In this document: piece after piece, positions 1 to 64,000 of the stretch
Layout of the letters: every line of letters starts with the position of its first letter
Numbering within the stretch: the first letter of the stretch is position 1
NCBI RefSeq assembly: GCF_011059105.1
Contig: NZ_JAALLS010000017.1
Span: 1 to 64,000, forward strand
DNA: 64,000 nt
DNA from: Fodinibius halophilus
GTDB taxonomy: Bacteria > Bacteroidota > Rhodothermia > Balneolales > Balneolaceae
Direction: 5' to 3'
The notes under the pieces: generated by a model
What the model saw: only the letters and a program-made list of their open reading frames with translations
Told to the model about the DNA's origin: nothing
Database searches by the model: none
Made by a program: the position numbers and the translations under genes

Positions 1-54
1 TTCTCACATTTTTACACACTAATTGAGACTTGACCATGAACGACGACGGTAAAC

Positions 55-180
55 ATCCAGTATCTACTATCTAAACTCTTTACGAGTCATTTATTACGCC
101 TCACTTACCGTACCAAATCCTAATTCCCAATTCGTAATTCCTAATTCTCAATTCCTAATTACCCCGCATCTTGTATCCTG
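55..180. repeat. Word-like intergenic repeat, copy 1
   Basis: About 60 bases here (55-112) match 6815-6875 almost exactly (shared stretch beginning ATCCAGTATCTACTATC). It is followed by iterations of the AATTCCTAATT / AATTCTCAATT kind. The same vocabulary recurs near 6779-7050, 15945-16133, 18650-18770, 19325-19540, 33450-33540, 41090-41295 and 45185-45420. Function unknown. Confidence 0.75.
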
Positions 181-308
181 AAACTGTTGTCCTTCAGATC
201 CTAGGTGAGCTAAGAGAAGGAGACTGCCGCGGTTTTCCGGGAAGTTGTTGGAAGCCCTCACCGTAAAACGGAGCACAGCGCAGTGACACTGCTTTAATTT
301 TTAAAAAC

Positions 309-400
309 AACGCTAGTCATCGCGAGCGAAGTGAAACGCAGCGCGGCGATCTCCTTGACATAGTTGGTTGATGCACGAAGGCTACCCTTTAGCTAGTACA
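309..400. repeat. Repeat family B, diverged copy
   Basis: This segment resembles the family B copies at 9109, 9848 and 13172. It shares GTCATCGCGAGCGAAGTG, a GGCGATCTCC-like segment, TAGTTGGTTGATG and GGCTACCCTTTAGCTA. Just upstream (about 205-290) lies the part of the family normally found at its other end (GAGACTGCCGCGG ... CAGTGACACTGC), so the element looks rearranged or made of two abutting partial copies. Confidence 0.7.
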
Positions 401-852
401 TACACCCACCCCGCTCCGCCTGTCGGCCGAGCACCCTGAACTACGCTAAATTTACTTTGGCTAACCTTAATGCTTTCTCATTAGCTTCGTTTAGCAAAGC
501 CTCCCCGGGAGGGGACTAATATGGAGTATGATTTAAGATTCCTACTGAAATTCAGCGTTTTGCAGGATGATATTAAAGCTGATAGCCTCAGCGAAAAGGC
601 TATTTACCAAATAACCGGCACCAAAAAATCCCCTCTAGAGAGTTTTACTGCTCGAAGCCGTACCTGCGTCGGAAACTTCGGCAGATTAATACCTTGGCGT
701 AGTGCAGGGGGGCTTCCGGTGGGTGTCCGAAAGGTCGGGGTGTGTAAAGGTTCAGATATTCTTTGTTACCTAGTCACCACGTCGCTGAAAAAATAATCGA
801 GAGGAGCGGCGTTTTTCTACTTTTCGTCGTGCCCGGTTAGCCAGGAAATTTA

Positions 853-1090
853 GATGATTACGGTATTCATTTTTTGTGACCAAAAAACGAATCAAAAAAA
901 GTCTTGGTGGGAATCGCAGATTTTGGACTTGCAATAACAAGAATATAAAAATTGCTCTATCTCATTCGTCATTATTCTCAATACAATGTTCCGACCGATT
1001 CCCCCAAACCCCCAACATTCTAAACCCCCTAAGATGGGTTGCATGTTTCTGAACTTCTCACAATTCACAAGACCAGGTTAAAACCGTTAG
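853..1090. repeat. Repeat family A, copy 1
   Basis: This is one of four similar copies of a repeat of about 240 bases (others near 8823, 10268 and 12889). It starts near a TTTTTTG/CAAAAAA mini-hairpin and contains GTCTTGGTGGGAATCG, CATTCGTCATTATTCTC and GGCCGATTCCCCCAAAC-like blocks. Short frames inside it are not conserved end to end, so it is probably non-coding. Confidence 0.85.
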
Positions 1091-1582
1091 TTGGTCTTCG
1101 GATCTCCATCCCAGCACCAAAAATCCCCTCTTGCCGTGCCCCGTTCTACGGGGTAACTTAGTTACTTAATCACCCAATCACCTTCTTAAAAGCCACCTTG
1201 CCTCATTTACCGGCACTTCCGGCGGAAGAGATTATAATGGGACTAATTAAAGTGTCGCTGATGTTAGGGTTAGCTTTTGCGGTTTTGGGAAGGAGTGTGT
1301 GGAGAAATATTAAGCTGTTTGCTTTAACAACGCTGTTGATAACCTCTATTTCTAAAGATCAGTGATAAGAGCCATTTGGTGGTTGAAACTACCAGTTTGT
1401 GGGAGGAGGGAGGAATGATTATTATTGGATGAAATAAGCTCAAAAAGGTGTCATGAATCATGATTCCATACAGGCGAAGTTATCGATGAAGTTGTGAAAT
1501 TATTAAGTGATAAACTGTTGAGATTTCTGGTACTTCTACTAACTTGAGCACCCAATAAATTTTAAAAATTCTTCAAATTGTA

Positions 1583-3499
1583 ATGTCAGAAAAACTCAAG
1601 ATTAAATTTGCTGGAAGATTTATAGATTTGTTAGGGCAACAAATGTATGGAGGGCCTGTTCCAGCCGTTGCTGAACTTGTTGCTAACGCATGGGATGCTG
1701 ACTCTAAAAAGGTTGAAATTAAGGTGCCTGAAAACTTGACTGATGATTCCGTAATTGTGGTTAAGGATAATGGAAGAGGCATGACGTTTGAAGAGCTAAA
1801 TAAATTTTATCTTAATGTGGGCTATGAACGAAGGAAAAAAAGAGGAGAAAAAACAGAGGGCGGAAGACCTGTAATGGGGAGAAAAGGAATTGGTAAGTTA
1901 GCTGGCTTCGGAATTGCAGAAGATATTGTATTACGCTCTGTTAAAGATGGTAAATTAGTCGAGTTTACTCTGAATTATGCAGAGTTAAGGAATAAGAAAG
2001 AGTTGGATGGTTTTGAATTTATTCCTAATAAAATTGAAAAAACTTCAGAGAAAAGTGGAGTTACAGTAATCTATCAAAACCTTAAACTAGAGCGTTCAAT
2101 TAATAGGGAGCGCTTTAAAAAAAGTATGGCTCGAAGGTTTGCTTTGAATACAGAACAGATGCAAATCTTAGTCAATGGAGATGCATTAAAAAAGGATGAT
2201 TTTGAATTTGAACATCGGATTCCTTCAAAAGGTTGGCAAAAAGAAGAGATTGAAGAATTTGGTGAAGTAGAATATTGGTTTGGTTTTACAAAAAATACAA
2301 TTGATGAACCTGAGTTACGTGGCATTTCTGTTTTTGCAAGAGATCGTGTTGCTCAATTCACTCCATTTTTCTTTAATCTAAGTGGTGGAATTACAGGCCA
2401 AGTTGGACTTGAATATTTAACAGGCCAGGTAAAGGCAAATCAACTAGACGAAAAAGATGATTACATAGCAACTGATAGACAAACAGTAAACTGGCAATTT
2501 AATAAGCCTCAGATTTTAGAAAAATGGGGGAAAGGAAAGATTAAAGAACTTTGTAAAAATTGGAAAAAAAGAAGAGATCAGGCAAAACGTGATAGGTTCA
2601 AACATGAATATTCCGAATTTAATGAGCGGATTCAAAGGTTGTCGACTCAAGAAAAAGAAGATATTACTTCCGCACTAGACAAAATCGCTTTAATTGAGAG
2701 AATCAATGAGGAAGATTTTAAAACCATTGCTGGTTCTATGATACAGGGAGTAGAACGAGAAAGTGTTAGAAAAGTAATAAAAAGAATTAATGAAACTGAA
2801 GAAGGGGCTCTTCCTGAGTTAATTCAAGCAATTAAAGAGTGGGATATTATTAGTGCAGTTTCAACTGCAGAAGTAATTTTTGGTAAAATTGAAATAATAG
2901 AACAGTTCAAAAAACATATAGATAATAGAATACCGGAGAAGAGTCCTCAGGGCAAATTAGATATGCAGGATTTTATTAAGGATTATCCTTGGTTGCTTGG
3001 ACAAAAGTATGAACATTTAACTCCTGCTGATTTTCATCATGAAAAAGGGGTTGACAAATGGATAGAAGAGGTACTCAAAGATACTAATAAAGAATTTAGC
3101 AGTGGGACCAAAAGAGAAAACCGTCGCTTTGATCTACTTTGTATGACAAACGATTGGCAAATCGTAATATTAGAATTGATGCGCCCAGGTTTATCAATTG
3201 ATTATGATCATGTGATGCGACTCAATAGATATGTAACAAGGGTTAAAACAGCAATTGAAACAAAGGGCACGGCCTCCGAATTTAGTGGAATGAATGTAAA
3301 AGGAATTTTAATTGCAGATAAACGAAATAATGACCCTTCCTTAAATGAAACCATAAATAATCTGAATACTACATTAAAAACAGTCACTTGGGATAGTTTG
3401 TTTGAAACAGTTCAGGGTAGATATAAAACTTATTTAGATATTTTAAAGATGAAAGCACCTGAAGACCCAAGAATTAAAGGATTAGTAGATTTAAATTGA
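1583..3499 (+). CDS. GHKL (MutL/MORC-like) ATPase with possible nuclease tail
   Basis: The first ~120 residues carry the GHKL ATP-binding motifs: ELVANAWDAD (31-40, the N-box Glu and Asn), DNGRGM (62-67) and GRKGIGKLAGFG (99-110). This is the arrangement of MutL/Hsp90/MORC ATPases. The middle (~330-450) is helical and charged. The C-terminal part contains RRFDLL...VILELMRPG (514-536), in which Asp517 and Glu531 are spaced as in PD-(D/E)xK-type nucleases, although the usual Lys is replaced by Met-Arg. MORC/MutL-like ATPases linked to DNA methylases and Vsr nucleases are a known arrangement in restriction-modification loci. The ATG start fits the motif positions. The stop overlaps the upstream edge of the methyltransferase frame, so the two genes are probably co-transcribed and translationally coupled. 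The gene is visibly more AT-rich than the housekeeping genes, consistent with transfer. The ATPase assignment is firm; the nuclease assignment is tentative. Confidence 0.85.
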   Translation: MSEKLKIKFAGRFIDLLGQQMYGGPVPAVAELVANAWDADSKKVEIKVPENLTDDSVIVVKDNGRGMTFEELNKFYLNVGYERRKKRGEKTEGGRPVMGRKGIGKLAGFGIAEDIVLRSVKDGKLVEFTLNYAELRNKKELDGFEFIPNKIEKTSEKSGVTVIYQNLKLERSINRERFKKSMARRFALNTEQMQILVNGDALKKDDFEFEHRIPSKGWQKEEIEEFGEVEYWFGFTKNTIDEPELRGISVFARDRVAQFTPFFFNLSGGITGQVGLEYLTGQVKANQLDEKDDYIATDRQTVNWQFNKPQILEKWGKGKIKELCKNWKKRRDQAKRDRFKHEYSEFNERIQRLSTQEKEDITSALDKIALIERINEEDFKTIAGSMIQGVERESVRKVIKRINETEEGALPELIQAIKEWDIISAVSTAEVIFGKIEIIEQFKKHIDNRIPEKSPQGKLDMQDFIKDYPWLLGQKYEHLTPADFHHEKGVDKWIEEVLKDTNKEFSSGTKRENRRFDLLCMTNDWQIVILELMRPGLSIDYDHVMRLNRYVTRVKTAIETKGTASEFSGMNVKGILIADKRNNDPSLNETINNLNTTLKTVTWDSLFETVQGRYKTYLDILKMKAPEDPRIKGLVDLN

Positions 3500-3504
3500 G
3501 ATCA

Positions 3505-4527
3505 ATGAATACCTATATTTCAGCAGATTTATTCTCAGGTTGTGGCGGACTCTCAGCGGGAATGTCTGAAGCTGGCTTTGATGTGAAAGTGGCTATTGAG
3601 AATAATGAATATGCAATTAAAACTTTTAAAAAAAACCATGGAGATTGTGAGGTAATATCAGAAGATATTAGAAAAATATCGCCTGAAGAGGTTCAAGAAT
3701 ATTTAGGTGATAATATATTGCATCTACTTGCCGGTTGCCCTCCTTGCCAAGGGTTCTCTTCAATCAGAAAATTGAACAAAAAAAGAAGCAGAAAAGACCC
3801 ACGCAATGCATTGGTCGATGAGTATTTAAGATTTGTTGAAGGAATTAAGCCATTGACTATAATGATGGAGAATGTACCCGGCCTGGAAAGTTACTATAAG
3901 TTTGATGATTTAATTCGGGGGTTAAAAAAACTGGATTATAAACTAGACTATAGAGTAGTTAATGTTAAAAACTATGGAGTTCCTCAGAGCAGGCGACGCC
4001 TTGTTTTAGTAGGTTCATTATTAGGAGATATAGAGGTAGCTGAAGAAACCGGTGAAGCGAAAACAGTTAGAGAAACATTTGATGAAATCGAGTCATTTGA
4101 AGAAACAACAGATCCTCTTCATAAAATAACTGTTAACCATACAAAAAGAATTCAGAAGTTAATTTCCGAGGTCCCGCATAATGGGGGAAGTTTGAGTGAT
4201 GTAGATCCCGAATATTTGTCTTGTCATCAAAAAGAAAATGTAGGTTTTAATGATGTTTATGGTCGCCTAAGATGGGATGATTACTCTACAACCATTACCG
4301 GAGGCTGTTTAAATCCGTCAAAAGGAAGATTCCTACATCCGGAAGAAGATAGAGTGATTACTCCTCGTGAAGCATCTTTATTACAGACATTTCCAAAGGA
4401 TTATAAATTTTCAACAGACATGCCCAAGAATGCCTTGGCTTCTATGATTGGTAATGCCCTACCTCCGAAATTCAGTTATATACAATCAAATAATATTAAA
4501 GAACATTTAAACCAACAGTTACAATAA
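3505..4527 (+). CDS. DNA (cytosine-5-)-methyltransferase
   Basis: This is a C5-cytosine methyltransferase that transfers a methyl group from SAM to cytosine in a specific DNA site. Motifs appear in canonical order: I DLFSGCGG near the N terminus, IV PPCQGFS with the catalytic Cys at about residue 81, VI ENVPG, VIII GVPQSRRR, a variable target-recognition stretch, and X GNALPP. Length (340 aa) is normal for a monospecific enzyme. A TTG at 3496 in the same frame overlaps the ATPase stop, but the ATG at 3505 starts directly at the family N terminus and is preferred. It lies between the GHKL ATPase and the HEPN-like and Vsr genes. A Vsr partner usually accompanies C5 methylases, since it repairs T:G mismatches arising from 5-methylcytosine deamination. 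The target sequence cannot be read from the protein. Confidence 0.95.
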   Translation: MNTYISADLFSGCGGLSAGMSEAGFDVKVAIENNEYAIKTFKKNHGDCEVISEDIRKISPEEVQEYLGDNILHLLAGCPPCQGFSSIRKLNKKRSRKDPRNALVDEYLRFVEGIKPLTIMMENVPGLESYYKFDDLIRGLKKLDYKLDYRVVNVKNYGVPQSRRRLVLVGSLLGDIEVAEETGEAKTVRETFDEIESFEETTDPLHKITVNHTKRIQKLISEVPHNGGSLSDVDPEYLSCHQKENVGFNDVYGRLRWDDYSTTITGGCLNPSKGRFLHPEEDRVITPREASLLQTFPKDYKFSTDMPKNALASMIGNALPPKFSYIQSNNIKEHLNQQLQ

Positions 4528-4585
4528 TTAAGTTTTAGCAATTTGAGTGAGACAATAAGTACCAAAAGCTCAATAAAAGTTATGT

Positions 4586-5182
4586 TTGTGTGTAAATATT
4601 CAACAAACCTTTAACTCACTCTCTTATTACACTGCATTTATAGAAGAAAATGAGGTAATAATTAAAGGACGGGATATACCTTCTAGAGAGCCTCATATGG
4701 ACTCTGCAGTTCTTGATTCTCTGTGGTTTCAAATAATCCTCGACTCTTGTTCTTTTTTGGATGAGTGGGACAGTATATTAGGCGTAAAGACAGAAAAAAA
4801 ATTTAGAAATAGAATACTCAAAGTAAAAAAAACAGCAGCGGTTGCTTCAAGAGCAGTTAGATCTTGGAAAGATCTTCGAGACTTTAGAAATGAAGTGATT
4901 GCACATAACTTCAGAGACAAGACATATAATTTCACATTTGATAGAATGGCCCATTATGATTGTCCTCAATCCCATGATGAGCTTTGGTATTTGGTCAATT
5001 TTATTGATCGTATGGCAAATGTTTTAGCAAATGAGTTCCCCAAAAAATCTGCAGATATTTTGAAAGAATTTCCTAGAACAATGGGCTCTGAAGAGCATAG
5101 AGCAAATAGAAAAAGTTTACAGGAATTAAATGAGTTGCTTAAAAAAGTAGATAAAGAAATTTCATTTCATAAAGAGAAGTAA
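4586..5182 (+). CDS. HEPN-like protein of the defence island (unrecognised family)
   Basis: I do not recognise the full-length family. It is a mostly helical protein of about 198 aa containing LRDFRNEVIAHNFRDK (98-112). This fits the Rx(4-6)H signature of HEPN domains (Arg101, His107), many of which are RNases in abortive-infection or toxin modules such as AbiU2. The start is uncertain: an in-frame stop lies at 4574, the first candidate is TTG at 4586, and the first in-frame ATG is at residue 38, which would cut conserved-looking sequence. It sits 58 bases after the methyltransferase and 33 bases before vsr, in the same direction and with the same AT-rich composition. A structural, non-catalytic HEPN fold remains possible. 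Confidence 0.6.
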   Translation: MCVNIQQTFNSLSYYTAFIEENEVIIKGRDIPSREPHMDSAVLDSLWFQIILDSCSFLDEWDSILGVKTEKKFRNRILKVKKTAAVASRAVRSWKDLRDFRNEVIAHNFRDKTYNFTFDRMAHYDCPQSHDELWYLVNFIDRMANVLANEFPKKSADILKEFPRTMGSEEHRANRKSLQELNELLKKVDKEISFHKEK

Positions 5183-5215
5183 TTAACAATCTTATATGAT
5201 ATAAAGCATTAAAAA

Positions 5216-5632
5216 ATGGCTGATATCTTCTCAGAAGATAAAAGATCTGAAATTATGAGCAACATCGGGTCCAAGGATACAAAACCCGAATTGTTCATAC
5301 GAAGTCTCACGCATCGTATGGGCTACCGCTTTCGGCTTCACAGAAAAGATCTACCCGGCACCCCCGATTTAGTTTTTCCCAAGTATAATAGTGTTATTTT
5401 TGTACATGGTTGTTATTGGCACGGTCATGAAGACTGTAAAAAAGCATCCATTCCTGATACCAATACAGAGTTTTGGAAGAATAAGATCCAAAAAAATATA
5501 GATCGAGATCACAGGAACTATAAAGAATTGGAAGAGTTGGGTTGGGAGTATTTAATTATCTGGCAATGTGAAATTAGGGAAGAAAATATTCCTGAACTCA
5601 AAAAGAAAATAGATAGTTTTCTGCAGGAATAA
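5216..5632 (+). CDS. vsr: Very-short-patch repair endonuclease
   Basis: Vsr nicks DNA 5' of the T in T:G mismatches produced by deamination of 5-methylcytosine. The N terminus MADIFSEDKRSEIMSNI, the metal-binding Asp51 in PGTPDLVF, and FVHGCYWHGH (62-71) with conserved Cys and His residues match the family closely, as does the length of 138 aa. The ATG start is clear. It is the last gene of the ATPase-methyltransferase-HEPN-like run and ends 11 bases from the convergent HNH gene. Its presence predicts that the methyltransferase makes 5-methylcytosine that would otherwise be mutagenic. Confidence 0.95.
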   Translation: MADIFSEDKRSEIMSNIGSKDTKPELFIRSLTHRMGYRFRLHRKDLPGTPDLVFPKYNSVIFVHGCYWHGHEDCKKASIPDTNTEFWKNKIQKNIDRDHRNYKELEELGWEYLIIWQCEIREENIPELKKKIDSFLQE

Positions 5633-5643
5633 TTAAATCTGTT

Positions 5644-6624
5644 TTATCTCCCTGTTTTAAACTCCTCATACCGCTCTTCCAGTGCCTCTTGGCTGGGCAG
5701 AAATTGTTGTTTGTCAGGCAGTAATATCTGCTCGCGGTCCCAGGCTAAGGTGTCATCAATATTTTCGCCTCTGTTTTTCAGCCAGGCAGATAGTTTTATT
5801 TGGTAGTCGGGCCGAATGCTGAGCAGCTGTTTGTCAAACATCCAGTGATGGGTTTTACACAGGGCCAGTCCATTGCGGGGATCGTCGTTCTTACTTCTGT
5901 TCCAAGGTATAATATGAGCGCCTTCAACCAGCGATTTCCCACTAGGGGTTTGTACTTTGGCCCGGCAGATGGCACAGCGGTGGGTATAATTCTGACGGAC
6001 ATTTATCCGAAAGCCCTGTTTGCGCTGCTGTTTCTTTTGCCATGAGTAGGAGGGAGCGTTATCATCCGTATGATATTTTTCAAACGGTTCTGCGGCCAGC
6101 AGTTCCAGCTGCTCGGCATAGCGGTACGCCCCAATGTTTATCCGATGTATACTCTGTATCTCTTCCCGAAGATCTTCCGAAAAATAGTGCCGGATGATGG
6201 TTGAACTGATACGCTGTTGTCCCTCCTCATCCTGCATCATCGCAAATAGCTGATCATCCATCCGGGCATGGCTAAGGCGCTTCATCAATCCGCCCAGCGA
6301 CGGGGAGTTGCTGTATGGGGTCATGCCCTCCCGGTAGTGTAAATCCCAAAAGGGTTCGCTCTTCATATGGAAGAAGGGGAGGGCGATGGTTGTTTTACGA
6401 TCTTCGCCCATTATCCTATTCCAGTAGCGAAAGAAGGTTTCTATCAGATCCTGGGTTAAGGTAATTCTCGGATCATCAATCCAGCCGATCTCAATGCCAT
6501 CCAGAATACTGAGCAGTAAAAAGGGTTTATGGGGTGCCCGTTGGAAAGTCCGCTGATCCCAAGTCGTGGAATCTTTGTTGGCGTTTAGATCTTTTAACGA
6601 TGATAGAATCTCTTTCTGAGTCAT
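5644..6624 (-). CDS. HNH endonuclease (COG3440-like predicted restriction enzyme)
   Basis: The last third contains an HNH (beta-beta-alpha-metal) core: a CAIC pair, then EGAHIIPWNRSKNDDPRNGLAL, then CKTHHWMFD. The sequence shows the Cys pairs for structural zinc, the AHIIPW motif, the Asn and the terminal HH. The N-terminal ~200 residues (APHKPFLLLSILD, ...WNRIMGED...) are the helical region usual for COG3440-type putative HNH restriction endonucleases. The ATG at 6624 gives the family's usual length (326 aa). It converges on vsr from the opposite strand and its base composition is closer to the housekeeping genes, so it may have arrived independently. It could serve as the restriction activity for the neighbouring methyltransferase, but such genes also occur alone, so that pairing is an inference. 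Confidence 0.85.
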   Translation of the reverse strand: MTQKEILSSLKDLNANKDSTTWDQRTFQRAPHKPFLLLSILDGIEIGWIDDPRITLTQDLIETFFRYWNRIMGEDRKTTIALPFFHMKSEPFWDLHYREGMTPYSNSPSLGGLMKRLSHARMDDQLFAMMQDEEGQQRISSTIIRHYFSEDLREEIQSIHRINIGAYRYAEQLELLAAEPFEKYHTDDNAPSYSWQKKQQRKQGFRINVRQNYTHRCAICRAKVQTPSGKSLVEGAHIIPWNRSKNDDPRNGLALCKTHHWMFDKQLLSIRPDYQIKLSAWLKNRGENIDDTLAWDREQILLPDKQQFLPSQEALEERYEEFKTGR

Positions 6625-6778
6625 ATTGATTGTTAATCGATATTGCAGTCGAAAGCAGTATAGGTTTATTTATTCAGAAAGTCAGGTTGGATGGGTTTTT
6701 TGGACAGGAGCCTACAGGCAGGGAGAGGAGCGCCTTGTTAATACGTAGATTGAGCGGAATGGAAATTGGGCTAAAAAG

Positions 6779-7050
6779 CACGACCGATGACAGACGACCG
6801 ACGACGGTAAAAAAATCCAGTATCTACTATCTAAACTCTTTACGAATCACGTATTATGCCTCACTTACCATACCAATTCGTAATTCTCAATTCCTAATTT
6901 TTAATTATCCTGCAACAAAGAAGCTGTGTGATTAGGGGATGAAGTGATAGACTTACAAAGTACGACTGGCGACGGACGACTGATGACCGACCGCATCGAA
7001 CATCCAATTCCTAATTATTAATTCTCAATTCCTAATTATCCCGTAACAGC
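6779..7050. repeat. Word-like intergenic repeat, copy 2
   Basis: This is gene-free DNA between the HNH and PAS genes. It contains GACGACCGACGACGG-like strings, a near-identical copy of 55-112, and two rounds of AATTCGTAATTCTCAATTCC / CTAATTATTAATTCTC. An open frame at 6630-6935 is made largely of this repeat and is rejected as a gene. Confidence 0.75.
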
Positions 7051-7070
7051 CGTTCTCGCAATAATAGAGG

Positions 7071-8480
7071 TTATTCATCTCCCTCAGAGGCATCAGAAGA
7101 AGCATGCGCATGTTCTTGCAGTTCTGAGATAAGAGCGTTTAGGTCTTGTTGTCGATCGGTGTACTGTTCGCCCATCTTCTTGTTCTTGTGCACCAGGGTA
7201 GTGAGCTTATCAAGGTGTTCTTGGGCGGTCGTAACTTCTTCCAGCAAATCCTGGATGGTGGTATGAAAGGAGTTGCTGTCGTCATTGAGGCGGGCTATTT
7301 CTACTTTGCCCGTATTGTGAATAAGCCGAAGGATCAACAGAAACTTTTCGATCTCTTCTACATTTGTCAGCAACTTTTTGAGGTAGTTGGGCAATTCTCC
7401 CAGTCCATTTTTGATAGTGGAAAGGCGAGGCAGAAAGGCATCGTAAAGCAGTTCGATAGATTTATCTGCGGTGATGGTCGATTTCTTTCCCACATAAGCG
7501 TCAGCGGCAATTTCGTCCATAAAGTCGATGGTCATCTCTACCTGTAGTTTTGAAGCTACAATTTCGAAGTTCAGCATCCCAACCAGGTCGCTGACTCCCT
7601 GGATGTTATCCTTCATTTCAAGGAGTTTCTCTTCACCCTCAATAGACTGTTCGCCCATCTGTTCGGCAATTACGGAGAGGGCAATATCATCTTGGTCCAG
7701 CTTTGACGAGCCGATCTGGGCATTAATAGACAGCAACAGAATGGAACGGGCCAGCTCCAGGATGTAATCAGAATATTGCACCAGGTCTTGATGCATATCT
7801 TGCAGTGAATTGAGTGAGATTACCAGTTCCTGGAGTACCGGTTCTAGTTCCAGCAGAGCCTCGGGCACTTCTTCGGTATGGCTGCGGGTGGTATCGGTAG
7901 TCTTGGCCAGGGCTTCTTCGCGCTGGTGCATCTCCTGCTGCAGGGCGTTCCACATAAACTCTTCATAATCGGAAAAACCTTCGTTTTTAAGGAGTTCAAG
8001 AAGATATTCTTCGGACTGCTCCATAGCTTTGCGCTTGCCGATCTCCTCTTCTTTAGCTTGCTCAACCTGTAATGTCTCACTATAGATATCTTTTATCTTG
8101 TCAAAAAGATCACTTGTAGGTTTCAGACGTATTGAGAGGTATCCACCATCACAAGGGAAGGCAAGGGCTTTGACCCAATAGTAGGTTCCGTCTTTGGCCA
8201 TGTTTTTTACATAAGCGGCGACCGGTTTGTCGGCTTTTAGCCGATCCCAAAAGATTTTAAATACTGCCCGGGGCATATCGGGGTGGCGAATGAGCTTATG
8301 GGGTTGGCCGATAATTTCCTCGTGATCGAATTTGCTGACCCGCTCAAATATTTCGTTGATAAACGTCATATTTGACTTAGGGTCGGTGACAGAGAAAAAG
8401 AGCTCGTGAATTTTAAATGGACTCTCCTGATTGGTGGGAACAGCAGTTCGCAGATCTTTTAGTTTTTTTTCAGATATCAT
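7071..8480 (-). CDS. Aer-type PAS sensor protein with degenerate chemoreceptor-like C terminus
   Basis: Residues ~25-125 form a PAS domain of the Aer/energy-taxis type: a VTDPKSNMTFINEIFERVS opening, then IIGQPHKLIRHPDMP, then KDGTYYWVKALAFP. The remainder (about 130-460) is long, charged and helical. One segment (LLLSINAQIGSSKLDQDDIA followed by LSVIAEQMGE) is reminiscent of the signalling tip of methyl-accepting proteins (ALNAAIEAARAGE...FAVVAEEVR), but the glutamate-rich core is altered. No transmembrane segment is visible, so it is probably a soluble sensor. ATG start at 8480. It is isolated between repeat regions with no che gene near. It could be a divergent chemoreceptor or a PAS-regulated scaffold. 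Confidence 0.7.
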   Translation of the reverse strand: MISEKKLKDLRTAVPTNQESPFKIHELFFSVTDPKSNMTFINEIFERVSKFDHEEIIGQPHKLIRHPDMPRAVFKIFWDRLKADKPVAAYVKNMAKDGTYYWVKALAFPCDGGYLSIRLKPTSDLFDKIKDIYSETLQVEQAKEEEIGKRKAMEQSEEYLLELLKNEGFSDYEEFMWNALQQEMHQREEALAKTTDTTRSHTEEVPEALLELEPVLQELVISLNSLQDMHQDLVQYSDYILELARSILLLSINAQIGSSKLDQDDIALSVIAEQMGEQSIEGEEKLLEMKDNIQGVSDLVGMLNFEIVASKLQVEMTIDFMDEIAADAYVGKKSTITADKSIELLYDAFLPRLSTIKNGLGELPNYLKKLLTNVEEIEKFLLILRLIHNTGKVEIARLNDDSNSFHTTIQDLLEEVTTAQEHLDKLTTLVHKNKKMGEQYTDRQQDLNALISELQEHAHASSDASEGDE

Positions 8481-8693
8481 AGTGATGAAATATGGATGCT
8501 AGTTGACACCACTTTTTATCGTCTCTTTACTGAAAATCTTTAATTATTGGTGTTTTGGGGATAAGCCCGGAAAAAATTGTTGGGATTGCTTTGAAAAAGC
8601 GTTGATGGGGGGGGTACTGGTGGATGGATCATACTAAAAGGCGGATGGATACCCTTTCAAAAGATGCAAGTTTGTGCTAGGTTAGGGAAATAT

Positions 8694-8720
8694 TCGTTCC
8701 GACGCAGAGCATCGGAACGA
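8694..8720. repeat. TCGTTCCGA palindromic repeat
   Basis: TCGTTCCGA and TCGGAACGA form a 9-bp inverted repeat around a GCAGAGC-type loop. Palindromes of this CGTTCC...GGAACG type with a GCAGAG centre are widespread intergenic repeats in many bacteria. It sits at the left edge of a long composite segment (8713-9265) that is repeated at 12800-13345. Confidence 0.75.
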
Positions 8721-8822
8721 GATAAAAGTAGTTATCCTCCGGCACTACGTTAAAACTTCGAGGCGCATAGCTGCACCTCCTTCTGTTTACATTACCGATC
8801 CTATTATAGTCGGAGCCATAAA

Positions 8823-9066
8823 GATGATTAAAGTATTCATTTTTTGTGACCAAAAAACGAATCAAAAAAAGTCTTGGTGGGAATCGCAGATTTTGGACTT
8901 ACAATAGCAAGGATATGGAAGGTGCTCTATCACATTCGTCATTATTCTCAATACAACGTTCCGGCCGATTCCCCCAAACCCCCAATAGGTTGAAACCGTA
9001 AAATTGGGGGGGCATATTTATGAACTTATCACAATTCTCAGGTCCAGATCGTAACCGTAAATTTGG
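8823..9066. repeat. Repeat family A, copy 2
   Basis: This is a close relative of 853-1090, 10268-10505 and 12889-13130. Unlike copies 1 and 3, it shares flanking sequence with copy 4 on both sides: AACGAGATAAAAGTAGTTATCC upstream (in both copies) and CCTCGAGAATGATATG downstream leading into family B. Copies 2 and 4 are therefore parts of one composite repeat of roughly 550 bases. Confidence 0.85.
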
Positions 9067-9108
9067 CACCAGGCCTCCTCGAGAATGATATGATTTTTAT
9101 TACAAGGC

Positions 9109-9300
9109 CATCAACGCTTGTCATTGCGCGGTGCCCCGTTTTACGGGGAGGAGTACCGTGGGCTGTCGGGACGACGCGGCAATCCCCATGAAATAGTTGG
9201 TTGATGTGCAAAGGCTACCCTTCAGCTACTACGCGAGCTAAGAAAGGGAGACTGCCGCGGGCTTCCGGGAAATCACCGGAATCCCTCGCAGTGACATTGC
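9109..9300. repeat. Repeat family B, copy 1 (left flank of GIY-YIG gene)
   Basis: It starts CATCAACGCTTGTCATTGCG and ends CCTCGCAGTGACATTGC, so its two ends are roughly inverted (GTCATTGCGAG against CTCGCAGTGAC). It matches 9848-10024 and 13172-13347, apart from an extra segment GTGCCCCGTTTTACGGGG inserted near its start. Its right edge lies 42 bases from the stop codon of the GIY-YIG gene, and the opposite flank of that gene carries an inverted copy of the terminus. Confidence 0.85.
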
Positions 9301-9337
9301 TTCTTTGTTATCGTGTAAGTTCCTCATAGAAGTATCG

Positions 9338-9601
9338 TCAGTTCGGGTTTAACTCTTCAATTAACTCTAATTTCTTCTTTCGAGAGCCTGCCTTAATCTG
9401 CTTTTCCCGGTCAATGGCATCCTGCGGATGGTTATATTCCTCAATATACACCATTTTTGTGCAGTTATAGCGTTTGGAAAAGCCATCTATCAATTGTTGC
9501 TTGTATTGCCAACCCCGTTTTATAATATCACTCGTCATACCAGTATAGAGTACGGTGTGATGGGCGTTGCTCATGATATAGACGTGATATTTTTTTGCCA
9601 T
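9338..9601 (-). CDS. Small GIY-YIG nuclease-domain protein
   Basis: This is a single-domain GIY-YIG protein of 87 aa. It shows YHVYIMSN (first motif) followed by VLYTGMTSDIIKRGW (YTG in place of YIG, with the conserved Arg), then YIEEY with the metal-binding Glu, and AIDREKQIKAGSRKKKLELI. Small proteins of this UPF0213/YhbQ-like type are predicted nucleases of unknown role. I chose the ATG at 9601. A longer TTG frame reaching 9652 would start inside the right-hand repeat. A 5-bp hairpin (9602-9617: AAGAT / ATCTT) abuts the ATG on the mRNA. Inverted family B termini lie on both sides: CTCGCAGTGAC at 9285-9295 and GTCATTGCGAG at 9658-9668. The arrangement is similar to the second GIY-YIG gene at 45701. 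Confidence 0.85.
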   Translation of the reverse strand: MAKKYHVYIMSNAHHTVLYTGMTSDIIKRGWQYKQQLIDGFSKRYNCTKMVYIEEYNHPQDAIDREKQIKAGSRKKKLELIEELNPN

Positions 9602-9649
9602 AAGATAGTAAGATCTTTTTGAGAAGTGTCCCTTACAATCCTTTTTAAC

Positions 9650-9824
9650 CAACGCTCGTCATTGCGAGCGGAGTGGAACGCAGCGCGGCAATTTCCAAGA
9701 CATAGTTTCTAATAGTTTGAAGGTTGCCCTTTAGATACTACGCGGGTCTATTCTGGGAGATTTACTTCGTCGTTATAAGCAACTCCTCCCCGTAGAATGG
9801 GGCACAGCGTAATGACACTGCTTT
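9650..9824. repeat. Repeat family B, diverged copy (right flank of GIY-YIG gene)
   Basis: It begins AACGCTCGTCATTGCGAGCG and ends near GGGGCACAGCGTAATGACACTGC. It is closer to the 205-400 segment than to the three near-identical family B copies. Its start gives the inverted partner of the 9285-9295 terminus across the GIY-YIG gene. Confidence 0.75.
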
Positions 9825-9847
9825 TATTAATACTCATAATACTCAAC

Positions 9848-10024
9848 CATCAACGCTTGTCATTGCGAGGAGTACCGTGGGTTGGCGGGACGACGCGGCA
9901 ATCTCCATGAAATAGTTGGTTGATGTGCAAAGGCTACCCTTCAGCTACTACGCGAGCTAAGAAAGGGAGGCTGCCACGGTTTTTCGGCGGCTGCCCGTAA
10001 GGTGGGGTGTGTAAAGTAAAGGCC
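9848..10024. repeat. Repeat family B, copy 2
   Basis: This copy is nearly identical to 13172-13347 for the first ~140 bases (GTCATTGCGAGGAGTACCG, then GACGACGCGGCAATCTCC, then GCTACTACGCGAGCTAAGAA). It ends GGGGTGTGTAAAG, an ending also seen at about 740-750. Confidence 0.85.
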
Positions 10025-10039
10025 AGATATTCTTTGTAG

Positions 10040-10167
10040 AGGGCTTTGCAAAACCTTTGATTTCGTCATTCTGAGCTTGTCGAAGAATCTCCAGTATCCA
10101 TCTGCTGCCGTTGAAAGGGAAATCCTTCATTACATTCAGGATGACTGCCTGGTTTTGCAAAGGTCCC
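10040..10167. mobile_element. Element C (MITE-like), copy 1
   Basis: This is a 128-base element bounded by inverted ends (AGGGCTTTGCAAAACC on the left, GGTTTTGCAAAGGTCCC on the right). It is the reverse complement of 41296-41424 with only about two differences by eye. It is flanked by TTGTAG (10034-10039) and TTGTAA (10168-10173), a plausible 5-6-bp target duplication. No ORF is inside, so it would be non-autonomous. The near identity of distant copies suggests recent movement. Confidence 0.8.
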
Positions 10168-10267
10168 TTGTAATGATACGTTGGTTAAATGGATCTTACG
10201 GATACGCCCAAAGAGGAGTGGCATGTTTTGATTTTTTTGTGGTGCTCGGTTGTACGGGGATTGGCAG

Positions 10268-10505
10268 GTGATTGCTGTATTCATTTTTTGTGACCAAAAA
10301 ACGAATCAAAAAAGTCTTGGTGGGAATCGCATATTTTGGACTTACAGTAACAAGAATATAAAAATTGCTCTATCTCATTCGTCATTATTCTCAATGCAAC
10401 GTTCCGGCCGATTCCCCCAAACCCCCAAAATTATAAAACCGTAAAATTGGTTGTATATTCCTGAATCTCTCACAATTCTTAAGCCCAGGTTTTAATCGTC
10501 AATTC
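10268..10505. repeat. Repeat family A, copy 3
   Basis: This copy matches 853-1090 and the others from GTATTCATTTTTTGTGACC through CAATTCTTAAGCCCAGGTTT. A short open frame at 10250-10444 lies entirely inside the repeat and is rejected as a gene. After it, 10506-10796 holds a segment also seen near 630-680 (AAATCCCCTCTGGAGAGTTTT) and no gene. Confidence 0.85.
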
Positions 10506-10796
10506 TTTACTGGCCATTCATCATGGCACCGAGAAATCCCCTCTGGAGAGTTTTCTGTTTGAAGCCATACCTTTCAAAGGAATATATCGATATCGCTATG
10601 CTGTACTCGTGTTGACATTCCTTTCCAAAATTGACCGATTCAATGGATCTCCGCCATAATGAATTCTGAGTGGAGGTCGAAGGAGGGAGAGGATAATTAT
10701 GAGTTGTACTAACTGCTACAACAATAAATTGTCTCAAGGAATAAAAAAAATACGGTAGTGATGTCGCCTTCGGTGGTTACAGAGAATTGCTGCTAC

Positions 10797-12008
10797 TTAT
10801 GTTAGATGTAAACGCTTGTATGAGTCTTTCTGGATGGCTTTGCATAGAAATATGAGTCCTGAGGCACTATAGCTGAGTCGTTTTTTGCCGTTTTGTTTCA
10901 GGGTGTCGGACGATATATATTCGCTGAAGCTGATATTGTCTTTATCCTCGATTTTTAGCCAGGCCTGGAGCATGGTTTCCGGCAGGTCGGAGATACCGGT
11001 TACACTTGCTCCCAGGGCAAACCATCCCATCCAGACAGGCCATATTCCGCCGTTGTGATATTGATGCGGGTAGTTCTTGAAATTGTAGTTGAAGTTATCT
11101 TTAAGGGCGTCCCAGAGGGGATCGTTGGATGTGATGACCGGCCAGAATGCAGGCATTAGCACGGTACTGATCTGTCGAAAGATCGGTTTCAGGTGGTTCA
11201 GCATTTTCTTGAACCGTCTATTGTGAGCCAGCCGTAACAGTAGGGCCAAGCCGTTACCCGCCGTGTCGAAATGCATATTATATCCTTGGGGATTGATGGC
11301 ACAGGCAAAGTGTTCCAGGTTGCCATTGGCGGTCTGTTTAAAACAACGCTGATGGTAGACGGCCGGGTGGTTGAGGTTTGAGGTCGTGGGCCAAAAGTTA
11401 ACCTTTATTTTCTCTTCTATTACCTTTGCTTGCTGTTTGCGCTTTTCATTTTCAAACAGGCTGTTGTATAACCTAAGGGCCCAAAGGCGGAGGGCATTGT
11501 CGTACAGGGTATATCCCTGCACCGGGTACTCATCGGCCCAGTTACCGCTCAGGGGAGTATAGAGCAAACCGTTGGCATTATATTCCCAGCAGTCGAGCAG
11601 GTCGAGGGTCTTATCCATCTGCGGCTTAAGCTTGTTTATTAGGTTCCCATCGGCCCGGTTTAGCAGGTACAGGCACACGCCGATTATAAACCAGCTGTTG
11701 GCGTCGACGCGGCCGGCAAGGGAGCCATAGCTGATATCAGGATTTTCTTCATTGGGTAATACATTGGAAGGGATCATCCCCAGCGCGTTTTGATGTTTGG
11801 CCAGGGTGAGAAGGGAGTTGCGCAGTCCGGCAATGATTTTCTCATCGTCGGCAAGCAGTCCGGCAATACCGGCAATAATTGAATCGCGGGCCCAGAGCCG
11901 CTGGTAATTTTCCTGGTCTTCGGTACTGGCTCGGATTCCGTATGAGCAGCATGCTTCCCGAAGTAGCGCAAGGCCTTGTTCTTCTAATGATTGTAAGTCA
12001 AGATCCAT
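10797..12008 (-). CDS. Six-hairpin glycoside hydrolase (debranching enzyme / GH100-like)
   Basis: The 403-aa protein has the look of an (alpha/alpha)6-barrel sugar hydrolase. It has a helical, Trp-rich sequence with YQRLWARDSIIAGIAGLL (~40-57), GRVDANSWFIIGV, GNWADEYPVQGYTLYDNA and GGIWPVWMGWFALGA. Such motifs occur in glycogen-debranching-like and neutral-invertase (GH100) families, where Asp/Glu residues in the ARD and DE motifs form the active site. There is no signal peptide, so it is probably cytosolic. The ATG at 12008 is clean. Together with the downstream GH31 enzyme on the same strand it suggests alpha-glucan or sucrose metabolism, although 1.35 kb of repeats separate them. The exact family and substrate cannot be settled by eye. 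Confidence 0.75.
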   Translation of the reverse strand: MDLDLQSLEEQGLALLREACCSYGIRASTEDQENYQRLWARDSIIAGIAGLLADDEKIIAGLRNSLLTLAKHQNALGMIPSNVLPNEENPDISYGSLAGRVDANSWFIIGVCLYLLNRADGNLINKLKPQMDKTLDLLDCWEYNANGLLYTPLSGNWADEYPVQGYTLYDNALRLWALRLYNSLFENEKRKQQAKVIEEKIKVNFWPTTSNLNHPAVYHQRCFKQTANGNLEHFACAINPQGYNMHFDTAGNGLALLLRLAHNRRFKKMLNHLKPIFRQISTVLMPAFWPVITSNDPLWDALKDNFNYNFKNYPHQYHNGGIWPVWMGWFALGASVTGISDLPETMLQAWLKIEDKDNISFSEYISSDTLKQNGKKRLSYSASGLIFLCKAIQKDSYKRLHLT

Positions 12009-12888
12009 ATCAGTAGGAAGTCAAGATATTGATGATTACGTCAAACCAGCTATGTTATGCTATGGGGTTTCTGGGTTATTAGCTTCTTTTCAAAATATAT
12101 CTGCCACAATTATGTAGATTATTACCACACTGTTTATGATCAGGATGAGACCAAGATATTGGCTCACTATGTTTCTTCAGCTGTAGACTCCTTTTTTTCT
12201 CATGCTGGAATGTGCATGGAAACCTTTACTAATTAATGAATAACTGTCTGATAAGACAAATAATAATCGGTTATGGTGGCAGGTTCGGCAGTTGGAAGAT
12301 GCAACTTCGGAATAATTCTTACCCATCCCGCTAAGCCTGTGGTCGGAGCACTCTCCCGTGGAGGGGGCTTTGGCCTGCTCGTTAGGTTCTACGCGAGCTT
12401 ATTTGGACAGAATGACATTGTTTTTATATGGCTTCTCAATTTGGGTGTTTGGTTACCATAAATGGGTGAATGGTATCATCCCCCTTACCCCCTTCTGATT
12501 ACCCCAATGCTTTTCATTTAGGTAATGCCCAAAGGGGACTTCACTGTTGCTTGATTTGAGGTTTTCAACCCCGGCATAAGAATTTTGTGCGGAGGCCAAA
12601 GGGTGAAAAGGATAATTCTATACCGGTGATTTTCTTCGAGCTACTTTTCAGCGAGATGGACCATTAGAATTATCTCATCCGAAGGCCGGAGCGATTTCAG
12701 AATTCTCAGCCGGTCAATTTTTTGGTTCGTTTTTTCTTGATGGAAAAAATGAACATACCCTTGAGGGGGAGTGCGTAGTGGCACGGAGCTCAACTATGCT
12801 AAGGCTTTAGAACGAGATAAAAGTAGTTATCCTCCTGCATCTCCTTCTGTTTAGATTACCGACCCTATCAAAGTCAGAGCCACAAGGG
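12009..12888. other. Gene-free region with decayed repeats
   Basis: I see no gene here. About 12690-12755 looks like a diverged, inverted piece of family A (TTTTTTGGTTCGTTTTTTC is close to the reverse complement of its start). 12800-12888 is the left part of the composite repeat shared with 8713-8822 (ACGAGATAAAAGTAGTTATC). The open frame at 12273-12461 has no support. Confidence 0.6.
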
Positions 12889-13130
12889 TGATTGCGGTAT
12901 TCATTTTTTGTAACCAAAAAACGAATCAAAAAAGTCTTGGTGGGAATCGTAGATTTTGGACTTACAATAGCAAGGATATGGAAATTGCTCTATCTCATTC
13001 GTCATTATTCTCAATGCAACTTTCCGGCCGATTCCCCCAAACCCCCCCAATAGTCTAAAACCGTAAAGTTGGGGCCATCTTTTTGAGCTTTTCCCAATTC
13101 TTAGGGCCAGGTCGAAACCGTAAATTTGGC
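12889..13130. repeat. Repeat family A, copy 4
   Basis: This copy is part of the composite repeat 12800-13345, which corresponds to 8713-9265. It is followed by the same CCTCGAGAATGATATG linker that joins family A to family B at the other locus. Confidence 0.85.
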
Positions 13131-13171
13131 ACCAGACCTCCTCGAGAATGATATGATTTTTATTGCAAGGC

Positions 13172-13347
13172 CATCAACGCTTGTCATTGCGAGGAGTACC
13201 GTGGGTTGGCGGGACGACGCGGCAATCTCCATGAAATAGTTGGTTGATGTGCAAAGGCTACCCTTCAGCTACTACGCGAGCTAAGAAAGGGAGACTGCCG
13301 TGGTTTTTCGGCGGTTGCCCGGAAGGTCGGGGTGTGTAAGGTAAAAG
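13172..13347. repeat. Repeat family B, copy 3
   Basis: This copy is nearly identical to 9848-10024 and ends in GGTCGGGGTGTGTAAGG. It stops a few bases before the 3' end of the GH31 gene, so the repeat lies immediately downstream of that coding region. Confidence 0.85.
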
Positions 13348-13359
13348 CAACTTGGCGAA

Positions 13360-15861
13360 CTATCGAACTACAATCTCGTTGAAGTCCGGGGAGACCGTGA
13401 ATGTATAAAGGGCCTGGTCGTCACCTTCCGTTTGAAACGCTACTGCTTTCCCATCAACAATGATCTCATCAGGCAAAAAAGGCAAGCCGATCAGCCGCAC
13501 CAACACCTGCTGATAGCTCGGTTGGTAGCTGCCGCTGCGATCCACGGATAAGGTAGCTTCATTATTAGCCGCATCTGCTTGCCAGTGAAACCGGCTATGC
13601 CGATAGGTGCCCTCTGTGTATGCATAGCCTTCTTTCGCATCTTCATAAAGCGGACTTGTGGCACTGGTATCCCCGTAATAAACATTAAGCTCCAGCTGGT
13701 TCTCATCACGTTGACCAGTATACTGCATCACTTCGCGCAGTGGCAGCACCGTACCTTCTTTGACGAAAAAGGGGATTTCTTCCAGCGGGGCTTCCACAGT
13801 TTGGCTAACAGGACCTTCATACAGTTCATGGGTACGATAGTCATACCATCTGCCTTTGGGGAAATAGGTTTCAACTTCCCGTTGATCTTTATCCAGAACT
13901 GGAGACACCATGATCTGGTCCCCAAATATAAACTGGTCGATCTCTTTGGCGGCCCGATCATCGCTTTGGTCAACATAGGCAAGGGGACGCAAGACAGGCG
14001 TACCTTGCTGTACATGATGATAAAAAGCAGTATACAGGTAATGCAGCAGGCGATAGCGCAGCTCAATAACAGAGCGATTGATGGCGGTATATCGGTCGCC
14101 AAAGGTCCAGGGTTCCTGAACGCTGTCCGATTGCAGACGCTTCTTTTTAACCTCTTCTTCTTTGACGGCAGCGGCCCCATCCACATTATAGCCCATGGTG
14201 TGGTTGCGGAAAAGGGGATGAAAAACGCCCAGCTGCAGCCAGCGCGTAAATAGTTCGGGGCTGGGGTCGTTAATAAAGCCCCCGATATCAGTGCCCACAA
14301 AAGAGTAGCCGGATATACTTAACCGCTGACACTGCTCATTGGCCAGTTTTAGATGATCCCAGTCGGCGATATTGTCGCCGGTCCACAGGGCCGCATAACG
14401 TTGACCACCCGAGAAGTTGGCACGGGTCAGCAGAAAGGGACGTTTCTCACTGTTATGCTTCTTGATCCCTTCATAGGAGGCACGGGCCATCTGCATACCG
14501 TAGATATTATGTGCCTTTTTGTGACTGGCCGGCTGTCCTTCGTAATGGTGACGAATATTTTCGGGAAAAGTTTTGCTTTCTACCTGAAAGACAGCGGGCT
14601 CATTCATATCATTCCAAACACCGCTTATCTTTTTATTGGTTATTAGATCTTCGTAAAGATCTCCCCACCATGCTCGTACCTCGGGATCAGTATAATCAGG
14701 GAAAACGGTTTCGGGCGGCCACACGGGTCCAATCATGAGCTCGCCATCGGGTCGCTTACAGAATACATCTTGCTCTATTCCCTGTTGGTATACCTCATAC
14801 GTCTCATCCATTTTAACACCCGGATCAATCATCACAATAGTCTCAAAGCCATCCACTTTAAGATCAGCAATTAACTTGCCGGGGTCGGGGAATCGCTCCT
14901 TATCCCAGGTAAACACGCGATAATCATCCATATAGTCGATATCCAGGTAGATCGCATCACAGGGGATCTCCTTCTCACGAAAGGTCTCAGCCAGCTGCCG
15001 CACTCGTGCATCGGGGTAGTAGCTCCATCGGCACTGATGATATCCAAGCCCCCACATCGGCGGTAGTTCAGGCGTGCCGGTAAGCTGGGTATATCGTCGG
15101 CTCACATCGGTTAGCTCCGGACCATAAATAAAGTAGTAATTCATACAGCCGCCGGCCGCCGAAAACGAGCGGGTGTTATTTCCATCCGAATCAAAATCGA
15201 AGTACGAGCGATAGGGGTTATCCAGGAAAATACCGAAAGCGCTTTCATCATAAAGCGAAGCATAAAAGGGGATACTGCGGTATAAAGGGTCATCTCCGCG
15301 CTCATAGGCATAGGCGTCGGTATTCCAGTTTTCGAAGCTTTCCCCGCGCAGATCCTCCTCACAAACCTTGTCCCCCAATCCAAAATACTGCATGCCATCG
15401 GGCGCACGGTGTGTAACCCGAACCTCGGTAATGTCCTCCATCAGGCTTTCTTTCCGCCAGTACGGTCGGGCGTCCTCACAAAGGGTGTTGCCAGCGTTAT
15501 CCAAAAATGTTGCCTGCATATTTTCTTTTTTGATGCGGCAGTCGATGGCCCCGGACGAGACCTCGTAATAGTCCGCAATTTCATTCACCTCGAAAGGTGC
15601 TTCAGGCGCCCCCCAATCAGGATCGATAGCATAGGAAAAATCAGTAGGTTGGTCCCCCGGGCATATGTACTTGAGCTGAAAGATTTCCGGGCTGTGGATG
15701 GTAATCTGCAGTTGAATGTCATTTTCGCATCGAAAGGTAACCTGCCGGCCCTCTATAGAGTGAGATACAATTTCGTTGGGTCGTCTGATCTGACGGACAT
15801 CAGTTTTGCGGTCACTCTCTTCGGAAGTGTCACTGGTTGTTTTGGAGGTATTATCGGCCAT
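13360..15861 (-). CDS. Alpha-glucosidase, glycoside hydrolase family 31
   Basis: GH31 retaining alpha-glucosidases release glucose from alpha-glucans and oligosaccharides. Visible features are an N-terminal beta-sandwich region, GLGDK (161-165), CDAIYLDIDYMDDYRVFTWD (301-320), the nucleophile motif GVWNDMNEP with Asp418, and ALWTGDNIADW with the probable acid/base Asp496. Then come GYSFVGTDIGGF and the C-terminal beta domains. Length (833 aa) is typical. No signal peptide is seen; the N terminus is polar and Ser/Thr-rich, so it is probably cytoplasmic. The ATG at 15861 precedes a short acidic leader. Substrate range (maltose, isomaltose, xylosides) cannot be read directly. Confidence 0.93.
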   Translation of the reverse strand: MADNTSKTTSDTSEESDRKTDVRQIRRPNEIVSHSIEGRQVTFRCENDIQLQITIHSPEIFQLKYICPGDQPTDFSYAIDPDWGAPEAPFEVNEIADYYEVSSGAIDCRIKKENMQATFLDNAGNTLCEDARPYWRKESLMEDITEVRVTHRAPDGMQYFGLGDKVCEEDLRGESFENWNTDAYAYERGDDPLYRSIPFYASLYDESAFGIFLDNPYRSYFDFDSDGNNTRSFSAAGGCMNYYFIYGPELTDVSRRYTQLTGTPELPPMWGLGYHQCRWSYYPDARVRQLAETFREKEIPCDAIYLDIDYMDDYRVFTWDKERFPDPGKLIADLKVDGFETIVMIDPGVKMDETYEVYQQGIEQDVFCKRPDGELMIGPVWPPETVFPDYTDPEVRAWWGDLYEDLITNKKISGVWNDMNEPAVFQVESKTFPENIRHHYEGQPASHKKAHNIYGMQMARASYEGIKKHNSEKRPFLLTRANFSGGQRYAALWTGDNIADWDHLKLANEQCQRLSISGYSFVGTDIGGFINDPSPELFTRWLQLGVFHPLFRNHTMGYNVDGAAAVKEEEVKKKRLQSDSVQEPWTFGDRYTAINRSVIELRYRLLHYLYTAFYHHVQQGTPVLRPLAYVDQSDDRAAKEIDQFIFGDQIMVSPVLDKDQREVETYFPKGRWYDYRTHELYEGPVSQTVEAPLEEIPFFVKEGTVLPLREVMQYTGQRDENQLELNVYYGDTSATSPLYEDAKEGYAYTEGTYRHSRFHWQADAANNEATLSVDRSGSYQPSYQQVLVRLIGLPFLPDEIIVDGKAVAFQTEGDDQALYTFTVSPDFNEIVVR

Positions 15862-15944
15862 ATACCAAATAATAGTTACTGGGTTACTTGAGACACCCGA
15901 AAATATGAAATCATTGCTTTAATCCCACCTCTTAAAATCCTGTT

Positions 15945-16133
15945 TTTCAGTGTACAGTGAACGATGATCAAGTTTTAAGTGTAAAGTATTAAGTTCCAAG
16001 TAAGAACCGACAGCGGACGACCGACGACGGAGCCCCTCTAACTTCCAGCTTCTAATTTCCAACTTCCAACATCCTGCAACCTGTATCCTGCTTTCACGCA
16101 TCAGAAGTCACGCATTACGCCTCACTCATCACG
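15945..16133. repeat. Word-like intergenic repeat, copy 3
   Basis: Between GH31 and glpD the sequence consists of phrases such as AAGTTTTAAGTGTAAAGTATT, CGACCGACGACGGAGCC, TAACTTCCAGCTTCTAATTTCC, CCTGCAACCTGTATCCTGC and CACGCATTACGCCTCACTCA. These recur, in either orientation, at the other intergenic sites. No gene is supported. Confidence 0.7.
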
Positions 16134-17702
16134 TTAATCAGTTAGTAAATAACCATTCGCAAGCTCTTTATAGGTGGCAATCTGTTCGTTTTTCCACTGT
16201 TCACTACGTCCCAGTTCTTCGGCCAGTAGGTCGGCAACTAAATCAGCAATTTCGATACTGGCACGAGCATCCAGCAACAGGGCACGGGTGCGGCGGGCCA
16301 ACACATCCTCAACCGTGCGGGCCATCTCGTTGCGCGCGGCCCATACCACTTCGGCCGGGGTATAGGGCAAGTTGGGGTGCATCTGGCTAGCCCATCCCTC
16401 ATTCTCTTGGGCAATTCTTTTTAGCGACAGGGCATCGGATCCATAGAGTTCAAAAGGTTCGGCGGCTTCACTGTTTTTGAGCCAACCGTGCAGGCGCAGG
16501 TTCTCGGTAATAGCTTCTCGTTCATCAAGGCCGGCCACAACGGCAGCTTCATTGATGGTATCTTCGGCCATCTTGCGGTAGGTGGTCCATTTTCCACCGG
16601 CAATAGTAACAAGTCCGGAGGGATCGATAAGAAGGGTGTGGTCGCGGGAGATCGAAGCCGTATCATCATCGCCGCCGGGGGAGACCAGGGGACGAATGCC
16701 GGCAAAGACGCTGAGTACATCTTCGGGCTCGGGGTCTTTGGTGAGGTACCGGGCAGCGTGGGTCAGCAAAAAGTCGATCTCTTCGTCGGTGGCGCGGGGT
16801 TCCAGTGCCGGTTCTTCGAGCGGGGTGTCGGTGGTGCCTACAATGATGCGATCGTGCCAGGGAACGGCAAAAAGGACGCGTCCGTCGTCGGTTTTGGGCA
16901 CCATGATGGCACTTTCGCCCGGCTGAAACGATTTGTCTAGCACGATATGTACCCCTTGGCTGGGTTGCATCAGCGTAGAAGCATCGGGGTTGTCCATCTG
17001 TCGAATTTGATCGGTAAACATCCCCGTGGCATTAATAACGGCACGGGCCTGCAGTTCCATATCGTGATCGCCCTCTTGGTCTTCAACGGTAACGCCCGAA
17101 ACCAGTCCGTTGGCTTTGAGCAAGCCCGTTACTTTCATGTAGTTAAGAGCGGTGCCCCCGTGGTCAAAGATCGTCTGTAGTAGATTTATTGCCAGTCGGG
17201 CATCGTCGAACTGGGCATCATAATAGATAACGCCGCCGTTAAGGTCTTCCGGCTCCAGGGTAGGAATATAGTCCAGTGTTTCTTCTTTGGATAGATTTTC
17301 GGAGGGACCAAGTCCCAGGTCGCCGGCCAGCTTATCATATATTTTAAGGCCAATACCGTAGAAGGGGCCTTCCCACCAGTCATAGTTGGGTACTATAAAG
17401 GATTGGTTTTTTACCAGGTGAGGAGCATTTTTTCGGAGCAGGCCGCGCTCACGAAGTGCTTCCAGCACCAATGCTACATTGCCCTGCCGCAGGTAACGCA
17501 CACCACCGTGGACCAGCTTTGTGCTCCGGCTGGAGGTTCCTTTGGCAAAGTCGTGTTGTTCCAATAGCAGGGTCTTATATCCACGAGAAGCTGCTTCTAC
17601 GGCTGTACCCAGCCCGGTAGCGCCTCCGCCAATAATAATAAAATCCCAGATCTCGGGATCGTCTTCAAGTTGGTCAATTAATTGATTCCTATCCAGGTTC
17701 AT
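16134..17702 (-). CDS. glpD: FAD-dependent glycerol-3-phosphate dehydrogenase
   Basis: This enzyme oxidises sn-glycerol-3-phosphate to dihydroxyacetone phosphate at the membrane, passing electrons to quinone. The N terminus has the FAD Rossmann motif IIIGGGATGLGTAVEAASRG (about 23-42), followed by SRSTKLVHGGVRYLRQG, both hallmarks of GlpD. The middle shows VINATGMFTD, and a late GGKWTTYRKMAED segment matches the family. The C-terminal part (~390-510) corresponds to the DAO C-terminal cap. Length of 522 aa is normal. The ATG at 17702 fits. No glpF or glpK is adjacent, so the gene stands alone here. Confidence 0.95.
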   Translation of the reverse strand: MNLDRNQLIDQLEDDPEIWDFIIIGGGATGLGTAVEAASRGYKTLLLEQHDFAKGTSSRSTKLVHGGVRYLRQGNVALVLEALRERGLLRKNAPHLVKNQSFIVPNYDWWEGPFYGIGLKIYDKLAGDLGLGPSENLSKEETLDYIPTLEPEDLNGGVIYYDAQFDDARLAINLLQTIFDHGGTALNYMKVTGLLKANGLVSGVTVEDQEGDHDMELQARAVINATGMFTDQIRQMDNPDASTLMQPSQGVHIVLDKSFQPGESAIMVPKTDDGRVLFAVPWHDRIIVGTTDTPLEEPALEPRATDEEIDFLLTHAARYLTKDPEPEDVLSVFAGIRPLVSPGGDDDTASISRDHTLLIDPSGLVTIAGGKWTTYRKMAEDTINEAAVVAGLDEREAITENLRLHGWLKNSEAAEPFELYGSDALSLKRIAQENEGWASQMHPNLPYTPAEVVWAARNEMARTVEDVLARRTRALLLDARASIEIADLVADLLAEELGRSEQWKNEQIATYKELANGYLLTD

Positions 17703-17952
17703 AGCAGATCCGTTTTACTAAATTTTGTTTCAGGATACGGGAAAAATTAGGAATAGTGAAATGATGTGTGAAGAGTGGAAGTTAGAGGCTGGAGGCTGGA
17801 TTATAGCAGCTGGGTGCTCTGGGGTACAGGTTGTTCGTCATTGGTTTGCGATTTAACTTTATCAGTGTATGGTTGTTAGGATCTGAAGAAAAAAAGGCCT
17901 CATACCTATGGTAGGATACAAGACCCAAAAAATATTAAAGAATAGAATTTAG

Positions 17953-18426
17953 TTAGGGTTGAAAATACCCATCAAAATGTAAGGTAGTAATCTCTTTATT
18001 GGAAGAAGGTTTAATGTTTGTAAGCTCTTTGTGGCTGATTGTATCAACTTTAGAAATGCCATTTGGTAGTCGCACAAGATCACCGGTTACTTCAACCTTA
18101 TAAGCATTTGCGATGCCCAGGGTTACTAAATTGACGAAAAAAGTAGCTGGGTCACTTTTAAGTTTGACAGTGAGGTTGGTAACTGCATCGGCTTCAGAAT
18201 TGGCGATAACCTCATTTAGTACTTCATAAACATCAATAGCTCCCGTGTAGTCAAATGTTTTCATTTTTGTTTGACTCACACTCCGAACAATTTCTGTTTG
18301 TACATTCGGATTATTAAGCATCAATGGCTTGGAACTTTTTCCAGAAATCTTAGCCATGGTACACGCTTGGAGCGTAGCTAGCGAGAATAATATTAATACT
18401 AAAAGAGAAAGTTTTTGTGAATTCAT
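17953..18426 (-). CDS. Predicted lipoprotein of unknown function
   Basis: I do not recognise the family. The preferred ATG at 18426 gives 157 aa beginning MNSQKLSLLVLILFSLATLQAC, a signal peptide with a lipobox (LQAC), so the protein should be lipidated on Cys and exported. A longer frame to 18513 would bury the signal peptide and is unlikely. The rest (VQTEIVRSVSQTKMKTFDYTG..., SEADAVTNLTVKLKSDP...) is compact and resembles small envelope lipoproteins that contain a TRL- or Bor-like beta fold, but that is a weak impression. Confidence 0.7.
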   Translation of the reverse strand: MNSQKLSLLVLILFSLATLQACTMAKISGKSSKPLMLNNPNVQTEIVRSVSQTKMKTFDYTGAIDVYEVLNEVIANSEADAVTNLTVKLKSDPATFFVNLVTLGIANAYKVEVTGDLVRLPNGISKVDTISHKELTNIKPSSNKEITTLHFDGYFQP

Positions 18427-18760
18427 ATCTTGATAATAATTATGTGGTTCGGTAGGGCATTGAAATAGTAATGTCCTTTGTGTTAGAACTTGTCCCTTTT
18501 TAAAAAAAGCCACGTTATATTGATAATTAAAGGCGATAAAAATGAGTAAAGGTAGCTAGCTTTACAAATCAATATTTAGATTTTCTGCTGATAATTGACT
18601 CTTTAAAAATGTAAGAAATAGCATTGTTTCTTATTGCCAGGTTAGCTGCTGGAGCTTGGATGTTAGAAGCTGGAAATTGGATTCGGTCGTAGCGGTCGTC
18701 TGTCATCGGTTCCAGGTTACAACTTTGGTTTCCGGATACTTAACACTTCACACTTAAAAC
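18427..18760. other. Intergenic region with word-like repeat
   Basis: I see no gene. 18650-18770 contains GCTGGAGCTTGGATGTTAGAAG, GGTCGTCTGTCATCGGTTCC and CACTTCACACTTAAAACTT phrases of the word-like family. They run into the 3' end of the CYTH gene, whose stop lies inside or next to the repeat. Confidence 0.6.
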
Positions 18761-19285
18761 TTAATTACTATCCAAATTCATAAGCAGGTCCGAATACGAC
18801 TCCGCAACCAGCTGTTCATCTGTTATTTCAAATAGTTCAAGGTATTTCTGGCATTGTTCGTGAAGCTTTTCTTTGCCAATATTGCCGTCCTCATCAATAG
18901 CCTCAATCTCCACAAAATTGCCCAGCTTTTTTACCCGGTCGATATGAAATTTTACATTGTCGATAAAATAGATCTCCCGTTCTTTATCGACCACTACCTT
19001 TGTACCCAGTGCATTATCCAGTAAGTTGTGAAGTCTCTCAGGATGTTCTGCTGGCACCAAATTTATGTCAGATGCTTTAGGTTCTTTGGTGTCGGATCGG
19101 CGGTAGAATATAAGATTCTGTTCGATAGCCCCTCTTCGTAATTTCAATCTGCCCTCAGGGACATCAAAATAGGTGTCTATCTGGTGGTCGGTCCCTTTAA
19201 AGTCGGCGCCTTTCTTCTTGATAATTGTTCGGATGCGATTCGGGTCATTACAGCGTGCTTTGATCTCGATGTTAAGTATGCTCAT
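18761..19285 (-). CDS. CYTH-domain protein (class IV adenylate cyclase-like)
   Basis: The N terminus carries the CYTH signature as NIEIKARC (5-12, an ExExK-like start), followed by DTYFDVPEGRLKLRRG and FYRRSD. The later segment VVVDKEREIYFIDNVKFHIDRVKKLGNFVEIEAI has the charged residues that line the triphosphate tunnel. CYTH enzymes bind organic triphosphates or long polyphosphates and include class IV adenylate cyclases and thiamine triphosphatases; which activity applies is not clear. The length of 174 aa and the clean ATG at 19285 are typical. It is divergent from the hydroxyproline cluster and separated from it by repeats. Confidence 0.85.
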   Translation of the reverse strand: MSILNIEIKARCNDPNRIRTIIKKKGADFKGTDHQIDTYFDVPEGRLKLRRGAIEQNLIFYRRSDTKEPKASDINLVPAEHPERLHNLLDNALGTKVVVDKEREIYFIDNVKFHIDRVKKLGNFVEIEAIDEDGNIGKEKLHEQCQKYLELFEITDEQLVAESYSDLLMNLDSN

Positions 19286-19324
19286 TCGTCGGGGTTTATG
19301 GCAATTTGCTTTCAGTACGTAAGG

Positions 19325-19540
19325 GAATTAATGATTAGAAATTGAGAATTGAAAATATGGATAAGTAATTCGTGATGTGTGATTTGTGGAGGTTAGATAT
19401 TAGAAGCTAGACGTTGGATATTGGAGGTGCTCCGTCGTCGGTCGTCCGTCATCGATCATCTGCCCAACTTAATCCCCTAATCACTTCACACTTAAAACTT
19501 GATCATCTGTTTACTGATCACTGGTCATCGTCAATGATAA
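19325..19540. repeat. Word-like intergenic repeat, copy between divergent genes
   Basis: The 365-base gap between CYTH and the deaminase gene contains ATTAGAAATTGAGAATTGAAAA, GAGGTTAGATATTAGAAGCTAG, CGTCGTCGGTCGTCCGTCATC, CACTTCACACTTAAAACTTG and ACTGATCACTGGTCATCG. About 110 bases before the downstream ATG (19541-19650) are free of the repeat and presumably hold the promoter of the hydroxyproline cluster. Confidence 0.7.
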
Positions 19541-19650
19541 CATTTACAAGGGAATTGATAATATCGTACTAGAATACAGCCCGGCTATTGACTTTCATAC
19601 TAATCGTGAATGAACAAAACTGTTTCTAACCCAAGAAGGAACCTGATTCT

Positions 19651-20583
19651 ATGAGTATGAATATCGATTGGCATGGCGTTTATCCGGCAATTACCACCAA
19701 ATTTAATGAAGATGAATCACTGGACCTAGATACCTTTCGGGATCATCTGCGCGTACAGGTAGAAGCAGGTATCCATGGAATTATTCTGGCAGGTTCACTG
19801 GGAGAGGCCAGCACGCTCAACAGGGAGGAAAAATTACAACTGTTGGACACGGCTCTGGATGAGGTAGGAGATGAGATCCCCGTACTCCTGAATATTGCCG
19901 AGAGCACGCAAAGAGATGCGATACAGCTCACTAAAGAAGCCGAAGTAAAAGGGGCGTCCGGGATTATGTTGTTGCCCCCCATGCAGTACAAAGCTGACAA
20001 GCGGGAAGTGGTATCTTATTTTAAAGCAGTGGCCGAGGCAACAGATCTTCCCATCCTAATCTACAATAACCCAGTAGACTACGGTATTGAGGTGACGTTG
20101 GATATGTTTGAAGAGTTAATTGAGTATGACAACATCCAGGCTGTAAAAGAATCGACCCGGGATCTGACGAATGTAACGCGCATGAAAAATCGATTTGGCG
20201 ATCGAATAAAGATATTATGCGGCGTTGATACGCTGGCCATGGAAGCGATGGTGATGGGTGCCTGCGGATGGGTGGCCGGATTAGTGTCAGCCTTTCCGGA
20301 TGAGACTGTAGCCATCTATGAGTTAGTAAAAGCGGGACGTATTGAAGAGGCCCGAGAGATCTACCGCTGGTTTATGCCGCTGCTCGAGCTGGATATCAAT
20401 TCGAAACTGGTGCAAAATATTAAGCTAGCCGAAGTGGCAACAGGGGTGGGTACCGAACATGTACGCAAGCCGCGCCTCCCTCTGATTGGTGAAGAGCTTG
20501 AGCATGTACAAAGTGTTATATCAGAATCATTAGAAAAACGACCAAAGCTACCCGAAATTCAACAGCCGGTAAGTTCACGATAG
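19651..20583 (+). CDS. Pyrroline-4-hydroxy-2-carboxylate deaminase candidate (DapA/NanA family)
   Basis: This is a class I aldolase-fold protein of the dihydrodipicolinate synthase family, 310 aa. GSLGEASTLN near residue 50, the catalytic Tyr138 in LIYNNP and the Schiff-base Lys166 in AVKESTRD are present. By context it most likely converts 1-pyrroline-4-hydroxy-2-carboxylate to 2-oxoglutarate semialdehyde, the third step of trans-4-hydroxyproline degradation. The semialdehyde dehydrogenase, 4-hydroxyproline epimerase and D-amino acid oxidase genes follow in the same direction. An AGAAGG ribosome site lies about 10 bases upstream of the ATG. A housekeeping DapA role is possible but the neighbours argue against it. 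Confidence 0.85.
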   Translation: MSMNIDWHGVYPAITTKFNEDESLDLDTFRDHLRVQVEAGIHGIILAGSLGEASTLNREEKLQLLDTALDEVGDEIPVLLNIAESTQRDAIQLTKEAEVKGASGIMLLPPMQYKADKREVVSYFKAVAEATDLPILIYNNPVDYGIEVTLDMFEELIEYDNIQAVKESTRDLTNVTRMKNRFGDRIKILCGVDTLAMEAMVMGACGWVAGLVSAFPDETVAIYELVKAGRIEEAREIYRWFMPLLELDINSKLVQNIKLAEVATGVGTEHVRKPRLPLIGEELEHVQSVISESLEKRPKLPEIQQPVSSR

Positions 20584-20636
20584 ATATCGAATTACATTTT
20601 AGTATTGAATATTAAGCTTAAAAGTGGTTTAAAGTT

Positions 20637-22181
20637 ATGGTTGAAGGAGTAAATTTTATTGGAAAGACGACATCTTGCGAAGGAGCACAAACGTTTCGTG
20701 CATATGATCCGCAAAAAAATAAAGAGCTTTCAGAACAGTTCAGCATTGCAACCCGCCAGGAAGTGGGGCAGTCCCTGCAGAAAGCGCAAGAAGCATTTTT
20801 AGCATACCGGCACGTAAGCGGCCATAGAAAGGCAGACTTCCTGGACCAGATTGCCGAAGAGATAATGGGCTTGGGCAACGAGCTGGTAGAACGGGCATCT
20901 GCGGAATCAGGCTTGCCGACCGGACGCATAGAAGGTGAGCGCGGGCGGGCTTGTAATCAGCTGAAGATGTTTGCAGATCTGCTGCGAGAAGGCAGTTGGG
21001 TAGATGCACGAATCGACAAAGGAGAGCCCGATGTGCGTCGCATGTTGGTGCCGCTGGGACCAGTGGTGGTATTTGGGGCCAGTAATTTTCCGTTGGCATT
21101 TTCTACGGCCGGTGGCGATACGGCCTCGGCTCTGGCGGCAGGTTGCCCGGTGGTGGTGAAAGGCCATGAGTCGCACCCCGGCACTAACGAGCTTGTTTCT
21201 GGGGCGATTATTAAAGCGGCGCAGAAAACGGAGATGCCCGATGGCGTCTTTAGCAGTCTGAATGGTGGTCCCGAAGTAGGTGGGGACCTTGTACGACATC
21301 CACTGACCAAAGCGGTTGGGTTTACGGGATCCTTCAGTGGCGGTAAAGCAATATTTGATATGGCCCAGCAGCGTGATGAGCCTATCCCCGTTTATGCTGA
21401 GATGGGAAGTGTCAATCCCGTGTTTTTGTTGGATGATAAACTCGCTGCCTCGGCTGAGGAGCTTGCCGAGCAGTATGCCGGTTCGGTGAATTTAGGGGTT
21501 GGGCAATTTTGTACGAATCCCGGACTGATTATTGCCAAAGAAGGGAGCGATCTGGATACCTTTAAAAAAGTGTTGGCAGAAAAGCTTAATGATAACCCGA
21601 CTGGTTGTATGTTGAGCCCCAAGATTTCAAAAAGCTATAAGCAACAGCGAACCAGGATGTTTGAGCAGTCGGGTATTGAGGTGGTAGCCGCTCCCGAGGA
21701 AGAATCCCAAACGCGGGGAGCCGGTGCCGTGGCTGCTACTACCGCTGAGTATTTCATTTCCAACGAGAAGCTGGGTGAAGAGGTCTTTGGTCCTTTTACC
21801 TTGGTTGTGTCTTGCAGTGATGATGCCCAGATGCATCAGGTTGCTAACAGTTTAGAGGGGCAGCTTACAGTTACCTTTATGGGAGAAGATGAGGAGCTTG
21901 CCGATCGTAAATTACTGATAGATACTTGTCGTGAAAAAGCCGGGAGAATCATTTTTAATGGGGTGCCAACCGGAGTAAGGGTGTGCCAGGCAATGCATCA
22001 CGGCGGGCCGTTTCCTGCTACCATCGATTCGAAGTTTACCTCTGTGGGAACGACCGCTATCGAGCGGTTTGTACGTCCTGTAGCTTTCCAGGATTGCCCG
22101 GAGATCTTGCTACCAGATGAACTTAAGGATGATAATCCGCTGGGCATCCACCGTATCGTAGATGGCAATTTAACAAGGTAG
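20637..22181 (+). CDS. 2-oxoglutarate semialdehyde dehydrogenase, NADP-type
   Basis: This is an aldehyde dehydrogenase of the type III ketoglutarate semialdehyde dehydrogenase group (514 aa). It would oxidise the product of the preceding deaminase to 2-oxoglutarate, feeding the TCA cycle. Seen are the cofactor segment VVFGASNFPLAFSTAGGD (144-161), the catalytic Glu255 in YAEMGSVNP and the nucleophile Cys292 in GQFCTNPG. The sequence lacks the usual longer N-terminal arm of classical ALDHs, in keeping with this subgroup. ATG at 20637, 53 bases after the deaminase stop; the epimerase follows after 27 bases, so all are probably one operon. Confidence 0.9.
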   Translation: MVEGVNFIGKTTSCEGAQTFRAYDPQKNKELSEQFSIATRQEVGQSLQKAQEAFLAYRHVSGHRKADFLDQIAEEIMGLGNELVERASAESGLPTGRIEGERGRACNQLKMFADLLREGSWVDARIDKGEPDVRRMLVPLGPVVVFGASNFPLAFSTAGGDTASALAAGCPVVVKGHESHPGTNELVSGAIIKAAQKTEMPDGVFSSLNGGPEVGGDLVRHPLTKAVGFTGSFSGGKAIFDMAQQRDEPIPVYAEMGSVNPVFLLDDKLAASAEELAEQYAGSVNLGVGQFCTNPGLIIAKEGSDLDTFKKVLAEKLNDNPTGCMLSPKISKSYKQQRTRMFEQSGIEVVAAPEEESQTRGAGAVAATTAEYFISNEKLGEEVFGPFTLVVSCSDDAQMHQVANSLEGQLTVTFMGEDEELADRKLLIDTCREKAGRIIFNGVPTGVRVCQAMHHGGPFPATIDSKFTSVGTTAIERFVRPVAFQDCPEILLPDELKDDNPLGIHRIVDGNLTR

Positions 22182-22208
22182 AATACTTATCAATTCTAAT
22201 AATTCACC

Positions 22209-23210
22209 ATGGCTAAAAAACGATTTTTCTGTATCGATGCCCACACCTGTGGCAATCCGGTGCGGCTGGTTGCCGGGGGCGGTCCGTTGCTGGATGGTAA
22301 CTCCATGGCCGAACGGCGGCAGCACTTCCTCAAGGAGTATGACTGGATTCGTAAAGGTCTGATGTTTGAGCCTCGTGGTCACGATATGATGTCGGGCAGT
22401 ATCCTATATCCTCCTACAGATTCCGAGAATGATATCGGCATATTATTTATCGAAACCAGTGGTTGTTTGCCAATGTGTGGACATGGTACAATCGGTACGG
22501 TAACTGGGATGATTGAGGAAGGCTTGGTCACGCCCAAAGAACCGGGAAAGGTACGGTTGGAAGTCCCGGCGGGATTGGTTAAGGCGGAATACACCAAAGA
22601 GGGGGACCGGGTCAGTTCGGTGAAAATAACGAATGTACCCAGCTATCTAGCAGCCGAAGAACTAGAAGTGGAATGTCCGGATCTTGGGTTGCTCACCGTT
22701 GATGTGGCCTATGGGGGGAACTTTTATGCTATTGTAGATCCCCAGGAAAATTTTCCCGGTTTGCAGGATTACCAGGCAGACCAACTGATTAGCTGGAGTC
22801 GACAACTTCGTGATTCTCTTAATGAACAATATGAATTTGTGCACCCCGAAGATGAGCACCTCCGGGGACTCAGTCATATTATGTGGACCGGAGATACCAT
22901 AGATGATAGTTCAACGGCGCGTAATGCGGTGTTCTATGGGGATAAAGCTATTGATCGATCGCCCTGCGGTACCGGAACGTCGGCGCGTATGGCCCAGTGG
23001 GCAGTCAAAGGAAAACTCAAAGAGGATGATAAGTTCATCCACGAAAGTATCATTGGAAGTAAATTTATCGGGCGTATTGAAGGAAGAACTACCGTCGGAG
23101 ATCAGCCTGCCATTATCCCCAGTATTGAGGGATGGGCACGTATTTACGGTTACAATACTATCGTAATTGATGATGAGGATCCCTATGCGCATGGTTTTCA
23201 GGTGATTTAG
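22209..23210 (+). CDS. 4-hydroxyproline 2-epimerase (proline racemase family)
   Basis: This enzyme interconverts trans-4-hydroxy-L-proline and cis-4-hydroxy-D-proline by two-base catalysis. Both catalytic cysteines are present: Cys90 in PMCGHGTIG and Cys253 in DRSPCGTGTSA. This Cys/Cys pair marks proline racemase/hydroxyproline epimerase rather than the Ser/Thr dehydratase variants. Length is 333 aa. The start MAKKRFFCIDAHTCGNP is typical. It lies third in the cluster, in front of the D-amino acid oxidase that would take the D-epimer. A proline racemase role is not excluded from sequence alone, but the neighbours favour hydroxyproline. Confidence 0.92.
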   Translation: MAKKRFFCIDAHTCGNPVRLVAGGGPLLDGNSMAERRQHFLKEYDWIRKGLMFEPRGHDMMSGSILYPPTDSENDIGILFIETSGCLPMCGHGTIGTVTGMIEEGLVTPKEPGKVRLEVPAGLVKAEYTKEGDRVSSVKITNVPSYLAAEELEVECPDLGLLTVDVAYGGNFYAIVDPQENFPGLQDYQADQLISWSRQLRDSLNEQYEFVHPEDEHLRGLSHIMWTGDTIDDSSTARNAVFYGDKAIDRSPCGTGTSARMAQWAVKGKLKEDDKFIHESIIGSKFIGRIEGRTTVGDQPAIIPSIEGWARIYGYNTIVIDDEDPYAHGFQVI

Positions 23211-23225
23211 CTTTACTGCAACTTT

Positions 23226-23284
23226 ACTAATTCCGTCGCTTCGCTGCGCCATTACTAATTCCGTCGCTCCGCTGCGGAATTAGT
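23226..23284. repeat. Small palindromic repeat between epimerase and oxidase genes
   Basis: Two tandem copies of ACTAATTCCGTCGCTnCGCTGCG occur here (23226 and 23254). The second forms a 10-bp inverted repeat, ACTAATTCCG/CGGAATTAGT (23254-23263 and 23275-23284). It lies inside what is otherwise an operon gap and is probably a REP-like insertion. It may shape the mRNA 3' of the epimerase gene. Confidence 0.75.
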
Positions 23285-23318
23285 GGGGTATGGCAATAAA
23301 GAAATTAATATCAATATT

Positions 23319-24578
23319 ATGAAAGACAGCAAAGATGTTCTTATTATAGGAGCCGGTATTGCCGGCATCAGCGTAGCATACTACCTGAATAAAGCCGGTG
23401 TGGACGTAACGATTCTGGATAAAGGAGATGGTAAAGACAATTGCTCGTACGGAAATGCCGGAATGATCGTACCCAGCCATATCATCCCCCTGGCATCGCC
23501 GGGTATCATAAAAAAGGGACTCAGATGGATGCTCAGTGCCGAAAGCCCCTTTTACATTCGTCCCCGATTGAGCCGTGATTTATTAGAATGGGGATGGAAG
23601 TTCAAGAAAGCTTCGACAACAAGGCATGTGGAAGAAGCTGCGCCACTGCTCAGAGATTTATTACTTAAGAACCGGGAACTACTGATCGAGCTGGAGCAGC
23701 AAGAAGATCTGGATTTTGATTTTCGGAAGAACGGGCTGTTTATGTTTTGCAATACCGAAAAAGGACTGGAGGAAGAGGCCGAAGTTGCCCGCAAGGCCAG
23801 GAAGCTGGGAATCCCCGCTGAGATTCTTACTGCTGAGGAAGCCCGGGAGATGCAGCCGGACTTGGATCTGGATATCATGGGTGCTACCTACTTTCCCAAA
23901 GATGCTCACCTTCATCCCGGCTCCTTAATGGATGGTTTGAAAAGGACGATAGAGCTAAAAGGAGTCCGTTTTGAGTATAATTGCGAGGTGCGGTCTTTTG
24001 TAAATCATAAGGGAGATGTAGAGGGCGTAAAAACAGCAGATGGCAGAGTATTTCGTGGTTCAGATGTAGTTATAGCAACAGGGGCATGGGCACCTACATT
24101 GTGTAAAGCACTTAATGTGAAGATTCCAATGCAAGCCGGTAAGGGATACAGTATCACGCTGAAAGATCCGAAAGTGCTGCCGAAAAATTGTGGAATATTC
24201 TCGGAAGCCAAAGTGACGATGACGCCCATGAATAGGAGCTTGCGGTTTGCCGGGACGATGGAAATTACCGGCACTAACACTAGTATTACTCCGAAAAAAA
24301 TAACAGGCCTTAAAAAGTCAGTATGCAGGTATTTGCCGGAATATGAGATGTCAGATCTTGATACAGACGATATCTGGGTAGGACTGCGACCGATATCTCC
24401 GGATGGTCTGCCCTATGTAGGAGCTTTTCATGGATATAAGAATGTTTATACATCCACGGGCTATGCAATGATGGGGATGAGCCTTGGTGCGGTTTGTGGA
24501 AAAACTGTAGCGGATTTAATTATGGGCAAAAAGGCAGATCTGGTACATCCGTTAACCGATCCAAATAGATTTGAATAA
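23319..24578 (+). CDS. FAD-dependent D-amino acid dehydrogenase / D-hydroxyproline oxidase (DadA-like)
   Basis: This is a glycine/D-amino acid oxidase family flavoprotein. The Rossmann motif VLIIGAGIAGISVAYYL begins seven residues after the start. Further family segments are YGNAGMIVPSHIIPLASPG, a substrate-domain core (~100-300) and the C-terminal GLRPISPDGLPYVG ... YTSTGYAMMGMSLGAVCGK. It would oxidise cis-4-hydroxy-D-proline to 1-pyrroline-4-hydroxy-2-carboxylate, linking the epimerase to the deaminase. The preferred ATG is at 23319; a GTG at 23283 in the same frame would add a peptide encoded partly by the palindromic repeat. Downstream, 24579-24669 is AT-rich. Confidence 0.88.
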   Translation: MKDSKDVLIIGAGIAGISVAYYLNKAGVDVTILDKGDGKDNCSYGNAGMIVPSHIIPLASPGIIKKGLRWMLSAESPFYIRPRLSRDLLEWGWKFKKASTTRHVEEAAPLLRDLLLKNRELLIELEQQEDLDFDFRKNGLFMFCNTEKGLEEEAEVARKARKLGIPAEILTAEEAREMQPDLDLDIMGATYFPKDAHLHPGSLMDGLKRTIELKGVRFEYNCEVRSFVNHKGDVEGVKTADGRVFRGSDVVIATGAWAPTLCKALNVKIPMQAGKGYSITLKDPKVLPKNCGIFSEAKVTMTPMNRSLRFAGTMEITGTNTSITPKKITGLKKSVCRYLPEYEMSDLDTDDIWVGLRPISPDGLPYVGAFHGYKNVYTSTGYAMMGMSLGAVCGKTVADLIMGKKADLVHPLTDPNRFE

Positions 24579-24669
24579 GTACGGTAAAGAATAAAGATTT
24601 ATTCTGAATTTAATATTACAGAGTGTTATAATCATAAAAACGAAGAAGTATTTAATAAATCAGGACTTT

Positions 24670-25719
24670 ATGCACCGTTTTAATTCTTTACTCCCTTTGG
24701 CTCTATGTTCTTTAATTTTTGTAGCAGCTGTTTCTTGTAGTCAAGAAAAGTCATTTTCCTGGCAGCTTGTTCATCAGCAAGAAAAGCTTTCTCTGAGGGG
24801 GATTTCGGCTATTGATAGTTCTGTTTGCTGGGCTAGTGGTACTGATGGTACGGTTCTACTAACTACTGATGGTGGCACAAGTTGGGAAGATCGATCTGTT
24901 CCCGGTGCCGATAGCCTGGACTTTCGGGATATTGAAGCGTTTGATGAAAAGACAGCAGTTGTGATGTCGGCAGGTGAGGGCAGTCTTTCTCAATTGTATA
25001 AGACGGAAGATGGCGGGGAGAGTTGGACAAAGGTTCATCAAAACAAACAGCCGGAAGGCTTTTTCAATGCTATAGCGTTCTGGGATCGTGAGCATGGCGT
25101 GTTGCAAGGCGACCCTGTTAACGGACGCATCTATGTGTTAGTAACTTCTGACGGTGGTAATAGCTGGTCAGAAATACCACTGCAACAGATGCCCGATGGT
25201 GTCCGGGGAGAATACGGCTTTGCAGCCAGTGGAACTCATCTTACTGTTCAGGGAGAAAATAATGCCTGGTTGGGAACAGGAGGACGTAAAGCCCGAGTTT
25301 TTAAAACAACTGATAAAGGACAAAGTTGGAGTAGCCATGAAACGCCGATTATTTCGGGGCGAGCGTCTACCGGGATTTTTTCTTTGGCCTTCCGCGACCA
25401 AGATTATGGGGTGGCTGTTGGCGGCGACTACAATAAAGAACTGCAAGCAAAAAAGAGTGTGGCTATAACAGAAGATGGTGGAACCTCTTGGCAATTGGTT
25501 GAAGAGGCAGAGTTAGACTACCGATCAGTAGTGCGTTATGCAGCCCCTTATTTCATTACTGCGGGTCCGTCCGGTTCTGAATACTCATCGGATGGAGGTC
25601 ACACCTGGAAACCTATTGAAGGTACAAGCTTCCATTCTATCAGCGTCGGGCAGGATGGAACGAATGCTGTTTGGGCTTCGGGCAGTAATGGTCGTATCGC
25701 CAAGCTGGTAATTAATTAA
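24670..25719 (+). CDS. YCF48/BNR-repeat beta-propeller lipoprotein
   Basis: The N terminus MHRFNSLLPLALCSLIFVA followed by AVSCSQ is a lipoprotein signal peptide (lipobox AVSC). The rest consists of repeated TxDGGxSW blades: LLTTDGGTSWEDR, YKTEDGGESWTKV, VTSDGGNSWSEI, KTTDKGQSWSSH, ITEDGGTSWQLV and YSSDGGHTWKPI. This is the pattern of YCF48-like and sialidase-type propellers. Such proteins are generally scaffold or binding proteins; no catalytic residues are apparent. The gene follows the oxidase by 91 bases in the same direction. Whether it belongs to the hydroxyproline pathway is unknown. It converges on the AraC regulator. Confidence 0.85.
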   Translation: MHRFNSLLPLALCSLIFVAAVSCSQEKSFSWQLVHQQEKLSLRGISAIDSSVCWASGTDGTVLLTTDGGTSWEDRSVPGADSLDFRDIEAFDEKTAVVMSAGEGSLSQLYKTEDGGESWTKVHQNKQPEGFFNAIAFWDREHGVLQGDPVNGRIYVLVTSDGGNSWSEIPLQQMPDGVRGEYGFAASGTHLTVQGENNAWLGTGGRKARVFKTTDKGQSWSSHETPIISGRASTGIFSLAFRDQDYGVAVGGDYNKELQAKKSVAITEDGGTSWQLVEEAELDYRSVVRYAAPYFITAGPSGSEYSSDGGHTWKPIEGTSFHSISVGQDGTNAVWASGSNGRIAKLVIN

Positions 25720-25802
25720 CGGGATATCGACTTCTAATTGGGGGTTGCTTTGCTTCACTCGTAATGACGAATTCAGATTTGAGTGTTTTGCAAAGTTCGC
25801 TG

Positions 25803-26714
25803 TTAATTATTGTATTGGATGATGTGGGGGCTCGATGACAATTGCTCAAATTTTTGAGCGTAGTTCTTGGGAGTGGTTTCTGTAATGCGTTTAAACTGCC
25901 TGTTAAAGTTCGAAACGTTGTTAAAGCCGCTTTCATAGCAGATCCGGGAGATATTCATGTCGGAATTGCGCAATAGCTTACAAGCTTGTGCTACTCGTAC
26001 CTCATTTAAAAATTGAGTGAAGGTTTTACGTGTTCTCTTCTTAAAAAAGCGACAAAAAGAGGTTTTGCTGTAATTGGCAATCTCAGCAATGGTTTCCAGT
26101 TGGATATCCTCTTGATAATGATTGAGGATGTAGTTGATAATATTATTTATACGCTCGCTGTCTTTATCATCAGGAGGATGGGTACTACTTTTCTGAGCCA
26201 GGTATGCATATTCTTTAGATTGGGCCAGCTTATGCAATATTGATAGGGTTTCCAGGAAACGATCAAAACCAGAGGTATCGAGGAGATGATGCATGCGCCG
26301 GCCGATTTCTTCTGCTATATCAGTCGAAAAAACCAAGCCGCGATTGGCGCGTTCAATTAGCTTTTTTATAATGGCAGTTTCAGAGATGTCAAAGAAGCCA
26401 TCCCCAAGAGATGTTTCGTGAAAAAAGATAGAGACGGCACGCGATTTCTTTTCACAGTCATTGCGAAAGAATTGTGCATCACTTTTCAGGATATGACTCT
26501 GATTGGATCCAAATAGAAAAAGGTCGCCGGGCTTAAAGGTCGTGATCGAATCTCCAATGAAAAGGTCACCGGTTCCTTCAAGGATATACACCAGCTGTAG
26601 TTCCGGATGATGGTGAAGCTGGTCATAAAAGTGAGGTTGATTGTCGTATTGTACGACGATTCCTTCTTCTTCAATTTTAGGGATCTGGAAATAGATCGAT
26701 TTATCTGTCGACAT
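25803..26714 (-). CDS. AraC-family transcriptional regulator
   Basis: The protein has an N-terminal cupin sensor (HHHPELQLVYILEGTGDLFIG ... FKPGDLFLFGSNQSH; about 34-75). At the C terminus there are two AraC helix-turn-helix motifs: DIQLETIAEIANYSKTSFCRFFKK and MNISRICYESGFNNVSNFNRQFKR, ending in TPKNYAQKF. Length of 303 aa is standard. It reads towards the propeller lipoprotein, away from the PlsC gene. It lies next to the hydroxyproline cluster and could regulate it or sense another small ligand; the sequence shows no target. ATG at 26714. Confidence 0.93.
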   Translation of the reverse strand: MSTDKSIYFQIPKIEEEGIVVQYDNQPHFYDQLHHHPELQLVYILEGTGDLFIGDSITTFKPGDLFLFGSNQSHILKSDAQFFRNDCEKKSRAVSIFFHETSLGDGFFDISETAIIKKLIERANRGLVFSTDIAEEIGRRMHHLLDTSGFDRFLETLSILHKLAQSKEYAYLAQKSSTHPPDDKDSERINNIINYILNHYQEDIQLETIAEIANYSKTSFCRFFKKRTRKTFTQFLNEVRVAQACKLLRNSDMNISRICYESGFNNVSNFNRQFKRITETTPKNYAQKFEQLSSSPHIIQYNN

Positions 26715-26808
26715 AGTACAATATTACCACAAAATAGGATAAAAGTGGAATTATGTAATAATATTATACGGATATAGTAAGGATTACAAATCTATTTTAG
26801 TGCAGCCC

Positions 26809-27576
26809 TTAAGCTATAGGTTCTACATCATCGTTTTCCACACCGCCCCATTCCAGGTAATGATTACGAACTTCGATGATATGTTCCTCCAGGTTTTCGA
26901 GGCTCCAGTCACTGGTATCGATAGCGTCATGAATATGAGCAGTAAGCTCGCCGGACTTGGTAATCATCGTTCCGCCTTTACTGAGCTGGCGGTTCCCTTC
27001 AAAATAGATGGGCACAATAGGATAGTTCAGATCCATAGCCATACGAAAGGGACCTTTTTTGAATGGTCCGATAATACCGGGATGCTTTCGAGACCCTTCA
27101 GGCGCCATCATAATAGATAATTCGTCGCGATGAATACGCCGGTGCGTTTTTTTAAGCGTCTCTATTGCTTTGTCAGACTTTTGTCGTTTAATAAATATCT
27201 GTCCCGTCAAACGCCCAAGAATCAGAAAGATTGGGTTGTATTGAAACTCCCATTTGGCTACAAACCGGATTTTGGGCAATCCAAGTGCCAAAAGCGTTAA
27301 AACATCCAGCGTAGAACTGTGATTGATAATAAAGACCGCAGGGCTAGTCAGGCTGTCGGTATGATATTTTACATTAAAACGAATGCCGCTCATCCAAAAT
27401 GCCGGGCGCACCATCAGCGGTGCAATCCGCTCAACAACAAGGTTAGAAGCTTTTCCGAAGCTGACTAGCAGCAGAAAAAGAATGATGGGTGTAAAGATCA
27501 AAAATGTAATAAAGAATACGATAATTGTGAGAATGCTACGAACGTACTCCCAAAAGCCAAAGCCAGTTTTTTCCAT
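26809..27576 (-). CDS. plsC: 1-acyl-sn-glycerol-3-phosphate acyltransferase
   Basis: This enzyme acylates lysophosphatidic acid to phosphatidic acid. Motif I is NHSSTLDVL (HX4D, about 84-92) and motif III is MMAPEGSRKHPG. The N terminus has a hydrophobic anchor (YVRSILTIIVFFITFLIFTP and LFLLLVSFGK, residues 10-45). FKKGPFRMAMDLNYPIVPI marks the substrate-specific region. Length of 255 aa is normal. It is monocistronic here, divergent from the NhaC gene. Confidence 0.9.
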   Translation of the reverse strand: MEKTGFGFWEYVRSILTIIVFFITFLIFTPIILFLLLVSFGKASNLVVERIAPLMVRPAFWMSGIRFNVKYHTDSLTSPAVFIINHSSTLDVLTLLALGLPKIRFVAKWEFQYNPIFLILGRLTGQIFIKRQKSDKAIETLKKTHRRIHRDELSIMMAPEGSRKHPGIIGPFKKGPFRMAMDLNYPIVPIYFEGNRQLSKGGTMITKSGELTAHIHDAIDTSDWSLENLEEHIIEVRNHYLEWGGVENDDVEPIA

Positions 27577-27713
27577 AAGAGCGTTTGATCTAAAACTAAT
27601 GTCCGCGTAAATATAGTAAAATGATTGTGGAATGATAGGGCAACTCGCATTTGATTTGATGCTCGGTTTTAAGCAGGTTAGAGTGACCTTTTAAAAAAAT
27701 AACCAAATAAAGA

Positions 27714-29264
27714 ATGACGGATACAAGCAGCTCAATTCTTACTCAACTATCCAAAGGGAATCGGATTAACATTGGTATTGCTCTTATTATAATTGTATTG
27801 GGGGTTGTTTTTGCTGGTGAGCTTCCTCAATACGGTGATCATTACGGAATTTGGTCCGTGCTTCCCCCGCTTATTGCTATTGTGTTGGCTTTTTGGACGC
27901 AAGAGGTAGTAAGTTCCCTGTTTGTAGGTATTGTATTAGGGGGATTTATTTCCGGCAATATCAATATTATAGATGCTTACCTGCTACCGTCAATTGGAAC
28001 CGAAAATTTTGCGCTTATCTTGCTGGTGTATCTTTGGTCGCTGGGTGGGTTAATCGGTATTTGGACACGCACCGGCGGTGCCGAACGTTTTGCTGACTGG
28101 GCCGCGAGCAAGGTTGTGCGCGGACCTAAATCCGCCAAGTTTTTTACCTGGATGATGGGATTGATCTTTCACCAGGGCGGAACCATTAGTACGGTTTTGA
28201 CCGGGGCAACCGTTCGTCCTATTTCAGATGAACAGGGCGTTTCGCACGAAGAAAGCTCTTATATGGTTGACTCTACCGCTTCGCCGGCCGCCACCGTGAT
28301 ACCCTTTAATGTTTGGCCACTCTATATTGCCGGCTTGTTGGTAGGTACGATTCCGCTGTTTGAAACTAACCAGGACGTTGTTAGCTTTTTTATTCAGGCT
28401 ATTCCCTTCAACTTTTACGGTATTCTGGCTCTTTTGATGACCCTGCTTTTTGCCTGGGAGATGCTCCCCTGGATTCCGAGTAAGAAAATGCGTGAAGCCA
28501 TTAAACGATCTCGTGAAACGGGGAAGCTGGATCGAGATGGTTCTGAGCCGATGTCTTCAAAAGAACTGACAGAAATGGATATACCGGAAGATTATAATTC
28601 TGGATTGATTGATTTCTTTGGTCCCATTGGTACGCTTCTGGGAGTAGCAATTATTCCCTATATAGTTACCTTTTATGTTATGGGAAATACCGAAGACCCT
28701 CTCTTGATGATTGCCGAGGCTTTTGTTTTAGCAGTGCTTGCGGGGATGTTTATCGCCTTGGCCAAAGGTATGGAGCTTAAAACGGTGATGGATGGTTTCG
28801 TTGATGGCTGTAAGGGAGTAACCATTGGGGCCATTGTATTGGCATTGGCAGTAACGCTGAAAGAGGTAGCCGAATCGGTGGGTACGGCTGAGTACGTAGT
28901 TGCGTTGGTAGGTGATGCTATATTACCGGCGTTTTTACCAGCTATTTTAATGGGATTGTGTATGTTAATTGCTTTTGCAGCGGGAACCTCCTTTGGTACG
29001 TATGCTGTGGTGTTTCCGGTGGCAATGCCGCTGGCTTGGGCCATATTGCCTGATCCATTCTTTATCACGCTTTGCTTTGGAGCAGTAGTAGGGGGTAGTG
29101 TATTTGGGGATCAGTGTTCGCCTATCTCCGATACCACCATTCTCTCATCACTGGCTACCGGTAGTGATTTGATGGATCACGTAAAAACGCAGATACCGCT
29201 TGCTCTGATGGCTGCTGGACTTGGGGCAGGGCTTTATACCTTATTAGTGATATTGTTTGTGTAA
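27714..29264 (+). CDS. NhaC-family Na+/H+ antiporter or amino-acid-type transporter
   Basis: This is a polytopic inner-membrane protein with about 11-12 hydrophobic segments (516 aa). The loop GGSVFGDQCSPISDTTILSS near residue 460 and the earlier HQGGTISTVLTGATVRPISD are signatures of the NhaC/YuiF ion-transporter superfamily. Members exchange Na+ and H+ or take up amino acids or hydroxy acids. In this position it could import hydroxyproline or a related compound, but the 3-kb gap with AraC and plsC between makes that speculative. The start ATG at 27714 follows a short AT-rich leader. Confidence 0.85.
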   Translation: MTDTSSSILTQLSKGNRINIGIALIIIVLGVVFAGELPQYGDHYGIWSVLPPLIAIVLAFWTQEVVSSLFVGIVLGGFISGNINIIDAYLLPSIGTENFALILLVYLWSLGGLIGIWTRTGGAERFADWAASKVVRGPKSAKFFTWMMGLIFHQGGTISTVLTGATVRPISDEQGVSHEESSYMVDSTASPAATVIPFNVWPLYIAGLLVGTIPLFETNQDVVSFFIQAIPFNFYGILALLMTLLFAWEMLPWIPSKKMREAIKRSRETGKLDRDGSEPMSSKELTEMDIPEDYNSGLIDFFGPIGTLLGVAIIPYIVTFYVMGNTEDPLLMIAEAFVLAVLAGMFIALAKGMELKTVMDGFVDGCKGVTIGAIVLALAVTLKEVAESVGTAEYVVALVGDAILPAFLPAILMGLCMLIAFAAGTSFGTYAVVFPVAMPLAWAILPDPFFITLCFGAVVGGSVFGDQCSPISDTTILSSLATGSDLMDHVKTQIPLALMAAGLGAGLYTLLVILFV

Positions 29265-29293
29265 GAATGAAGAGCTGCTGTTTTTATATAAAA

Positions 29294-29749
29294 TTAACTT
29301 TCAATATTTGATGTACAGTGTGGGCAGCGTCTTGCTTCTACAGGGATATCTGAAAAGCAGAATTGGCACTTCTTTATAGCAGGTGAAACCGGTTCCGGTG
29401 TTTGCTTAGGTCTTTTTAGTTTATTTATATATCGCACAAGCAGAAATACGGTGAAAGAAACGAGGCCGAAGCTAATTACCGCATTGAAAAAGGTTCCGTA
29501 TCGCAGTACAACTGCCCCAGCTTCCTGAGCTATTTGTAGGCTAGAGTAGGGACCCGGTGTGGTTCCCTCTTTAAGGACAAGAAAGGCGTTTCCGAAATCG
29601 ATTTCGGTGGTTAATAGTCCCAACGGTGGCATTAGGATGTCTTTAACCAGAGACTGTACGACCGTTGTAAAAGCTGCGCCAATAATAATTCCAACAGCCA
29701 TGTCAATGACATTACCCCGAACGGCAAACTCTTTAAATTCTTTAAACAT
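29294..29749 (-). CDS. mscL: Large-conductance mechanosensitive channel with zinc-ribbon tail
   Basis: The first ~110 residues match MscL: FKEFAVRGNVIDMAVGIIIGAAFTTVV (TM1), KDILMPPLGLL, and TM2 NAVISFGLVSFTVFLLVRYINKL. After a short Pro-rich linker the C terminus ends in a CxxC...CxxC motif (Cys128, 131, 142, 145), which reads as a zinc ribbon in place of the usual helical bundle end. The channel opens under membrane tension to release osmolytes. It converges on the antiporter gene with 29 bases between stops. The 151-aa length is longer than the common ~135 aa because of the ribbon. Confidence 0.93.
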   Translation of the reverse strand: MFKEFKEFAVRGNVIDMAVGIIIGAAFTTVVQSLVKDILMPPLGLLTTEIDFGNAFLVLKEGTTPGPYSSLQIAQEAGAVVLRYGTFFNAVISFGLVSFTVFLLVRYINKLKRPKQTPEPVSPAIKKCQFCFSDIPVEARRCPHCTSNIES

Positions 29750-29862
29750 ATTGCAGCTTTTTATAGTAGGTAAAAAGTTATACCGATAGGTTATCGTGGT
29801 TGTTAAAATTTTACTAAAAACCTACAGTGTACCTCTGTCAGGGATATTAAAAGAAGCAAACA

Positions 29863-30033
29863 CTATTCTTGCGGAATAATGGCAGAGATATGATCGAAGT
29901 TGAGATACACTTCTTCTAACTCCTTGCCATCTTCTCCTATTATCTCAACTTTGTCGAGTACATCGTTGGGCTTAATAGATTCCGCTTCTATCGTTTCTGT
30001 TACGCCACTTTCGAAAATGATTTTATATTCCAT
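29863..30033 (-). CDS. Small acidic protein downstream of ftsH
   Basis: A 56-codon frame opens with ATG at 30033 (MEYKIIFESGVTETI...) and ends with TAG at 29863. The start lies 32 bases after the ftsH stop, on the same strand. Codon use looks like that of the neighbouring genes, and hydrophobic/acidic residues alternate in a plausible beta pattern. I do not recognise the family. Co-transcription with ftsH is likely; a role near the protease is only an inference. Confidence 0.6.
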   Translation of the reverse strand: MEYKIIFESGVTETIEAESIKPNDVLDKVEIIGEDGKELEEVYLNFDHISAIIPQE

Positions 30034-30065
30034 TTTACGAAATAGGGTTTAATGCGAATTAGAAA

Positions 30066-32078
30066 CTATTCTTCTTCGGAGCTGTTATCCTCTTCTTCAG
30101 TATTTCCTTTGTCAGTTTCCGTAGCTTTGGCTTCGCTCTCTTCTGCCTCTTCTTGAGTTCCGTCTTTATCCTTGTCTAAGCTACCGTTAAGCCATTCCAT
30201 AACCTTTTTACCGGGAACTTCTTCATGTTCGATAAGTTCATCGGCCAGGCGGTCAAGGATCTCCCTGTTTTCCGTAATCGTTTCCATAGCACGGTCATAG
30301 GCCTGTACAAGAATACGTTTGACTTCCTGGTCAACCTTTTGGGCCGTATCCTCACTGTATTCCTTTGGGTTGCCCATTTGTTCGCCAAGGAAAACCTGTT
30401 CGCGTTGGCTGCCAAAGGCGATGTTGTTGAACTCTTCACTCATACCCCAGTCGAGAACCATCTTTCGGGCCAGTGTGCGAATCTGCTTGAGGTCATTTTC
30501 AGCACCACTGGTAGCAGTATCAAAAATGAGATTCTCAGCAGCACGTCCCCCCATCATAACGGCCATACGATCGAGCATATATTTCTTCTCATATAGCAGT
30601 TTTTCTTTTTCCGGTAGCTGCATGGTAACTCCCATTGCTTTACCCCGAGGTATTACAGTAACCTTATGAATAGGATCGGCATTGGGCAGCACAGCGGCCA
30701 CGATAGCGTGTCCTGCTTCGTGGTAAGCCAGTAATTTCTTCTCGTGGTCTGAAAGTCTGATCCCTTCGCGTTTCAGTCCCATCATTACTTTGTCGCGGGC
30801 TTGGTCAATATCTTGCTGTTCAATGGATTTGCGTTTATACCGTGCAGCAATTAATGCAGCTTCATTCAGTAAGTTGTGGAGGTCGGCACCACTGAATCCG
30901 GGTGTTGATCGGGCAATTTCTTCGAGATCAACCTGATCAGAAAGCTTTTTGTTTTTGGCATGGATCTCCAGGATCTGTTCTCTGTGTTCTTGAGTAGGCA
31001 AGTGCACAGTAATCTGGCGATCGAATCGGCCGGGGCGCAGTAGCGCTTTATCAAGAATATCGGGGCGGTTAGTTGCACCCATCACTACTACCCCTGCATT
31101 AGGTTCAAAACCGTCTAGTTCTGAAAGGAGCTGGTTGAGAGTTTGTTCTCGTTCATCATGTCCGCCCCCAAGTCCTGCGCCACGCTTACGCCCAATAGAG
31201 TCGATTTCATCAATAAAGATGATAGCCGGTGATTTCTCTTTGGCTTTCTCAAACATATCGCGAACGCGCTTTGCACCAACACCAACAAACATCTCCATAA
31301 AGTCGGATCCGGTAATAGTAAAATAGGGGACGCCTGCCTCACCGGCTACAGCCCGTGCCAATAACGTTTTTCCGGTACCGGGAGGGCCTACCATCAGTAC
31401 TCCTTTGGGGATTTCTCCACCGAGTGAATCAAATTTATCAGGGTGCTTTAAAAAGCTGATGATCTCCTGAAGTTCCGTTTTTGCCCCTTTAAGTCCGGCC
31501 ACGTCGTCAAAGGTGGTATCCACTTTTTCGGCATCCTGCAGTTTGGCTTTACTTTCACCAATCTTAAACATGTTTTGTCCCTGCATTTTCATCTGTCGGA
31601 AAAACTGCAGACCAATGAGTACTAAAAAGGCAAGTGGGATTCCCCACAATAAAACTGTCCACCAGTTGAAGTTGCTTTTGGGGAGCGTTTGAACCTGTAC
31701 TTCGTGTTCTTCCAGCATCGTCATTAGTTTCTCATCACCGAAAGAAGGCAGGTACGTTATAAAACTTTTATATCGGGTAGTGTCATTTTGGGAAGCATTG
31801 AGGGCCGTACGTTGTTCCAACTTTCCTTCGATCTGTTCGCCGCGAATAGTAACCTTCTCGACATTGTCATTTTTGATCTGGCTACGAAATTCACTGTAAT
31901 CGATGGTGGGCGGTCCTCCTAAAAAACCACCACTTTGTGAACTGAAAAGCCAAAAGCCGAGGAGGGCAGCAATAACGATCCAATAAAACGTATACTGGTG
32001 TTTTCCGCCGGGGCCTTGAATTCCCTTGTTGTTTTTAGAGTCTTTGTTTTTCTGCTGTTGGTTCTTTTTCTCAGACAT
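30066..32078 (-). CDS. ftsH: ATP-dependent zinc metalloprotease FtsH
   Basis: FtsH is a membrane-anchored AAA+ protease that degrades short-lived and misfolded membrane proteins. Seen in order are an N-terminal Gln/Lys-rich leader, TM1 at ~31-46, a periplasmic domain (56-135), TM2 at ~140-160, Walker A GPPGTGKT (231-238), Walker B IIFIDEID (286-293), the second region of homology [18 protein letters not shown] (337-354) and the zinc motif HEAGH (453-457). The acidic tail ([20 protein letters not shown]...) is low-complexity. Length is 670 aa. A small ORF follows directly on the same strand. ATG at 32078. Confidence 0.97.
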
Positions 32079-32123
32079 AAACTGTAGTTAAATGAGATCC
32101 GATAACGTTGAATAAATTCAATA

Positions 32124-32150
32124 CAAAGTTAACGAAAGTTATCGGGCAAG
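32124..32150 (-). promoter_or_regulatory. Possible TAnnTTTG promoter for ftsH
   Basis: On the minus strand TAACTTTG (32131-32124) matches the Bacteroidota-type -7 box, with a TTG-containing box (CTTG) upstream at 32150-32147. The spacing of 15 bases is short for this class, so the call is weak. Confidence 0.35.
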
Positions 32151-32180
32151 ACATTCCATTAATAGTAAGTAATTTATAGC

Positions 32181-32216
32181 AAAAAAGCCTCTGAGGCTAT
32201 CAACCAGCAGAGGCTT
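32181..32216 (-). terminator. Rho-independent terminator downstream of tRNA-Lys
   Basis: On the minus strand AAGCCTCTG and CAGAGGCTT form a 9-bp stem followed by a run of T (read at 32186-32181). It lies 25 bases beyond the 3' end of the tRNA, which it should terminate. Confidence 0.85.
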
Positions 32217-32241
32217 AAGAGAGAGATTCTTTACATAATTG

Positions 32242-32314
32242 TGAGTCGGGAGGGGATCGAACCCACGACCCACGCCTTAAAAGGGCGTTGCTCTACCATC
32301 TGAGCTACCGACTC
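32242..32314 (-). tRNA. tRNA-Lys (anticodon UUU)
   Basis: On the minus strand this reads as a complete 73-base cloverleaf: acceptor GAGTCGG/CCGACTC, D-arm GCTC..GAGC, anticodon stem ACGCC/GGCGT with loop CTTTTAA (anticodon TTT at the centre), 5-base variable loop and T-loop TTCGATC. One mismatch (T opposite T) is present in the T-stem. CCA is not encoded. A strong terminator follows. Confidence 0.95.
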
Positions 32315-32486
32315 TTGGGTTAAAAACGAGAGTCCAAATATACAGGTTTCAGGCACTTAATTTCAAGAAAAAAATAATAAAAATTTATTATTACCAGATA
32401 ACCACTTTAACAGCCGATAAGCTGCTAAGTTTAGTTAAAAAATTAATATCTTAAGGGGCATTGGTTTTAAATTTAAGAATTGATTC

Positions 32487-33446
32487 TTGCAAAAAGAGAA
32501 AGTAGGCGACGTTTTTATTTATCCCATTTGCATACCTACCCCTTTTGCAGTGGGTGATGTGTTTTGTTATCTGATTAACGATGAAAAGAATGTGCTGGTT
32601 GATACCGGCCATTATGCCCCCAATTCACTATCTGTTTTGGAGGAAGAGTTAGAAAAGTATGGTGTTGCTGTGCGAGACCTCGATGAGATCTGGCTAACGC
32701 ACGGTCATCCCGATCATTATGGACAGGCAGCCGGATTAGCAGACCAGTCGGGGGCCGTGATCTATGGGCATCCCAAAGAGCGGGCAAATTTTGCAGCCAA
32801 TAATGACGGTGAGCTTTTTAAGGCGTTTTTCGATCGTCATCGTATTCCGTCGGAACTTACGACAAAGATGATAGAACAGCTCGAGTGGTTGCAACAGTAT
32901 CAACAACCTATTGAGCCGGAATGGATTACGGCCGGAGATAGGTTAAGCAGCGGATCCATCAATGTTGATGTTCATTTAACACCCGGCCACGCCCCCGGAC
33001 ACCTTGCGTTTGTTACGAATGGAGACGTCATTTTTAGCGGTGATCTGTTACTCGGACATATCAGTACAAATGCCCTTATTAATTTTGATGCCGACAGTGG
33101 TGAGCGCAACAAAAGTTTGCTACAGTATCGCACATCACTGCAGTGGATTAAAAAACAGCAGGGGGTGGTACTGCCCGGTCACGGCAAGAAGATTCGTGAT
33201 ATCAACGAAGTGGCCAGCCATCATCTGTCTGAGCATCAAAAACGGTATCAAAAAATCCAACAGCTTTTAGAGCAGCAGCCAATGAGCCTGATGGAACTTT
33301 CCAATACGATGTTCCCCGACCCAATCAAAGAAGGCGCCATATTCTTGGTACTCTCGGAGGTGTTGGGATATTTGGATTGGGGCATTGAAGAAGGCACAAT
33401 CTATTTGGATGAAACTACTATGGAATACCGAACTGTTACCGAATGA
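32487..33446 (+). CDS. Metallo-beta-lactamase-fold hydrolase
   Basis: This is an MBL-fold protein of about 319 aa with the zinc motif THGHPDH (71-77), a further GHAPGHLAF near 168, GDLLLGH near 190 and GHGKKI late in the core. The C-terminal ~80 residues are a helical region with a possible winged helix (LEQQPMSLMELSNTMFP), as in the lactamase-like hydrolase subgroup related to LACTB2 and glyoxalase II. The start is a TTG, since no ATG or GTG precedes the conserved N terminus in this frame. It is followed by the HIT and aroQ genes on the same strand. Substrate unknown. Confidence 0.82.
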   Translation: MQKEKVGDVFIYPICIPTPFAVGDVFCYLINDEKNVLVDTGHYAPNSLSVLEEELEKYGVAVRDLDEIWLTHGHPDHYGQAAGLADQSGAVIYGHPKERANFAANNDGELFKAFFDRHRIPSELTTKMIEQLEWLQQYQQPIEPEWITAGDRLSSGSINVDVHLTPGHAPGHLAFVTNGDVIFSGDLLLGHISTNALINFDADSGERNKSLLQYRTSLQWIKKQQGVVLPGHGKKIRDINEVASHHLSEHQKRYQKIQQLLEQQPMSLMELSNTMFPDPIKEGAIFLVLSEVLGYLDWGIEEGTIYLDETTMEYRTVTE

Positions 33447-33449
33447 AAG

Positions 33450-33540
33450 AGTGGAATTATGAATTAGGAATTGCGAATTTAGAATTTGATAATTGACTTA
33501 GCTATCAAAAGATTCCATTAACCTTTAACCTGTAACCAGC
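33450..33540. repeat. Short word-like repeat
   Basis: AATTATGAATTAGGAATTGCGAATTTAGAATTTG and CCTTTAACCTGTAACC recall the word-like family, here between the MBL and HIT genes. Confidence 0.55.
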
Positions 33541-33547
33541 AATTAGT

Positions 33548-33946
33548 ATGGCTACAATATTCAGCAAAATTATTGAGGGCGATATTCCGTGTCACAAAGT
33601 AGCGGAAACGGATAACCATATTGCATTTTTGGATATCAATCCTATTGCGGAGGGGCATACCCTGGTAGTCCCCAAAAAAGAGATCGATTACTTTTTTGAC
33701 CTGCCGGATGCACTTATGGAGGAGACGATGGATGTTTCAAAAACGATTGCCAAAGCTATTGATGAAACACTGAATCCACTCAGGACCGGGGTGATTGTTC
33801 AGGGGTTGGAAGTGCCGCATGCCCATGTACATTTGATTCCTCTATATAAAGAGAACCAGGTGATGGCACTGGGCCACAATGTAAATGTAAGTGAGGATCG
33901 TATGTTAGAAATTAAAAAACAAATTGCAGCGAGAGTAGATTTATGA
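33548..33946 (+). CDS. HIT-family nucleotide hydrolase
   Basis: The histidine triad HAHVHLIP near residue 110 identifies a HIT protein. The N terminus MATIFSKIIEGDIPCHKV and PIAEGHTLVVPKKE match bacterial HinT-like members. These hydrolyse purine nucleotide phosphoramidates or adenylated compounds. At 132 aa it is a little longer than classical HinT. The stop overlaps the aroQ start by 4 bases (ATGA), so the two are translationally coupled. Confidence 0.93.
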   Translation: MATIFSKIIEGDIPCHKVAETDNHIAFLDINPIAEGHTLVVPKKEIDYFFDLPDALMEETMDVSKTIAKAIDETLNPLRTGVIVQGLEVPHAHVHLIPLYKENQVMALGHNVNVSEDRMLEIKKQIAARVDL

Positions 33947-34374
33947 AATTATCAATTCTAAATGGACCTAATTTGAATATGCTGGGCAAGCGCGATCCGG
34001 AACAGTATGGAGAGGATACGTTGCAGGATATAGAGCAACTCCTTATTGATCATTTTCCCGATCACGAGATGGTCTTTTTCCAAAGTAACCTAGAAGGGGA
34101 ATTGGTAGAGGCTGTACAATCGCTGATGGATAGTGATGTGGATGGCGTTATGGTTAATTTCGGAGGCTACTCGCATACGTCGGTGGCCATTCGTGATGCC
34201 CTGGCACTTATCAATATCCCCATAGTAGAGGTGCACCTTTCCAATATTCATGCTCGCGAAGAGTTTCGGGAAAAAACACTTACCGGCTCCGTTGCGGATG
34301 GCATTATCACCGGCCTGGGGAAACAAAGCTATCTGCTTGGAGTACATGCCCTTGAAAGACTTATCGCAGATTAG
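33943..34374 (+). CDS. aroQ: 3-dehydroquinate dehydratase, type II
   Basis: This enzyme of the shikimate pathway converts 3-dehydroquinate to 3-dehydroshikimate. The start KLSILNGPNLNMLGKRDPEQYG places the conserved Asn residues and the catalytic Tyr22. VNFGGYSHTSVAIRDAL and EVHLSNIHAREEFR are the other active-site blocks. The dodecamer-forming type II enzyme is ~145 aa; this is 143. It overlaps the HIT gene. The flippase gene follows after 78 bases. Confidence 0.96.
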   Translation: MKLSILNGPNLNMLGKRDPEQYGEDTLQDIEQLLIDHFPDHEMVFFQSNLEGELVEAVQSLMDSDVDGVMVNFGGYSHTSVAIRDALALINIPIVEVHLSNIHAREEFREKTLTGSVADGIITGLGKQSYLLGVHALERLIAD

Positions 34375-34452
34375 GTAGAATATTATCAGTCTCAATGCCA
34401 CCCCGGTATCGTTTCAGGGGTCATTTTATTAGATCAAAATCCGGAACTCCGT

Positions 34453-35946
34453 TTGAAAAAACTACGCGAACTTTTTTCTGATACTATCGTTTACGGAATC
34501 AGTAATGTGCTGGCCCGATTTATCGGGTATTTGATGGTTCCCTTGCATACCGGTGCTTTTTTGCCTTCCCAGTATGGGGTGGTGAGCTTGGTATATGCAG
34601 GTCTGGCATTTCTGAATGTTATTGCCACTTTTGGAATGGAGTCGGGTTATCTGCGATATGCTAAAGATCGGGAAAATGCGCAGGATATTTTTACAACTCT
34701 GCAGATAGGGCTGGGCGTATTTTCCTCCTTGTTTGTTTTGTTACTAGCCCTGCTGGCCCCCTTGATAATGCCCACTATGAACCTGGTCGAAACAGGGAAC
34801 CAGAACCTGTTTTGGTTGATGCTGGGGATCTTATGGTTCGATACTATGGGCTTGGTGCCGTTTTCAGAACTACGTCTTGATCGCAGAAAATGGCTCTTTG
34901 CTTTTTTAAAAACCGGGAATATTATCGTTAACGTGGGGCTGCAGATTTATTTGATCCTGGGATTAAACTGGGGCATTGATGCGATATTTTTTGCCAGTTT
35001 TATCGCTTCCGGGCTTACAGCACTAGTAATATGGTTGGCAACAGCCAATCTGTTTACAGGTAATTGGAATACGCCCATTTTAAAATCAGTTTTGAAATTT
35101 GGGTTACCGTTTATTCCGGCCGGACTTGGTTTCGTAATCAACGAAATGCTTGACCGATTCTTTTTGGGTAATTATATGTCCCAGGAAACAGTAACCCAGC
35201 TTTATGGACCTGATTTGATACCGGACGATATTGTGGGGATCTACAGTGCTTGTTACAAGCTTTCAGTTTTTATGCTATTGTTGGTGCAGATGTTCCGTAT
35301 GGCCTGGCAGCCCTTCTTTTTGCGTAATGCCGATGATCCGGAAGCACCGGGGTTGTTTCGGGAAGTATTTCGCTATTACAATGCCATGGCAGGGATCTGT
35401 TTTCTGGTTATTGCACTGTTTGCCGGATATATCGTTCAGATAAAAGTACCACTGATAGATGCCTATATAGTAGGTAAAGAGTATTGGGCCGGTCTCGGTA
35501 TTGTACCAATATTGTTAGGGGCATATTGGTTCCACGGATGGTATATGAACTTTACCGCCGGTATTTTTATCGAAGAAGAGACAAAAGTATTACCGGTTAT
35601 TACCTTGATTGGGGCAGCGGTTACAATTTTGGCAAATCTTTTATTAATTCCTGTATACGGAATGATGGGCTCTGCTACCGCTACGCTTATCAGTTATGGC
35701 ATTATGGCAATGCTTCTGTATTATAAAAGCACACAGTTTTTTCCGGTTAACTACCAGATCGTTCGTACGTTTTTAATGATGGGTGTAGGTGCAGCAGCGA
35801 TCTATTTTCAGCCACAAGCAACAGAATGGTTTCAGTCGGAATGGACAGGTCGCTTCATGATGTTGTTAATAGGCAGTGCAGGAATACTGATATTGTCGAT
35901 TCCGTCTTCAATCAGTACACGCTTGTGGTTTTTACAGAACGACTAA
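34453..35946 (+). CDS. Polysaccharide flippase (MOP/Wzx-like)
   Basis: This is a polytopic membrane protein of 497 aa with about 12-14 hydrophobic segments, resembling MOP-superfamily oligosaccharide flippases that move lipid-linked sugars across the inner membrane. The N terminus (LRELFSDTIVYGISNVLARF then IGYLMVPLHTGAFLPSQYGV) carries the family motif in which a helix is followed by LxP(L)xTxxL. TTG at 34453 is the only start near the conserved beginning. No glycosyltransferase cluster is adjacent, so its substrate is unknown. Confidence 0.85.
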   Translation: MKKLRELFSDTIVYGISNVLARFIGYLMVPLHTGAFLPSQYGVVSLVYAGLAFLNVIATFGMESGYLRYAKDRENAQDIFTTLQIGLGVFSSLFVLLLALLAPLIMPTMNLVETGNQNLFWLMLGILWFDTMGLVPFSELRLDRRKWLFAFLKTGNIIVNVGLQIYLILGLNWGIDAIFFASFIASGLTALVIWLATANLFTGNWNTPILKSVLKFGLPFIPAGLGFVINEMLDRFFLGNYMSQETVTQLYGPDLIPDDIVGIYSACYKLSVFMLLLVQMFRMAWQPFFLRNADDPEAPGLFREVFRYYNAMAGICFLVIALFAGYIVQIKVPLIDAYIVGKEYWAGLGIVPILLGAYWFHGWYMNFTAGIFIEEETKVLPVITLIGAAVTILANLLLIPVYGMMGSATATLISYGIMAMLLYYKSTQFFPVNYQIVRTFLMMGVGAAAIYFQPQATEWFQSEWTGRFMMLLIGSAGILILSIPSSISTRLWFLQND

Positions 35947-36025
35947 TTATTTATTTAGGATCAGCATCCTGCTGCAGACTAATATTATTTTGAAATAATT
36001 AAGTCATTATTTGGGGGTTATTATT

Positions 36026-36835
36026 ATGAAAGGTAAAGTGGGTATTTATGTAGATGCGGTAAATGTTACAATGAACGGTGGCTTTGGGTTACGCTATGAC
36101 ATTCTCCGTAAGTTTGCATGTCGTGATGGGGCCTTACCGGCACGGATGAATGTCTATCTGGCGTATGATAAAGATCGGGCCGAAGAGGATGAATCCTACC
36201 GAAACAAAACGGCTCGTTTTAGTGAAGTACTTCGTGATTTTGAGTACAAGGTGATAGAGAGACCCGTACAGTATTACGAGGATGAAGAAACCGAAGAGGT
36301 GATTACCCAGTCTACCGTAGATATGGATATGGCCGTGGATGTGGTGATGCAGGCCAATCACCTTGATAAGCTTATTTTGCTTACCAATAATGCCAGCTAT
36401 GAAAGCGTTGTGAATGCCGTACAGGATAAGGGCGTACGAGTAGAGGTTATCGGCTTTGATGATATGTCGGAAAACCTTAAGAAGGCCGCCGATATGTATA
36501 TTTCGGGCTACCTTATTCCCGGCTTGCTACCCATAGAATCACCCTATGCCTGGGGCAAAAAAGGATCCCGGGTACGGGGCGTTTGCTATGACTTTTCCCA
36601 TAACGACGGCTACGGCTTTCTGCGTTTCCTCGTTAAGATGGATGAAAACCTGTGGATCACCGATTCCCGCTTTGAGGAGTCTCCATACAACACTGTTTTT
36701 GCTCATATCTCACAGTTCGAAGATAATTTTGATACCAGTTTTTTACCCAGCCGCGACCTGATCTTTGAGTTTGACCTGGTAGAAAATGATAAGGGGCTTG
36801 TCGCCGAAGATATTGTGTTGGTAAGTGCACCATAA
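36026..36835 (+). CDS. NYN-domain protein with C-terminal cold-shock-like domain
   Basis: The N-terminal ~170 residues form a NYN (LabA/DUF88, PIN-like) domain: VGIYVDAVNVTMNG (5-18, Asp and Asn of the active site), DMDMAVDVVMQ, LLTNNASYESVVNAV and GVRVEVIGFDDMS. The C-terminal part (~187-270) contains NDGYGFLRF, NTVFAHISQF and FEFDLVENDKGLVAEDIVLV, the spacing of a cold-shock (OB) fold. An RNA-binding OB domain fused to a nuclease-like NYN domain suggests RNA processing. The ATG at 36026 follows a TTGGGGG ribosome site; a longer frame from 36011 is less likely. Confidence 0.85.
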   Translation: MKGKVGIYVDAVNVTMNGGFGLRYDILRKFACRDGALPARMNVYLAYDKDRAEEDESYRNKTARFSEVLRDFEYKVIERPVQYYEDEETEEVITQSTVDMDMAVDVVMQANHLDKLILLTNNASYESVVNAVQDKGVRVEVIGFDDMSENLKKAADMYISGYLIPGLLPIESPYAWGKKGSRVRGVCYDFSHNDGYGFLRFLVKMDENLWITDSRFEESPYNTVFAHISQFEDNFDTSFLPSRDLIFEFDLVENDKGLVAEDIVLVSAP

Positions 36836-37103
36836 TTGCTGGGGGAAATTTCTGAGGCTACATAAGCTCCCTTCTTTCTGAAAGCTGCTAGCAATCAAGC
36901 AGGTCAATAGAGCTCTTTGATTAAGATACAGTTTATACTGCTTTTTGTTGCAGCTTATCACAATTCTTAACTGTATTTCAATTAGTATTAAAGACTATTT
37001 TGTCTTAAATTAAGAGTTGCTTTTACACCTTGATCGGTTGTGGGGGCATATCAAGTAGGTTGAAAAAACTGGTTGGCTAAAAGATTGACTAAAAAATATC
37101 ACT

Positions 37104-38780
37104 ATGGAAAGTATAAAGATTGCGCAACAGGCCCCGTTAAATCACATGCGCCAGTTTATGGCGGATTTGGAGTTGGATGAAGAGAATTTTGAGTTCTATG
37201 GTAAGTATACCGGTAAGATCCGGTTGAACGTTATGGAAAAATTTAAGGATCGCCAGGATGGCAAGCTGATTCTCGTTACGGCAATGACGCCTACCCCAGC
37301 CGGAGAAGGGAAGACATTGACCTCTATTGGGTTGGGACAGGGTTTGCAAAAGATTGGCAAAAAGCCACTTATTACGCTGCGAGAGCCCTCGCTGGGACCG
37401 GTATTTGGAATAAAAGGAGGGGCAGCCGGTGGGGGATATTCCCAGGTGATACCGATGGAGCGTATTAATCTCCATTTCAATGGAGATATTCATGCACTTT
37501 CGACGGCTCATAATCTTTTGGCAGCGATGCTCGATAATCATATCTACAAAGGAAACGAGCTGGATATTGATGTGACTAACGAACTATGGAACCGAGCTAT
37601 GGATATGAATGACCGTGCACTCCGAAACACCGTGGTTGGGCTTGGCGGCAGAGTGAATGGCGTGCCGCGGGAATGTAGCTTCTTAATTACAGCAGCTTCA
37701 GAGATTATGGCTATTTTGGCCCTTGCTACTTCAAGAGCTGATTTGAAAGAGCGGCTCGGAGATATCGTTGTGGGATATAATCGTGCCGGTAAAGCGGTAA
37801 GAGCACGTGATCTTGGTGCACACAAAGCGATGGCAATGGTACTTAACGAAGCAATAATGCCTAATTTGGTACAGACACTGGAACACGTGCCTACTCTCAT
37901 TCATGCCGGACCATTTGCAAATATTGCCCATGGTACGAGCAGCATTATTGCCAATAAGATTGGATTAAAGTTAGCCGATTACGTGGTCACAGAAGCAGGC
38001 TTTGGGGCCGACTTGGGAGCTGAAAAATTCTTTGACATAGTATGTCGGTCTTCAGATATCTGGCCGTCTGCAGTTGTTCTCGTAGCTACCTGTCGTGCTA
38101 TTAAACATCATGGCGGATTATCCGTAGATGAGGCACAAAATGGTTATAACGATCCAGAGATTTTCGAAAGGGGACTGGAGAACCTGAAGGCACATATCAA
38201 GAATATGAAGAAGTTTGATGTGCCCCTTGTTGTAGCTGTCAACAAGTTTGAAGGTGACCGGCAAGAAGATATTGATAAGATCATTGCAACTTGCGAAGAA
38301 CTGGGTGTAGAATGTGCCCCGCATGAAGGTTTTGCCAAGGGCGGCGAAGGAGTAACAGAACTGGCTTATAAAACAGCGGAACTTGCTGATGACAATCCCA
38401 ACCCTTCAAAAGTTACGTTGTATGATCTTGAAGAGCCCGTGGAAGAAAAGGTTCAGAAGGTAGCGACTGAAATTTATGGGGCCGGTGATATCTATTTTGA
38501 GAAGAAAGCACTCAAAAACTTAGCACGTTTCAAAGAGTTGGGATATGGAGATCTGCCTATCTGTATCGCTAAAACACAGTCCTCACTTTCTGACAATCCT
38601 AAATTAAAGGGAGCACCCGAAGGATTTACTCTGACGGTAACCGATGTTCAGCTCTCTGCCGGGGCGCGATTCTTGGTTATTATTTGTGGTAATATGATGC
38701 TGATGCCGGGACTCCCCAAGCGGCCCGCTGCCATGGATATGGATGTTGACGAAGATGGGGTTATAACGGGCCTATTCTAA
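37104..38780 (+). CDS. fhs: Formate--tetrahydrofolate ligase
   Basis: The enzyme makes 10-formyl-THF from formate, THF and ATP. It has the ATP-binding loop MTPTPAGEGKTLTSIGLGQG (61-80), the REPSLGPVFGIKGGAAGGG segment just after it, and the characteristic EAGFGADLGAEKFFDI and PLVVAVNKF. Length of 558 aa is normal. It has its own terminator at 38811 and a 268-base upstream gap, so it is probably monocistronic. Confidence 0.97.
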   Translation: MESIKIAQQAPLNHMRQFMADLELDEENFEFYGKYTGKIRLNVMEKFKDRQDGKLILVTAMTPTPAGEGKTLTSIGLGQGLQKIGKKPLITLREPSLGPVFGIKGGAAGGGYSQVIPMERINLHFNGDIHALSTAHNLLAAMLDNHIYKGNELDIDVTNELWNRAMDMNDRALRNTVVGLGGRVNGVPRECSFLITAASEIMAILALATSRADLKERLGDIVVGYNRAGKAVRARDLGAHKAMAMVLNEAIMPNLVQTLEHVPTLIHAGPFANIAHGTSSIIANKIGLKLADYVVTEAGFGADLGAEKFFDIVCRSSDIWPSAVVLVATCRAIKHHGGLSVDEAQNGYNDPEIFERGLENLKAHIKNMKKFDVPLVVAVNKFEGDRQEDIDKIIATCEELGVECAPHEGFAKGGEGVTELAYKTAELADDNPNPSKVTLYDLEEPVEEKVQKVATEIYGAGDIYFEKKALKNLARFKELGYGDLPICIAKTQSSLSDNPKLKGAPEGFTLTVTDVQLSAGARFLVIICGNMMLMPGLPKRPAAMDMDVDEDGVITGLF

Positions 38781-38810
38781 CATTTACAGAAATACATATT
38801 TAAGCAATAG

Positions 38811-38841
38811 AGACTCCGGGTTGGTCTGCCGGAGTCTTTTC
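38811..38841 (+). terminator. Rho-independent terminator of fhs
   Basis: AGACTCCGG (38811-38819) pairs with CCGGAGTCT (38829-38837), followed by TTTCTTTT. It lies 30 bases past the fhs stop. Confidence 0.88.
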
Positions 38842-38901
38842 TTTTGTTTTATGATGAGAATTTGAAATCGATAGAACATGATTTTTTAAACAAAATTAGT
38901 A

Positions 38902-39816
38902 TTACTCTCTTGGGTAAACCAATAACCCTTTATTAGTTCCTATATAGAAATTGGTTTTGTCGATTGTAATTGCAGTAATTATTTGTTGTTTTGATAGTTT
39001 AGGCTGATATAGTGCCCAGGTTCCATTTTCAAAAATGGAAAACTCTTTTTTAGAACGAGCCACAATAAGCTCCCCCTGCTTTGAAAAGTTCAGGATCTGG
39101 GGTAGATTTGGACCTATTCTGTGATGCCATTCCTCATTTTTAAAGATACTGATACCATTTCGTTTGGTACCAATCCATACCATGCCCTTTGGGCCGATTA
39201 CTACACCTGTAATATGATTTGAAGGTAAGCCAGTAGATTTATCATATAAATGCCATTGGTTCCCATTATACTTATTGAGGCCGCGATAGGTGGATAACCA
39301 AATATTGCCTGTTTGATCAGTAGTTAAGCCAGAGACAATATCTATGAATAATCCTGATTTGTTATCGTGCTGCTGCAGAACTTGATCTTGCCAGGCAATT
39401 AATAATGTTGTTTCAAACCCTCTGTTTCCGGCAATCCAAAGTGTACCGGTAGAATCAAAGACCATTTTGCGAGGCAGAAATGTAAACTCTTTAGGTGTTT
39501 CTTTCTCCCACTTTGTGCCATCAAAGTTTGCAAATCCTGTATTACCAACGAGCCACAGTTTATTTGAATGGATGGTAAGATCAAATATCTGTTGGCCGGG
39601 GAGGATGTAAGTGTCATCGACAATTTGATGCTCGGTTAGGGCTTTGTTGAGTTTAATTAAACCACCGTGGGTTGCTAACCAAATCTTATTGTTAAAAATA
39701 GCGACAGAAGTAATGGTCTGTTTATCAAGAATCTGGTTGTCATCGTTGAGAACATATATTTGGGAAAAGCCTAATGCCGGAGTAAGCAATAGGGTGTACA
39801 GTAGCAGGTATCGCAT
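38902..39816 (-). CDS. Secreted two-component-regulator-type propeller protein
   Basis: The signal peptide MRYLLLYTLLLTPALGFS is followed by repeated blades of the Reg_prop kind: KIWLATHGGLIKLN, KLWLVGNTGFANFDG, TLWIAGNRGFE, NIWLSTYRGLNKYNG, MVWIGTKRNGISIF and FYIGTNKGLLVYP. At 304 aa it has only the propeller, without the Y_Y_Y domain or the kinase/regulator part often fused to it. It may be a free periplasmic propeller or a remnant of a larger sensor. Divergent from mdh. Confidence 0.85.
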   Translation of the reverse strand: MRYLLLYTLLLTPALGFSQIYVLNDDNQILDKQTITSVAIFNNKIWLATHGGLIKLNKALTEHQIVDDTYILPGQQIFDLTIHSNKLWLVGNTGFANFDGTKWEKETPKEFTFLPRKMVFDSTGTLWIAGNRGFETTLLIAWQDQVLQQHDNKSGLFIDIVSGLTTDQTGNIWLSTYRGLNKYNGNQWHLYDKSTGLPSNHITGVVIGPKGMVWIGTKRNGISIFKNEEWHHRIGPNLPQILNFSKQGELIVARSKKEFSIFENGTWALYQPKLSKQQIITAITIDKTNFYIGTNKGLLVYPRE

Positions 39817-39970
39817 ATAATTAGGAATTACATTACTATCTTGTTAGTAATATGTCTTGCCGAATCATAAAAATCAAAGAAAGGGGAATAAAGAAGGTGG
39901 ACTTAGGTGTAATATTTGTATGAGAAGATAAAAAGCAGGGCTGGCAGAGGATTAGTATCCCTTTAAATAG

Positions 39971-40009
39971 AAAAAAGGACTCCGGTATGGTCTGCGGAGT
40001 CCTTTTTTT
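39971..40009 (-). terminator. Terminator downstream of mdh
   Basis: AGGACTCCG and CGGAGTCCT form a stem with A/T runs on both sides (39971-39976 AAAAAA, 40003-40009 T-rich). It follows the mdh stop at 40054 on the minus strand and would also work in the other direction. Confidence 0.88.
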
Positions 40010-40053
40010 AAAATGCAAGTAGTGAGGGCCTTACGTCCTCAATTTATTGCGAT

Positions 40054-41010
40054 TTATTTGTCCATCAGCTGACGGAACTCTTTAAGTACAGAGTGAACGT
40101 GGTCGGCTGACTCATTTAAAAGTTCTTGTTCTTCTTCGTTTAAGTCAACTTCTATTACCTCTTTGATTCCACCCTCACCAAGCTTCACAGGAACGCCGAG
40201 AAACAGGTCTTCTTGCCCGTATTCGCCGTTTAAGTGTGCAGCACATGGGAAGACACGATCTTGGTCTAGTACGATCGCTTCAACCATCTGTGCGGCAGCG
40301 GCACCGGGTGCATACCATGCAGAGGTCCCCATCAGGTTTACAAGTTCGCCGCCACCGCCTTTGGTGCGCTCTACAATTTCTTCGAGCTTGTCATCGTCAA
40401 TGAACTGTTTGATAGGCATACCGCAAACAGTAGTGAAACGAGGCAGCGGAACCATCGTGTCGCCGTGTCCACCAAGCAGAAGTGCTTGAATATCTTTTGG
40501 TGAAACTCCAATCTCTTCGGCCAAGAAGGAGCGGTATCGCGCAGTATCCAGGATACCGGCCATTCCCATAACTCGGCTAGAGTCGAAACCACTGGTTTCG
40601 AGGGCAACCTGGGCCATTACATCAAGCGGATTGGAAACAATGATTAAAATAGTGTTTGGAGAGTGCTCAACAAGATTGCTAACTACATCCTGTACAATAT
40701 TAGCATTGGTTTCGAGCAGATCATCGCGGCTCATTCCCGGCTTACGGGGAACTCCGGCCGTAATAACGCAAACATCAGAACCGGCCGTATCTTCATAATC
40801 AACGGTTCCCGTCAGTTTGGTATCAAACTTATGAATGGGCGACGATTCCCACTGGTCAAGCGCACGACCTTTAGAGGGATAAATCTTTTCGCCATTGTGT
40901 TCTTGTACAATATCAACCATTACAACTTCCTTGGCGAAATCGCGCTGTGCAACTGACAAGGATACTGTTGAGCCGACATTTCCACCGGCACCGACTACTG
41001 TTACTTTCAT
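40054..41010 (-). CDS. mdh: Malate dehydrogenase (LDH-like type)
   Basis: NAD-dependent malate dehydrogenase of the TCA cycle. The Rossmann motif VTVVGAGGNVGS starts at residue 3, with Asp in VMVDIV. The substrate loop ITAGVPRKPGMSRDDL has the Arg-Lys-Pro and Arg residues diagnostic of malate rather than lactate. LLGGHGDTMVPLPR contains the catalytic His. Length of 318 aa is normal. Its terminator is at 39971-40009. Confidence 0.95.
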   Translation of the reverse strand: MKVTVVGAGGNVGSTVSLSVAQRDFAKEVVMVDIVQEHNGEKIYPSKGRALDQWESSPIHKFDTKLTGTVDYEDTAGSDVCVITAGVPRKPGMSRDDLLETNANIVQDVVSNLVEHSPNTILIIVSNPLDVMAQVALETSGFDSSRVMGMAGILDTARYRSFLAEEIGVSPKDIQALLLGGHGDTMVPLPRFTTVCGMPIKQFIDDDKLEEIVERTKGGGGELVNLMGTSAWYAPGAAAAQMVEAIVLDQDRVFPCAAHLNGEYGQEDLFLGVPVKLGEGGIKEVIEVDLNEEEQELLNESADHVHSVLKEFRQLMDK

Positions 41011-41089
41011 GAGACTAATAGTTTTAGGGATTATAAATTTAGGCTAAAGATAAGATTTTCTGTCTTGAATATCAGGGGTTACCTTCTTG

Positions 41090-41295
41090 AGGTTTGGATG
41101 TTGGAAGTTAGATGTTGGAGGCTGGATGTTGGAATTTGAAGTGTCGAAGTTCGATGCTGGAGATTGGAGGTTAGAGGCTGGATGTTGGGACTCAGGATAA
41201 TTAGGAATTGAGAATTAAAAATTAAGAATTAAAAAAGTCCTGCTTTGTCACTTTGTTGCTCTGTTACTCAACTTCTTAATCCCCAATTACTAATA
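41090..41295. repeat. Word-like intergenic repeat near mdh/nadK
   Basis: The gap of 493 bases between mdh and nadK opens with GGTTTGGATGTTGGAAGTTAG, GGTTAGAGGCTGGATGTTGG, then AATTAGGAATTGAGAATTAA and AATTAAGAATTAAAA. The element C copy at 41296-41424 and more words (ACTGGTCACTGTTAACTG) follow. I see no gene. Confidence 0.75.
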
Positions 41296-41424
41296 GGGAC
41301 CTTTGCAAAACCAGGCAGTCATCCTGACTGTAATGAAGGATCTCCCTTTCAACGGCAGCAGATGGATACTGGAGATTCTTCGACAAGCTCAGAATGACGA
41401 AATCAAAGGTTTTGCAAAGCCCTC
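41296..41424. mobile_element. Element C (MITE-like), copy 2
   Basis: It starts GGGACCTTTGCAAAACC and ends GGTTTTGCAAAGCCCT. It is the inverse of 10040-10167 with two visible substitutions. It is flanked by CTAATA on both sides (41290-41295 and 41425-41430), a 6-base direct repeat consistent with a target duplication. It carries no coding capacity. Confidence 0.82.
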
Positions 41425-41503
41425 TAATAACAAATAACTGGTCACTGTTAACTGATAACTAAGTACTCCAACACTCTCGAACTTCAACACTTTGAACTTA
41501 TAG

Positions 41504-42379
41504 TTAAGAGCGATTTCGCGAATCCATGCCCCACATCAGTTTATGGCGAAGGGTATCAAAATAGCTCTGGTCGGGCAATTCAATGAGGTCTATGGTAAAG
41601 TTAGAGCGTCGAATAGCTACTTCAAATGGATAGGACTCAATCTCTTTGATGTGACCATCATAAGAAAAGAGTACTTCGTGATCTTGTTCATTGACTTGTA
41701 CCTTCAATGACTTGTTAGATGGCAGTACAAGCGGTCGGGTGGTAAGGGTATGCGGGTTTATGGGGTTGAGCACCATCACATCTGTATTGGGCATCACAAT
41801 GGGGCCGCTGGAAGAAAGGTTATAAGCGGTAGAGCCTGTAGGAGACGCCACGATTAGGCCATCAGCCCAATAGTCATTAATAAACATATCATCATACTCA
41901 GCGTGCACTTTCACCATTGAGGTTGAATCCTTTTTGGAGAATAGAAATTCATTTAGAGCATGATATATGGTACCGTCTTGGTCTTCTGCTTCAAGTAGGT
42001 AGCGTTTGTCAATGCGATACTTGCCATCCAGCAAGTTGCCTAAGGCTTTTGTGAGCTGTTCTTTTTGGGTATAGGCCATAAAGCCCAGGCGACCGCTGTT
42101 AACGCCTAAGATCGGTTTCGGAATGTTTTTCATCAGCCGTGCGGTGTACAGCATGGTGCCGTCGCCACCGATAGCAATAATGATATCGGCTTGATCAATG
42201 GCTTGTTGCTCGTTCTCCACTACAACAGCAGAAGGATGTTCCTCTCCATTATATAGCTCCTGCAGTTCAGTGCAGAAGATGACATTTACCTCTTCGTGCT
42301 CATCTGCCCAGTTGAGCAAATTAATAAAAGGTTCTTTAACTGAATACTTATTAGGATTCGCAATGATGGCAAATTTCAT
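41504..42379 (-). CDS. nadK: NAD kinase
   Basis: NAD kinase makes NADP from NAD and ATP. Seen are IAIGGDGTMLYTARLM, LGVNSGRLGFMAY and VASPTGSTAYNLSSSGPIV, the three hallmark blocks. The start is at the ATG 42379 (MKFAIIANPNKY). A GTG at 42391 overlapping the stop of the substrate-binding gene is an alternative that adds four residues. It is last in the operon ddl - substrate-binding lipoprotein - nadK. Length ~291 aa. Confidence 0.95.
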   Translation of the reverse strand: MKFAIIANPNKYSVKEPFINLLNWADEHEEVNVIFCTELQELYNGEEHPSAVVVENEQQAIDQADIIIAIGGDGTMLYTARLMKNIPKPILGVNSGRLGFMAYTQKEQLTKALGNLLDGKYRIDKRYLLEAEDQDGTIYHALNEFLFSKKDSTSMVKVHAEYDDMFINDYWADGLIVASPTGSTAYNLSSSGPIVMPNTDVMVLNPINPHTLTTRPLVLPSNKSLKVQVNEQDHEVLFSYDGHIKEIESYPFEVAIRRSNFTIDLIELPDQSYFDTLRHKLMWGMDSRNRS

Positions 42380-42387
42380 AAATTCGA

Positions 42388-43875
42388 TCACATATTTTCT
42401 GTAGCAGGCATGGTTACATCCCGAAGATCAAACCACCAAGGATACTGATTGAAATGGAGTTGTTCAATTTCATTGCGGTATAATGCCAGTTGGTCTACAG
42501 AAAACTGGTAGATCGGGAGATAGTTGTCCCACTGGCTATCAGGTATTAGAGGATAGCTTTTGGTAAAGAAGAGTCCGGTATTACGGGTTGGGGCCCGGTG
42601 TTGGATCATCTTCAGGGAAATATTTTGCTTAGACAGAGTAGTTGATAAACTTCCCAGGAAGGTGCGTATATAGGGATCATCAGAATACATTGTGTAGATC
42701 GGTGATGCCTGGGAAAGAGAGGTGGTATCCGGGGTCGTGGTATCTATAGGGTTTGAAGTTATATATTCATCCGGCAGAGATTTAAAAAAGGTGATTGAGT
42801 CGGAAGTAGTGATGCGACCGATGTTCTGTGCCTGTAATTTAGGTATACTACTGTGTTGGTTCCAGCGGAGTGTATAGGTAATGGGACCGCCATTGAGTAG
42901 CGTATATCGGCTGGAATATGATGGTTTTAAGCGTTCGTTTTGTATGGTACTTCGGGTCAGCTGTGGGCCCATTTGTGGTGTTAAATGCAACTTGTTTGTA
43001 CTCAACGCTCTGAAAAGCACTTGCTCATTAGAGCAGGTTGTTATGTCTACACGGTTGAGATTAACCCCCGAAGCGTTGTAGTAATTGCTGAACTTCGAAA
43101 AGATATAGGTGGAATCGGTAGGTTGTTTTGAGAAGTTGAAAGGCCCCGTACCCACAGGAGAGAAGTTAGCGGGTTCTTCTGCCACTGCTTCTTTAGGATA
43201 GATAACAGCGTATGGCGTGGCCAACTTTTGTAGAAAACGGCTATCTTTTTTTTCGAGTTGAAATACAACAGTTTGTTGATCAGGAGTAGAAATACCGGAA
43301 ATATCGTCAATACTCCGTTTCTCAGGATTATATACCATGCGTTGCTCCCTGTAATAGGGTTCAAATCCTCGTATATCCATAAAGAGTTGCGCAGCCCATG
43401 GGGGGGTGTCTGCTTTGGCCATTCTCTTAAAAATATACTTAACGTCCTGAGCTTTAACTTTGCGCCCCGTACCGGTGCTAAATATCTCACTGTCTTGGTA
43501 GAATATTTCGGGACGGAGGGTAAAGGTATAGCGTAGAGAATCACTACTTACAGACCAGTCTTTGGCAAGCCCGGCTACTACCTCGCCATTGGCATTAAGG
43601 CGGACGACACCTTCGTAAACCAACTGAATGGCTCGCATCGAGGCGGTATTATCAGCAAAGAGGGGGTCCAAAGAATATATTTTTTGACCTTCTCCAATGA
43701 GTAGTTTCCTGAACCCGGCTTCATTTTTATTGGTATCTTGCCTGTCGGTTGTATCGGCAGCAATTGTTGTTGGATTGTCGCCTACCACAACCGTTTCAGG
43801 TTGTTTACATGCAGCTACTATGAAAAGTATAGAAAGCGTAAATAGTAGTTTAGAGCGCAACGTTAATGATTTCAT
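42388..43875 (-). CDS. ABC-transporter peptide-type substrate-binding lipoprotein
   Basis: The N terminus has a lipoprotein signal (LLFTLSILFIVAACKQ, Cys after the hydrophobic stretch). The body matches the solute-binding family 5 pattern: SLDPLFADNTASMRAIQLVYE, VAGLAKDWSVSSDSLRYTFTLR, VKAQDVKYIFKRM and PVGTGPFNF. These bind oligopeptides, Ni or sugars for ABC import. No permease or ATPase is adjacent here. It lies between ddl (39 bases upstream) and nadK (overlapping), so it is transcribed with cell-wall and NADP genes for no obvious functional reason. Confidence 0.85.
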   Translation of the reverse strand: MKSLTLRSKLLFTLSILFIVAACKQPETVVVGDNPTTIAADTTDRQDTNKNEAGFRKLLIGEGQKIYSLDPLFADNTASMRAIQLVYEGVVRLNANGEVVAGLAKDWSVSSDSLRYTFTLRPEIFYQDSEIFSTGTGRKVKAQDVKYIFKRMAKADTPPWAAQLFMDIRGFEPYYREQRMVYNPEKRSIDDISGISTPDQQTVVFQLEKKDSRFLQKLATPYAVIYPKEAVAEEPANFSPVGTGPFNFSKQPTDSTYIFSKFSNYYNASGVNLNRVDITTCSNEQVLFRALSTNKLHLTPQMGPQLTRSTIQNERLKPSYSSRYTLLNGGPITYTLRWNQHSSIPKLQAQNIGRITTSDSITFFKSLPDEYITSNPIDTTTPDTTSLSQASPIYTMYSDDPYIRTFLGSLSTTLSKQNISLKMIQHRAPTRNTGLFFTKSYPLIPDSQWDNYLPIYQFSVDQLALYRNEIEQLHFNQYPWWFDLRDVTMPATENM

Positions 43876-43914
43876 AGATAATTACATTTTTGTTGGTAAT
43901 AATTTGGATCGCCG

Positions 43915-45105
43915 CTAATTTTTTGATCCCTTAAGCCCTTTAATACCTTTGATGGCCTTTTCATCAAGTAGGTTCGTATCGTACGATCGGATACGCCCTA
44001 TTTTTTTCTGATGACGCTTTTGTGCAACGTCGATTAACTTTAGCATTAATTCTTTCATATTCATTCCGCTTTCTTCCCACAGATAGAAAGAGAAGGAGCC
44101 GGGAATGGTATTGATCTCATTAAAAAAGACTTCTTCGGTTTCTTCATTGATCAGGAAGTCTAGTCGTGCTACCCCGCTGGCGCGAAAAACTTTAAAGATC
44201 TGTTCTGACAGCGATTGAATCTTTTCAGTCAGTTCATCAGAAATATCAGCAGGAATAACGCGGTCGGCAGAAGCCATGCCTTTCTGTCCGCCGTCGGATT
44301 GATACTTATCCTCAAAGGAGAGTGTATCCTCTTGTCCCAATGGTCGTTCACAAACGCTGGTTTGCAATTCTTCAGGGGTGCCCAGCACCGAACAGTTAAT
44401 CTCCATTAACGGACTAACCGCTTTTTCGATCATCAAATTATTATCATAGCGAAAAGCCGTTTCTATGGCTTCGATGAGTGCTTGTTCATCGGTGGCTTTA
44501 GTAACGCCAATACTGCTGCCCAATCTTGTCGGTTTAATAATTACCGGGTATTCGAGCTGTTGGGCATAGTGAAGTACGGTATCGCGGTCTCTTTCCCATT
44601 CTTTTTCAAAGAAGTCGAACTCATCCACTACGGGTATATTATGGGCACGGCACAGTTCTTTGGCTTTAACTTTATCCATGCCGATACTGGAGGCAAAGAC
44701 CCCGCTGCCGGCGTAGGGGATATTATAGGTCTCACAGGTACCCTGAAATGAGCCATCTTCCCCTTCAGATCCATGAAAAGCGGGGATGACTGCATAAATG
44801 GGGTATTCCTCCGGGCTTCCAAAGAAACTTTTCTTTTCTGTTTCAAGAAGGATTGGTTTTCCCATCTTGTTATGAGAAAAAGTACAGTCGGTTGCCTGTT
44901 CTCGAAGTTTATCGAGATCTTTATAATTTTCAAGTTCCAGTAGAGGTGTGCCCGTTAACCAACGTCCCGATTTGCTAATATACAATGGGATGAGATTAAA
45001 GCTGCTCTCTTTTAAGGAGGCGATAACCTGCATAGCAGAGAGCACGGATACTTCGTGTTCGGGGGAGACCCCACCAAAGGCAATGACTATGTTTTTTGAG
45101 CTCAT
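43915..45105 (-). CDS. ddl: D-alanine--D-alanine ligase
   Basis: ATP-grasp ligase that makes the D-Ala-D-Ala dipeptide of peptidoglycan. N-terminal FGGVSPEHEVSVLSAMQV is characteristic, followed by PAFHGSEGEDGSFQG, GMDKVKAKELC and VIIKPTRLGSSIGVTKA, with FFNEINTIPGSFSFYLWE closing the ATP-grasp core. Length of 396 aa is somewhat long for Ddl, with an extended ELENYKDLDKLREQATDCTF segment. It heads the ddl - SBP - nadK run. ATG at 45105. Confidence 0.95.
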   Translation of the reverse strand: MSSKNIVIAFGGVSPEHEVSVLSAMQVIASLKESSFNLIPLYISKSGRWLTGTPLLELENYKDLDKLREQATDCTFSHNKMGKPILLETEKKSFFGSPEEYPIYAVIPAFHGSEGEDGSFQGTCETYNIPYAGSGVFASSIGMDKVKAKELCRAHNIPVVDEFDFFEKEWERDRDTVLHYAQQLEYPVIIKPTRLGSSIGVTKATDEQALIEAIETAFRYDNNLMIEKAVSPLMEINCSVLGTPEELQTSVCERPLGQEDTLSFEDKYQSDGGQKGMASADRVIPADISDELTEKIQSLSEQIFKVFRASGVARLDFLINEETEEVFFNEINTIPGSFSFYLWEESGMNMKELMLKLIDVAQKRHQKKIGRIRSYDTNLLDEKAIKGIKGLKGSKN

Positions 45106-45606
45106 AAAACAGTCTGGATTTTTACATTTACCAATCGCCTTAATGATAATAAAAGATCACTTCAGATGTGATAAGGAAAGTGGACTATTTAGAGAGGGAG
45201 ATTAGGTGATTAAGTTATTAGTGTATGCTGAGACAAGATGCGTGACTCGTGATAAGCGAAGGTGGGATGTTGGAAGTTGGAGTAACCGTCGTCAATCATC
45301 TGTTGTCTGTTAGTGGTTGTCGATTGTCGATTGTCGGTGGTCGGTACATTTTTAATACTTCATACTTTTCACTACATAATTATAAGTCAACCACTAAGAC
45401 ACTAAGGTCACTTAGCCATCTTAAAACTGGGGTGTGTATAATGAACTCTGTCCGGGCTGCTTACTATGGGGTAAGTCCAGTGGCAGGTGATCTTCAAATC
45501 GAATTATTAACTGTTTGCTGATAGGTACTTCCCTGAGCTCTATGTCAGTTGTAGTTTTTGCTATTTGTTTTCGTGATAGATTGAATAATAGAAAAGACGA
45601 ACTACA
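45106..45606. other. Gene-free region with word-like repeats
   Basis: 45185-45420 carries repeat phrases (GGTGGGATGTTGGAAGTTGGAG, CGTCGTCAATCATCTG, GTTGTCGATTGTCGATTGTCGG, CCACTAAGACACTAAGGTCACTTAG). The open frame at 45249-45521 is built from these and is rejected. 45421-45606 has no recognisable feature. Confidence 0.65.
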
Positions 45607-45635
45607 GATCCTGAAACAAGTTCAGGATGACAAGA
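45607..45635. repeat. Left arm of perfect inverted repeat flanking GIY-YIG gene
   Basis: This 29-base sequence is the exact reverse complement of 46086-46114. Within the arm, ATCCTGAA and TTCAGGAT form an 8-bp stem-loop (written here in the 46086 orientation). It resembles the widespread bacterial repeat of the GTCATCCTGAA...AGGATCTC type. Confidence 0.9.
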
Positions 45636-45700
45636 GGTTTAAAAGAGATATTTATTTGTAAGGATTAGAGTTTAACAAGCTCTTACTTATAAAAAGTAAG

Positions 45701-46027
45701 ATGCGTTTTCAAAACATTGTCACACAGAGAGGATATGTTTATATCCTATCCAACAAAACGAGAAGAGTTCTCTACATTGGTGTTACTGGTAACTTAGTTA
45801 AGAGAGTTTGGTTGCATAGACAAGGACTAGGGTCAGAATTTACCCAGAAGTATAGAACTAAGTATTTAATTCACTATGAGTCTTTTAAACATATTGAAAG
45901 AGCCATTAACAGAGAAAAACAGCTTAAGAATTGGCACAGGGAGTGGAAGCTCAATTTAATAAGAGAACATAATCCAAAGTTTAGAGATCTTTGGCCCAAA
46001 ATTCTACTTAGGAGAAATTATTTTTGA
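45701..46027 (+). CDS. Small GIY-YIG nuclease-domain protein (repeat-bracketed)
   Basis: A single GIY-YIG domain of 108 aa: GYVYILSNKTRRVLYIGVTG with GIY-like and YIG motifs, then LVKRVWLH with the conserved Arg, the Glu of IHYESF, and AINREKQLKNWHREWKLNLIREHNP. A hairpin CTTACTT/AAGTAAG (45682-45700) abuts the ATG and could mask ribosome entry. The gene sits centrally between two exact 29-base inverted repeats, 65 bases upstream and 58 downstream. It is AT-rich and shares this layout with the 9338-9601 gene. Proposed: a mobile or repeat-associated nuclease. Its role cannot be proven here. Confidence 0.85.
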   Translation: MRFQNIVTQRGYVYILSNKTRRVLYIGVTGNLVKRVWLHRQGLGSEFTQKYRTKYLIHYESFKHIERAINREKQLKNWHREWKLNLIREHNPKFRDLWPKILLRRNYF

Positions 46028-46085
46028 GCAAGTATTATTTGAAGAGTGCGCAAAGAGTACATGGAGCTTTTGAAAAATAAAAAAA

Positions 46086-46114
46086 CTTGTCATCCTGAAC
46101 TTGTTTCAGGATCT
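46086..46114. repeat. Right arm of perfect inverted repeat flanking GIY-YIG gene
   Basis: Exact inverted copy of 45607-45635. It lies 58 bases after the GIY-YIG stop. Related palindromic cores appear inside element C at 58799-58936 (GTCATCCTGAATTCAG) and, more distantly, at 10040-10167 (GTCATTCTGAGCTTGTCG). Confidence 0.9.
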
Positions 46115-46145
46115 CAGAAAGAAAGGGTGTAAAAATAGAGCCAAT

Positions 46146-46175
46146 AAAAAAGGCACGAGCTTAGGGCCCGTGCCT
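46146..46175 (-). terminator. Rho-independent terminator of recQ
   Basis: On the minus strand, AGGCACGGGC and GCTCGTGCCT pair, followed by T-rich sequence (46150-46146). The stem starts 31 bases past the recQ stop. Confidence 0.85.
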
Positions 46176-46205
46176 CAAAAGTTAAATGATTTTTGAAATA
46201 GCTAG

Positions 46206-48380
46206 CTATTTCTGCTGCGCCATGTAGTAGAGTTGTATAATACGCAACTCATCATAGCCCACCTTTTTATCCAGCTTATTATAAATTGGCCGCAGCATAT
46301 GGGGTGCTACCTCATCAAAGACTTCCAGCACTTTGTTCCTCTTGCGGGTTGAAAGCGAAGAAGCTTTAACGATACCCTCCGGCCGCAGATCATTGCCATC
46401 CTCTAAATACGTTTTAAGATGTTTAATGATCGTCACATTCTTTACTCCGTACTGTTCAGCCAGGTGGTCCACAGATTTTCCTTCATTAAAGGATTCCCCG
46501 ATTCGCTGGTATTTCTCTTTTTTAGAAAGCTCTTCCTTCTTTTCCTTTAATACCTTTTCCTGCTCTTCAATATCATTCGTTTTACAATATTCGCGAATGA
46601 TTTTTAGGAAGTCCATTCCATACTTCTTTTTCTTAACCGTCCCCACACCATAAATAGGAATTAGGTTATCCGTAGTTTGTGGAAAATAATAGGCCATTTC
46701 CATGAGCGTAGTATCCGGGAAGATAGCATATGGAGGTACGGCCTGTTCATCGGCCAGTTCCTTCCGCTTATCACGAAGTTGTTCAAAGAGATCTTTTTCA
46801 TAATTCTTTTCAACCTCGGATGTAGTACGTTCCATAGCCTGGTCGCCGACTACGGTATCACTGCGATCAAGGGCGCCAAACACATTTTCTTTTCCATCGA
46901 GTACGGCCCGTGCTTGGTCGGTTAGGGATAGAGGACCGTGACTTTCGTTCCGGTCTAAGTATTCCTGGTTCACCAGCATGCGGGCCAGCAAGATCCATTG
47001 CTCTTTGGCCCACTCATTGCCAATATTATATGTAGGCAGTTCATCATGACCGTTTTCGAGCACTTGTTCTTTGGTGGAACCACGGAGGATATCGGCAATA
47101 TAATAGGCATCGTATTGTTCGCCGGTGCGTACAGCACAGGATAGAAACTTCTGAGCATGTACCGTTAAATCTTCTACCTCGGCATCAATAGAGAGGCAGT
47201 TGTCGCACATTCCGCAATTATCTTTTTTATAGGTTTCTCCAAAATAGCCCATCAGCGGAACTCGGCGACACTCGTCGGTCTCCATAAACTTCAGCATATC
47301 CTTCAGGTGCTTTTCAGCTACCTTTTTCTCTGTGCCTTCTTTTTGATTGATGAAGTACTGGATCTTTTGTTTATCCGACCGGCTATAGAGTACCAGGCAG
47401 TCGGCACGGAGACCGTCGCGGCCGGCCCGGCCAATCTGTTGGTAGTACGATTCAATATTTTTGGGCAGATCGTAGTGCATTACAAAGCGCACATTGGGTT
47501 TATCAATACCCATCCCAAAAGCAATGGTTGCAACGATGATCTGAATATCATCGCGAATAAACATTTCCTGGTTCCGGTTACGGAGTTTCTTTGAGAGTCC
47601 GGCATGATAGGGTTTTACCGAATGTCCTTCTTTTTTGAGCTCTACATAGAGCTCTTCTACCTGCTTTCGAGAGAAACAGTAGATAATACCCGATTGCTTT
47701 TTACGGGTATAGAGAAAATCCAGGGTTTGCTCCAGCGGATCTTCTTTGTCGGCCACTTTTAAAAAGAGGTTTTTACGGTCGAAGCTGGCCAGGAATGTTT
47801 CTGAGTTATCGAGCTTTAGAATATCTTCAATATCTTCACGAACACGGGGAGTAGCAGTAGCCGTAAGAGCCAGACAGGTGGCATTGGGGAAATCCTTGCG
47901 GATTTCAGTTAGTTCGCGATAGTCCGGTCGAAAGTCGTGTCCCCATTCCGAAATACAGTGTGCTTCGTCAATGGTAAAAAGATCAACATTTTGGGTGGCA
48001 AGCAGCTTCCGCGTTTTATCCATCATGAGCGTTTCGGGAGCCAGGTACAGCATTTTAATTTCTCCGTTACGTACCCGATCTACATTCCGCTGGTATTCGT
48101 CGGGGCTCAACGTACTGTTAAGAAAAATGGCTGGAATATCATACTGTTGCAGCTGTTCTACCTGATCTTTCATTAGCGAGATCAATGGTGAGACGACAAT
48201 GGTGAGGCCATCGAAAAGGAGTGCCGGTATCTGGTAGCAAAGAGATTTACCGCCACCGGTAGGCATGATAACCAAGGCGTCTTCCTTATCAAGAACCTGC
48301 GTAATTACTTCTTCTTGCAGGGGACGGAAATCTTCATATCCAAAAACGTTATTTAATTTGTTGCGTGCTTCTTTAATCAT
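46206..48380 (-). CDS. recQ: ATP-dependent DNA helicase RecQ
   Basis: Superfamily 2 3'-5' helicase acting in recombination and replication-fork repair. Motif I is MPTGGGKSLCYQ (39-50), motif II is IDEAHCISEWGHDFRPDY, and motif VI is QIGRAGRDGLRADC. A Cys cluster (ECRRVP...CGMCDNC) marks the zinc part of the RQC region, followed by a winged-helix part. The C terminus has an HRDC-like stretch and an HTH (SVDHLAEQYGVKNVTIIKHL). At 724 aa it is longer than E. coli RecQ (609), owing to this C-terminal extension. ATG at 48380. Confidence 0.96.
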   Translation of the reverse strand: MIKEARNKLNNVFGYEDFRPLQEEVITQVLDKEDALVIMPTGGGKSLCYQIPALLFDGLTIVVSPLISLMKDQVEQLQQYDIPAIFLNSTLSPDEYQRNVDRVRNGEIKMLYLAPETLMMDKTRKLLATQNVDLFTIDEAHCISEWGHDFRPDYRELTEIRKDFPNATCLALTATATPRVREDIEDILKLDNSETFLASFDRKNLFLKVADKEDPLEQTLDFLYTRKKQSGIIYCFSRKQVEELYVELKKEGHSVKPYHAGLSKKLRNRNQEMFIRDDIQIIVATIAFGMGIDKPNVRFVMHYDLPKNIESYYQQIGRAGRDGLRADCLVLYSRSDKQKIQYFINQKEGTEKKVAEKHLKDMLKFMETDECRRVPLMGYFGETYKKDNCGMCDNCLSIDAEVEDLTVHAQKFLSCAVRTGEQYDAYYIADILRGSTKEQVLENGHDELPTYNIGNEWAKEQWILLARMLVNQEYLDRNESHGPLSLTDQARAVLDGKENVFGALDRSDTVVGDQAMERTTSEVEKNYEKDLFEQLRDKRKELADEQAVPPYAIFPDTTLMEMAYYFPQTTDNLIPIYGVGTVKKKKYGMDFLKIIREYCKTNDIEEQEKVLKEKKEELSKKEKYQRIGESFNEGKSVDHLAEQYGVKNVTIIKHLKTYLEDGNDLRPEGIVKASSLSTRKRNKVLEVFDEVAPHMLRPIYNKLDKKVGYDELRIIQLYYMAQQK

Positions 48381-48523
48381 TGATTGAATCGAAATTTGAA
48401 TGTATCACGGATTAAACAAAACGATATCAGGCAGTTATTTATATAAACACAAAAAATGCCTGTAGAACGTTTGTCATTGCCAATAATTCAGTGTTCTAGC
48501 TAACTATAAAAAATCGCATGAAA

Positions 48524-48562
48524 ATACTGATACCATCACTCTTTCAGTGATGGTATCAGTAT
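48524..48562 (-). terminator. Long perfect hairpin downstream of carB
   Basis: A 17-bp perfect stem (ATACTGATACCATCACT and its complement) surrounds a 5-base loop (48541-48545). It lies 18 bases past the carB stop. The T-run after it on the minus strand is short, so it may terminate, stabilise the 3' end, or both. Confidence 0.75.
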
Positions 48563-48579
48563 ATAAAGTTATTAAAAAG

Positions 48580-51417
48580 TTATTTGCTGAGGTATAGGTT
48601 TTTAAATTCGAACGGCTTTTTAAAGTGTTCGTCATCGAAATCTTCCATGAAGTAAATGCTTTCTCCGGTAGATTTCATTTCGGGACCTAACTCTTTTTTT
48701 ACTTCCGGGAATTTGTCGAACGGGAATACCGGTTCTTTGATAGCCCAGTTTTTGAGGGTTGATGTCAGGTCTTTTTCATCAAAGTCTTTGAGTTTAGCAC
48801 CCATCATTACTTTTACCGCAATTTTTGCTTCCGGACGTCCTGTCGCTTTTGCAAGGAACGGGATGGTTCGTGTTGAACGGGGGTTCGCCTCTAGTACGTA
48901 GACGTTATCGCCTTTCACCCCATATTGTACATTCAGGAAGCCCTGAATACCCATGTTGTCAGCAATTCTTTCGTGGTATTCCTTAATCTTCTCTATAGCT
49001 GTATCGCTGAGAGAATAGGTTGGGATTACTGCGGTAGAGTCTCCGGAGTGAACACCGGCCGGTTCAATGTGCTGCATGATGCCCGCAATATGGAGTTGGT
49101 CGCCATCGTATACCGCGTCAACATCTACCTCAACAGCATCTTCCAGGAATTTGTCAATGAGGAATGCATTTTCGGGATGGGTATCGAGTACACGCTCGGT
49201 ATAGAATTCCAGCTCTTCTTCTTTTACGGCAATCCGCATTCCCTGTCCACCCAGTACATAACTTGGACGGATAAGCACGGGATAGCCGATACGGTCGGCA
49301 ATCTTAAGAGCCCCCTCTACATCTTCTGCTGTTCCATATGAAGGGAAGGGGATATCGAGCTTTTTGAGGAACTCTGAGAAGGAACCGCGATCTTCAGCAA
49401 AGTTGATCATCTCGAAATCAGTGCCAAAAATCTTTATTCCTTCTTCAACAAAACGTTTACCAAGTTTAAGTGCGGTTTGCCCGCCAACCTGCAGAATTAC
49501 GCCCTCCGGTTGTTCGTGCTCGTAGATATCCATCACACGCTCCCAGAATACCGGCTCAAAATAGAGCTTGTCGGCCGTATCAAAATCCGTGGATACCGTT
49601 TCGGGATTACAGTTTACCATGATGGCCTCATAGCCCATCTCCTGGGCGGCTTTTACTGCATGGACACAAGAGTAATCAAATTCAATGCCCTGGCCAATGC
49701 GGTTTGGACCGCTGCCCAGAATCATAACTTTCTTCTTATCAGTAACTTCGCTCTCATTTTCTCCATCATAGGCGGAGTAGAAATAAGGTGTTTCGGCAGG
49801 GAATTCAGCTGCGCAGGTATCTACTACCTTGAAAGAAGGCTTCAGGTCAAACTCTTTACGTTTTGCCCGCACTTCATTCTCAGTAACCTTGCCATCACTT
49901 TGGCTCAGCAGCCATGCAATCTGTTCGTCGCCAAAACCGGCCTGCTTAAGCTCGAAGAGATCTTCTTTGGTGATGGTGTCAAGCGTTTGTCCCTCGGTAC
50001 GATTTTCAAGGGATACCATATAGCGGATCTGTTGCAAGAACCAGGGGTCTACTTTGGTAATGTCAGCAATTTCTTCTACCGATGCGCCCAGCTTAAAGGC
50101 GTTTCGGATATTCAGCATGCGATCCCAATATGGCTTCTTAAGCCGGTCACGAACCTCTTTGCGATTCAGTTCGTTGTAGCCGTCGGCTCCAAGCCCGGCG
50201 CGACCAATCTCTAACGATTGGTACGCTTTGTTCAGTGCTTCGGGGAAGTTTCGCCCGATAGACATCACTTCACCTACCGCTTTCATCTGGGTAGTAAGCT
50301 CTTCGTCTACATTGGGGAACTTCTCGAAATTGAAGCGTGGGGCCTTTACAATCACATAATCGATGGAGGGCTCGAAGCAGGCCGATGTGTTCCCGGTAAT
50401 GGGATTGTCGAGCTCGTCAAGGTTATATCCTACAGCCAGCTTGGTAGCAATTTTTGCAATAGGGTATCCTGTAGCTTTTGAAGCCAAGGCCGAGGAGCGA
50501 CTTACCCGCGGGTTAATTTCGATAGCCACAAAACGATCGCTGCCCGGTTCAACGGCAAACTGTACGTTACATCCGCCGGCAAAGGTACCGATCGAGCGCA
50601 TCATCTTTATTGCGGCATCCCGGAGCATCTGGAACTGCTTGTCGGTCAAGGTCTGTGATGGGGCTACGGTTACAGAGTCGCCGGTATGCACACCCATGGG
50701 GTCAACATTTTCGACCGTACAGATAATAACGACATTGTCATTGGGGTCGCGAAGCAGTTCAAGTTCGTACTCTTTCCATCCAAAAATGGACTCTTCAATA
50801 AGTACCCTGTGCACGGGGCTCATTTCCAGGCCGCGCATAACTTTTCGTTCAAACTCATCTTCGGACCAAACGATGCCACCTCCGGCGCCGCCCATGGTAA
50901 AGGATGGACGAATAACGATCGGTAGTCCACCTAATTCTTCTGTAATTTCTTTTGCTTCCAGTAAAGATTCAGCTGCACGGCTGCGACATTGGGGAATGTC
51001 GATCTCTTCCATCAGGTCGCGAAACTCCTGGCGATCTTCGGTGATATCAACGGCATCAATATCAACCCCGATAATTTTGATGTCGCGTTCGCTCCAGTAG
51101 TTTTCGTGTTGGAGGTCCCGGGTTAAGTTAAGTCCTGTTTGCCCTCCCATTGTAGGAAGCACAGCATCAGGCTCTTCTTTTTCAACAATTTCCTTAATGG
51201 ATTCAATAGTGAGGGGTTTCAGGTAGATCTCATCCGCCATCATAGGATCGGTCATAATGGTGGCAGGATTGGAGTTGATGAGGATAACTTCGTACCCATC
51301 ATCCATAAGAGATTTGCAGGCCTGTGATCCGGAATAGTCAAATTCACAAGCTTGTCCGATTATAATAGGTCCGGAACCAATGATAAGAATTTTTTCTATG
51401 TCGTCGCGTCGTGGCAT
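48580..51417 (-). CDS. carB: Carbamoyl-phosphate synthase large subunit, without C-terminal allosteric domain
   Basis: The protein has two homologous ATP-grasp halves. The first opens with KILIIGSGPIIIGQACEFDYSG, the second with KVMILGSGPNRIGQGIEFDY. Each half also has a PSFTMGGAGGG / PSYVLGGQGM loop and an EINPRVSRSSALASKATG / EANPRSTRTIPFLAKATG motif. The small synthetase works with CarA to make carbamoyl phosphate for pyrimidines and arginine. At 945 aa it ends shortly after the second ATP-grasp domain, so the ~130-residue MGS-like domain that binds UMP/ornithine in enteric enzymes is absent. A natural stop and terminator follow, so it does not look like a frameshift. ATG at 51417. Confidence 0.95.
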   Translation of the reverse strand: MPRRDDIEKILIIGSGPIIIGQACEFDYSGSQACKSLMDDGYEVILINSNPATIMTDPMMADEIYLKPLTIESIKEIVEKEEPDAVLPTMGGQTGLNLTRDLQHENYWSERDIKIIGVDIDAVDITEDRQEFRDLMEEIDIPQCRSRAAESLLEAKEITEELGGLPIVIRPSFTMGGAGGGIVWSEDEFERKVMRGLEMSPVHRVLIEESIFGWKEYELELLRDPNDNVVIICTVENVDPMGVHTGDSVTVAPSQTLTDKQFQMLRDAAIKMMRSIGTFAGGCNVQFAVEPGSDRFVAIEINPRVSRSSALASKATGYPIAKIATKLAVGYNLDELDNPITGNTSACFEPSIDYVIVKAPRFNFEKFPNVDEELTTQMKAVGEVMSIGRNFPEALNKAYQSLEIGRAGLGADGYNELNRKEVRDRLKKPYWDRMLNIRNAFKLGASVEEIADITKVDPWFLQQIRYMVSLENRTEGQTLDTITKEDLFELKQAGFGDEQIAWLLSQSDGKVTENEVRAKRKEFDLKPSFKVVDTCAAEFPAETPYFYSAYDGENESEVTDKKKVMILGSGPNRIGQGIEFDYSCVHAVKAAQEMGYEAIMVNCNPETVSTDFDTADKLYFEPVFWERVMDIYEHEQPEGVILQVGGQTALKLGKRFVEEGIKIFGTDFEMINFAEDRGSFSEFLKKLDIPFPSYGTAEDVEGALKIADRIGYPVLIRPSYVLGGQGMRIAVKEEELEFYTERVLDTHPENAFLIDKFLEDAVEVDVDAVYDGDQLHIAGIMQHIEPAGVHSGDSTAVIPTYSLSDTAIEKIKEYHERIADNMGIQGFLNVQYGVKGDNVYVLEANPRSTRTIPFLAKATGRPEAKIAVKVMMGAKLKDFDEKDLTSTLKNWAIKEPVFPFDKFPEVKKELGPEMKSTGESIYFMEDFDDEHFKKPFEFKNLYLSK

Positions 51418-51502
51418 TCTATGTTAAGCTGTTTTTATATTTGAAATTCTTTAGATCTTATTTATTGGTGAGATGGTGTTGTATCCATCCCTGCTGCCGT
51501 TA

Positions 51503-52621
51503 CTAGGCTGGTTCTTGCTTCCCTTCTTTAATCATGTCAATGAACTGATCAAAGAGATAACGCGAATCATGGGGGCCGGGAGATGCTTCTGGGTGGTACT
51601 GTACCGACATGCCCGGGAAGTTTTTAAATCGTAGTCCTTCTATAGTATCATCGTTCAGATTTATGTGGGTAACCTCTACCTTCTCTTCGTCAAGGTCATC
51701 TTCATCTACAGCGAAACCATGATTTTGTGTGGTGATTTCAACCAAGCCGGTCTCTTTGTTTTTAACCGGGTGATTGGCGCCGCGGTGTCCTACAAACATC
51801 TTCTTTGTAGCAATACCTTCGGAGAGAGCCATCAGTTGGTGTCCCAGGCAGATGCCAAATAGTGGCTTACCGGTGCTTTTAGCGTAGTTCACTACCTCAA
51901 GAGCATACTCACTGGTAGCATCGGGATCGCCGGGGCCATTACTGAAGAAGAACCCATCGGGATTCCATTGTTTGAGTTCGTCTATGTAGTCTCCTTTGGC
52001 AGGGAAGATTCGCAGCGTACAGCCCCGTTCTACAAAGTTGTCGATAATACTCTGTTTAATACCGTAGTCGAAGACAGCGACTTTGAACGGACCGTCACTG
52101 TGGGCAGTGCCCGGTTCCTCACGTGTTACCTGGGTGGCAAGTTCGAGACCTACCATGTCATCCCAGTTTTGTGCTTTTTCAACGAGTTTGTCTTCGTCGA
52201 GTTCGGTGGATGAGATAACTGCGTTCATTACACCTTTGGAACGGATATGGCGGACCAGTTTACGGGTGTCAATACCACTGATTCCGACTACTTCGTTACG
52301 CTCTAGATATTCTTGCAGGTTGCCGTCGGCCTGTGGATTACTGTGTTCCCAGGAGAAAGATCGCACAATGAGTCCTGAGATCATCACTTTTCGGGCTTCA
52401 TCGTCGCGACTCATGGTGCCGTAATTCCCAATGTGGGGATAGGTCATCATCATGAGTTGCCCGTAATAACTGGGGTCAGTGAAAATTTCTTGGTAACCGA
52501 CCATGCTGGTATTAAAGCAAAGTTCGCCGCCGGTGGTACCTTTTTTGCCTATCGCAAAACCGTGTTCTACGGTTCCGTCAGATAGGGCAATGATAGCTTT
52601 ATCTCTGGGATACTGAGACAT
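51503..52621 (-). CDS. carA: Carbamoyl-phosphate synthase small subunit
   Basis: The glutaminase subunit of carbamoyl-phosphate synthase releases ammonia from glutamine. It has the N-terminal CarA fold (ALSDGTVEHGFAIGKKGTTGG, then FTDPSYYGQLMMMTYPHIGN) and a class I amidotransferase domain with GICLGHQLMA (nucleophile Cys), FSNGPGDPDA, and the terminal His/Glu in QYHPEASPGPHDS. Length of 372 aa is normal. carB follows after 85 bases. The leader upstream carries a promoter and a terminator-like hairpin (see 52663-52903), suggesting attenuation. Confidence 0.97.
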   Translation of the reverse strand: MSQYPRDKAIIALSDGTVEHGFAIGKKGTTGGELCFNTSMVGYQEIFTDPSYYGQLMMMTYPHIGNYGTMSRDDEARKVMISGLIVRSFSWEHSNPQADGNLQEYLERNEVVGISGIDTRKLVRHIRSKGVMNAVISSTELDEDKLVEKAQNWDDMVGLELATQVTREEPGTAHSDGPFKVAVFDYGIKQSIIDNFVERGCTLRIFPAKGDYIDELKQWNPDGFFFSNGPGDPDATSEYALEVVNYAKSTGKPLFGICLGHQLMALSEGIATKKMFVGHRGANHPVKNKETGLVEITTQNHGFAVDEDDLDEEKVEVTHINLNDDTIEGLRFKNFPGMSVQYHPEASPGPHDSRYLFDQFIDMIKEGKQEPA

Positions 52622-52662
52622 ATCGAGAGGGGTGGTGTTTTGTGAGGTTAAAATTTAGATAT

Positions 52663-52697
52663 AAAAAAAATCCGACAACGAATACGAAGCCGGACTT
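52663..52697 (-). terminator. Putative attenuator in the carA leader
   Basis: On the minus strand TCCGGC and GTCGGA (one G-T pair) form a stem followed immediately by eight T residues. It lies 42 bases upstream of the carA start but downstream of a promoter-like motif at 52873-52903, so transcription reaching carAB must pass it. Premature termination relieved by a regulator is an inference. Confidence 0.55.
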
Positions 52698-52721
52698 AAA
52701 AAAAAGGAATGGAATGCGCGG

Positions 52722-52741
52722 TATCTGGTGCCAGCCAGATA
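52722..52741 (-). promoter_or_regulatory. Leader hairpin upstream of carA
   Basis: TATCTGG and CCAGATA pair perfectly around a 6-base loop, 25 bases upstream of the putative attenuator. It could be the sensor or anti-terminator part of the leader, but no known riboswitch or PyrR site is recognised. Confidence 0.4.
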
Positions 52742-52872
52742 TGTGTTCAAATTTTTTAAGGCAGTGTTTTCTGCCGTGTATATGTGCAGATGCTTCGGTA
52801 AAGATCAAATGAATTTAATTTGGTGTGCATCATTTTTTGTGCGTGCTGGCCCATTTCCAGCGCAAAACTGTA

Positions 52873-52903
52873 CAAAGATACGAATCCAAAAATCTCTTTT
52901 CAA
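52873..52903 (-). promoter_or_regulatory. Bacteroidota-type promoter upstream of carA
   Basis: On the minus strand TATCTTTG (52880-52873) is a full match to TAnnTTTG, with TTG at 52903-52901 and a 20-base spacer. Transcription would begin near 52866 and run through a ~245-base leader before the carA ATG. Confidence 0.65.
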
Positions 52904-52926
52904 CGATATTTTAAGTTCATTTATAT

Positions 52927-53130
52927 TTACTGAGTTTGATGGCTCTGAATAATGTAATCTTTGTTCCACTTGTCATAAGAAACGGCTAAATTATTGGGTT
53001 TGCAGCATACGTGGCAGTCTTCAATATATTTTTGGGTCTTGCCTTGAGAAGGGTCTACAATAGTATGATTCACTTCTCCACAATAGGCACATCGAAATGT
53101 TGTGTCTTGAGATTCTCCAGTTTGTTCCAT
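52927..53130 (-). CDS. CPxCG-type cysteine-rich small protein
   Basis: The ATG at 53130 gives 67 aa beginning MEQTGESQDTTFRCAYCGEV. The CxxC of RCAYCGE and a second pair in DCHVCCKPNN fit the small Cys-rich (CPxCG-type) family, which are presumed zinc-binding proteins of unknown role. A longer frame to 53202 adds an unlikely N-terminal extension. The gene precedes the carA promoter. Confidence 0.8.
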   Translation of the reverse strand: MEQTGESQDTTFRCAYCGEVNHTIVDPSQGKTQKYIEDCHVCCKPNNLAVSYDKWNKDYIIQSHQTQ

Positions 53131-53294
53131 AATTCTGTGCTGATTTAAGTATTGGTGTTCGGAGATTTTGTGCATCAAACTTTTTGTAACATGACACAAC
53201 AAAAGTTGATCCGAAAAAGTCCCCGTTCTCAGATATATGGCATGCTATTAAACTTGTTGGCAAGACGAATGTCTATATTTCGAGTGCAACAGGT

Positions 53295-53645
53295 TTATTT
53301 GTCTGTGTTGTCCAAGAATACGTCTGCACAGTAGTAGCCGGTTAGGGAAGAAAGAGCGCCGGCCAGTCCTCCGATGGCAACTGTCATAACGATGGCCAGC
53401 CATGGATAGGGTAAGCTAAAAATATTGGCAACGCGTTCTGTGAGTATGCCATTATTATTTATGTGAGAAATCATCGATTGTATCAGCCACAAGCCGCCAA
53501 TCCCCAAGAATCCATATCCAAAAGAATGTTTGCCCGACTTGCCGAGTATAGCTCCCAGCACTAACCCGGATATGGCCAGCGACCACCAAGGGAAAACAAG
53601 ACTTAACAACCAAGCGGTAAGAGCGATGAATAAAGCTAAAAGCAT
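53295..53645 (-). CDS. Small membrane protein of unknown function
   Basis: Three or four hydrophobic stretches are visible in 116 aa: LLALFIALTAWLLSLVF, ALISGLVLGAIL-like, GFLGIGGLWLIQSM and PWLAIVMTVAIGGLAGALSS. No conserved enzymatic motif is seen. It starts 6 bases after the stop of the penicillin-acylase gene, so the two are probably co-transcribed. Family not recognised. Confidence 0.7.
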   Translation of the reverse strand: MLLALFIALTAWLLSLVFPWWSLAISGLVLGAILGKSGKHSFGYGFLGIGGLWLIQSMISHINNNGILTERVANIFSLPYPWLAIVMTVAIGGLAGALSSLTGYYCADVFLDNTDK

Positions 53646-53651
53646 AGACAG

Positions 53652-56081
53652 TTAATTTAAGGTGATGGTATAATGCAGAGAGTCAGTAGCGGTAGGAGGT
53701 TGCCGCATAAACCAAAGTGGAAACAGTTCCCCATCTCTCCATTCATCAATCATATTGTCGTAATATTTTGAGCCGGGATTGCCGGATTGACCGCCGGGAT
53801 AGATGCCCCATCCTTTTATTTCAGGGCCTAGTTGTACTACCATGCGCCAAGAAGGGCCGTGGCTGCCGCGTATTGCATTCACTGATTCTCCACCTCCCCC
53901 CGTGAATACATTCTCGCGGCCCAGTCCGGGTAGTCGACCCACATGACGTATGTCGGTATCATTAATATAGCCCCATTTCCAGCTGTCTCCCCAATCACCG
54001 TGTTTATTCTGAAGTGATAATATCGCTTGGTTGAATGACCGGTTGATCAGTTGTTTGAGCGTTTCTTTTTCCGGGGTATTGATATTGTCGTACCATTTGC
54101 TGGATGAGTTATTATGCAGAAATGTAACTACTTGATCCCGACTGGGCCATTCCATGGGGATATCTGTCTGTTGATATTCATCACTCCATATTGCCTCATA
54201 AAGCTCATCCCACCAAGCGTTAAAAAGAGAGGGCGCTATAAGTTCGCCCTTATTCTCGTACTTCCACTCTGTTAGTTCCGTTACGGCCTTTTTGTGGATA
54301 TTCGAGAGGGTATCAGTTTTTACATGTTGTAGCAGCGTAGGTAGTATGCTTTTAGCGTGATAACTAAACAGATCCATTTGCAGCTTCTGCATCTCTTTTG
54401 GGGTAATATCTTCCATAGAGGCCAGCTGCTCATTAATTCGTCGCCCGCGTTCATAGGGGGCGAAATCATCATCCAAATAATAGGGGTAAGAATCACCGGC
54501 CGGATCTTGATTAGCTGAGCTTACAAAGCCGCGATCGGGATTTTTGACGTGAGGAATCTGATCGAATGGAATCCAGCCCTGCCAGTCGTAGCTGGGATTC
54601 GAGCCATCCCCAATAAAACGTCCCTGCTCATCCCACTTAAGTGGATATTTTCCTGTTACCGTAAGAGCAATATTGGAGCTATCCGCAAATACCCAGTTTT
54701 GGGCCGGACTTTCATAATGTTGCAAAGCTTGTCGATAATCATCATAGTTATCGGCTTTATTGATATCCAGGAAGTAGCGAAGCTCATTGGATTTCTCATG
54801 GGCAATCCACTGCATCGCATGGTATTTTGGGATATTGGAGCGCATTGGTTCATCCCCTGAGGTCTGCACCACCGGCCCGTGATGGGTATAAACAACAGTG
54901 TCTGTGACTGTTGATTCGCCTTTTACCTTAATTTTTTCAACCCGTTTTGTTGTAGGATGCCATTCGCCGTCATAGTTATAATGTGAAAAGGTGGAGTCGC
55001 GAAAAGTAATTTCGTACCAGTCCCATACATCGGCCCCAACATTGGTAGTTCCCCAGGCAATGTTTTCGTTATAACCGATGATGACTGCCGGAGCGCCCGG
55101 TAAAGAAACACCCATGACATTTTGGTCCGGTCCGTGAAGTTGCAGGCTATACCAGATAGATGGCAGAGTCATATTAAGATGAGGATCATTAGCTAAAATC
55201 GGGTAGCCATTGGCCGTTTTGGATCCGCTTACAGCCCAGTTATTGCTGCCGTTATTGGGATCCGGCTGAAAAGGAGCTACCGTATCAACAATAGCGGGAG
55301 TGAATGAATGTTGGGGCTTTTCGGGGGCTTGGGATTCAAAATTCCAATCCTTGCTTTCCGGTATGATAGGGTCGTTCAAGGGAGGGCTAATATCCAATAC
55401 TTTTTTGATAAAGGAATCTCCGAAAAAAGCGCGTGTATTACTCATGCGCAGATCTGAATTGCTGCCGGCCAGCGTGTAGGTCATGTTTTTGAGTAATAAC
55501 GCCGTTTTAAGGGGTGTCCATGTTTCGGGACGGTAGTCCAAAAATTTGTACTCCAGGGGATATTCGCTGGGGTCAAGCTGATCAATCCAGGCATTAACTC
55601 CCGCCGCATAGGCTTCAACAGCCTCAGCTGTTTTGGGGTGAGCCATTAATTTTTCAAGTGCCTGTTCGGCGGCATAGTTCATACCGATATGTCGTTGGTA
55701 GCGGTCGTACTGCAGGGTTCGGGACCCCAAAATTTCAGACAAGCGACCGGCTGCAGCGTGAGTCTGGAGCTCCATTTGCCACAATCGATCCCGGGCTGTT
55801 ATATATCCTTGGGTAAAATAGAGATCATGATTGTTGGAGGCGAAGATATGGGGGATCTGGTGCTGGTCAAAAAAAACGGTCACGGAATCGGAAAGAGCTT
55901 CGCTGGCAACCGAAATTTTATGGTCAGTACGCTTAACGTTTTGGGTATTGGCCCAGAACCCCGTTTGTGGATTCCAGAATTTACCAAGCGGAGGGGCGGG
56001 GCCCAGTGGTACTGAAAGAAGCCAAAAGAAAAGTGCAGTTACAATACCGGAGATGCCAAGTTTAAGCCCCGCTTTTTTCAT
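53652..56081 (-). CDS. Penicillin acylase-family N-terminal-nucleophile hydrolase
   Basis: This is an Ntn-hydrolase precursor of 809 aa. It has an N-terminal signal or anchor segment (LGISGIVTALFFWLLSVPLG), an alpha-subunit region (DQHQIPHIFASNNHDLYFTQ, ARDRLWQMEL) and the autoprocessing site in NNGSNNWAVSGSKT, where Ser279 becomes the new N terminus of the beta chain. ILANDPHLNMTLPSIWY follows. Family members cleave amide bonds of penicillins, acyl-homoserine lactones or other acylated amines; the natural substrate is unknown. It would act in the periplasm or outside. ATG at 56081. Confidence 0.93.
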   Translation of the reverse strand: MKKAGLKLGISGIVTALFFWLLSVPLGPAPPLGKFWNPQTGFWANTQNVKRTDHKISVASEALSDSVTVFFDQHQIPHIFASNNHDLYFTQGYITARDRLWQMELQTHAAAGRLSEILGSRTLQYDRYQRHIGMNYAAEQALEKLMAHPKTAEAVEAYAAGVNAWIDQLDPSEYPLEYKFLDYRPETWTPLKTALLLKNMTYTLAGSNSDLRMSNTRAFFGDSFIKKVLDISPPLNDPIIPESKDWNFESQAPEKPQHSFTPAIVDTVAPFQPDPNNGSNNWAVSGSKTANGYPILANDPHLNMTLPSIWYSLQLHGPDQNVMGVSLPGAPAVIIGYNENIAWGTTNVGADVWDWYEITFRDSTFSHYNYDGEWHPTTKRVEKIKVKGESTVTDTVVYTHHGPVVQTSGDEPMRSNIPKYHAMQWIAHEKSNELRYFLDINKADNYDDYRQALQHYESPAQNWVFADSSNIALTVTGKYPLKWDEQGRFIGDGSNPSYDWQGWIPFDQIPHVKNPDRGFVSSANQDPAGDSYPYYLDDDFAPYERGRRINEQLASMEDITPKEMQKLQMDLFSYHAKSILPTLLQHVKTDTLSNIHKKAVTELTEWKYENKGELIAPSLFNAWWDELYEAIWSDEYQQTDIPMEWPSRDQVVTFLHNNSSSKWYDNINTPEKETLKQLINRSFNQAILSLQNKHGDWGDSWKWGYINDTDIRHVGRLPGLGRENVFTGGGGESVNAIRGSHGPSWRMVVQLGPEIKGWGIYPGGQSGNPGSKYYDNMIDEWRDGELFPLWFMRQPPTATDSLHYTITLN

Positions 56082-56143
56082 ATAGTATGTCTATTGAATT
56101 ATAGCTTAAGATCGCTCAGTATAACATGATATGTGTGACCACT

Positions 56144-57097
56144 TTACCAGAGAAGCATTTTCATGCAGAATACACTGCCGCCGCTTTTGAGAAACTCATA
56201 AGTGCTTACCTCGTGGACAGAGAACCCGTTATCCCGAAGGTTTTTATTTACATCCGTACATCCTTGCTGGATAATTACATTTCGACCGTCCGGGCAAGAA
56301 GCATTACAAGCAAATAGTTCTTCAGCTTCATATTTGGAGGCTCGTATAACGGTATCAAACATCTTATCGATCATTGCCAGTCCTTCATCGGTAAAGGCCT
56401 CAGGATAGATAAGGGCGGTATTTTCATCCAGCACACAAAGGCAGGTGTCCAGATGGTAGAACGATTCGTCGACCAATTCCACAGCAAGTACCGGGATGTC
56501 AAATTTTTCGGATATTGTATCGTAAGCTTCTAAGGACGATCGGTAACCGTATCCTCCCCACAACATACGTTTGCCGGTATGCCAGATGGCGTCGCCGCAT
56601 CCTTCAAAATCGCTGATCTTATCTTCATCAAAATAGCAGATTTCGTAGCCGTGCTGGCGGTACCACTGTTCGATGTAAGGAACCTCATCTTTGCGCTCAT
56701 CAGCATGCATAATGCTCATAAAAACATGTCGCTTGCCATCTTCATCAATGTAAGGGAGACTCTGGTTGGCACAAAAGACCATGTCGGGTAATCCCTCTTG
56801 GTCTTCAATAACATGCACGTTCATCCCTACCTGGTTAAAGAGAGAGCGAACCAGCTCCCATTCGTTATTTGCCTCAATTTTGTCAACCTTTCCTACTTGG
56901 TCTGCCATATGCGGATTGATGACATAATCTACCGAGAAGTGCAGGGGGCGTACCATAAGCACGTCCGTTGGTAATGGCATGTCGGAGATATCTCCGGTAG
57001 TAAAATCGAGTTGGTCAGCGGATGTAATGACTTGGCCCATAGGTAAATCAATTATTTCAATTGAAGTGAATTTAGATCTCTTTCGTTTTTTGGACAT
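56144..57097 (-). CDS. Amidinotransferase-fold enzyme (arginine deiminase/DDAH-related)
   Basis: This 317-aa protein belongs to the guanidino-group modifying superfamily. Seen are DMVFCANQSLPY, FEGCGDAIWHTG (substrate-binding acidic residues) and FYHLDTCLCVL (catalytic His region). The C-terminal SGGSVFCMKMLLW contains the nucleophile Cys. Length and motifs suit the arginine-deiminase-related / DDAH group acting on arginine-like compounds. It is not a full arginine deiminase. No arc genes are adjacent. ATG at 57097. Confidence 0.85.
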   Translation of the reverse strand: MSKKRKRSKFTSIEIIDLPMGQVITSADQLDFTTGDISDMPLPTDVLMVRPLHFSVDYVINPHMADQVGKVDKIEANNEWELVRSLFNQVGMNVHVIEDQEGLPDMVFCANQSLPYIDEDGKRHVFMSIMHADERKDEVPYIEQWYRQHGYEICYFDEDKISDFEGCGDAIWHTGKRMLWGGYGYRSSLEAYDTISEKFDIPVLAVELVDESFYHLDTCLCVLDENTALIYPEAFTDEGLAMIDKMFDTVIRASKYEAEELFACNASCPDGRNVIIQQGCTDVNKNLRDNGFSVHEVSTYEFLKSGGSVFCMKMLLW

Positions 57098-57283
57098 GAA
57101 AGATAATCATTTGTAGCAAAGAATAAACTATTGGTGTTAAAAACTCACAGGTAATTTTGTTTTTCACTTTCAGTTGATGGGATAGTACTCTGTGTCCGGT
57201 TAGATATTAAACTTAAATATTGCTCGTTTTTACCTATCATTAGATGAAGGTATAACAGTGTCAACTGATATTTGTAGGATACT

Positions 57284-58204
57284 ATGCTATTAGATCATGA
57301 ACTCTTATCGCAATTAGCGCCCCTGGAATTGAGAGCCCGTAAAATTGTTGAAGGATTTATTTCAGGCCTACATAAAAGTCCACACCACGGCTTTAGCGTG
57401 GAGTTTGCCGAGCATCGGCCCTATAATCCCGGAGATGAGATTAAGCACATCGATTGGAAGGTGTTTGCAAAGACCGAACGCCTCTTCGTTAAGAAATATG
57501 AAGAGGAGACGAATCTGCGCTGCTATGTCATTTTGGATACAAGTAGCTCCATGTTTTATAAATATTTTAGTCCATGGTCCAAGTTGCGATATGCTATCCA
57601 TTTTGCCTCCTCGTTGATGTACCTGATGAATAGGCAGAGCGATGCTTGCGGGCTGGTGACCTTTAGTGATGGTATTGAACATTTTATTCCGGCCAAGTCT
57701 TCCTATTCGCATCTGCGAATGTTGTTTTCGGAGTTTGAAAATTTGCTCCAGAAAGAAGAGGAGGGGGTAGAAGAGCATCGTAAGACCGCAACAGCCCAGA
57801 TTATTCACGAGGTTGCTGAGCGTCTTAACCACCGAAGCCTGGTGGTAGTATTAACCGACCTCTTTGAAAATGTGGATAAACATGACCAGCTTATTTCATC
57901 GTTGAAGCACTTACGTCATCGCAAGCATGAAGTACTATTATTTAATGTGCTTGAGCAGAAGAGTGAGCGAGAGCTCGATTTTTCTGATCGACGTTTAATG
58001 ATGCAGGATATGGAAACCGGCGCGCAGATGGAAGTAAAACCGGCACAGATCAGGGAGGAGTATAAAAGGAAAATCGAGGAGCTTACCCATCGATTTAAGA
58101 TGGCATGCAGTGAATTTCAAATTGATTTCGATCAGCTAGATACGCAAAGTGAATTTGATCTGGCTCTGCTTTCATATCTAAATAAAAGAAAACGCCTGGG
58201 ATGA
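57284..58204 (+). CDS. DUF58 protein (MoxR-operon type, vWA-like)
   Basis: The N terminus and the block FVEFAEHRPYNPGDEIKHIDWK-like (VEFAEHRPYNPGDEIKHIDW, from residue 39) are diagnostic of DUF58, and the middle has a vWA-like metal site DTSSSMFY. Such genes normally accompany MoxR ATPases and other vWA genes, none of which is present here. Length of 306 aa is typical. The role, probably in assembly of enzymes or surface complexes, is unknown. ATG at 57284. Confidence 0.88.
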   Translation: MLLDHELLSQLAPLELRARKIVEGFISGLHKSPHHGFSVEFAEHRPYNPGDEIKHIDWKVFAKTERLFVKKYEEETNLRCYVILDTSSSMFYKYFSPWSKLRYAIHFASSLMYLMNRQSDACGLVTFSDGIEHFIPAKSSYSHLRMLFSEFENLLQKEEEGVEEHRKTATAQIIHEVAERLNHRSLVVVLTDLFENVDKHDQLISSLKHLRHRKHEVLLFNVLEQKSERELDFSDRRLMMQDMETGAQMEVKPAQIREEYKRKIEELTHRFKMACSEFQIDFDQLDTQSEFDLALLSYLNKRKRLG

Positions 58205-58385
58205 GTTCATTGCTTTAGTTTAAGCACTTAAGTGCAGGATAAAGTCAGGTTAGGACATAGGCTTGCTCTCGAGCGAATTATCATATCTTTGTGTAGTTTC
58301 ATCAATAAGATTAGCTAGCCGGCAGCTCGGTGTTTTAGTGATAGTTCTTAGCTTGTCATTATGGGTAGGTTGACCCACACCTGTC

Positions 58386-58412
58386 CTCTCCCTACTCGCC
58401 GCAGGGAGAGGG
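58386..58412. repeat. Palindrome CCTCTCCCT...AGGGAGAGG
   Basis: Nine bases pair perfectly around a 9-base centre, and a second perfect hairpin CTTCCCCTAC/GTAGGGGAAG lies at 58504-58525. Both have the look of REP-type repeats. They bracket an 88-base stretch upstream of the tandem array and mark this 800-base gap as a repeat insertion zone. Confidence 0.75.
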
Positions 58413-58524
58413 ACGTCTGTCTGCATTCCGTGCTGGGCAAAAGCACATATCTTTTCGGGGAATCTCAGCCAAAATTCAAGCGCAAGACGTTTTTAAAAAG
58501 TCTCTTCCCCTACGGGTAGGGGAA

Positions 58525-58720
58525 GAACAAGAGGGGGTCAGAACCAACTCAATACTCCCAGTCTCACATCTCGGAGGCAAAAGAACAAGATGGGGTCCGA
58601 ACCAACTCAATACTCCCAGTCTCACATCTCGGAGGCAAAAGAACAAGATGGGGTCAGAACCAACTCAATACTCACAGTCTCACATCTCGTAGGCAAAAGA
58701 ACAAGATGGGGTCAGAAAAT
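58525..58720. repeat. 58-bp tandem repeat, about 3.4 copies
   Basis: Three full copies start at 58525, 58583 and 58641, with a partial copy from 58699. They differ by single substitutions (for example GAGGGGGTC against GATGGGGTC). Each includes CCAACTCAATACTCCCAGTC and TCACATCTCGGAGGC. There are no variable spacers, so it is not a CRISPR array. 58721-58798 and 58937-59013 hold no recognisable gene. Confidence 0.9.
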
Positions 58721-58798
58721 AACAAGCACCCGAACCTGCTAAATGTATAGCCCTTTCTTATCGCGCCCAGAATCCAACTTTTGATTATTGATATAAAA

Positions 58799-58936
58799 GG
58801 GAGCTTTGCAAAACTCGGTATGTCATCCTGAATTCAGTTCAGGATCTCGGTTTTAATGCTAATAACTGTATATGAGATGCTGATCCGCCAGCCGGCGGAC
58901 AGCATGACAAGATGTGACTAGTTTCGCAAAGTCCCC
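58799..58936. mobile_element. Element C (MITE-like), diverged copy
   Basis: It begins GGGAGCTTTGCAAAAC and ends GTTTCGCAAAGTCCCC, the same inverted ends as 10040-10167 and 41296-41424, around a different interior. The interior carries GTCATCCTGAATTCAG and a CCGCCAGCCGGCGG palindrome. No clear target duplication is seen. Confidence 0.65.
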
Positions 58937-59013
58937 AAATATTAAGTCGACATGTCTTAGTTCTTCCATTTCTCTTTGAAAACTACAGTGGATATTGGCG
59001 ACCACTGTGATCA

Positions 59014-59808
59014 CTATGTTACTTCCATTTGGCGAAGAATTTTATTGAAGATGGTGGGCACCAATCTCTTTAGATAGATTCCCCAAATTTCTTTGCCGCC
59101 GATATAGATCTCTTCCTTTTCGGCCTCAATTTTAGGAAGCAGCTTTTGGGCAAACTTTGTAGGTGACATGCCGTGCTGTTGTCCTTTACCCATCTGATTG
59201 TGCTTGCTGCCATCTCCCTCAAGTGCATTCTTGGTAACATCCGTTTTGATATAGCCCGGACAAACGAGAGAAACGCGGATGTTATCTTTATGCACTTCTT
59301 GGCGCAGGCTGTCAAAGTAGCCGTGCAGGGCATGTTTGGAAGCCGCATAGCTGGAGCGCAGACGGGTACCAAACTTTCCCATCACGCTGCTGGTAACAAT
59401 GATATGACCTGTTTGGCGATCGATCATTGAGGGCAGTACGGTTTTGGTAAGCGCCACAGAGCCAAAAAAGTTAATCTCCATTACCTTTCTTGTGACCTCC
59501 ATGTCAGTTTCTGTGACCTTTGAACGCTGGCTGATTCCACCATTGTTAAAGAGATAATCGATTTGTCCAAACGTATCGAGGGCTTGGCGGGCTTTCTCGG
59601 GAAGAGCCTCGGCTTCGGCAAGGTCTATGGGTAAAATATGGATATTCGAGGTATCGCCCCGGCAGTTGTCTTTGACGTTTTGTAGAACATTTTGCCGACG
59701 GGAGGATAAAATAAGCTTTGCTCCCTTTTCATGGAGAGCGTAAACCAGTGCTTCACCAATTCCCGATGAGGCCCCGGTAATCCATGCTACTTTGTTTTCA
59801 AAAGACAT
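59014..59808 (-). CDS. Short-chain dehydrogenase/reductase
   Basis: This is a classical SDR with TGASSGIG (NAD(P) motif, residues 11-18), the NNGG motif (LFNNGGISQ), the catalytic Ser in VTSSVMG and YAASK containing the Tyr-Lys pair. At 264 aa with a slightly long C-terminal tail it resembles the DHRS7-like group. The redox substrate is unknown. ATG at 59808. It is separated from the two-component pair by 176 bases and read in the opposite direction. Confidence 0.9.
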   Translation of the reverse strand: MSFENKVAWITGASSGIGEALVYALHEKGAKLILSSRRQNVLQNVKDNCRGDTSNIHILPIDLAEAEALPEKARQALDTFGQIDYLFNNGGISQRSKVTETDMEVTRKVMEINFFGSVALTKTVLPSMIDRQTGHIIVTSSVMGKFGTRLRSSYAASKHALHGYFDSLRQEVHKDNIRVSLVCPGYIKTDVTKNALEGDGSKHNQMGKGQQHGMSPTKFAQKLLPKIEAEKEEIYIGGKEIWGIYLKRLVPTIFNKILRQMEVT

Positions 59809-59984
59809 TTTAGTGTATGCAACTATAATTATGTGTTCTGTTTAAAATGCTGAATCCAAATCAGCATGACAAGGGCTTATTAAGTTCTGTTCAGATACTG
59901 TGTAAAGTTTCATATTTTATTGCGGACAACGATTTATTCATAACTCCTGTTTTGATCTCATTCTTCTAAGAAAAAAATATTATT

Positions 59985-60686
59985 GTGAAACCGAAGCACA
60001 GCATATTATTAGTTGAGGACGAAGAGGAATCGGCTGAGATGTTAGCCAATTTCCTTGAGATGAATGACTATGAAGTATTAGTAGCGCACGAAGGTAACAG
60101 AGCGCTAGAACTTATCGAAGAACATGCCGGTGAAATTCATTTGGCTATTCTTGATATTATGGTTCCCAATGTTGACGGTAAGGAAATTTGTCGACATATC
60201 CGAAAGCATCCGGTATTAAATGACATTCCGGTTATTTTTCTAACAGCCAAGGATGAGGAGCAGGATGAGATTGAGGGACTGGAGCTGGGAGCAGACGATT
60301 ATATTCCCAAGCCGGCCAGTTTAAATTTGGTCAAAGCGCATGTCGAATCGTTGCTTCGCCGCCAAAATCCCCAAAAAGCTAACTGGCTGCAATATGGTGA
60401 TACCTATCTGGACACCGATGCCAAAGAATTATATGTGGATGATGAGAAGATTGAGCTTACCTCTACGGAATACACCCTTATTGAGCTGTTCTATAAAAAT
60501 CCCAAGCGTGTGTACACCCGCCAGGAGATTTTAGAGCATATCACTGAAGAAGATCGTTTTGTGTTTGATCGCACGGTAGATGTGCACGTAAAGAATTTAA
60601 GGCTCAAGATGGGAGATGCAGGAAAAGTAATTAAAACCTACCGTGGTATTGGTTATGGATTAAACCGTGAGATTGTAAAGGTATAG
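59985..60686 (+). CDS. OmpR/PhoB-family response regulator
   Basis: The receiver domain has the acidic pocket EDEEE (11-15), the phospho-acceptor Asp57 in LAILDIMVPN, the Thr of FLTAK and Lys109 in DDYIPKP. The C-terminal winged helix (ELTSTEYTLIELF ... VDVHVKNLRLKMG ... TYRGIGYGL) is of the PhoB type. The start is GTG at 59985. The histidine kinase follows after 102 bases, making a cognate pair. Target genes are not indicated. Confidence 0.96.
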   Translation: MKPKHSILLVEDEEESAEMLANFLEMNDYEVLVAHEGNRALELIEEHAGEIHLAILDIMVPNVDGKEICRHIRKHPVLNDIPVIFLTAKDEEQDEIEGLELGADDYIPKPASLNLVKAHVESLLRRQNPQKANWLQYGDTYLDTDAKELYVDDEKIELTSTEYTLIELFYKNPKRVYTRQEILEHITEEDRFVFDRTVDVHVKNLRLKMGDAGKVIKTYRGIGYGLNREIVKV

Positions 60687-60694
60687 ATGGGGCT

Positions 60695-60713
60695 GCCGGA
60701 AATCAGTTCCGGC
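60695..60713 (+). terminator. Weak intrinsic terminator or intercistronic hairpin
   Basis: GCCGGAA and TTCCGGC pair around ATCAG, then TTATTCTTCTTC. It lies between the response regulator and the kinase and might reduce read-through into the kinase. Confidence 0.5.
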
Positions 60714-60788
60714 TTATTCTTCTTCATAGCTGCTGAAGAGTTTTGTAATGAAAAGTAACTATTTAAATATGATGAACCCGGTATTTCA

Positions 60789-62186
60789 ATGAGCATACGT
60801 TCGAAATTAGCATGGACTTTTATTTTGCTTCTGATTTTTGGAATCACTTCTATCAGCAGTTACTCTATTGTTTTTATCCGCGATTATTTACTTGAGGAGG
60901 GGCGCGAGGAGATGGAGCAGGATACGCGCTGGCTGTCGATCACGGTGGCAAATTTGGCCGAAAACGAAACTTTGGATAAGCGCCTTGCTTCTGCTGCCAA
61001 AACATCGGGTTACCAGCTGGCTGTATATGATTCTACGGGTACGCTACTGGATTCGTATAGTAATAATGACTCTGCTTTTAGTCCCGATCGCCAGCTGACG
61101 GCCGGCATCATGAAAAGCCTGGAAGCACGCGCAGCACTTCCGCTGTTACCTGCTGATGAAGAATCTGAAACCTTAACCAGCTATATCGCTATTCCGGCAT
61201 CGGGGAGCTCAGTACAATACTTGCTTGCCAGCCAGCTTAAAGATCAAATATATGCCCCTATTAAAACCATTCGATGGATAATATATTATGGGATGTTTAT
61301 CTCTATCGGCTTGGTGGTAATTGTAAGTCTTTGGATCTCGCGCTATTTGACGAAGCCGATAACGCAGATCAAAAATGCTGCCCAGGATATTGCCGACGGA
61401 AATGTAGATCGGCAGATCGATATTAAAAGGCGTGATGAATTTGGAACGCTGGCTGATTCATTAAATCAGATGGCTTCAAAGCTGCGGGCTGATACGCTGC
61501 AGATTAAGCAGTTTGCTGAAAAGCAGCGCCAGTTTTTTGCTGATATCACCCATGAGATTCGAAACCCCCTGCATACCATATCGGGGGCACTGGAAATGTT
61601 GCAGCTTCCCGATTTAGATCCTCAAAAGGAGAAGAAGTATATTCGATCTGCCAGGAGGCAAACAGATCGGATTTCTCATCTCTTTAAAAATTTGAAAAAC
61701 CTACAGCGCTATGATTCGGATGAGTATTTCATAGAGAAGCAGGAGTTTGACTTGGCACCTATTGCTGAACATATGGAGGAGATCTATGATGAGCGTGCCG
61801 AAGTGAAAGGTATTGATTTGGAACTTGATCAACATTCGTGCACGGTTATCGGTGATCCGGCTAAGATAGAACAGGTGATCGATAACCTGATATCAAATGC
61901 ACTGAAGTATACCAACGAGGGAACCGTACGACTACGGTACAAATCTGATAGCGAGAAGGTTAATATCGTTGTAGAAGATGATGGTATAGGCATCTCGGAA
62001 GAACATCTGAATAGGTTGTTTGATCGGTTTTACCGAACAGATAAGGCACGATCGCGTGACAAAGGAGGAACGGGGCTTGGCTTGGCCGTAGTAAAAAGTA
62101 TTATGGACGGGCATGGAGCCGATATTAAGGTTGAAAGTGAAGTTGGTGAGGGTACACGATTTTCATTTGAGCTTCAGAAGGCTTAG
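60789..62186 (+). CDS. Membrane sensor histidine kinase
   Basis: The N-terminal TM segment (LAWTFILLLIFGITSISSYS) is followed by a periplasmic sensor (~40-160), a second TM (IIYYGMFISIGLVVIVSLWI) and a HAMP domain (YLTKPITQIKNAAQDIADG). The H-box is FADITHEIRNPLHT with phospho-acceptor His255. The ATPase has a DNLISNALKYT N-box, EDDGIGI and GGTGLGLAVVKSIM. It is typical of the PhoR/VanS class and partners the regulator in front of it. The signal is unknown. Confidence 0.95.
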   Translation: MSIRSKLAWTFILLLIFGITSISSYSIVFIRDYLLEEGREEMEQDTRWLSITVANLAENETLDKRLASAAKTSGYQLAVYDSTGTLLDSYSNNDSAFSPDRQLTAGIMKSLEARAALPLLPADEESETLTSYIAIPASGSSVQYLLASQLKDQIYAPIKTIRWIIYYGMFISIGLVVIVSLWISRYLTKPITQIKNAAQDIADGNVDRQIDIKRRDEFGTLADSLNQMASKLRADTLQIKQFAEKQRQFFADITHEIRNPLHTISGALEMLQLPDLDPQKEKKYIRSARRQTDRISHLFKNLKNLQRYDSDEYFIEKQEFDLAPIAEHMEEIYDERAEVKGIDLELDQHSCTVIGDPAKIEQVIDNLISNALKYTNEGTVRLRYKSDSEKVNIVVEDDGIGISEEHLNRLFDRFYRTDKARSRDKGGTGLGLAVVKSIMDGHGADIKVESEVGEGTRFSFELQKA

Positions 62187-62221
62187 TACTGCCAGTATGA
62201 TAGACTCGTTCTAAATAAAAT

Positions 62222-62335
62222 ATGAGTCCTTTTCTTCAAATTCCCTTCATAAAGATTGAGTTTCTTTACCCTGATGAACAGGTGACTAGTATATCGCTTG
62301 AAGAAATTGATAATTGGCATTGGGTGCCAGAGTAA
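62222..62335 (+). CDS. Possible 37-aa ORF between kinase and hemH
   Basis: A short ATG frame (MSPFLQIPFIKIEFLYPDEQ...) ends with TAA 12 bases before the hemH start. It has no recognised motif and could be a leader or a chance frame. Its codon use resembles the neighbours. Confidence 0.3.
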   Translation: MSPFLQIPFIKIEFLYPDEQVTSISLEEIDNWHWVPE

Positions 62336-62347
62336 AAAAGAGTTAAA

Positions 62348-63469
62348 ATGTCGACGGAAGAAAAACGTATTGGTGTAGTTTTAATGAATTTGGGCGGGCC
62401 AACGGCGGATTATGCCGTTCGTCCATTTTTGTATAATCTTTTTCGCGATGAGGATATCATAAAGCTGGGAGGCGGTAAATTCCAAGACTATTTTGCAAAG
62501 ATTATATCCAAATTTCGTGCGCCAAGTGTTCAGGAAGATTATGAAGAAATTAATGGTTGTCCCAAAGGGTGCATGGGGAGCAAGCACTGCCTGAATCGCA
62601 AGAACAGCATCAAATCCACTTGTTGTTCTCCCATCAACAGTCTTACCGAAAAGCAGCGACGTGGTTTGGAGAAGCATTTGGGTAAGGTGATTCCGGATCA
62701 TACCGTAAAGGTATATACCTGCATGCGCTATTGGCTGCCTTTTGCTGATACGACTATGGAAGACATGCAGGAAGACGGTATCACACACGCGGTAATGGTT
62801 CCGCTTTATCCTCAGTTTTCATGGACTACAACCGGCAGCAGTTACCGGGATTGGGAAACAAAGCGTGATGAGAAGTTTGGCCATGATACGCCCTGGAAAG
62901 AATTTCACGTGAAGAACTACCATCTGGATGAGAACTATCTGACTGCGATGAATGATCGCATCGATGAAGCTCTGGCTGAGATGGATGAAGAAACACGTAA
63001 CAAAACACACTTCATCTTTAGTGCCCATGGTACTCCACTACTAGAGGTGCGAAGCGGAGATCCTTATACCAATGAGATCAACCAGACGATGGAAGCAATC
63101 ATGGAGATGCGGGGATATGATTACGATTACTGGCTGGGATATCAGTCAAAGGTAGGCCCGCAGAAGTGGACCCAACCTAATACCGCTGAGCTGGTTGAGC
63201 GCCATATTGAGTATGGTATTAAGAACTTCTTGATGATCCCTATTGCTTTTGTTACTGACCATATTGAAACGCTGTATGAACTTGGTGTTGAACTGGTCGA
63301 AGATCTCGAAGAAGAGGGCTATGAGTTTGAAAACCTGAAAGTGATGCCGGGTATCAACGATCATCCCAAGTATATAGAGGCATTGGCCAGCCAGGTACTG
63401 GATAAGTTGGATCACGAGATTAGTGCCCAAAAACTGGAATCGGAATCTCAAAAAGTATCTGCCGAATAG
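62348..63469 (+). CDS. hemH: Ferrochelatase with cysteine-rich insert
   Basis: Ferrochelatase inserts Fe(II) into protoporphyrin. It has the N-terminal GVVLMNLGGPTADYAVRPFL, the core MRYWLPFADTT, YPQFSWTTTGSSYRDWE, and the metal-binding His227 in FSAHGTPL. An insert of about 22 residues (70-94) interrupts the usual IGGGSPI segment and brings Cys71, 75, 81, 92 and 93. The insert is not in the common family and may bind a metal or Fe-S cluster. ATG at 62348; hemA starts with no spacer after the stop. Length 373 aa. Confidence 0.93.
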   Translation: MSTEEKRIGVVLMNLGGPTADYAVRPFLYNLFRDEDIIKLGGGKFQDYFAKIISKFRAPSVQEDYEEINGCPKGCMGSKHCLNRKNSIKSTCCSPINSLTEKQRRGLEKHLGKVIPDHTVKVYTCMRYWLPFADTTMEDMQEDGITHAVMVPLYPQFSWTTTGSSYRDWETKRDEKFGHDTPWKEFHVKNYHLDENYLTAMNDRIDEALAEMDEETRNKTHFIFSAHGTPLLEVRSGDPYTNEINQTMEAIMEMRGYDYDYWLGYQSKVGPQKWTQPNTAELVERHIEYGIKNFLMIPIAFVTDHIETLYELGVELVEDLEEEGYEFENLKVMPGINDHPKYIEALASQVLDKLDHEISAQKLESESQKVSAE

Positions 63470-64000
63470 ATGTCAGTTGAAGCTCCCAAAATAACGGATT
63501 TTTGTGCAGTCGGTGTAAACCACTGGGAGGCGAGTATTGATGTACGCGAGCGTTTTAGTTTAAGCGATGCAAGAAAGAAGGATCTTATAGACGGAGCTCG
63601 TCGGGAAGGGATAGAAAGCTTTTTTGTGGTTTCTACCTGTAATAGAACCGAGATTTTTGCCCAAGATGTTACTGCCCAAGAGCTTATTCGCCTGTTGGTT
63701 ACCTATTCGGACGGTACGCTTGAAGAATTTCATAATTACGGTTTCGAAAAAGAAGGACAGCATGCCGTTGAACACCTGTTCCAGGTAACGGTAGGACTCG
63801 ACTCCCAAATTCTTGGTGATGTCCAGGTTGTTAATCAGGTGAAAGAAGGGTATGAGTTTGCCAGCGATCTTGATGCCGTGGGGGGAGAGCTCCATCGACT
63901 GATGCAGCACGTTTTTCGGGCTCATAAACGGTCCCGAAACGAAACCTCACTCGGAGAGGGAGCAGCAACTACGGCTTATGCAGCGGTAAAATTTGCGATC
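63470..64000 (+). CDS. hemA: Glutamyl-tRNA reductase, N-terminal part (runs off window)
   Basis: Translation from the ATG at 63470 gives MSVEAPKITDFCAVGVNHW, followed by VVSTCNRTEIF with the catalytic Cys and GLDSQILGDVQVVNQVKEGY. These are hallmark segments of HemA, which reduces glutamyl-tRNA to glutamate-1-semialdehyde in haem synthesis. Only 177 codons are inside the window. The start follows the hemH stop immediately, so the genes are coupled in a haem operon. Confidence 0.93.
   Translation, partial: MSVEAPKITDFCAVGVNHWEASIDVRERFSLSDARKKDLIDGARREGIESFFVVSTCNRTEIFAQDVTAQELIRLLVTYSDGTLEEFHNYGFEKEGQHAVEHLFQVTVGLDSQILGDVQVVNQVKEGYEFASDLDAVGGELHRLMQHVFRAHKRSRNETSLGEGAATTAYAAVKFAI

Follow-up and report, generated by a model that had tools for sequence, protein, structure and literature searches.

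A single-domain GIY-YIG nuclease gene and the CGTC/TGTC-tagged palindromes around it probably constitute one mobile system, RAYT-REP-like in organisation and equipped with an unrelated nuclease. Genes were observed with a cognate repeat on either side, the type and orientation of the repeats were linked to nuclease lineage, catalytic residues were conserved, deletion derivatives were common and occupied sites differed between close species. Cutting of the hairpins and movement driven by the nuclease are inferred from the RAYT-REP analogy and from GIY-YIG biochemistry, no biochemical data being available for this system.

Nuclease genes and repeats of the window

The window, the complete 64,000-nucleotide stretch of Fodinibius halophilus DNA that was analysed, contains two such genes. 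The relevant features are as follows.

9120..9295 (176 nt), no strand assigned: left repeat unit GTCATTGCG...CTCGCAGTGAC (sequence, repeat family, genome matches, end hairpins)
9285..9295, minus strand: inner arm CTCGCAGTGAC (sequence)
9338..9601, minus strand: GIY-YIG nuclease gene (PF01541 match; 87 codons from ATG; profile match 9317-9601 with one TGA)
9658..9816 (159 nt), no strand assigned: right repeat unit GTCATTGCGAG...CAGCGTAATGAC (sequence, direct match to left unit)
9658..9668, plus strand: inner arm GTCATTGCGAG (sequence)
9859..10007, plus strand: extra unit copy, shortened and gene-free (repeat family D2; right edge approximate)
13183..13331, plus strand: extra unit copy, gene-free (repeat family D2; right edge approximate)
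45606..45634, minus strand: palindrome AGATCCTGAAACAAGTTCAGGATGACAAG, before the 45701 gene
45701..46027, plus strand: second GIY-YIG nuclease gene (PF01541, 51.4 bits; catalytic residues intact)
46086..46114, plus strand: palindrome CTTGTCATCCTGAACTTGTTTCAGGATCT, after the 45701 gene (TGTC tag, 8-bp stem, 5-nt loop)

The 9338-9601 gene runs on the minus strand from an ATG at 9601 to a stop at 9338-9340, and its product scored 45.3 bits against PF01541. The TGA at 9338 corresponds to Trp in relatives and homology continues to 9317; an A2 profile of relatives matched G000:C9:9317-9601, crossing one TGA. An intact relative with Trp at the TGA codon was located in the closest species (G014). The window copy is probably decaying.

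The preliminary description had placed inverted arms, CTCGCAGTGAC and GTCATTGCGAG, at the termini of this gene. Both arms were present with 10 of 11 bases paired, and the spacing of 42 and 56 bases from stop and start was right; however, the arms are only the inner ends of the longer units 9120-9295 and 9658-9816. Each unit starts with GTCATTGCG and ends with CGYARTGAC, the layout being unit-gene-unit with GTCAT...ATGAC units. The outer ends (9119-9154 and 9782-9817) were 89% complementary, and the flanks of the locus matched more strongly in direct (score 40) than in inverted orientation (score 18). GTCATTGCGAG was present in 17 copies in the 4.19 Mb genome compared with 1 for a reversed control pattern, and a BLAST search of the genome for DNA similar to 9100-9340 gave about 60 matches. 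An unpaired CGTC tag lies at 9657-9660 in the right unit. Arms of the ATTGC...GCAAT and ACTGC...GCAGT types are present in the 9.1-9.8 kb units but are longer and interrupted, and folding of the piece 9655-9697 was no better than that of shuffled sequence.

The inverted palindromes previously described around the 45701 gene were recovered as two perfect 29-nt copies (45606-45634 and 46086-46114) with ATCCTGAA stems and 5-nt loops, the TGTC tag at 46088-46091 being unpaired. The two window genes belong to two subfamilies of what is probably one nuclease-repeat system. Ten PF01541 matches, UvrC among them, were obtained in the F. halophilus genome. One of these genes (C45:104086) is bracketed by a palindrome identical in type to that of the 45701 gene and another (C40:581) is located amid GTCACTCCGAG repeats.

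Further observations were made on GIY-YIG genes. The C39 gene (L016:104-274, G000) is truncated by an inserted GTCAT-type repeat that is translated as CHSELVSES. The C37 gene (L003, G000) seemingly lies within an integron cassette; it and L065 (G001) represent a different GIY-YIG clade located between short inverted repeats resembling integron attC sites, and an integrase-like gene fragment adjoins L003.

RAYT (Y1) transposases, 8 matches to which were found in the F. halophilus genome, were considered as mobilisers of the GTCAT repeats and rejected, as palindromes of other kinds were found at the six loci inspected. RAYT-like genes at L147-L150 (G000), each with its own, differing flanking palindromes, represent a classical REP system.

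Elsewhere in the window, an apparent restriction-modification cluster was identified by reading the sequence at 1583-6624 (GHKL ATPase-like protein, cytosine methyltransferase, Vsr-like nuclease and HNH protein). A 58-bp sequence occurs three times in tandem at 58523-58717. At 852, 8822, 10265 and 12885 lie four copies of a further, 187-nt repeat, which has no relation to the GTCAT units and is partly interleaved with them.

In the family to which both window genes belong, the GIY-YIG motif is present together with the catalytic Tyr, Arg, Glu and Asn, and Y14, Y25, G27, R35, H39, E72 and N91 were conserved in 126-128 of 127-128 proteins. The fold was predicted with a pLDDT of 90, the nearest solved structures being BH0048 and SLX1. 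No HUH Y1 transposase domain (PF01797) was found in the 9338 protein, for which PF01541 was the sole match.

Association of nuclease lineage with flanking repeats

GIY-YIG loci were collected from 92 genomes of the family Balneolaceae. In a tree of 99 proteins a nuclease clade of 49 was separate from a housekeeping clade of 20. Upstream and downstream flanks of 180 nt were compared by local alignment, inverted or direct, with a threshold score of at least 28. Matching repeats were found on both sides of 83% of nuclease-clade genes (n = 48) compared with 10% of housekeeping-clade genes (n = 20; Fisher p = 1.7e-8), and shifted control intervals of equal length at the same loci reached 28 in 2% of cases (1/44). 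Flanking repeats were far more frequent at the nuclease clade than in either control.

A set of named loci was chosen from GTDB species genomes by protein pattern alone. Among those with full flanks (n = 75), 71% reached 28 compared with 0.7% of shifted intervals. Flank pairs taken across different named loci reached 28 in 27% of cases because many loci share one repeat type. GTCAY hairpins were counted at 7.3/kb within 100 nt of the gene in the named loci and at 0-0.3/kb at a distance of 0.5-1 kb; the corresponding values in Balneolaceae were 4.1/kb and 0-0.2/kb. Taken over all 77 named loci, which represent about ten phyla, hairpin density next to the gene was ∼50-fold that at a distance of 0.5-1 kb. 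The strict GTCAY-hairpin test overlooks half of the Balneolaceae genes (24/48 were scored as neither) because stems vary; alignment scoring was employed in parallel.

The preliminary description had proposed that GIY-YIG genes and GTCAT palindromes form one system with subfamilies, and that repeat type would match nuclease clade. The flank controls support the former and the match was found. The fraction of locus pairs sharing a repeat rose from 3-4% at 30-40% protein identity to 84% above 60% identity, whereas it stayed at 1-2% in the housekeeping clade. Repeat and protein similarity were correlated with a Mantel r of 0.61 (maximum of 2000 permutations 0.18), calculated without 9 pairs having similar wider genomic surroundings. 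With downstream flanks alone r was 0.53, and with upstream flanks in which a 70-nt leader was masked it dropped to 0.29, still above every permutation. Orientation also tracks lineage: in the clade-A branch of MGYKNSSG type the GTCAT tags point toward the gene, whereas in the sister branch of MSKGYVYF type they mostly point away from it. A single consensus for all repeats was rejected, at least six sequence types being distinguished by clade. The pairing, first framed as a matter of Balneolota, was found there but extends far beyond it, to about ten phyla. The natural interpretation, that each nuclease recognises the repeat paired with it, remains an inference in the absence of binding or cleavage data.

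Two side observations concern the flanks. A conserved TGTAAGG leader lies between palindrome and start codon upstream of 26/48 clade genes (expected 0.4), e.g. at 45.66-45.70 kb, and is followed by YTTAC in 10 genes; it is possibly an operator or an RNA hairpin. Another GIY-YIG clade (L069, L070, L075, L080, L092, L097 and L106), with up to three tandem gene copies, is bracketed by AAAAGCCTTCTGAA...CAGAAGGCTTTT palindromes and possibly represents a second, independent nuclease-repeat pairing.

Copy number, deletion derivatives and differing sites

The palindrome GTCATCCTGAACTTGTTTCAGGATCT reached up to 73 copies per genome, compared with 0 for the reversed control. Clade-A genes were called with an A2 profile E-value of 2e-39 or better, a threshold set by the analyst. 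At least two copies of the CCTGAACTTGTTTCAGG repeat were present in 20/20 genomes with a clade-A gene and in 11/72 without (p = 1e-12). Repeat copy number was also associated with the cognate gene when permuted within genera (p = 5e-5). Many repeats were found without a clade-A gene in G067 (73), G045 (45) and G017 (23), which implies either loss of the gene or another agent spreading the repeats.

Gene-bearing doublets (repeat-gene-repeat) measure ∼400 bp. Doublets of 170-280 bp were also found in which both ends of the gene are kept and the middle is missing. With palindromes removed, the interiors of L152, L154 and L157-L161 aligned to gene-bearing elements; that of L153 did not, and that of L162 barely did. 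Visual inspection of the edges of those doublets that were read showed no target-site duplication, a feature expected of MITEs and of IS elements with terminal inverted repeats. Scar-type palindromes (gene-free, fused) were found in just 2/92 genomes, and scars therefore do not account for the many single repeats.

At the RecQ-Ddl locus the element is present in the window's species (G000) and in G012. G014, with a RecQ 96% identical, carries one fused palindrome at this locus, and neither element nor palindrome was found there in G009, G010, G011, G013 or G016-G019; G015 was unplaceable. The fused palindrome could be the product of precise excision or of deletion between 8-bp direct repeats. 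In G014, the closest relative of the 9338 gene is likewise arranged between these units but is found on the opposite side of the PAS-domain gene.

The main rival to a single mobile system is that the repeats are spread by another agent and the GIY-YIG gene is a homing parasite, which cuts the palindrome and is copied in by repair. GIY-YIG enzymes are classic homing nucleases, repeats do exist without genes, and in G014 the site consists of a palindrome without interruption, which fits this account without proving it. It is nevertheless unlikely: repeat copy number tracks the gene within genera, short doublets derive from gene-bearing elements, the gene-free fused form is nearly absent, and tree order at RecQ-Ddl favours loss in G014 over an old empty site.

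A nuclease serving the host, i.e. a non-mobile repair or hairpin-processing enzyme encoded near palindromes that it trims, is more doubtful still. The nearest folds are UPF0213 and SLX1, the latter a nuclease acting on branched DNA, but presence is patchy, most complete genomes have 3-16 PF01541 matches, occupied sites vary among close species, and decayed and tandem gene copies occur. Coincidence, with small intergenic genes lying amid dense repeats or terminators, is scarcely credible: the 9.1-13.3 kb region is repeat-rich, but the housekeeping-clade and shifted-interval controls refute chance for the family as a whole, lineage matching and the recurrence of the arrangement in about ten phyla oppose it, and the identical layout in G014 speaks against it in the individual case of the 9338 gene.

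If gene and palindromes do form one mobile system, the nuclease would recognise the hairpin formed by its cognate repeat, whether in extruded or in single-stranded DNA, and would nick or cut near the hairpin tip. Host repair or replication might then copy or move the gene-bearing unit, and short doublets and single repeats could be copied or moved in trans.

Relation to known repeat systems

CGTC-tagged REPs were defined by Di Nocera et al. (2013), who identified one family as Neisseria dRS3 and two others as the Rickettsia repeats RPE-4/RPE-6 and stated that these repeats "apparently lack a dedicated transposase" (PMC3733652). Both they and the present repeats have a CGTC/TGTC tag, a stem of 8-9 bp generally beginning with AT, a 4-5 nt loop, a short tail and frequent dimers; within the window, this stem and loop were seen at the 45.6 kb pair. 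The unpaired tag of CGTC-tagged REPs may also read CCTC. The tail is CTC in Balneolaceae and the window and CCA in "most" CGTC-tagged REPs (PMC3733652), and is thus not strictly defining. The CCA tail was seen in Azospirillum and Shinella repeats; stems open with AT in Azospirillum, Neisseria and Shinella and with GC in Novosphingobium.

No dedicated enzyme gene was described for CGTC-tagged REPs, whereas GIY-YIG genes are consistently bracketed here, and bracketed GIY-YIG genes are present in species named in that survey (PMC3733652). Such repeats enclose a GIY-YIG gene in Azospirillum lipoferum 4B, Novosphingobium aromaticivorans, Neisseria gonorrhoeae and Sinorhizobium meliloti, the last with a CTCAT variant of the tag; flanks matched in 12/14 inspected records. 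On plasmid p3 of A. lipoferum 4B (L302) the bracketed gene is located between sufB and sufC, which normally belong to one operon.

GIY-YIG genes lie between palindromes, with their own type in each lineage, in about ten phyla, and this makes the nucleases strong candidates for the enzyme that CGTC-tagged REPs were reported to lack; cleavage and nuclease-driven movement have not been shown. No earlier report linking GIY-YIG nucleases to REP-type or dispersed repeats was found in the open-access literature searched, which is no proof of absence. We are evenly divided on a broader proposal, in which the bracketed genes are a separate autonomous class of mobile element in about ten phyla, with a homing-type nuclease driving hairpin-ended DNA, and are the missing mobiliser of CGTC REPs, of Neisseria dRS3 and perhaps of Rickettsia palindromes.

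Among small bacterial repeats, CGTC-tagged REPs are common, and their mobilising enzyme was left open by the 2013 survey. A conserved, testable candidate is now available, with cognate pairs to assay. If this candidate is right, the REP lifestyle has arisen independently in a second class of enzyme, and a mechanism becomes available for repeats such as dRS3.

UPF0213/YhbQ-like GIY-YIG proteins (BH0048, 1zg2) equal the nuclease clade in fold and length but form a separate clade of the tree, the housekeeping clade without repeats. Free-standing GIY-YIG homing endonucleases such as the phage T4 seg genes (PMC2988022) share GIY-YIG catalysis and selfish intergenic spread; unlike them, the present genes have bracketing multicopy palindromes and deletion derivatives, and homing by conversion has not been shown here. 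RAYT/TnpA-REP systems with GTAG-tagged REPs and REPINs (PMC3116915, PMC8266576) resemble the present one in that the enzyme gene has its own type of repeat on either side, that doublets exist which are non-autonomous and that pairing is lineage-specific. They differ in the tag, GTAG rather than GTC (GTCAT), and in the enzyme, an HUH Y1 transposase where a GIY-YIG nuclease is found here.

Follow-up and report, generated by a model that had tools for sequence, protein, structure and literature searches.

A small GIY-YIG nuclease gene between inverted palindromes, a candidate partner of CGTC-tagged repeats

In Fodinibius halophilus, a gene for a small GIY-YIG nuclease lies between two inverted copies of a short palindrome. 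Do gene and palindromes form one mobile unit, and could the nuclease be the enzyme that multiplies the repeats? The DNA analyzed here (the window, 64,000 nt) comes from a contig in a 4.19-Mb draft genome and has the following features.

45606–45634, minus strand: left arm, AGATCCTGAAACAAGTTCAGGATGACAAG, forming a perfect 29-nt inverted pair with 46086–46114
45608–45631: left-arm hairpin, GTC tag pointing to the gene, reading TGTCATCCTGAACTTGTTTCAGGATCT on the minus strand
45658–45686, plus strand: 29-nt element GTAAGGATTAGAGTTTAACAAGCTCTTAC (GTAAGG...TCTTAC) 5' of the GIY-YIG gene, role unassigned
45701–46027, plus strand: GIY-YIG nuclease gene, 108 aa, intact
46086–46114, plus strand: right arm, exact reverse complement of the left arm
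46089–46112: right-arm hairpin, GTC tag pointing to the gene
43915–45105, minus strand: ddl (D-Ala-D-Ala ligase), one neighbour of the GIY-YIG gene
46206–48380, minus strand: recQ, the other neighbour
9317–9604, minus strand: second GIY-YIG gene (L004), broken by one TGA, of another clade, with GTCATTGCG-type repeats around it
58822–58847, plus strand: solo palindrome GTCATCCTGAATTCAGTTCAGGATCT, of the same superfamily as the arms, elsewhere in the window

The earlier note had placed the gene between exact inverted 29-base arms, each able to fold on itself, with spacings of 65 and 58 bases. Arms and folding were confirmed, the left arm starting one base earlier than given there (45606–45634 instead of 45607–45635); the spacing of 58 nt was right, while the other is 66 nt, and the unit totals 509 bp. 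The repeat search found one perfect 29-nt inverted pair, the arms of which are separated by 451 nt. Each arm has the layout TGTC-ATCCTGAA-CTTGT-TTCAGGAT-CT and folds into a hairpin (8-bp stem, 5-nt loop; -6.5 and -6.1 kcal/mol, z about -2.5). The 24-nt core of the arms matches the window only at the two arms (0 matches expected from shuffles), and genome-wide it has 62 matches with at most 3 mismatches (reversed control pattern, 0). Dispersed variants alter both sides of the stem jointly (ATGCTGAA/TTCAGCAT, ATTCTGAA/TTCAGAAT and ATCCCGAA/TTCGGGAT).

These properties recall the CGTC-tagged REP superfamily described by Di Nocera, De Gregorio and Rocco in 2013, which includes the neisserial dRS3 and the rickettsial RPE-4 and RPE-6 repeats, is known from five phyla and has Azospirillum lipoferum as a named host (PMC3733652). 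In that description TGTC and CCTC are also allowed as tags, a CCA tail is usual but not universal, and the repeats apparently lack a dedicated transposase, none of them flanking tyrosine transposase genes (PMC3733652). The window repeat agrees with it in the tag (unpaired TTGTC ahead of the stem in both arms), in the stem of 8–9 bp beginning with AT and the loop of 4–5 nt (ATCCTGAA/TTCAGGAT with loop CTTGT), and in its dispersal in 62 copies against none for the reversed control, with stems that differ between copies. It differs in the tail, which is CT(C) (CT in the window arms) where CGTC REPs mostly have CCA. Among 98 distinct hairpins near homologues of the nuclease, all of which retain the CGTC-type stem and loop design, the tail is CT in 71 and CC in 16, the second stem pair is T-A in 77 and C-G in 15, and the third is C-G in 38, G-C in 28 and T-A in 14. 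Pairing is kept while the stems vary; the extraction demanded at least 5 of 8 stem pairs and is therefore biased towards pairing. Judged by tag, stem and loop, the window repeat fits into the CGTC-tagged superfamily. The CGTC REPs of PMC3733652 had no known partner enzyme, whereas the window repeat brackets a GIY-YIG gene, and a gonococcal homologue of this gene has dRS3 repeats on both sides.

The 108-aa protein matches Pfam GIY-YIG with 51.4 bits (cut-off 22.6) and has no other Pfam match. Its catalytic residues Y14, Y25, G27, R35, E72 and N91 are kept across 51 aligned homologues. With its GIY and YIG motifs, its catalytic R, E and N and its fold, the protein qualifies as a member of the GIY-YIG nuclease superfamily. 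Its predicted structure (pLDDT 91) is closest to the UPF0213 protein 1zg2 and to Slx1; UPF0213 (1zg2, 1ywl) and Slx1 share its fold and are the nearest solved structures, and the sequence similarity is weak (E 0.009). Slx1 is a nuclease acting on branched DNA, and we know of no tie of UPF0213 or Slx1 to repeats. A defence system, a phage gene and a known RNA were dropped as identities, since the nuclease had no match in PADLOC (defence), PHROGs or phage records and an Rfam scan for known RNA gave no convincing match. In another member of the genus (G003), the GIY protein segment is identical to that of Aliifodinibius salipaludis.

The motif GTAAGG-N17-TCTTAC stands at near-constant length 5' of the gene in many Balneolota relatives. 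Its distance from the gene is also constant in relatives. It was detected at 49 of 172 homologues, whereas random placements gave 4 of 2084, and among the matches listed it is found mostly in Balneolota relatives. The motif also precedes paralogues that have other repeat types.

Hairpins and nucleases across bacteria

A scan of GTDB species yielded 80 loci encoding relatives of the 108-aa protein, which span Bacteroidota, several Patescibacteria groups, Gastranaerophilales, Pseudomonadota, Elusimicrobia, Atribacteria, Kryptoniota, Neomarinimicrobiota, Spirochaetes and others. A GTCA-anchored hairpin was present within 400 bp at 74 of the 80 loci and on both sides at 45, where the hairpins mostly lie within 60 bp of the gene and are inverted in 35 cases; random placements in the same loci gave hairpins on both sides in 0 of 2504. 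Enrichment of such repeats on both sides of GIY-YIG genes, which the earlier note had named as support, was found: 41 of 76 GIY genes are bracketed within 250 bp, compared with 2 of the 347 other ORFs at these loci (P-value = 2e-33, Fisher test). The hairpin association is specific to the small GIY family and is not shared by UvrC or GIY genes of about 300 aa (no such hairpin at any of 11 loci) or by Y1_Tnp genes (IS200/RAYT-type; no such palindrome at the 8 loci of the window genome). Chance or composition was ruled out by shuffles, the reversed pattern and the ORF controls, and a RAYT as mobiliser by the eight Y1_Tnp loci.

Nuclease relatives were found in 52 of 146 relative genomes, a patchy distribution. 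At least five TGAA palindromes occur in 20 of the 28 genomes whose homologue is close (at least 90 bits) and in 10 of the other 118 (P-value = 2e-11); the association also holds inside the host family (P-value = 4e-8), and these statistics ignore shared ancestry. TGAA palindromes are few in eight genomes despite a close homologue, at least partly because the homologue belongs to another repeat type. Conversely, palindromes without a close homologue were found in five relatives, G100 (100 copies), G106 (49 copies), G004, G007 and G009. The copies in G106, a genome with 81% completeness, are uniform. Most of the copies sampled in G100 form dimers of about 80 bp within a larger repeat starting GGCTTTGCAAAAC, so that another carrier is possible for these palindromes. 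The idea that G100 and G106 have a different enzyme between their repeats was rejected, no ORF being common to 30 loci, except for two overlapping loci.

A comparable carrier exists in the window genome, where the GCTGAA subtype lies inside a MITE-like repeat bounded by CTTTGCAAAAC ends; the nuclease therefore need not have produced all palindrome copies. The carrier contains two inverted palindromes of different subtype, about 79 bp together with their shared spacer, within the larger CTTTGCAAAAC-ended repeat, and it was located at L028, L031, L032 and L035 of the window genome and at L328–L342 of G100. The subtype of the window's own arms is found singly, in diverse surroundings that lack CTTTGCAAAAC ends.

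A shorter palindrome, CATGT(A/G)CTGA..., was seen nested in the palindrome loop to the right of the GIY gene at L002 and in the right arm at L161 and L165. The nesting is at the same spot in two genera and is lacking from the orthologous arms of G006, G085 and G078, which suggests that the palindrome loop is an insertion site.

Paralogues at a greater distance have different flanking repeats, which likewise begin with GTCA, namely the TTCCCGCG and TCGCGGGC types and longer bulged repeats of the GTCATTGCGAGG...GCGGCAAT and GTCACCCTGAGC...GGGTATC types; the hairpin types of other nuclease clades include the GTCATTCCCGCG and GTCATTGCGAG types. The repeats were sorted into five types by fixed patterns. 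This sorting is our own and partly coarse, two types are present at some loci, and the few alignment columns leave many forks of the protein tree unsure. On this tree the repeat type changes 17 times, while shuffled types gave a mean of 51.8 changes and none of 200 shuffles was as low; among host relatives alone there are 13 changes. The window genome itself holds four GIY genes, which have three repeat types between them and all fall into the clade that matches their repeats: TGAA-type repeats at L001 and L002, CCGAG-type repeats at L003 and GTCATTGCG-type repeats at L004. As far as this tree allows, each nuclease subfamily keeps its own hairpin type, even paralogues within one genome.

Gain and loss of the unit

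The earlier note had also asked whether the unit of about 508 bases occurs at different loci. Arm-bounded units are indeed present at several loci, with empty sites in relatives. G085 carries four near-identical copies at different loci; two of them, L203 and L198, are 97% identical over a 411-bp unit from GGTCAT to ATGAC, and their 150-bp flanks are only 25–32% identical, the level of chance. No clean empty site was obtained for the L203 unit, since the right flank was found in relatives and the left side differs.

Between ddl and recQ, the site is filled in the window genome and in G006 (protein 82% identical, same arms), and G010 has one fused palindrome, AGATCCTGAA-ACAAG-TTCAGGATCT, and no gene. 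In eight other members of the genus ddl and recQ stand side by side with neither gene nor palindrome. A second site, between acyl-CoA dehydrogenase and rfbB, is filled in the window genome and G006 and empty in G010, G005 and G001. The acyl-CoA dehydrogenase of G010 is 97% identical to that of the window genome and that of G006 91%. Because G010 is nearest to the window genome and yet the more distant G006 is filled, losses in G010 are likelier than two gains, and G010 was judged less likely to represent the state before insertion. The units of the window genome and G006 are 79–82% identical, like the nearby recQ and rfbB, and this fits vertical descent since the split from G006. At both sites in this genus, the pattern resembles old insertion followed by loss more than a recent jump.

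Presence and absence were also found elsewhere; all sites together, filled and empty pairs were seen at five or more loci in three bacterial lineages. The site between polA and crtI (phytoene-desaturase-like) is filled in G027, G068, G085 and G078 and empty in G060 (93% identical at the neighbour). Between sufB and sufC, Azospirillum lipoferum 4B has a GIY gene with two pairs of inverted repeats, and A. ramasamyi, A. oryzae and strain B510, 95–97% identical around the site, have only about 90–130 bp. Two compared Sphingobium plasmids are filled, two (TomTYG64 and TomTYG74) carry a single symmetric palindrome without the gene, and one has none. Between gltA and lpxB of Sinorhizobium meliloti, strain Ak57 is filled and K101 is empty. 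Judging from these sequence comparisons, gain and loss of the unit both occur. When filled and empty sites are aligned, the break can be placed at several points, the halves of the arms being direct repeats, and no clear target duplication is seen; exact borders and target-site duplication are therefore not claimed.

At L194, L198 and L199 (G085) and L196 (G068), about 60 extra bases that the units share on each side form an outer inverted repeat-like structure (TTGTAGATGT...AATTCGTTGACA), as if a small MITE had received a unit and had multiplied afterwards.

Possible mechanism and rival explanations

The two-sided association, the match between repeat type and nuclease clade, the arm-bounded duplicates and the filled and empty sites are observed. 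We consider it likely that the 509-bp unit is an autonomous, REPtron-like selfish element, composed of a GIY-YIG nuclease gene and two inverted cognate palindromes, which spreads by cutting and copying of the hairpins; binding, cutting and copying driven by cuts are inferred. The Slx1/UPF0213-like nuclease would recognise the GTC-tagged hairpin, available as an extruded cruciform or as single-stranded DNA at the replication fork, and then cut it. Repair of the break by copying another palindrome or the arm-gene-arm unit could place palindromes, and sometimes the whole unit, at new sites. The dispersed single palindromes would be non-autonomous relatives of the unit, and loss of a unit may leave a single fused palindrome. 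That the nuclease spreads the repeats remains an inference, as the earlier note had it.

The note's comparison with REP elements and RAYTs was apt, and the repeats are of the CGTC class, previously without a known enzyme (PMC3733652). A REPtron combines a RAYT/TnpA-REP tyrosine transposase with GTAG REPs (PMC2817692, PMC8266576). Like it, the window unit has one enzyme gene with inverted copies of a dispersed tagged hairpin around it, and enzyme and repeat types are paired. Unlike it, the unit encodes an unrelated GIY-YIG hydrolase in place of an HUH/Y1 transposase and its repeat tag is GTC instead of GTAG. No HUH/Y1 transposase lies between the repeats, and the Y1_Tnp genes elsewhere lack them. 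To our knowledge, strand transfer is not expected from a GIY-YIG enzyme. Set against IS elements or MITEs, the unit gives a mixed picture: its ends are inverted but hairpin-shaped, it has no transposase inside, and the filled and empty pairs reveal no clear duplication.

Homing endonucleases offer another comparison. The Seg proteins of phage T4 are free-standing GIY-YIG homing endonucleases, and they resemble the window gene as small selfish GIY-YIG genes with possible spread by cutting and repair. Presence and absence at a site were seen here, while cutting of the target is inferred. The two differ in that the target of the window nuclease would be a multicopy palindrome, and we know of no hairpin arms or dispersed repeat family with free-standing GIY-YIG homing endonucleases. 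The main rival explanation takes the gene as a homing-type parasite of CGTC REPs, whose palindromes spread otherwise and are used as landing sites, which would leave the gene between two copies. We think this unlikely, but it is not excluded: free-standing endonucleases of this sort are known, some genomes are rich in palindromes yet have no close homologue, and the symmetric solos without a gene (G010, TomTYG64 and TomTYG74) could be targets before insertion. Those solos, however, are rare among dispersed copies, which fits a scar better than a usual target; the arms move as the boundary of the unit (L203/L198), palindrome copy number tracks the gene, and no other enzyme has been linked to the palindromes, either at the Y1_Tnp loci or in PMC3733652.

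A domesticated host repair enzyme that processes repeat hairpins, with the adjacent repeats as autoregulation sites, would account for the Slx1/UPF0213-like fold, the hairpins near both gene ends and the conserved element 5' of the gene in relatives. We regard this as improbable: the distribution is patchy (52 of 146 relatives), genomes hold many copies, copies are often broken, and empty sites as well as arm-bounded duplicates exist, all of which fits a selfish element and not a host gene. Palindromes are abundant in several genomes, and bracketing might in principle be a by-product of dense intergenic REPs around small inserted genes; the controls contradict this so firmly that it is hardly tenable, given that 41 of 76 GIY genes but 2 of 347 other ORFs are bracketed, and given the inverted arrangement at 35 of 45 two-sided loci, the match of repeat type to clade and the lack of hairpins at UvrC and Y1_Tnp loci.

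With the selfish element as the preferred reading, the nuclease is a good candidate for the missing enzyme of the CGTC palindromic repeats. We lean slightly, and no more than that, towards a very widespread separate class of bacterial mobile elements in which a GIY-YIG nuclease of about 100 aa, without a transposase, multiplies GTC-tagged palindromes. Across many phyla, such a class would cover CGTC REPs, dRS3, RPE-type repeats and the longer bulged repeats of GTCATTGCGAG type, and every clade of the nuclease would have a palindrome to which it is specific. GTAG and CGTC repeats are the two large superfamilies of short bacterial palindromes. For GTAG repeats the partner, RAYT, is known; the question of the CGTC partner has been open since 2013, and a GIY-YIG gene is now proposed. 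Small genes known merely by the annotation 'GIY-YIG nuclease family', of which there are many, gain a context, and matched pairs of hairpin and nuclease become available for specificity studies. If the nuclease drives the spreading, GIY-YIG enzymes would be added to the few enzymes that create dispersed repeats. Our literature search found no paper linking GIY-YIG nucleases to palindromic repeats, but most subscription papers and bioRxiv were outside its scope, so an earlier description is possible; a 2025 survey of REPs mentions neither transposases nor nucleases (PMC12306157).

Other small GIY-YIG loci

One homologue, L315 on plasmid p1 of Planktothrix agardhii, has an MmeI-type restriction enzyme gene on one side and the DISARM gene drmA on the other, with GTCATTCTGAGTGAAACGAAGAATC repeats in its surroundings. 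A third small GIY-YIG subfamily adjoins tRNA genes (Asn, Asp, Gly, Ser, Met, Pro and Val) at 8 of 12 loci (L247, L251, L252, L254, L255, L259, L262 and L266, in genomes G100, G007 and G009). Some of these loci have a degenerate partial tRNA copy on the opposite side, as if the units used tRNA genes as their site.

Follow-up and report, generated by a model that had tools for sequence, protein, structure and literature searches.

Ferrochelatases with an iron-sulfur cluster carry the cluster cysteines either within an internal insertion or in a C-terminal extension, and the function of the cluster has been an open question since 1994, according to the sections of PMC8529089 used here. The same sections state that both neighbouring cysteines of the CC pair in insertion-type enzymes take part in [2Fe-2S] binding, that bacterial Cys-to-Ser variants lacking the cluster remain active, and that motifs fitting the consensus C-x(1,11)-C-x(1,11)-C were counted only in the insertion or at the C-terminus, with 18 sequences bearing a motif elsewhere set aside. 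Insertion-type enzymes include those of Myxococcus xanthus and most Bacteroidetes (PMC8529089), while the C-terminal type is found in human, Caulobacter, Mycobacterium, Rhodothermus marinus, and Salinibacter ruber. In the active site, as set out in an excerpt of PMC9133952, S130 and Y123 hydrogen-bond porphyrin propionate 6, R115 pairs with propionate 7, and G129-S130-P131 lie in a loop that joins two helices and may help to close the active-site mouth.

Here, we analysed a window of 64,000 nucleotides, that is, the whole stretch of DNA studied, from Fodinibius halophilus (contig NZ_JAALLS010000017.1, positions 1 to 64,000). Its hemH gene (62348..63469, + strand, ATG start) encodes a ferrochelatase of 373 residues and is the single HemH found in the genome. 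The protein matched PF00762 (E 4.9e-91) and TIGR00109 hemH (E 1.4e-82), both over the curated cut-off. Alignment to the human enzyme (chain 2qd3_A, whose index runs 64 below the human residue numbers) paired R57 with R115, Y65 with Y123, G70 with G128, C93 with G129, S94 with S130, W159 with C196, and H227 with H263. Together with the profiles, the catalytic histidine H227 (63026..63028, +) places the protein in the HemH ferrochelatase family; its equivalent is essential in ferrochelatase according to PMC8529089, as far as the excerpt goes.

All cysteines of this HemH are at positions 71, 75, 81, 92, 93, and 125. With G70 at human G128 and S94 at S130, residues 71-92 (62558..62623, +), which contain C71, C75, C81, and C92, form a 22-residue insertion without counterpart in the human protein, and C93 (62624..62626, +) replaces human G129. 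The resulting pattern, C-x3-C-x5-C-x10-C-C, is immediately N-terminal to S94 (62627..62629, +), which corresponds to the serine contacting propionate 6; R57 (62516..62518, +) and Y65 (62540..62542, +) correspond to the human residues that contact propionates 7 and 6, respectively (roles from the excerpt of PMC9133952). A first-pass annotation of this DNA had described five cysteines within residues 70-94 (62555-62630) and had placed them at the IGGGSPI turn of the family, near the active site; the translation confirmed the cysteines, and the alignment to human ferrochelatase bore out the insertion point. The clustering exceeds chance: when the protein was shuffled 100000 times, only 33 of the resulting sequences had five cysteines within 23 residues. 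A known domain within the insert was ruled out by searches with the insert alone: three insert peptides matched no Pfam family at E up to 10, and the PDB gave no meaningful match, the best (E 0.087) being an ice-binding repeat. An AlphaFold model built from 11 close sequences had a mean pLDDT of 55.6, with residues 61-100 at 38-48.

The insert meets the published consensus through C71-x3-C75-x5-C81-x10-C92, and its position differs from both described ones. Unlike C-terminal-type enzymes, the Fodinibius HemH has no cysteine after residue 125, and W159 (62822..62824, +) occupies the place of C196, a ligand of the human [2Fe-2S] cluster. In HemH from Bacteroidota families and from the betaproteobacterium Caballeronia, the Cys-rich stretch follows the catalytic histidine, for example as C-x5-CC-x9-C, with nothing at the IGGGSPI turn; our alignments put this insertion about 150 residues from the mouth insert, and the Fodinibius protein lacks post-His Cys insertion residues. 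The earlier statement that the described cluster cysteines are placed elsewhere thus stands, and the idea that our insert is the known internal insertion of Bacteroidetes can be rejected, as the alignments place the latter after the catalytic histidine. Both are Cys-rich insertions, some 20 residues long, that contain a CC pair (PMC8529089, in part), but here the pair comes last, just before the counterpart of S130, and M. xanthus was compared by description. We infer that the internal insertion described in the excerpt of PMC8529089 is the post-His stretch of our alignments. As the other described motif is a C-terminal tail, the mouth insert appears to represent a third position of a Cys motif in ferrochelatase, besides the two described for clusters. 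Some of the 18 sequences set aside in that work could share this kind of insert, and in the open-licence PMC literature, judged mostly by listing, we found no Cys insert described at this ferrochelatase position.

The distribution of the insert was examined across the window's order, taken to be Balneolales from its named loci (L051-L061), which belong to Fodinibius, Aliifodinibius, and Balneolaceae; 101 of 128 genomes of the order had a HemH match. The 101 extracted proteins comprise 79 with the insert, 20 of another HemH type, and two contig-end fragments without the region. None of the 79 insert-carrying proteins deviates in any of the five insert cysteines or in their spacing, whereas C125, outside the insert, is a cysteine in only 51. 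G74, G77, N83, and S90 are also invariant, and R84 is present in 77 of the 79. These proteins are at least 50% identical in pairwise comparison, with an average of 66%, and share 110 invariant columns out of 373. This conservation supports a Cys cluster beyond chance more strongly than the shuffles do, and it answers the objection raised in the first-pass annotation itself, namely that the cysteines might not be conserved among close relatives with the insert; this candidate is ruled out.

Among the genomes searched, the insert is restricted to this order. A DNA pattern that required five Cys, two Gly, and one Asn of the insert matched 27 of 394 genomes of the phylum (52 in Balneolales, 342 outside), all 27 of them in Balneolales and each at hemH, with no match in the 342 others; the same pattern read backwards matched none of the 394. 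HemH extracted from other Bacteroidota families have a plain turn at this position, and scans of viral_contigs found no relative. Beyond Bacteroidota, the comparison comprised four plasmid-borne HemH and PDB chains, and the five PDB alignments listed had no insert. Short HemH of about 320 residues from two families (f23 and f41) share 45-48% identity with the Fodinibius protein over the core, approximately, but have neither the insert nor a Cys cluster.

We compared the HemH proteins by two trees. A quick tree of 126 rows, which remained of 175 extracted proteins once short and near-identical ones had been dropped, gave a single insert clade. A more careful tree, built on the core with the insert removed, used 55 of the 126 rows, including 19 of 46 insert rows and seven of 28 labelled post-His, and left out 23 named long-branch or divergent rows; two proteins that a regular expression had labelled post-His were grouped with class and phylum rows, since visual inspection showed a C-terminal motif in L077 and no post-His insertion in L123. 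In this tree, the insert-bearing HemH formed one clade (100/100), whose sister group, with moderate support (87/84), was the clade of class relatives with C-terminal motifs; the post-His type was far away, so that insertion-type cores are distant from insert-bearing ones. The other families of the class have RCHQC-like C-terminal motifs, in line with a remark on Rhodothermus and Salinibacter in the excerpt of PMC8529089, and a crude regular expression found C-x2-C at the C-terminus of 18 of the 34 HemH extracted from them. The first branch of the class clade, L046, was counted in the class group and has no motif, which makes separate gains of the Cys motifs look likelier than a move of one motif in this unrooted tree.

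Taken together, these observations suggest that the insert is a putative lid over the active site of ferrochelatase that holds a metal, most likely in a [2Fe-2S] cluster at the mouth, a reading to which we give about an even chance. The first-pass annotation had proposed a possible new metal site or redox switch. That the insert binds a metal at all is quite probable, because five invariant cysteines with fixed spacing occur in a presumably cytosolic enzyme. The metal is slightly more probably a [2Fe-2S] cluster than anything else; this is our first choice, with a zinc knuckle second, because the characterised Cys motifs of the family bind [2Fe-2S] and both cysteines of the CC pair are ligands in the insertion type. 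Gating of the active-site mouth by the insert is possible but doubtful. In the proposed mechanism, four of the five cysteines would hold the cluster at the mouth, its loss or redox change would alter mouth closure on protoporphyrin, since the insert sits between the propionate residues R57 and Y65 and S94, and heme output would thereby be tied to iron-sulfur and oxygen status.

The contrast between the five cysteines and C125 in the 79 proteins favours a metal centre, as do the adjoining loop of human S130, a pathway that uses oxygen and protoporphyrin (see below), and the fact that none of the 99 non-fragment HemH of the order is without a Cys motif, the mouth insert being present in 79 and the post-His insertion in the other 20. 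The C-terminal C-x2-C in 18 of the 34 class proteins and the single insert clade next to the C-terminal-motif clade point the same way. Against it count the fifth invariant cysteine, one more than a [2Fe-2S] cluster needs, the limited support for the sister group, and the poor AlphaFold model around the insert. Since cluster-less bacterial variants are active (PMC8529089), strong gating is disfavoured in the known types.

The spacing of the insert also counts against a cluster. Its C-x3-C-x5-C-x-N-R-Q arrangement presumably resembles that of zinc-binding AWS domains and, with the invariant G74, G77, and N83, looks like a zinc knuckle, so four of the cysteines might coordinate Zn2+ and make the enlarged loop more rigid, with no redox role. 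This structural zinc site is the strongest rival but unlikely: the insert differs from AWS domains in having no Pfam match, the PDB likewise offers no meaningful one, and the motifs of relatives within the ferrochelatase family bind [2Fe-2S] (PMC8529089, in part).

A metal-free thiol switch, in which disulfides formed under oxidative stress close or open the mouth, would suit an aerobic, O2-using pathway and a C93 that adjoins the propionate-binding serine. We consider it improbable, as five cysteines with fixed spacing in every insert-carrying protein exceed the needs of a two-Cys switch, and the cytosol, where HemH is presumably located, is reducing. Very improbable, too, is an iron-entry or delivery loop whose cysteines hold Fe2+ transiently, or serve as a docking site for an iron donor, and pass the iron to the active site; the position at the mouth loop would allow this, but no donor was identified and ferrochelatases of other families work without the insert. 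A [4Fe-4S] cluster, or one shared between two monomers, could use the spare cysteine and a mouth loop facing a partner, but it has no precedent in the ferrochelatase family in the literature examined and is likewise a very improbable reading.

If the [2Fe-2S] lid exists, an iron-sulfur cluster may here control the entry of substrate or the release of product, which would be a first among ferrochelatases, and within one bacterial class the enzyme may have acquired its cluster at different sites, with selection keeping the cluster and not the place; we regard this broader view as rather unlikely at present. A third-position motif that touches the substrate loop provides a natural enzyme in which the coupling between cluster and porphyrin may be strong enough to measure, and the unrelated HemH type in Balneolales, with its motif elsewhere, is a ready comparison.

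The gene order around hemH is that of a heme cluster: hemH is followed by hemA, hemC, hemD, hemE, hemF, hemB, and hemL (names assigned by eye), running past the end of the window, which contains the first part of hemA (63470..64000, +). In all of ten insert loci viewed, which were selected from the 79, hemA follows hemH. The genome has a HemY-type protoporphyrinogen oxidase (TIGR00562, E 1e-102, over the cut-off), and neither ChdC (PF06778) nor HemJ was found in it; an oxidase of this kind with ChdC absent is what distinguishes a protoporphyrin from a coproporphyrin ferrochelatase. These results point to protoporphyrin IX as the most likely substrate of this HemH and to a pathway that most likely uses oxygen, and the hemF-like ORF in the heme cluster was counted as an O2-using step. 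At one locus (L172 7513-8997), if translation of the hemF-like ORF starts at the first possible start codon, HemF is preceded by what we take to be a DUF559-type nuclease-like stretch; an overlong ORF and a fusion are the alternatives. Immediately upstream of the heme cluster lie paired genes for a response regulator and a histidine kinase (59985-62186), and a relative of the kinase precedes hemH in seven of the ten loci viewed, so this pair may regulate heme synthesis. Between the kinase and hemH there is a 37-codon ORF (62223-62336); a loose search found nothing alike in the 250 bases upstream of hemH at the other 78 insert loci, two of which hold fewer than 20 bases there.

The 20 HemH of the other type in Balneolales all come from the window's own family (L062-L075, L144, L146, L153, L157-L159), in which they occur in some genera, and are of a foreign, Bacteroidota-like post-His type, with five cysteines in the insertion in 19 and four in L071. 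In six of these genomes tested, HemA is 36-39% identical to that of the window, and in five of the six it lies about 1.5 kb from hemH, which suggests that their heme genes may have been replaced by transfer. HemH is lacking in 27 of the 128 genomes of the order, including 13 of the 83 most complete ones, and a HemA match was absent in all eight HemH-less genomes tested, suggesting that these are heme auxotrophs. Given the divergent HemA in the former and its absence in the latter, some members of the order seem to have lost heme synthesis and others to have reacquired it from outside. In one family of the class (f12), three genomes have two HemH each (L083, L084, L141; L040, L041, L047), and both copies carry C-terminal Cys pairs.
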